From NCBI GenBank assembly GCA_030609125.1, contig JAUWCW010000064.1:1-8996 (forward strand): a DNA stretch of 8,996 nucleotides, in the 5' to 3' direction. Below the pieces are notes generated by a model. The model saw nothing but the letters and a program-made list of their open reading frames with translations, was not told where the DNA came from and did no database searches. The first letter of the stretch is position 1, and each line of letters opens with the position of its first letter. This DNA is from JAUWCW01 sp030609125 [NCBI: Candidatus Rokuibacteriota bacterium] (GTDB lineage Bacteria; JAUVQV01). Position numbers and translations under genes: made by a program. Shown here one piece after another: positions 1 to 8,996 of this stretch.

Positions 1-1
1 C

Positions 2-268
2 CAGAAGATAGCCTATCTCATGCGCTCCGGAGCGCCCGACGCCCTTGACCTGATGGTGGGCTTCAACTTCTCCCACATGGCGATGGACCTGATCGCCGAC
101 AAGATCAGCGGACGGATGGTGGCCCTGAAAGACGGCAAGTACACCCACGTCCCGATAGACTCGGTGACCAGCGGCTTAAAGCGCGTGGACGTGGAAGAGT
201 TCTACGACGTGGAGGAGTATCGGCCCAAGGTGCAGCATGTCATGGGCAAGCCCATGTTCCTCTACTGA
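2..268 (+). CDS. 6-phosphofructokinase, C-terminal part (5' end outside window)
   Basis: This is the last 88 codons of a phosphofructokinase, the glycolytic enzyme that phosphorylates fructose 6-phosphate to fructose 1,6-bisphosphate in the cytoplasm. The reading frame is open to the left edge, and codon 1 of the visible part starts at base 2. The segment [12 protein letters not shown] corresponds to the conserved HIQRGGSP...D segment of E. coli PfkA, which helps bind fructose 6-phosphate. The Arg is kept, but the His of the E. coli enzyme is replaced by Tyr. It is followed by the C-terminal strand [17 protein letters not shown] and ends in GKPMFLY. I recognise this tail from the phosphofructokinases of Geobacter-like bacteria. 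The phosphoryl donor (ATP or pyrophosphate) is set by residues outside the window and cannot be judged, so no symbol is given. No link to the cytochrome genes is evident. Confidence 0.88.
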
Positions 269-304
269 GACGAGGAATCTTGAGGAGACGTCAGATCCAT
301 CGCG

Positions 305-348
305 GAGCCTGTGCTGAGCAAAGCCGAAGTGCTCGGTATGACAGGCGG
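305..348. repeat. hairpin-forming repeat-like segment
   Basis: Two nested inverted repeats are visible. The outer arms are GCCTGT (307-312) and ACAGGC (341-346). The inner arms are CTGAGCA (314-320) and TGCTCGG (330-336), with one G-T wobble or mismatch and a 9-base loop. Read on the minus strand, the segment resembles the short dispersed intergenic elements containing GAGC and TTCG words that I recall from many proteobacterial genomes. Because it follows the phosphofructokinase stop by about 40 bases it could also limit read-through, but there is no T-run after it. Confidence 0.4.
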
Positions 349-377
349 GAGGGCTCAGGATGGCGGGAGACGGTGTT

Positions 378-417
378 GCCCCCTCTCCCCTCGTGGGAGA
401 GGGTAGTGTGAGGGGGC
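378..417. repeat. CCCTCTCCC / GGGAGAGGG inverted repeat (REP-like)
   Basis: CCCTCTCCC at 381-389 is a perfect inverted match to GGGAGAGGG at 395-403, giving a 9-bp GC-rich stem with a 5-base loop. A second, overlapping arm pair, GCCCCCT (378-384) and AGGGGGC (411-417), is also perfect and cannot form at the same time as the first. The pattern of a CCCTCTCCC stem followed by GTGAGGGGG matches a type of dispersed extragenic repeat I recall from proteobacterial intergenic regions. Only one clear copy is in the window, so the repeat status is inferred. Confidence 0.5.
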
Positions 418-808
418 ACGGTGTTGCTCTCTCTCCCTCTGAGGGCAGGCTCGGGATGAGAAGCGGAAAGGTTTGCGGCTCGTGCCGAAAGCCCGGCTCC
501 GAACAACATATTCCCTCACAAATCCTGAATCTGAGCGCGAATTCTGTGAATATATTCTTGCGTGAGCCCTAAGGAATGTCTATGGGGCAGAAGGCTTCAG
601 AGAGATATGATCATTCTTGAGGATTCATGACGCTTGAACCTTTGGGCAGAGCTTTCCGCCGCCGCCGTCTCCGGCTCTCTTCAGGAAGAAATTGGAGGGT
701 AGCTTTTTTCGATGCAGGAAATCCAGTGACAAAAGGGGAGTGGTATGGCTGGCTTCGCCGTGAACCGCCTGCCTGCCGGGTTCTTGTCCAGCCGGCCACA
801 TTCCCGCC

Positions 809-836
809 TTGACAGCCCGCTCAACACCTGCAAAAT
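809..836 (+). promoter_or_regulatory. weak sigma-70-type promoter candidate for the prolyl isomerase
   Basis: A perfect -35 hexamer TTGACA (809-814) is followed, after 16 bases, by CAAAAT (831-836), which matches four of six -10 positions. Transcription would begin close to 843, immediately before the ATG at 844. The mRNA would then be almost leaderless for the first ATG, or would use GGAG (846-849) for the ATG at 853. Single promoter matches like this occur often by chance, so support is weak. Confidence 0.25.
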
Positions 837-843
837 ACGCCTT

Positions 844-1824
844 ATGGAGACTATGAAGTGCCCCGCACCGGTCGGGCTCGCCACTCTTACGTTCCTCCTC
901 CTGCTCACGGCCGCGCTCCCTTCCCCGGCGGGAGAAACCGTGGCCTTCGTCAACAAGGTGCCGATCAGTCTGGATTTCTACAACCAGTGCCGGCCCGCCT
1001 TTCTCAAGCAGAAAGGGATCCCGCCCGGGCAGTCCGGCGCCAAAGAGAGCAGCGGCGGGTTGAAGCGGGACCTGATAGATTGGCTCATCGACCGGGAACT
1101 GCTTTTCCAGGAGGCGAGGGAGACGGGGTACCTGGCCGGAAGCGACAGCGTGGATGAAGAACTCGAGAGAATCCTCAGGCCATTCAATTCACAGGAAAGA
1201 TTCGCGAGTACCCTCAGCCGCAACAACTTCACACTTGAGCAGTACAGGGAATTTCTCCGGCGCCGGCTCACAATTGAAAAATTTCTCAAGAACGAAATCG
1301 CCGGAACAGTCGAGGTGACGGACGAGGAGGTCGACGCCCACCATAACGCCCATCTCGATCGGTTCCGAACTCCGGAGCAGGTTCGCGTCTCCCACATAAT
1401 GGTCAGGGTCCCCCATGACGCCGGAACGGCTGAGAGAGAGGCGGCGAGGAAAAGGCTCGAGGAAATCCTCCGGGCCCATCAGGACGGGGTGGATTTCAGC
1501 GAGTTGGCCAGGAAGCACTCGGACTGCTCCAGCAGTGTAAAGGGAGGCGACCTGGGCTTTTTCGCCAGGGGAAAGATGTCTCCTTCCTTCGAAGAGAGGG
1601 CGTTTTCGCTGCAGACGGGATCAGTCTCCGGAATTGTCGAGACGCCCTTCGGGTACCATGTGATCAAGGTCGAAGAACGCAGGGAAGCCGCAAGAATTTC
1701 CCCCGAGGAAGTGGCCGCCACGCTGAGAGAATCTCTACGGGAGATCAAGGTCGACGAGGCCGTAGAAGAAAGGCTGCAAATCCTCAGGGACCGGGCCTCC
1801 GTGGAGATAACACAGCAGTTCTGA
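844..1824 (+). CDS. secreted parvulin-type peptidyl-prolyl cis-trans isomerase (SurA/PrsA-like)
   Basis: This is a 326-residue periplasmic folding catalyst that should isomerise peptide bonds before proline in exported proteins. Residues 1-30 form a signal peptide: a short charged start, a Leu-rich core (TFLLLLTAALP) and a small-residue cleavage region before ETVAFVNK. There is no lipobox. Residues 31-180 resemble the helical chaperone region of SurA/PrsA, including the AFVNKVPISLDFY opening and the charged helix LIDRELLFQEA. Residues 181-278 are a complete parvulin domain: SHIMV with His184, DCSSS with Cys228, GGDLGFFARG, FEERAF, and FGYHVIK with His272. A coiled, charged tail follows. The start at 844 was chosen because it opens a standard signal peptide; 853 is equally possible. 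The in-frame ATG at 745 has a strong AAGGGGAG site (733-740), but it would put 33 extra residues before the signal peptide. The gene converges on the LamG/Big_1 gene, which may be a client along with the cytochrome. Confidence 0.9.
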   Translation: METMKCPAPVGLATLTFLLLLTAALPSPAGETVAFVNKVPISLDFYNQCRPAFLKQKGIPPGQSGAKESSGGLKRDLIDWLIDRELLFQEARETGYLAGSDSVDEELERILRPFNSQERFASTLSRNNFTLEQYREFLRRRLTIEKFLKNEIAGTVEVTDEEVDAHHNAHLDRFRTPEQVRVSHIMVRVPHDAGTAEREAARKRLEEILRAHQDGVDFSELARKHSDCSSSVKGGDLGFFARGKMSPSFEERAFSLQTGSVSGIVETPFGYHVIKVEERREAARISPEEVAATLRESLREIKVDEAVEERLQILRDRASVEITQQF

Positions 1825-1843
1825 CGGTTGGGCTGACCGTCAG
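1821..1843. terminator. hairpin shared by two convergent gene ends
   Basis: CTGACGGT (1821-1828) pairs perfectly with ACCGTCAG (1836-1843) around a 7-base loop. The stop codon of the prolyl isomerase (TGA, 1822-1824) lies in the left arm. The stop codon of the opposing gene (TCA on this strand, 1842-1840) lies in the right arm. The position between convergent genes suggests a bidirectional transcription stop, but neither side has a T-run, so intrinsic termination is uncertain. Confidence 0.45.
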
Positions 1844-4329
1844 AAGAAGCTGTAATCGGTTACCGCGAGGGCGAGCGCACGGGCCGCCGTAAGCTCCTCT
1901 TCGGTCGGGACGGTCGACCGGACAGTCACCTCGATGATCGCCTTGCCGGGGATTCTTCCGGCGACGAACTCGGCGGTTGAGATGCCGTCCTCGTCGGTGA
2001 GTTCCTCTATGCTGCGCAGACGGCCTTGTCCAATGGCCACCACATACTCCACTTCGATGCCTTCGTTGGGGTTGTCGTTGATGTCCGTGACCAGCACCTC
2101 GAGGTCCGCCTTGCTTCGCCCATCGGCCGGCAGGATGTCGGGAACAACGGTAATGGCGATCTTGGCCGGAGCGTCACTGCGCAGTTCGATCCTGACCACT
2201 CCGCTGATGCCCACATCCTGGTCTATCGCCGTGATAAGCACGACACCGATCTTCTTGCCGGCGGTGTAGACCGCCCGGGCCTTGCCGTTGTTGTCGGTGG
2301 TGCCCGACACTGTGCGGATGGACCCGCTTCCCGCGGTGACCCGGAAGCTCACCCGGTGGCCTTCCGCGGGAATACCGTCCCTGGAGACGAAGGCCGTTAT
2401 CCTGGCCGTACTCTCGCCGTCGGCCGTGAGCCATTCGTCGCTGGAGGTCACCACGATCGAGTAGCCGAGGGCCTTCCCGGCGACCTGCTGAACGGCTTCG
2501 AGTTCAACCTCCGCCCGAGCCCTGATAAAGGTCTTGACATACCCGGCGCCGGTGTCGTTGCTCAACATGTCGCGGGCGACGATGATGGCCGTCTTGGCCG
2601 CGAAACCGGCGGTATAGGTCGCCGTCACCTGACCGAACAGATCGGTCTCACCCCAGAAATCCCGCCTCAGGGAGCCGCCCACCTCGTCGGCAAACTGACC
2701 GCCGCCGACAACGCCCGTGAATTGGGAAGTCGTGGCGAGGATGAACCCGATCTCATGTCCCGCAACGGCTTCCTCGTTGGCGTCCGTGACCGTTACGAGA
2801 ACCGTGGACTTCGATTCTTCGTCGGCCTCCAGCTCCTGTGGGGAGGCGTGAACGATGATAGTAAGGGAGGCGTCGATCTCGAACTGCTCATCTCCGACCA
2901 TGGTCGCCTGCGCCTCTCCCCGCGAGAGATGCCCGACCACGAGTGCCACGGGATAGCGGTCCCGGTAGTCCACCACGAAGGCGCCTTCGTACTTGCCCGG
3001 ACTTTCAGGATCTTCACTCATGGAGAGCCCGGAATGCGGCCGGATGACGTGCTGGAAGCTGCCGTCGTCCATCACGGCTACAACGGCGGTGTAGTAGGGA
3101 ACGTCCGCCTCGAGCCCCTCTATGGTGTAGCTCTGTGCCTGGACTTCGAGGACCTCGACCGGTTCCATCTCCTCCGTCACCGCGGCGATAGGCTCGCGAC
3201 TGACGAACACCCGATATTCCTCCACGTCCCGCAGGTTGATTTCGCCTTCATCGAAGAAGGTTATCTCCTCGAGATAGACACCGTACCCCTGCCAGCTCAG
3301 TTCGATCTTTCCCTTTATGTCAGGCACAGTTACGATGTCGAAGGTTGCGGTCGCCCCCGCCGTTCCCTCCAGTGCCACCGTCATTGTATCGCCGGCGACC
3401 AGCTTCAGCGAGAAGCCCGCAACGCTGACGCCGTTGTGCTCGACGGAAAGTATCTCGGGCTGACCCTCCGCGGCGCCGATCCGGGCAAGATCGAAGGAGG
3501 TGACCACCGTATCGTGGAAGCGCAGATCGTCGAGGATGGAATTTTCGAGGTAGCGGACCCCCCTTCCTATCCCCTTGTCCCAGTCCTTGCCTTCCGCACC
3601 AACCCGGACCTCAGTCACCCCGGAGAGGTCCAAGCGGCCGTTTTTCATGGTGACCTTGCCCATCTCCGTACTCCGAACCTGGGCGTAGGAACCGACGGGA
3701 GGATAGGCGCTCGTGAGGGCCTTCCCGTTCACCAGGACCTGGTTCTCCCCCTCCGCCGCCCCGTAGGTGAGGGCCACATGTATCCACTCCCCGGCCCGGG
3801 GCGTGAAATCGAGAGGGATTACTTCCCCCCACACGTTCAGGTCGTAGGCTGGGTCGGCCGTCCTCTTCGAGTCCATGAGGAGCTCTGCCCCCCCTCCGAA
3901 CTCGCTGCCTTCCCACTGGATGTACACGGTGAGAATATTGCGGTCCTCGTGGTCCACAAACTCGAGGACCGGCTCGCGGCCCCGGCTCTTATCCCCGCTG
4001 TTCCGGCGCTGCAACCAGAACTCAATCGTCCCCTCCTGCCCTCTGAGTCTCGTAACGAGACCCTGGGACAGGATCAGGCCGCCGAAATCAGTCCGAGTCG
4101 AGCGGTCCACGGTAAACCCCTGGAGGCCGTCTTCGGTCTCCACCACGCGCGCCGTGCCCACGGCTCTGACCGCCGAAGGGCTGTCAAAGGTCTCCTCGTA
4201 GATGATCTCCGCGGAGGCCCCGCCCGACAGCGTCAGGACCAGGCCGGTTGCCACAAGCACGGCCGGCAGAGAGAAACGTCTCCCACCGGCTCTCCTTGCC
4301 GTTCTTCTCTTCCTTGCCACTCTGTTCAT
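1840..4329 (-). CDS. secreted LamG / Fn3-like / triple Big_1 (invasin-type Ig-like) surface protein
   Basis: This 829-residue exported protein has no visible catalytic motif. Residues 1-40 form a long signal peptide: a basic n-region (RVARKRRTARRAGGRR), a hydrophobic core, and cleavage at GGASA-EIIYEE. Residues about 43-295 fit a concanavalin-like LamG jellyroll, with GTIEFWLQ, WIHVALTYG, QVLVNGKAL and ILDDLRFHDT. Residues about 335-425 resemble a fibronectin type III module (KIELSWQ, EEYRVFVS, YTIEGLEADVPYYTAVVAV). Three Big_1-type Ig-like domains follow, at about 487-590, 620-703 and 722-804. Each has the strand pattern of T/S-V-x-V-T-D, a central G-x-x-V-x-F and a T-D-x-x-G-x-x-x-A-x-Y-x-A-G segment. 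The protein ends 25 residues later without an anchor, so it is probably periplasmic or released to the surface. The ATG at 4329 was chosen over an in-frame GTG at 4401 because AGGG lies seven bases upstream and the signal peptide begins there. It follows the giant cytochrome by 153 bases on the same strand. A role as adhesin or scaffold is an inference. Confidence 0.82.
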   Translation of the reverse strand: MNRVARKRRTARRAGGRRFSLPAVLVATGLVLTLSGGASAEIIYEETFDSPSAVRAVGTARVVETEDGLQGFTVDRSTRTDFGGLILSQGLVTRLRGQEGTIEFWLQRRNSGDKSRGREPVLEFVDHEDRNILTVYIQWEGSEFGGGAELLMDSKRTADPAYDLNVWGEVIPLDFTPRAGEWIHVALTYGAAEGENQVLVNGKALTSAYPPVGSYAQVRSTEMGKVTMKNGRLDLSGVTEVRVGAEGKDWDKGIGRGVRYLENSILDDLRFHDTVVTSFDLARIGAAEGQPEILSVEHNGVSVAGFSLKLVAGDTMTVALEGTAGATATFDIVTVPDIKGKIELSWQGYGVYLEEITFFDEGEINLRDVEEYRVFVSREPIAAVTEEMEPVEVLEVQAQSYTIEGLEADVPYYTAVVAVMDDGSFQHVIRPHSGLSMSEDPESPGKYEGAFVVDYRDRYPVALVVGHLSRGEAQATMVGDEQFEIDASLTIIVHASPQELEADEESKSTVLVTVTDANEEAVAGHEIGFILATTSQFTGVVGGGQFADEVGGSLRRDFWGETDLFGQVTATYTAGFAAKTAIIVARDMLSNDTGAGYVKTFIRARAEVELEAVQQVAGKALGYSIVVTSSDEWLTADGESTARITAFVSRDGIPAEGHRVSFRVTAGSGSIRTVSGTTDNNGKARAVYTAGKKIGVVLITAIDQDVGISGVVRIELRSDAPAKIAITVVPDILPADGRSKADLEVLVTDINDNPNEGIEVEYVVAIGQGRLRSIEELTDEDGISTAEFVAGRIPGKAIIEVTVRSTVPTEEELTAARALALAVTDYSFF

Positions 4330-4482
4330 TGTACGGCCCTGTCTTTCCTTGCCTCTAACCTTTACTACTGTTTTCCTCGGACAAAGTAACACCTTCTGCA
4401 CTGCCGGCGTTCATCCCGGTGGCGCAGGTCAGGGAGAATTTTCCGCAATCCGAGGCATGAGGAGCAGTGAGGCGCCTTGAGA
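4330..4482 (-). other. intergenic spacer between giant cytochrome and LamG/Big_1 gene
   Basis: These 153 bases separate the cytochrome stop from the next start on the same strand. No terminator with a T-run, no convincing promoter and no riboswitch core were recognised. The minus strand carries a GC-rich block with two CCGG words that could fold weakly. The lack of a clear terminator is compatible with read-through transcription of both genes, though a spacer of this size could also hold a separate promoter. Confidence 0.4.
4337..4340 (-). promoter_or_regulatory. ribosome binding site AGGG for the LamG/Big_1 gene
   Basis: Read on the minus strand, AGGG lies seven bases before the ATG at 4329-4327. 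A second purine-rich stretch, AAGGAAAG, lies slightly further upstream (4350-4343). This spacing supports the ATG as the start rather than the GTG at 4401. Confidence 0.5.
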
Positions 4483-7400
4483 TCAGTACGTCTCCCACTG
4501 CTTTCCTCCCGTTGGCATGGGGCTGCCGGCGCTGGGAGGGGTGCTGTCCCATGGGGTCACCTGGTTCCACGGCAGGTGGTAGTCTTCCCCGTGACAGGCC
4601 ATGCTGTTGGTGTGGGGAGCGTTGATGCCTTGTTTGTAGTCCCGGAACTGCCTTCCCTCCTCGTTGTTGATCGACGTTTCGATGCAGTTCGTCTTCACGA
4701 GACGCGGGAGGGCCTGGGAGTGCGGCGAGTGGCACTTGGAGCAGGAGAAGCGGTGGTACCCCGGCGCGGGGGCCTGACCGGTGTCGTCATCCGGAAAGTG
4801 TGCCGCCCAGTTGTACCGGCCGAAATTGTTGCTCGCCTTGGGAGTTACGCCGTTGGAAACTTGCGTGTGCTGGCTCCCGGCGGACTCTATCTTTGCGTGG
4901 GCCACGACCGACCACCAGTCCTTGGAATTGGTGCCGTGCGGAGCCTGGGACGGATCCCCCGCCTGATCGGGCATCCTTCCCCCGTCCATGAGGTGCTGAT
5001 CGACTATTCCGTCGTAGCCCGTGTACCAGTTGGGATCAAAGGGGTTCCAGGAGGTGTTACCCTCCCACCCCTTCACCGTGCTGTGGATGGATCTGATCGA
5101 GGCCCTTCCGCTCCCGCTGTTCGGCCAGCCGGTGCCGCCTGAGTCGCTGCTGGTGTGGCAGACGCTGCAGAGGCCGGCGAAATCCGAATAGGTCCCGCTC
5201 AGGGGGCCTGAAGCGGGGTAGGCCACGGTCAGGACGTTCCCCGACTCGTCCCAGTAGGGGTTGGCGTTGGAGGAGTCAACCCCCCAGGTGTTGTCGTCGA
5301 TGAAATAGCCGTCGTGCCCGGCGGCATTGCCGACGCCGTAGGACCCGGCCCCGCTTACGCCGGTGCCGTAGCCGCCGCCGATGAGCGGCGGATTGTTGAA
5401 GTGCTGGGCGTCGTCACCCGCACGGAAGTCGGGCGTCTCGCGGGGTGTCGGAGGGGGTGCCGTTCCGCCCGCACCGGTCCAGTTTCTCGTCAGGGTGGAA
5501 CCGGCCGTGGTGATGTCCCCGGCGCGGTCTTCCTTGTACGGCGCGGTCAGCCAGTTCCCTTTGAGCAACGGGTACTTCAGGCCGCCGTTCGTGGTTCTCA
5601 GAAAAGTCGTGTCTGTCCGTGGAGTCACCCCGTGGGGGTCGTGGCAGGGGGTGCACTGTCCCATACCGGCCCCGTCGAGGACCGGGTGGGCCGCCGCCGT
5701 GGAGAGGGATCCCGTCCAGTGGCTGCTCTGGATGCCGGTGCCGCCCGCGTTCGGCTGCTTGAAAGTGAAAGACTGGGTGTCCCAGCTGTCGCTCGTGCGC
5801 CACCGCCCGGCGGCTCCGCTGTAATAGTCGGTGATGGCGGCGCTCACTCCGTAGTCGGTATAGGACCCGGCATCGACGGCTGGATCGTCGCCGAGGTGGC
5901 AGTCGAAACACAAGTCCGCCTCCGCCGAGTACTCCCCGGGAGATCCCGATGCGGCGGGCGTGTAGTCCCAGCCCGACCACCTGCCGCTCTGGCCGACGAG
6001 GATTCCCCCGATGCTCCCGTCGGCGGCGGCGCTCGACCCGGAAATGTTCCAGGAGCGGGTCACCGTCACGTCGGAACCATGGGCGTTGTGGCAGTCCAGG
6101 CACTGGAGGCCGACAGCATCACCGCCGCTGTCGGACCACGCTCCGCTCGTAGCGATGCCTCGCTCGTTGAGGTCCGGACGGCGGTGGGGTGAATCTGCCT
6201 TGAAGACATAAAAGGCCGGGGTCACGTTGAAGGTGTTCGAGTCGTAGGAGCTGAATCTGCCGGTGGTGGAGACATCGAACTTGACGGCGATGCTGGTCTC
6301 GTCCCAGGACCTGGAGACGGGTGTACTGGTGTCGCCCACGGCGGTGAGGGCAAAGGGCTGTACCGCCTCCATGTACTGGCTGTGACACCCCAGGCAGAAT
6401 GTGGTTACGACGGGCGAGGTGCCCGCCCGGTCGGCAGGGTCGAAGTTCAGCACGTCGTAGGCCTGGACTGTCTCGGGATCGATGTTAACGCCGCCGGCGT
6501 TGTAGTGTTTCAGGCCGATCAGCCCGTCATTGCCGCCGGCCTCGTTTTCATAGTGGCAGGCGATACATCCCCGCTCCTTCTGCACCTGCGTTGCCGCCAG
6601 CGCGCCGTCAATGTGGTGGGATGACAGTGAGAAGTCTCCCGTGCTGAACGTGGAATCCGTGATGAGTCGGAACGAGCCCTGGGCGCTGTTGTGGCAGTCG
6701 AGACAGGCCGCGGAGGGGTGTCCCCCCTCGATGCACACCGCGGCGAAGGAGCGCGGGTCGCCGGGCCAGTAGTTGCCGTCGGTCCTCGGGGATGTATGGT
6801 CGGCATCGTTGGCGTGGCAGCCGGCGCAGTAAAGACCGGCCGGTGCCGCACCGATCGTTGGATTGGTCGGGGTGTCGCAGGAGGCGTCGAGGTTGTCATT
6901 GATCTCGATGGTGCCGTCCCGGTGCTGCGGATCCGAGGTGATGAAGTGGCAGGTGTCGCACCCATGTGGTGAGGAGGCCACGTGCTCGATTCCGTTCCGG
7001 AAGTCTCCGGGCTCTCCGTGGCAGACGGCGCAGTAGGCCTGCCCAGGCGTCGTCACCGTGTGATCGGCATCGGCGTCGAGAGACCAGAGGCGGTCCCAGT
7101 CGCCGCCGTCGCTATGACAGCTGGACGTACAGGTGTCGTCCGTGTCGTCAACGAGGACGTTCAGTGTCAGGGTCATGGCTGTCGAGTCCCAGTTGAAGAC
7201 CGCCGTCGAGGGATCATTGGCCGTCCCGCTGATGTGGGCCTCGGTGGGCCTGTCCTGGTGGCAGTGAGTGCAGGTGAATGACCCGCCGAAATCGTCGTCG
7301 TGAGAGACGGTGCCGTTGAGGGCGTCATCGAGGATGTGAAGACCGCTGTTGGGATTGGTTCCGGTCCCGCCCGCGGTGTGGCACATGGTGCAGGCACCGG

Positions 7401-8996
7401 CGGTGGAATCGTACCAGCCGTAGACAAGAGGTTCTGTCGACTTGTTGTTGTGGCAGTCGAACGCCGAGCAGGTCGAACCGCCGGTGTAGATGTCCGTCAG
7501 ATCATACGTGGCGTCCGTGTACACGGCGTCCCCGTCCGCCAGCGTGGGGGGGTCGGCCGTGTCCCAGAGCGGGTTGAAATCGCCCGTGTCGGCCGGGGCG
7601 TCGTCCTTCGTGTAGCCCTGCGGATAATGGTTGATCCCCCCGACCCCGCTGGGGTCGTTGTGGCAGTATCTGCACAGCCGCTGCTGGTCTCCCGCCGACA
7701 TCGTCAGCAGCGTTCTGGGCACGTCCGACCATCCGCCTACGGCAGGCGGGGTCTCGTTCAGGCGATCCATGACAGCCTCGACGTGTTTCAGATGCCGCCC
7801 GGCCCGGTCCGGATAGGAGGTCTTTACGGTGGCGGGATCGTCCGGCCATATCGTATCGGCGGCGGGATTGCCGTGGCAGCCCGAGCAGCCCGAAGGCATG
7901 AATCCGTCGGCTGTGCCGGGGCTGCCGTCGAAATCGTGAGCGTGACAGCCGGAACAATCCGTGCCGACAGGATTGTGCCCCTGCCCCTGCAGCGTGGTGT
8001 CACCGTACTGGTTGTGATTGTTCACCAGGTTGTTGTGGCAGACGACGCAGACGCTCTTCCACAGCCCGTCATCGAAGCCGTCGTCATAGGAGCCGTTACC
8101 GCTGGTGGCGGTGAAGATCACCGGCCTGTCGGCGGTCGAGAAGTCGAAAGAGCCGTTGGTGTCGACGACGGCCTCTTCTCCCGGGTCGGGGAGGCCGTTG
8201 CGGTTGCCTCCGGGAGTGTTGTCGAGCCAGTTCCCCACCATGGAGAGGTTGCGCGCCGAGCCGTTCCAGACCAGGCCGTGAGGTTCGTGGCACTGGCGGC
8301 ACTGGCGGGTGAACTGGACGGGCTCGATGGGATTGTATCCCCCGGCCGCCGAATTGCCGTGGGTTGAAGCCTGGGTGCCCGCATCCGGGCCTGCATTCTG
8401 GTGGCAGGCGAGGCAGGCGCCGTTCGTGTCGGCGATGACCTGCGCGTTAATGGTGTCGCGCAGCCTCTTCTCGGTGCTGTTCCAGACCCCGTCGAAGTGG
8501 GTCTTGGCCGGCACATTGTCCGGTGGGGGTGTCGAGTTGGCCTGGTAGGTGGCGTCGTGGCAGACGGTGCAGTCCTTGTCGGCCCCTGAAGAACCGAGTC
8601 CGTCCCCGACGGCATCGAGGTCGTAGCGTGAGGCCGGACCGAGGCCATGACCGTTGATCGCGGCACCGAAAGTGCTGCCGTTTCCCATCACATTGGGTGC
8701 ATGGATCGTGCCGCCGTCGATGGTGGCAGGGGTGGCGTCGTGACACCACCGACAGATGTCGAGGCTGACAGCGCTGCCGGTCGTGTCATCCACCATGTCG
8801 TCCGTCCAGTTGAGAGCGCCGCCCGTGTCGGGGGGGGTACCGTGGCAGGCCAACCCGAAGCACCGCCCGCCGCTGCCCCCGTCGTTTCCGCCCTGCGCCG
8901 TAAATTCGTACCCCGCCGGGACAGCCTCTCCACTCGTCGAACCGACATACCCCGTTACCCGGCTGCCTCCAGGATCCCAGTAGATGCTCTGCCCCA
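4483..8996 (-). CDS. giant multihaem c-type cytochrome (5' end outside window)
   Basis: The minus-strand frame is open from the right edge to a TGA at 4485-4483, about 1,500 residues, and must begin beyond the window. A TTG at 8853 is not a credible start, because haem-motif sequence (the Cys of CFGLACH) lies upstream in the same frame. There are 21 CXXCH covalent haem sites: 8740, 8557, 8401, 8287, 8035, 7942, 7873, 7660, 7378, 7258, 7018, 6946, 6814, 6691, 6553, 6382, 6088, 5896, 5641, 5155 and 4729 (left ends; each is 15 bases). Atypical sites are CFGLACH (8842-8862), CSAFDCH (7450-7470), CTSSCH (7114-7131) and a possible C-X29-CH (4591-4686). Several sites read CxxCHxPHG or CxxCHxAHG, as in outer-surface cytochromes of metal-reducing bacteria. 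Linkers are rich in Gly, Asp, Ser and Thr, as in secreted proteins. No membrane segment is visible and the end is soluble. The likely role is long-range electron transfer in the periplasm or outside the cell. The partner and final acceptor cannot be read from the sequence. Confidence 0.95.
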   Translation of the reverse strand, partial: GQSIYWDPGGSRVTGYVGSTSGEAVPAGYEFTAQGGNDGGSGGRCFGLACHGTPPDTGGALNWTDDMVDDTTGSAVSLDICRWCHDATPATIDGGTIHAPNVMGNGSTFGAAINGHGLGPASRYDLDAVGDGLGSSGADKDCTVCHDATYQANSTPPPDNVPAKTHFDGVWNSTEKRLRDTINAQVIADTNGACLACHQNAGPDAGTQASTHGNSAAGGYNPIEPVQFTRQCRQCHEPHGLVWNGSARNLSMVGNWLDNTPGGNRNGLPDPGEEAVVDTNGSFDFSTADRPVIFTATSGNGSYDDGFDDGLWKSVCVVCHNNLVNNHNQYGDTTLQGQGHNPVGTDCSGCHAHDFDGSPGTADGFMPSGCSGCHGNPAADTIWPDDPATVKTSYPDRAGRHLKHVEAVMDRLNETPPAVGGWSDVPRTLLTMSAGDQQRLCRYCHNDPSGVGGINHYPQGYTKDDAPADTGDFNPLWDTADPPTLADGDAVYTDATYDLTDIYTGGSTCSAFDCHNNKSTEPLVYGWYDSTAGACTMCHTAGGTGTNPNSGLHILDDALNGTVSHDDDFGGSFTCTHCHQDRPTEAHISGTANDPSTAVFNWDSTAMTLTLNVLVDDTDDTCTSSCHSDGGDWDRLWSLDADADHTVTTPGQAYCAVCHGEPGDFRNGIEHVASSPHGCDTCHFITSDPQHRDGTIEINDNLDASCDTPTNPTIGAAPAGLYCAGCHANDADHTSPRTDGNYWPGDPRSFAAVCIEGGHPSAACLDCHNSAQGSFRLITDSTFSTGDFSLSSHHIDGALAATQVQKERGCIACHYENEAGGNDGLIGLKHYNAGGVNIDPETVQAYDVLNFDPADRAGTSPVVTTFCLGCHSQYMEAVQPFALTAVGDTSTPVSRSWDETSIAVKFDVSTTGRFSSYDSNTFNVTPAFYVFKADSPHRRPDLNERGIATSGAWSDSGGDAVGLQCLDCHNAHGSDVTVTRSWNISGSSAAADGSIGGILVGQSGRWSGWDYTPAASGSPGEYSAEADLCFDCHLGDDPAVDAGSYTDYGVSAAITDYYSGAAGRWRTSDSWDTQSFTFKQPNAGGTGIQSSHWTGSLSTAAAHPVLDGAGMGQCTPCHDPHGVTPRTDTTFLRTTNGGLKYPLLKGNWLTAPYKEDRAGDITTAGSTLTRNWTGAGGTAPPPTPRETPDFRAGDDAQHFNNPPLIGGGYGTGVSGAGSYGVGNAAGHDGYFIDDNTWGVDSSNANPYWDESGNVLTVAYPASGPLSGTYSDFAGLCSVCHTSSDSGGTGWPNSGSGRASIRSIHSTVKGWEGNTSWNPFDPNWYTGYDGIVDQHLMDGGRMPDQAGDPSQAPHGTNSKDWWSVVAHAKIESAGSQHTQVSNGVTPKASNNFGRYNWAAHFPDDDTGQAPAPGYHRFSCSKCHSPHSQALPRLVKTNCIETSINNEEGRQFRDYKQGINAPHTNSMACHGEDYHLPWNQVTPWDSTPPSAGSPMPTGGKQWETY
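4591..4686 (-). other. possible long-spaced haem motif C-X29-CH at the cytochrome C-terminus
   Basis: After the last canonical site, CSKCH (4729-4743), the only remaining cysteines are in KTNC (codon 4686-4684) and SMACH (Cys-His at 4596-4591). They are separated by exactly 29 residues. The arrangement could hold one more haem through a widely spaced cysteine pair, or it could be a disulfide beside a free His. Confidence 0.35.
7114..7131 (-). other. atypical haem motif CX3CH (CTSSCH)
   Basis: The codons read Cys-Thr-Ser-Ser-Cys-His in the cytochrome frame, one residue longer than the standard CXXCH. The surrounding reading frame is intact, with the next canonical sites 27 residues away on the C-terminal side and 42 on the N-terminal side, so this is not a frameshift. 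Haem attachment here is plausible but not certain. Confidence 0.6.
7450..7470 (-). other. atypical haem motif CX4CH (CSAFDCH)
   Basis: Cys-Ser-Ala-Phe-Asp-Cys-His lies in the cytochrome frame and is followed by NNKS. CX4CH haem sites are established in cytochromes c3 and related proteins of sulfate reducers, so this is likely a real haem site. Confidence 0.7.
8842..8862 (-). other. atypical haem motif CX4CH (CFGLACH)
   Basis: Cys-Phe-Gly-Leu-Ala-Cys-His occurs about 45 residues after the start of the visible frame and is the first motif seen in the window. A Gly-rich stretch (GGNDGGSGG) precedes it. It shows that the coding region extends to the right of the TTG at 8853. Confidence 0.7.

What the first reader, a model, noticed from the sequence alone, without database searches (positions are those of the whole stretch)
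4483..8996. Very large multihaem cytochrome with 24-25 candidate haem sites in the visible part alone
Seen directly: 21 CXXCH plus three CX3CH/CX4CH motifs in about 1,500 residues, with the N-terminus still missing. This is well above the haem counts of the best-known outer-surface cytochromes of metal-reducing bacteria. It could be a long single-polypeptide wire or a surface reductase.
Basis: partly seen in the sequence, partly recalled or inferred. Interest (0 to 1): 0.7.

Follow-up and report, generated by a model that had tools for sequence, protein, structure and literature searches.

The report
Giant secreted multihaem electron-transfer protein
This is the C-terminal part of a very large, probably secreted protein built to carry many iron-haem groups, most likely to move electrons outside the cell; its size is not unusual for its family, but its last candidate haem site is held by two cysteines set unusually and variably far apart.

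Summary
In detail: window 4483-8994 (-) is an open frame of 1,503 aa with 21 CXXCH, 1 CX3CH and 2 CX4CH; shuffles give 0.09 CXXCH. The window is a whole contig, so the gene's start is missing. A relative in the only other genome held of this phylum keeps 10 of 11 overlapping motifs and has seven more upstream: about 1,900 aa and 31-32 sites when whole (inferred). The haem count is not exceptional: 15 of 43 complete cap-bearing frames have 24 or more, and an 86-motif cytochrome is in print (PMC12133095).

The C-terminal half is shared with 61 aligned relatives. It ends in C-x(n)-C-H, present in 62 of 62 rows. In the 63 tails with no cysteine in between, n is 18-73 (29 here). Known haem sites reach n = 14-15, so this is probably a 25th haem with a variable loop; a disulfide is not excluded. 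A LamG/Ig-like gene (1840-4401) follows, as in 11 other loci. Most likely an extracellular electron-transfer cytochrome. Structure predictions were of low confidence and haem distances are untested.

The parts
4483..8994 (-). giant multihaem c-type cytochrome, 5' end cut by the contig edge (1,503 aa visible)
   Evidence: 21 CXXCH + 1 CX3CH + 2 CX4CH; Pfam Cytochrome_C7 1.1e-15 and Paired_CXXCH_1 6.1e-11
6784..8994 (-). N-terminal part (aa 1-737): haem region shared with giant cytochromes
   Evidence: 42.8% identical to the G001 2,422-codon frame over aa 1-459, E 4e-84; weaker similarity to L016, L011, L045
4486..6783 (-). C-terminal module (aa 738-1503) aligned with 61 relatives; eight CXXCH sites plus the terminal CX(n)CH
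   Evidence: alignment A5; BLAST to L071, L072, L074, L083 and others
4591..4686 (-). terminal CX29CH (C1437, C1467, H1468): candidate 25th haem site; its loop varies in length in the family
   Evidence: C, C and H in 62 of 62 rows of A5; 67 of 67 complete tails have the CH; n = 18-73 in the 63 tails without an intervening cysteine
4729..4743 (-). CSKCH, the canonical haem site just before the CX29CH
   Evidence: C, C and H in 62 of 62 rows
1840..4401 (-). downstream partner gene: weak LamG-like region and Big_1/Invasin_D3 Ig-like repeats; probable ATG at 4329 followed by a signal-peptide-like stretch (by eye)
   Evidence: Pfam Big_1 1.4e-23, Invasin_D3 1.2e-19, Laminin_G_3 5.9e-4 (below its cut-off); same-strand neighbour of 12 of 75 cap frames; no terminator-like site found in 4250-4600

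Best explanation
The gene encodes a secreted c-type cytochrome of roughly 1,900 aa with about 31-32 haems when whole (whole size inferred from a relative). An N-terminal haem-rich stretch, whose length varies in the family, is joined to a conserved C-terminal module. The module ends in a haem held by C-x(n)-C-H, with the residues between the two cysteines forming a loop of variable length. The protein most likely accepts electrons from periplasmic or outer-membrane cytochromes and passes them along its haems to an acceptor outside the cell; the variable loop would sit at an acceptor or partner interface. The co-directional LamG/Ig-like protein would hold the cytochrome at the surface or tie it to a partner or mineral. 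Shown: the frame, the motifs, their conservation, the recurring neighbour. Inferred: export, haem attachment at CX29CH, location outside the cell, electron flow, roles of the loop and of the partner. Split confidence: electron-transfer multihaem cytochrome 0.97; acting outside the outer membrane 0.7; haem at CX29CH 0.6; partner physically linked 0.45.
For: 24 motifs against 0.09 expected CXXCH. The G001 homologue keeps 10 of 11 motifs at 47.6% identity and begins with a signal-peptide-like stretch. C, C and H of the terminal pair in 62 of 62 rows. In 60 of 67 complete tails exactly two cysteines lie outside CX2-4CH motifs, and in 60 of 60 one of the two is followed by His; elsewhere in the 69 cap frames 74 of 439 unassigned cysteines are. 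Of those 74, 72 lie 5-14 residues after another unassigned cysteine, so wider spacings occur in this family. OmcZ has a solved haem site with 14 residues between the cysteines, whose loop lies at a subunit interface (PMC9473688) and is described as solvent-exposed and needed to reduce soluble acceptors (PMC11208441). G000 has ResB/CcsA-type cytochrome c maturation genes and 74 matches to Paired_CXXCH_1 at E <= 0.01. LamG/Ig-like neighbour at 12 of 75 cap frames, a label that needs at least six gains or losses on the cap tree yet is clustered. In PMC7399161 (Table 2) none of 38 cytochromes with 30-53 motifs was predicted periplasmic; 31% were extracellular and 69% unknown.
Against: No structure, redox or localisation data. 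Both models are of low confidence. The Ig-like neighbour is not seen beside 63 of 75 listed cap frames, six of which have under 300 bases downstream. No haem-lyase gene is regularly near: a ResB query hit 2 of 79 records and four CcsA-type queries none. Invariant C, C and H could also mean a disulfide plus a haem-ligand His. In four of 67 tails another cysteine lies between the two, so the pairing there is uncertain. With 15-27 motifs, PMC7399161 gives 26% predicted periplasmic.
Confidence: 0.6

Rival explanations
1. The C-terminal C-x(n)-C-H is a disulfide that pins a variable loop, and the His beside it is the distal ligand of another haem; the protein then has 24 visible haems, not 25.
For: Both cysteines and the His are the same in 62 of 62 rows, which fits this equally well; n of up to 73 goes far beyond the 14-15 on record (PMC9473688, PMC6976685). 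PMC4245776 states that haem binding by CX>4CH motifs remained to be determined in 2014.
Against: Other unassigned C..CH pairs of the same proteins cluster at n = 5-14 (72 of 74), in the range of known noncanonical haem sites, which suggests one kind of site with differing loop length.
Confidence: 0.37
2. A periplasmic electron store (capacitor) rather than a surface conduit.
For: About 60 residues per haem visible (1,503 aa, 25 sites), sparser than the 22-23 of cytochromes proposed as wires in PMC7399161, which also names charge storage; no porin gene among the window's four scanned frames; PMC7399161 predicts 26% of cytochromes with 15-27 motifs as periplasmic.
Against: The Ig-like/LamG neighbour with a signal-peptide-like start suggests the surface; if the whole protein has about 31-32 sites it falls in the class of which 0% of 38 were predicted periplasmic (PMC7399161, Table 2).
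Confidence: 0.2
3. A polymerising nanowire subunit like OmcZ or OmcE.
For: The OmcZ long-loop haem site lies at a subunit interface (PMC9473688), and the terminal CX29CH could do the same. One weak PDB profile match (E 0.0022, profile 239-422) is 7tfs, which I recall as the OmcE filament.
Against: Far larger than known filament subunits (recalled); the OmcZ entry 7lq5 is not among the matches; filament formation cannot be tested here.
Confidence: 0.1
4. A broken remnant of a larger gene.
For: The contig ends inside the gene.
Against: No stop in 1,503 codons, third-position GC even throughout, 10 of 11 overlapping motifs conserved, and the relative's frame continues past the edge.
Confidence: 0.02

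Closest known systems
Giant multihaem cytochromes of Desulfuromonas (Desulfuromonas acetexigens, up to 86 motifs, PMC12133095, passages seen)
   Same: Very many haem motifs in one polypeptide, expressed during extracellular electron transfer there.
   Different: Fewer haems here; no sequence of that protein was on hand, so the cap was not compared.
26-haem cytochrome of the SEEP-SRB1 operon (PMC5539420) and the OetABI conduit (PMC10553843), passages seen; that the two are the same gene is my inference
   Same: Similar haem number; large cytochrome proposed for extracellular electron transfer; the operon also has a peptidyl-prolyl isomerase, and one lies in this window.
   Different: The isomerase here is convergent and has no match at 1e-5 in the other loci; no porin or propeller among the scanned window genes; no sequence comparison made.
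OmcZ (Geobacter sulfurreducens nanowire cytochrome)
   Same: A noncanonical CX(n)CH haem site with an extra loop (PMC9473688, PMC11208441, passages seen).
   Different: n = 14 at haem 1, near the N-terminal interface; here n = 29 at the last site of a giant; entry 7lq5 not among the PDB sequence matches.
MccA/SirA sulfite reductases (CX15CH)
   Same: Long-spaced haem motif.
   Different: A sulfite reductase with a dedicated haem lyase (PMC6976685, passages seen); no regular lyase neighbour found here.

Membership tests
c-type multihaem cytochrome | many CXXCH motifs far above chance | tested here: met
   21 CXXCH against 0.09 in shuffles
c-type multihaem cytochrome | covalent haem shown by spectrum or mass | not testable with these tools
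   needs protein
Cytochrome_C7 / Paired_CXXCH_1 (Pfam) | whole-protein score above the curated cut-off | tested here: met
   57.6 against 24.8 bits and 42.3 against 20.6 bits
TIGR01904 CxxxxCH/CxxCH domain | score above the curated cut-off | tested here: inconclusive
   26.1 against 27 bits on the whole protein; one stretch 33.5 bits, over the cut-off, in the genome search
OmcZ-type nanowire | sequence similarity to solved OmcZ (7lq5, entry named in PMC11208441) | tested here: not met
   single sequence: one weak hit, cytochrome c3; profile of 47 relatives: 42 hits, 7lq5 not listed, all hits within profile positions 22-422
OmcZ-type nanowire | polymerisation into filaments | not testable with these tools
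   needs protein
OetABI-type conduit / SEEP-SRB1 operon | adjacent porin, second cytochrome and propeller genes | tested here: inconclusive
   none among the four scanned window frames, but the contig ends inside the gene
MccA/SirA long-spaced haem sites | dedicated haem lyase gene nearby | tested here: inconclusive
   none among the four scanned window frames; in 79 records a ResB query hit 2 loci and four CcsA-type queries none; a lyase elsewhere in the genome is possible
cap-bearing cytochromes (group described here) | C-terminal module ending in CSKCH-[NS]-PH...C-x(n)-CH | tested here: met

The most novel reading that the evidence does not exclude
The terminal haem of this protein family is attached through two cysteines separated by a hypervariable loop of 18 to more than 70 residues, and this loop is an exchangeable acceptor- or partner-recognition tip at the end of a giant electron conduit. 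That would extend the known spacing of covalent haem sites several-fold and give a readable specificity element in extracellular electron transfer.
Probability: 0.3. Interest if true: 0.75.

Novelty: new variant of a known kind. Interest (0 to 1): 0.5.

Why it matters
Giant cytochromes are known but mostly uncharacterised. A conserved C-terminal module, found from a phylum with two genomes in the held set to Nitrospirota and Desulfuromonadales, has one haem-like site whose cysteine spacing varies from 18 to 73 or more. This makes two open questions testable: how far apart the cysteines of a covalent haem site can be, and what sets the electron acceptor of a giant cytochrome. If the site holds a haem, counts made with CXXCH or CX2-4CH patterns miss one site per protein in this family.

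Tried and rejected
Broken remnant: rejected for the visible part. Record haem count: rejected (PMC12133095). Extending the gene in its own genome: the relative's N-terminal 456 aa match only this contig. Relatives by single sequence in genome contigs: none confirmed. Structure: window module mean pLDDT 42.8; compact relative L015 58.0; for the latter Foldseek gave no match at E <= 0.001 and VIA-align none at Z >= 2 among two chains; no coordinate files were available, so haem spacing was not measured. Haem-lyase neighbour: scripts used a wrong frame or an incomplete query set, with the frames checked by hydrophobicity, supersedes them. The isomerase at 745-1824 as part of the unit: rejected, no other held locus has a match at 1e-5. 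A second long-gap site at aa 706-754: not supported, relatives have gaps of 2-10 there where a previous cysteine was in the aligned stretch. Alignment A1 held one row out of frame and was replaced. Literature for CX20CH, CX21CH, CX25CH, CX29CH, CX35CH, CX43CH: no paper; other spellings may exist.

Full report
Observation. The frame 4483-8994 (-) is open over 1,503 residues and holds 21 CXXCH, one CX3CH and two CX4CH motifs, 24 in all. Shuffled residues give 0.09 CXXCH on average, at most 2 in 1,000 shuffles. Third-position GC is 0.81-0.85 in each of six 250-codon blocks. The window is the whole of contig C139 of a 2.3-Mb genome in 376 contigs, so the 5' end is missing.

Whole size. The phylum has two genomes in the held set. 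The other, G001, has a frame of 2,422 codons (2,408 aa from its ATG) that aligns with window aa 1-459 at 42.8% identity (E 4e-84). An alignment of window aa 1-560 keeps 10 of 11 motifs in place at 47.6% identity; seven more motifs lie upstream in G001, and the eighth there is the window's first. Its start looks like a Sec signal peptide by eye; no signal-peptide program was run. The full protein here should thus have about 1,900 aa and 31-32 sites, CX29CH counted or not (inference). The relative differs at its C-terminus: it lacks the cap. The same G001 contig carries a second frame of at least 3,159 aa with 71 motifs.

The C-terminal module. The window's last 124 aa matched two further G001 frames. 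An alignment of these C-termini (A4) found 74 loci in genome contigs, most of them labelled Desulfuromonadales, Desulfuromonas or Deltaproteobacteria, with Deferrisomatales, Nitrospirae and a few others. Window aa 738-1503 align with 61 relatives. The C, C and H of the sites at 965, 1029, 1114, 1276 and 1418, and C1437, C1467 and H1468, are the same in 62 of 62 rows; the sites at 764, 810 and 867 are kept in every row that is not gapped there (58, 59 and 60 rows). H972, H1121, H1304, H1414 and H1425 are also in 62 of 62 and may be distal ligands. In the tree of the last part of the module the window sits with eight Nitrospirota, Pelobacter, Geobacteraceae and Desulfobulbaceae rows (100/94).

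The terminal C-x(n)-C-H. Of 69 cap frames with at least four CXXCH, two are cut before the end (L059, L067). All 67 others have exactly one CH in the tail outside CX2-4CH motifs. In 60 of the 67 the tail has exactly two unassigned cysteines, and in 60 of 60 one of them is followed by His. In 63 of the 67 no cysteine lies between the two, and n is 18-73; in four (L019, L072, L079, L081; n 141, 68, 57, 56) another cysteine intervenes, so the pairing is uncertain. Elsewhere in the same frames 74 of 439 unassigned cysteines precede His, and 72 of these 74 stand 5-14 residues after another unassigned cysteine; in 37 frames without cap it is 26 of 157. Five further short frames (L025, L051, L052, L068, L070) fell under the four-motif limit; their tails also contain NCHR. 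These loci are related, so the counts are not independent. The simplest reading is one kind of site, C-x(n)-C-H, whose loop has grown at the terminal position. Covalent haem is reported for n = 14 in OmcZ (PMC9473688, PMC11208441) and 15 in MccA (PMC6976685); PMC4245776 lists CX3-15CH in outer-membrane cytochromes and calls haem binding at n above 4 undetermined. Passages only were seen of these papers. A disulfide remains possible.

Neighbours. The gene on the same strand directly downstream (1840-4401; probable ATG 4329) has Big_1 and Invasin_D3 repeats and a LamG match below its cut-off. A profile of it finds 14 frames; it lies directly downstream on the same strand in 12 of 75 listed cap frames: window, L008, L009, L042, L046, L047, L058, L060, L065, L066, L075 and L076. 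L075 and L076 have the same cytochrome tail. Six of the 75 have under 300 bases downstream. In L045 the Ig-like frame is directly followed by a giant cytochrome frame without cap. All three cap cytochromes found in G000 and G001 have it. On the cap tree the label (9 rows) needs at least six gains or losses, against 8.6 in shuffles (4 of 500 as low). It is a recurring but not constant neighbour. Of ten complete compact members (698-755 aa, 10-11 motifs), eight have an NHL-like frame directly upstream (L015, L021, L023, L027, L029, L032, L033, L035; Pfam NHL checked for L015 only). The isomerase gene (745-1824, +) is convergent and has no match at 1e-5 in the other loci.

Genome context. G000 has four Cytochrom_C_asm matches, ResB matches over the cut-off on two contigs and 74 Paired_CXXCH_1 matches at E <= 0.01, so it probably makes many c-type cytochromes. 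It has one cap match; the other 17 genomes searched have 1 to 15 matches each, some genes giving two. A ResB query hit 2 of 79 held records and four CcsA-type queries hit none, so no lyase is a regular neighbour.

Structure. AlphaFold2 gave mean pLDDT 42.8 for the window module and 58.0 for the compact relative L015. The L015 model found no useful PDB match by fold; the window model was not searched. By sequence profile, 42 PDB sequences match at E <= 1, all within profile positions 22-422 of 700, none reaching the terminal site. Coordinates were not given.

Known work. Giant cytochromes are in print: 26 and 16 haems in ANME-partner bacteria (PMC5539420, passages), 30-53 motifs in bioanode genomes (PMC7399161, passages and Table 2), 86 in Desulfuromonas acetexigens (PMC12133095, passages). 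PMC7399161 gives 22.4 and 23.4 residues per haem for two proposed wires; here it is about 60. I found no paper describing the long terminal CX(n)CH in the searches (listings, and passages of some papers), nor the Ig-like neighbour; most subscription papers are not in that library.

Verdict. The protein is of a known kind, with two features that I did not find described: the variable-spaced terminal C-x(n)-C-H and the recurring LamG/Ig-like neighbour. How the electrons flow, and whether the last site holds a haem, are inferences.

Noticed in passing
window 745-1824 (+): Parvulin-type peptidyl-prolyl isomerase (Rotamase 5e-28, SurA_N_3), convergent with the Ig-like gene, 15 bases between their ends.
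   Followed up: partly
window 2-268 (+): C-terminal end of a 6-phosphofructokinase-like gene (1.1e-8, below the curated cut-off); ordinary.
   Followed up: no
L003 2-9478 (-): At least 3,159-aa frame in G001 with 55 CXXCH, 1 CX3CH and 15 CX4CH, cut by the contig end: 71 sites in the visible part.
   Followed up: partly
L009 9538-16659 (-): Cap cytochrome with 466 residues between two successive haem motifs, which might interrupt a continuous haem chain.
   Followed up: no
L071, L073, L079, L081: Cap cytochromes with long tails (527 to 1,123 residues after the NCLD-type cysteine), perhaps binding domains.
   Followed up: no
L004 9065-10299 (-): Two thioredoxin-like (TlpA/ResA-like by eye) genes near the G001 cytochrome cluster, possibly for cytochrome maturation.
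   Followed up: no
L015, L028, L029, L033, L034, L035: Compact cytochromes of 698-755 aa with 11 motifs plus the terminal CX(n)CH: small enough for expression and structure work.
   Followed up: partly
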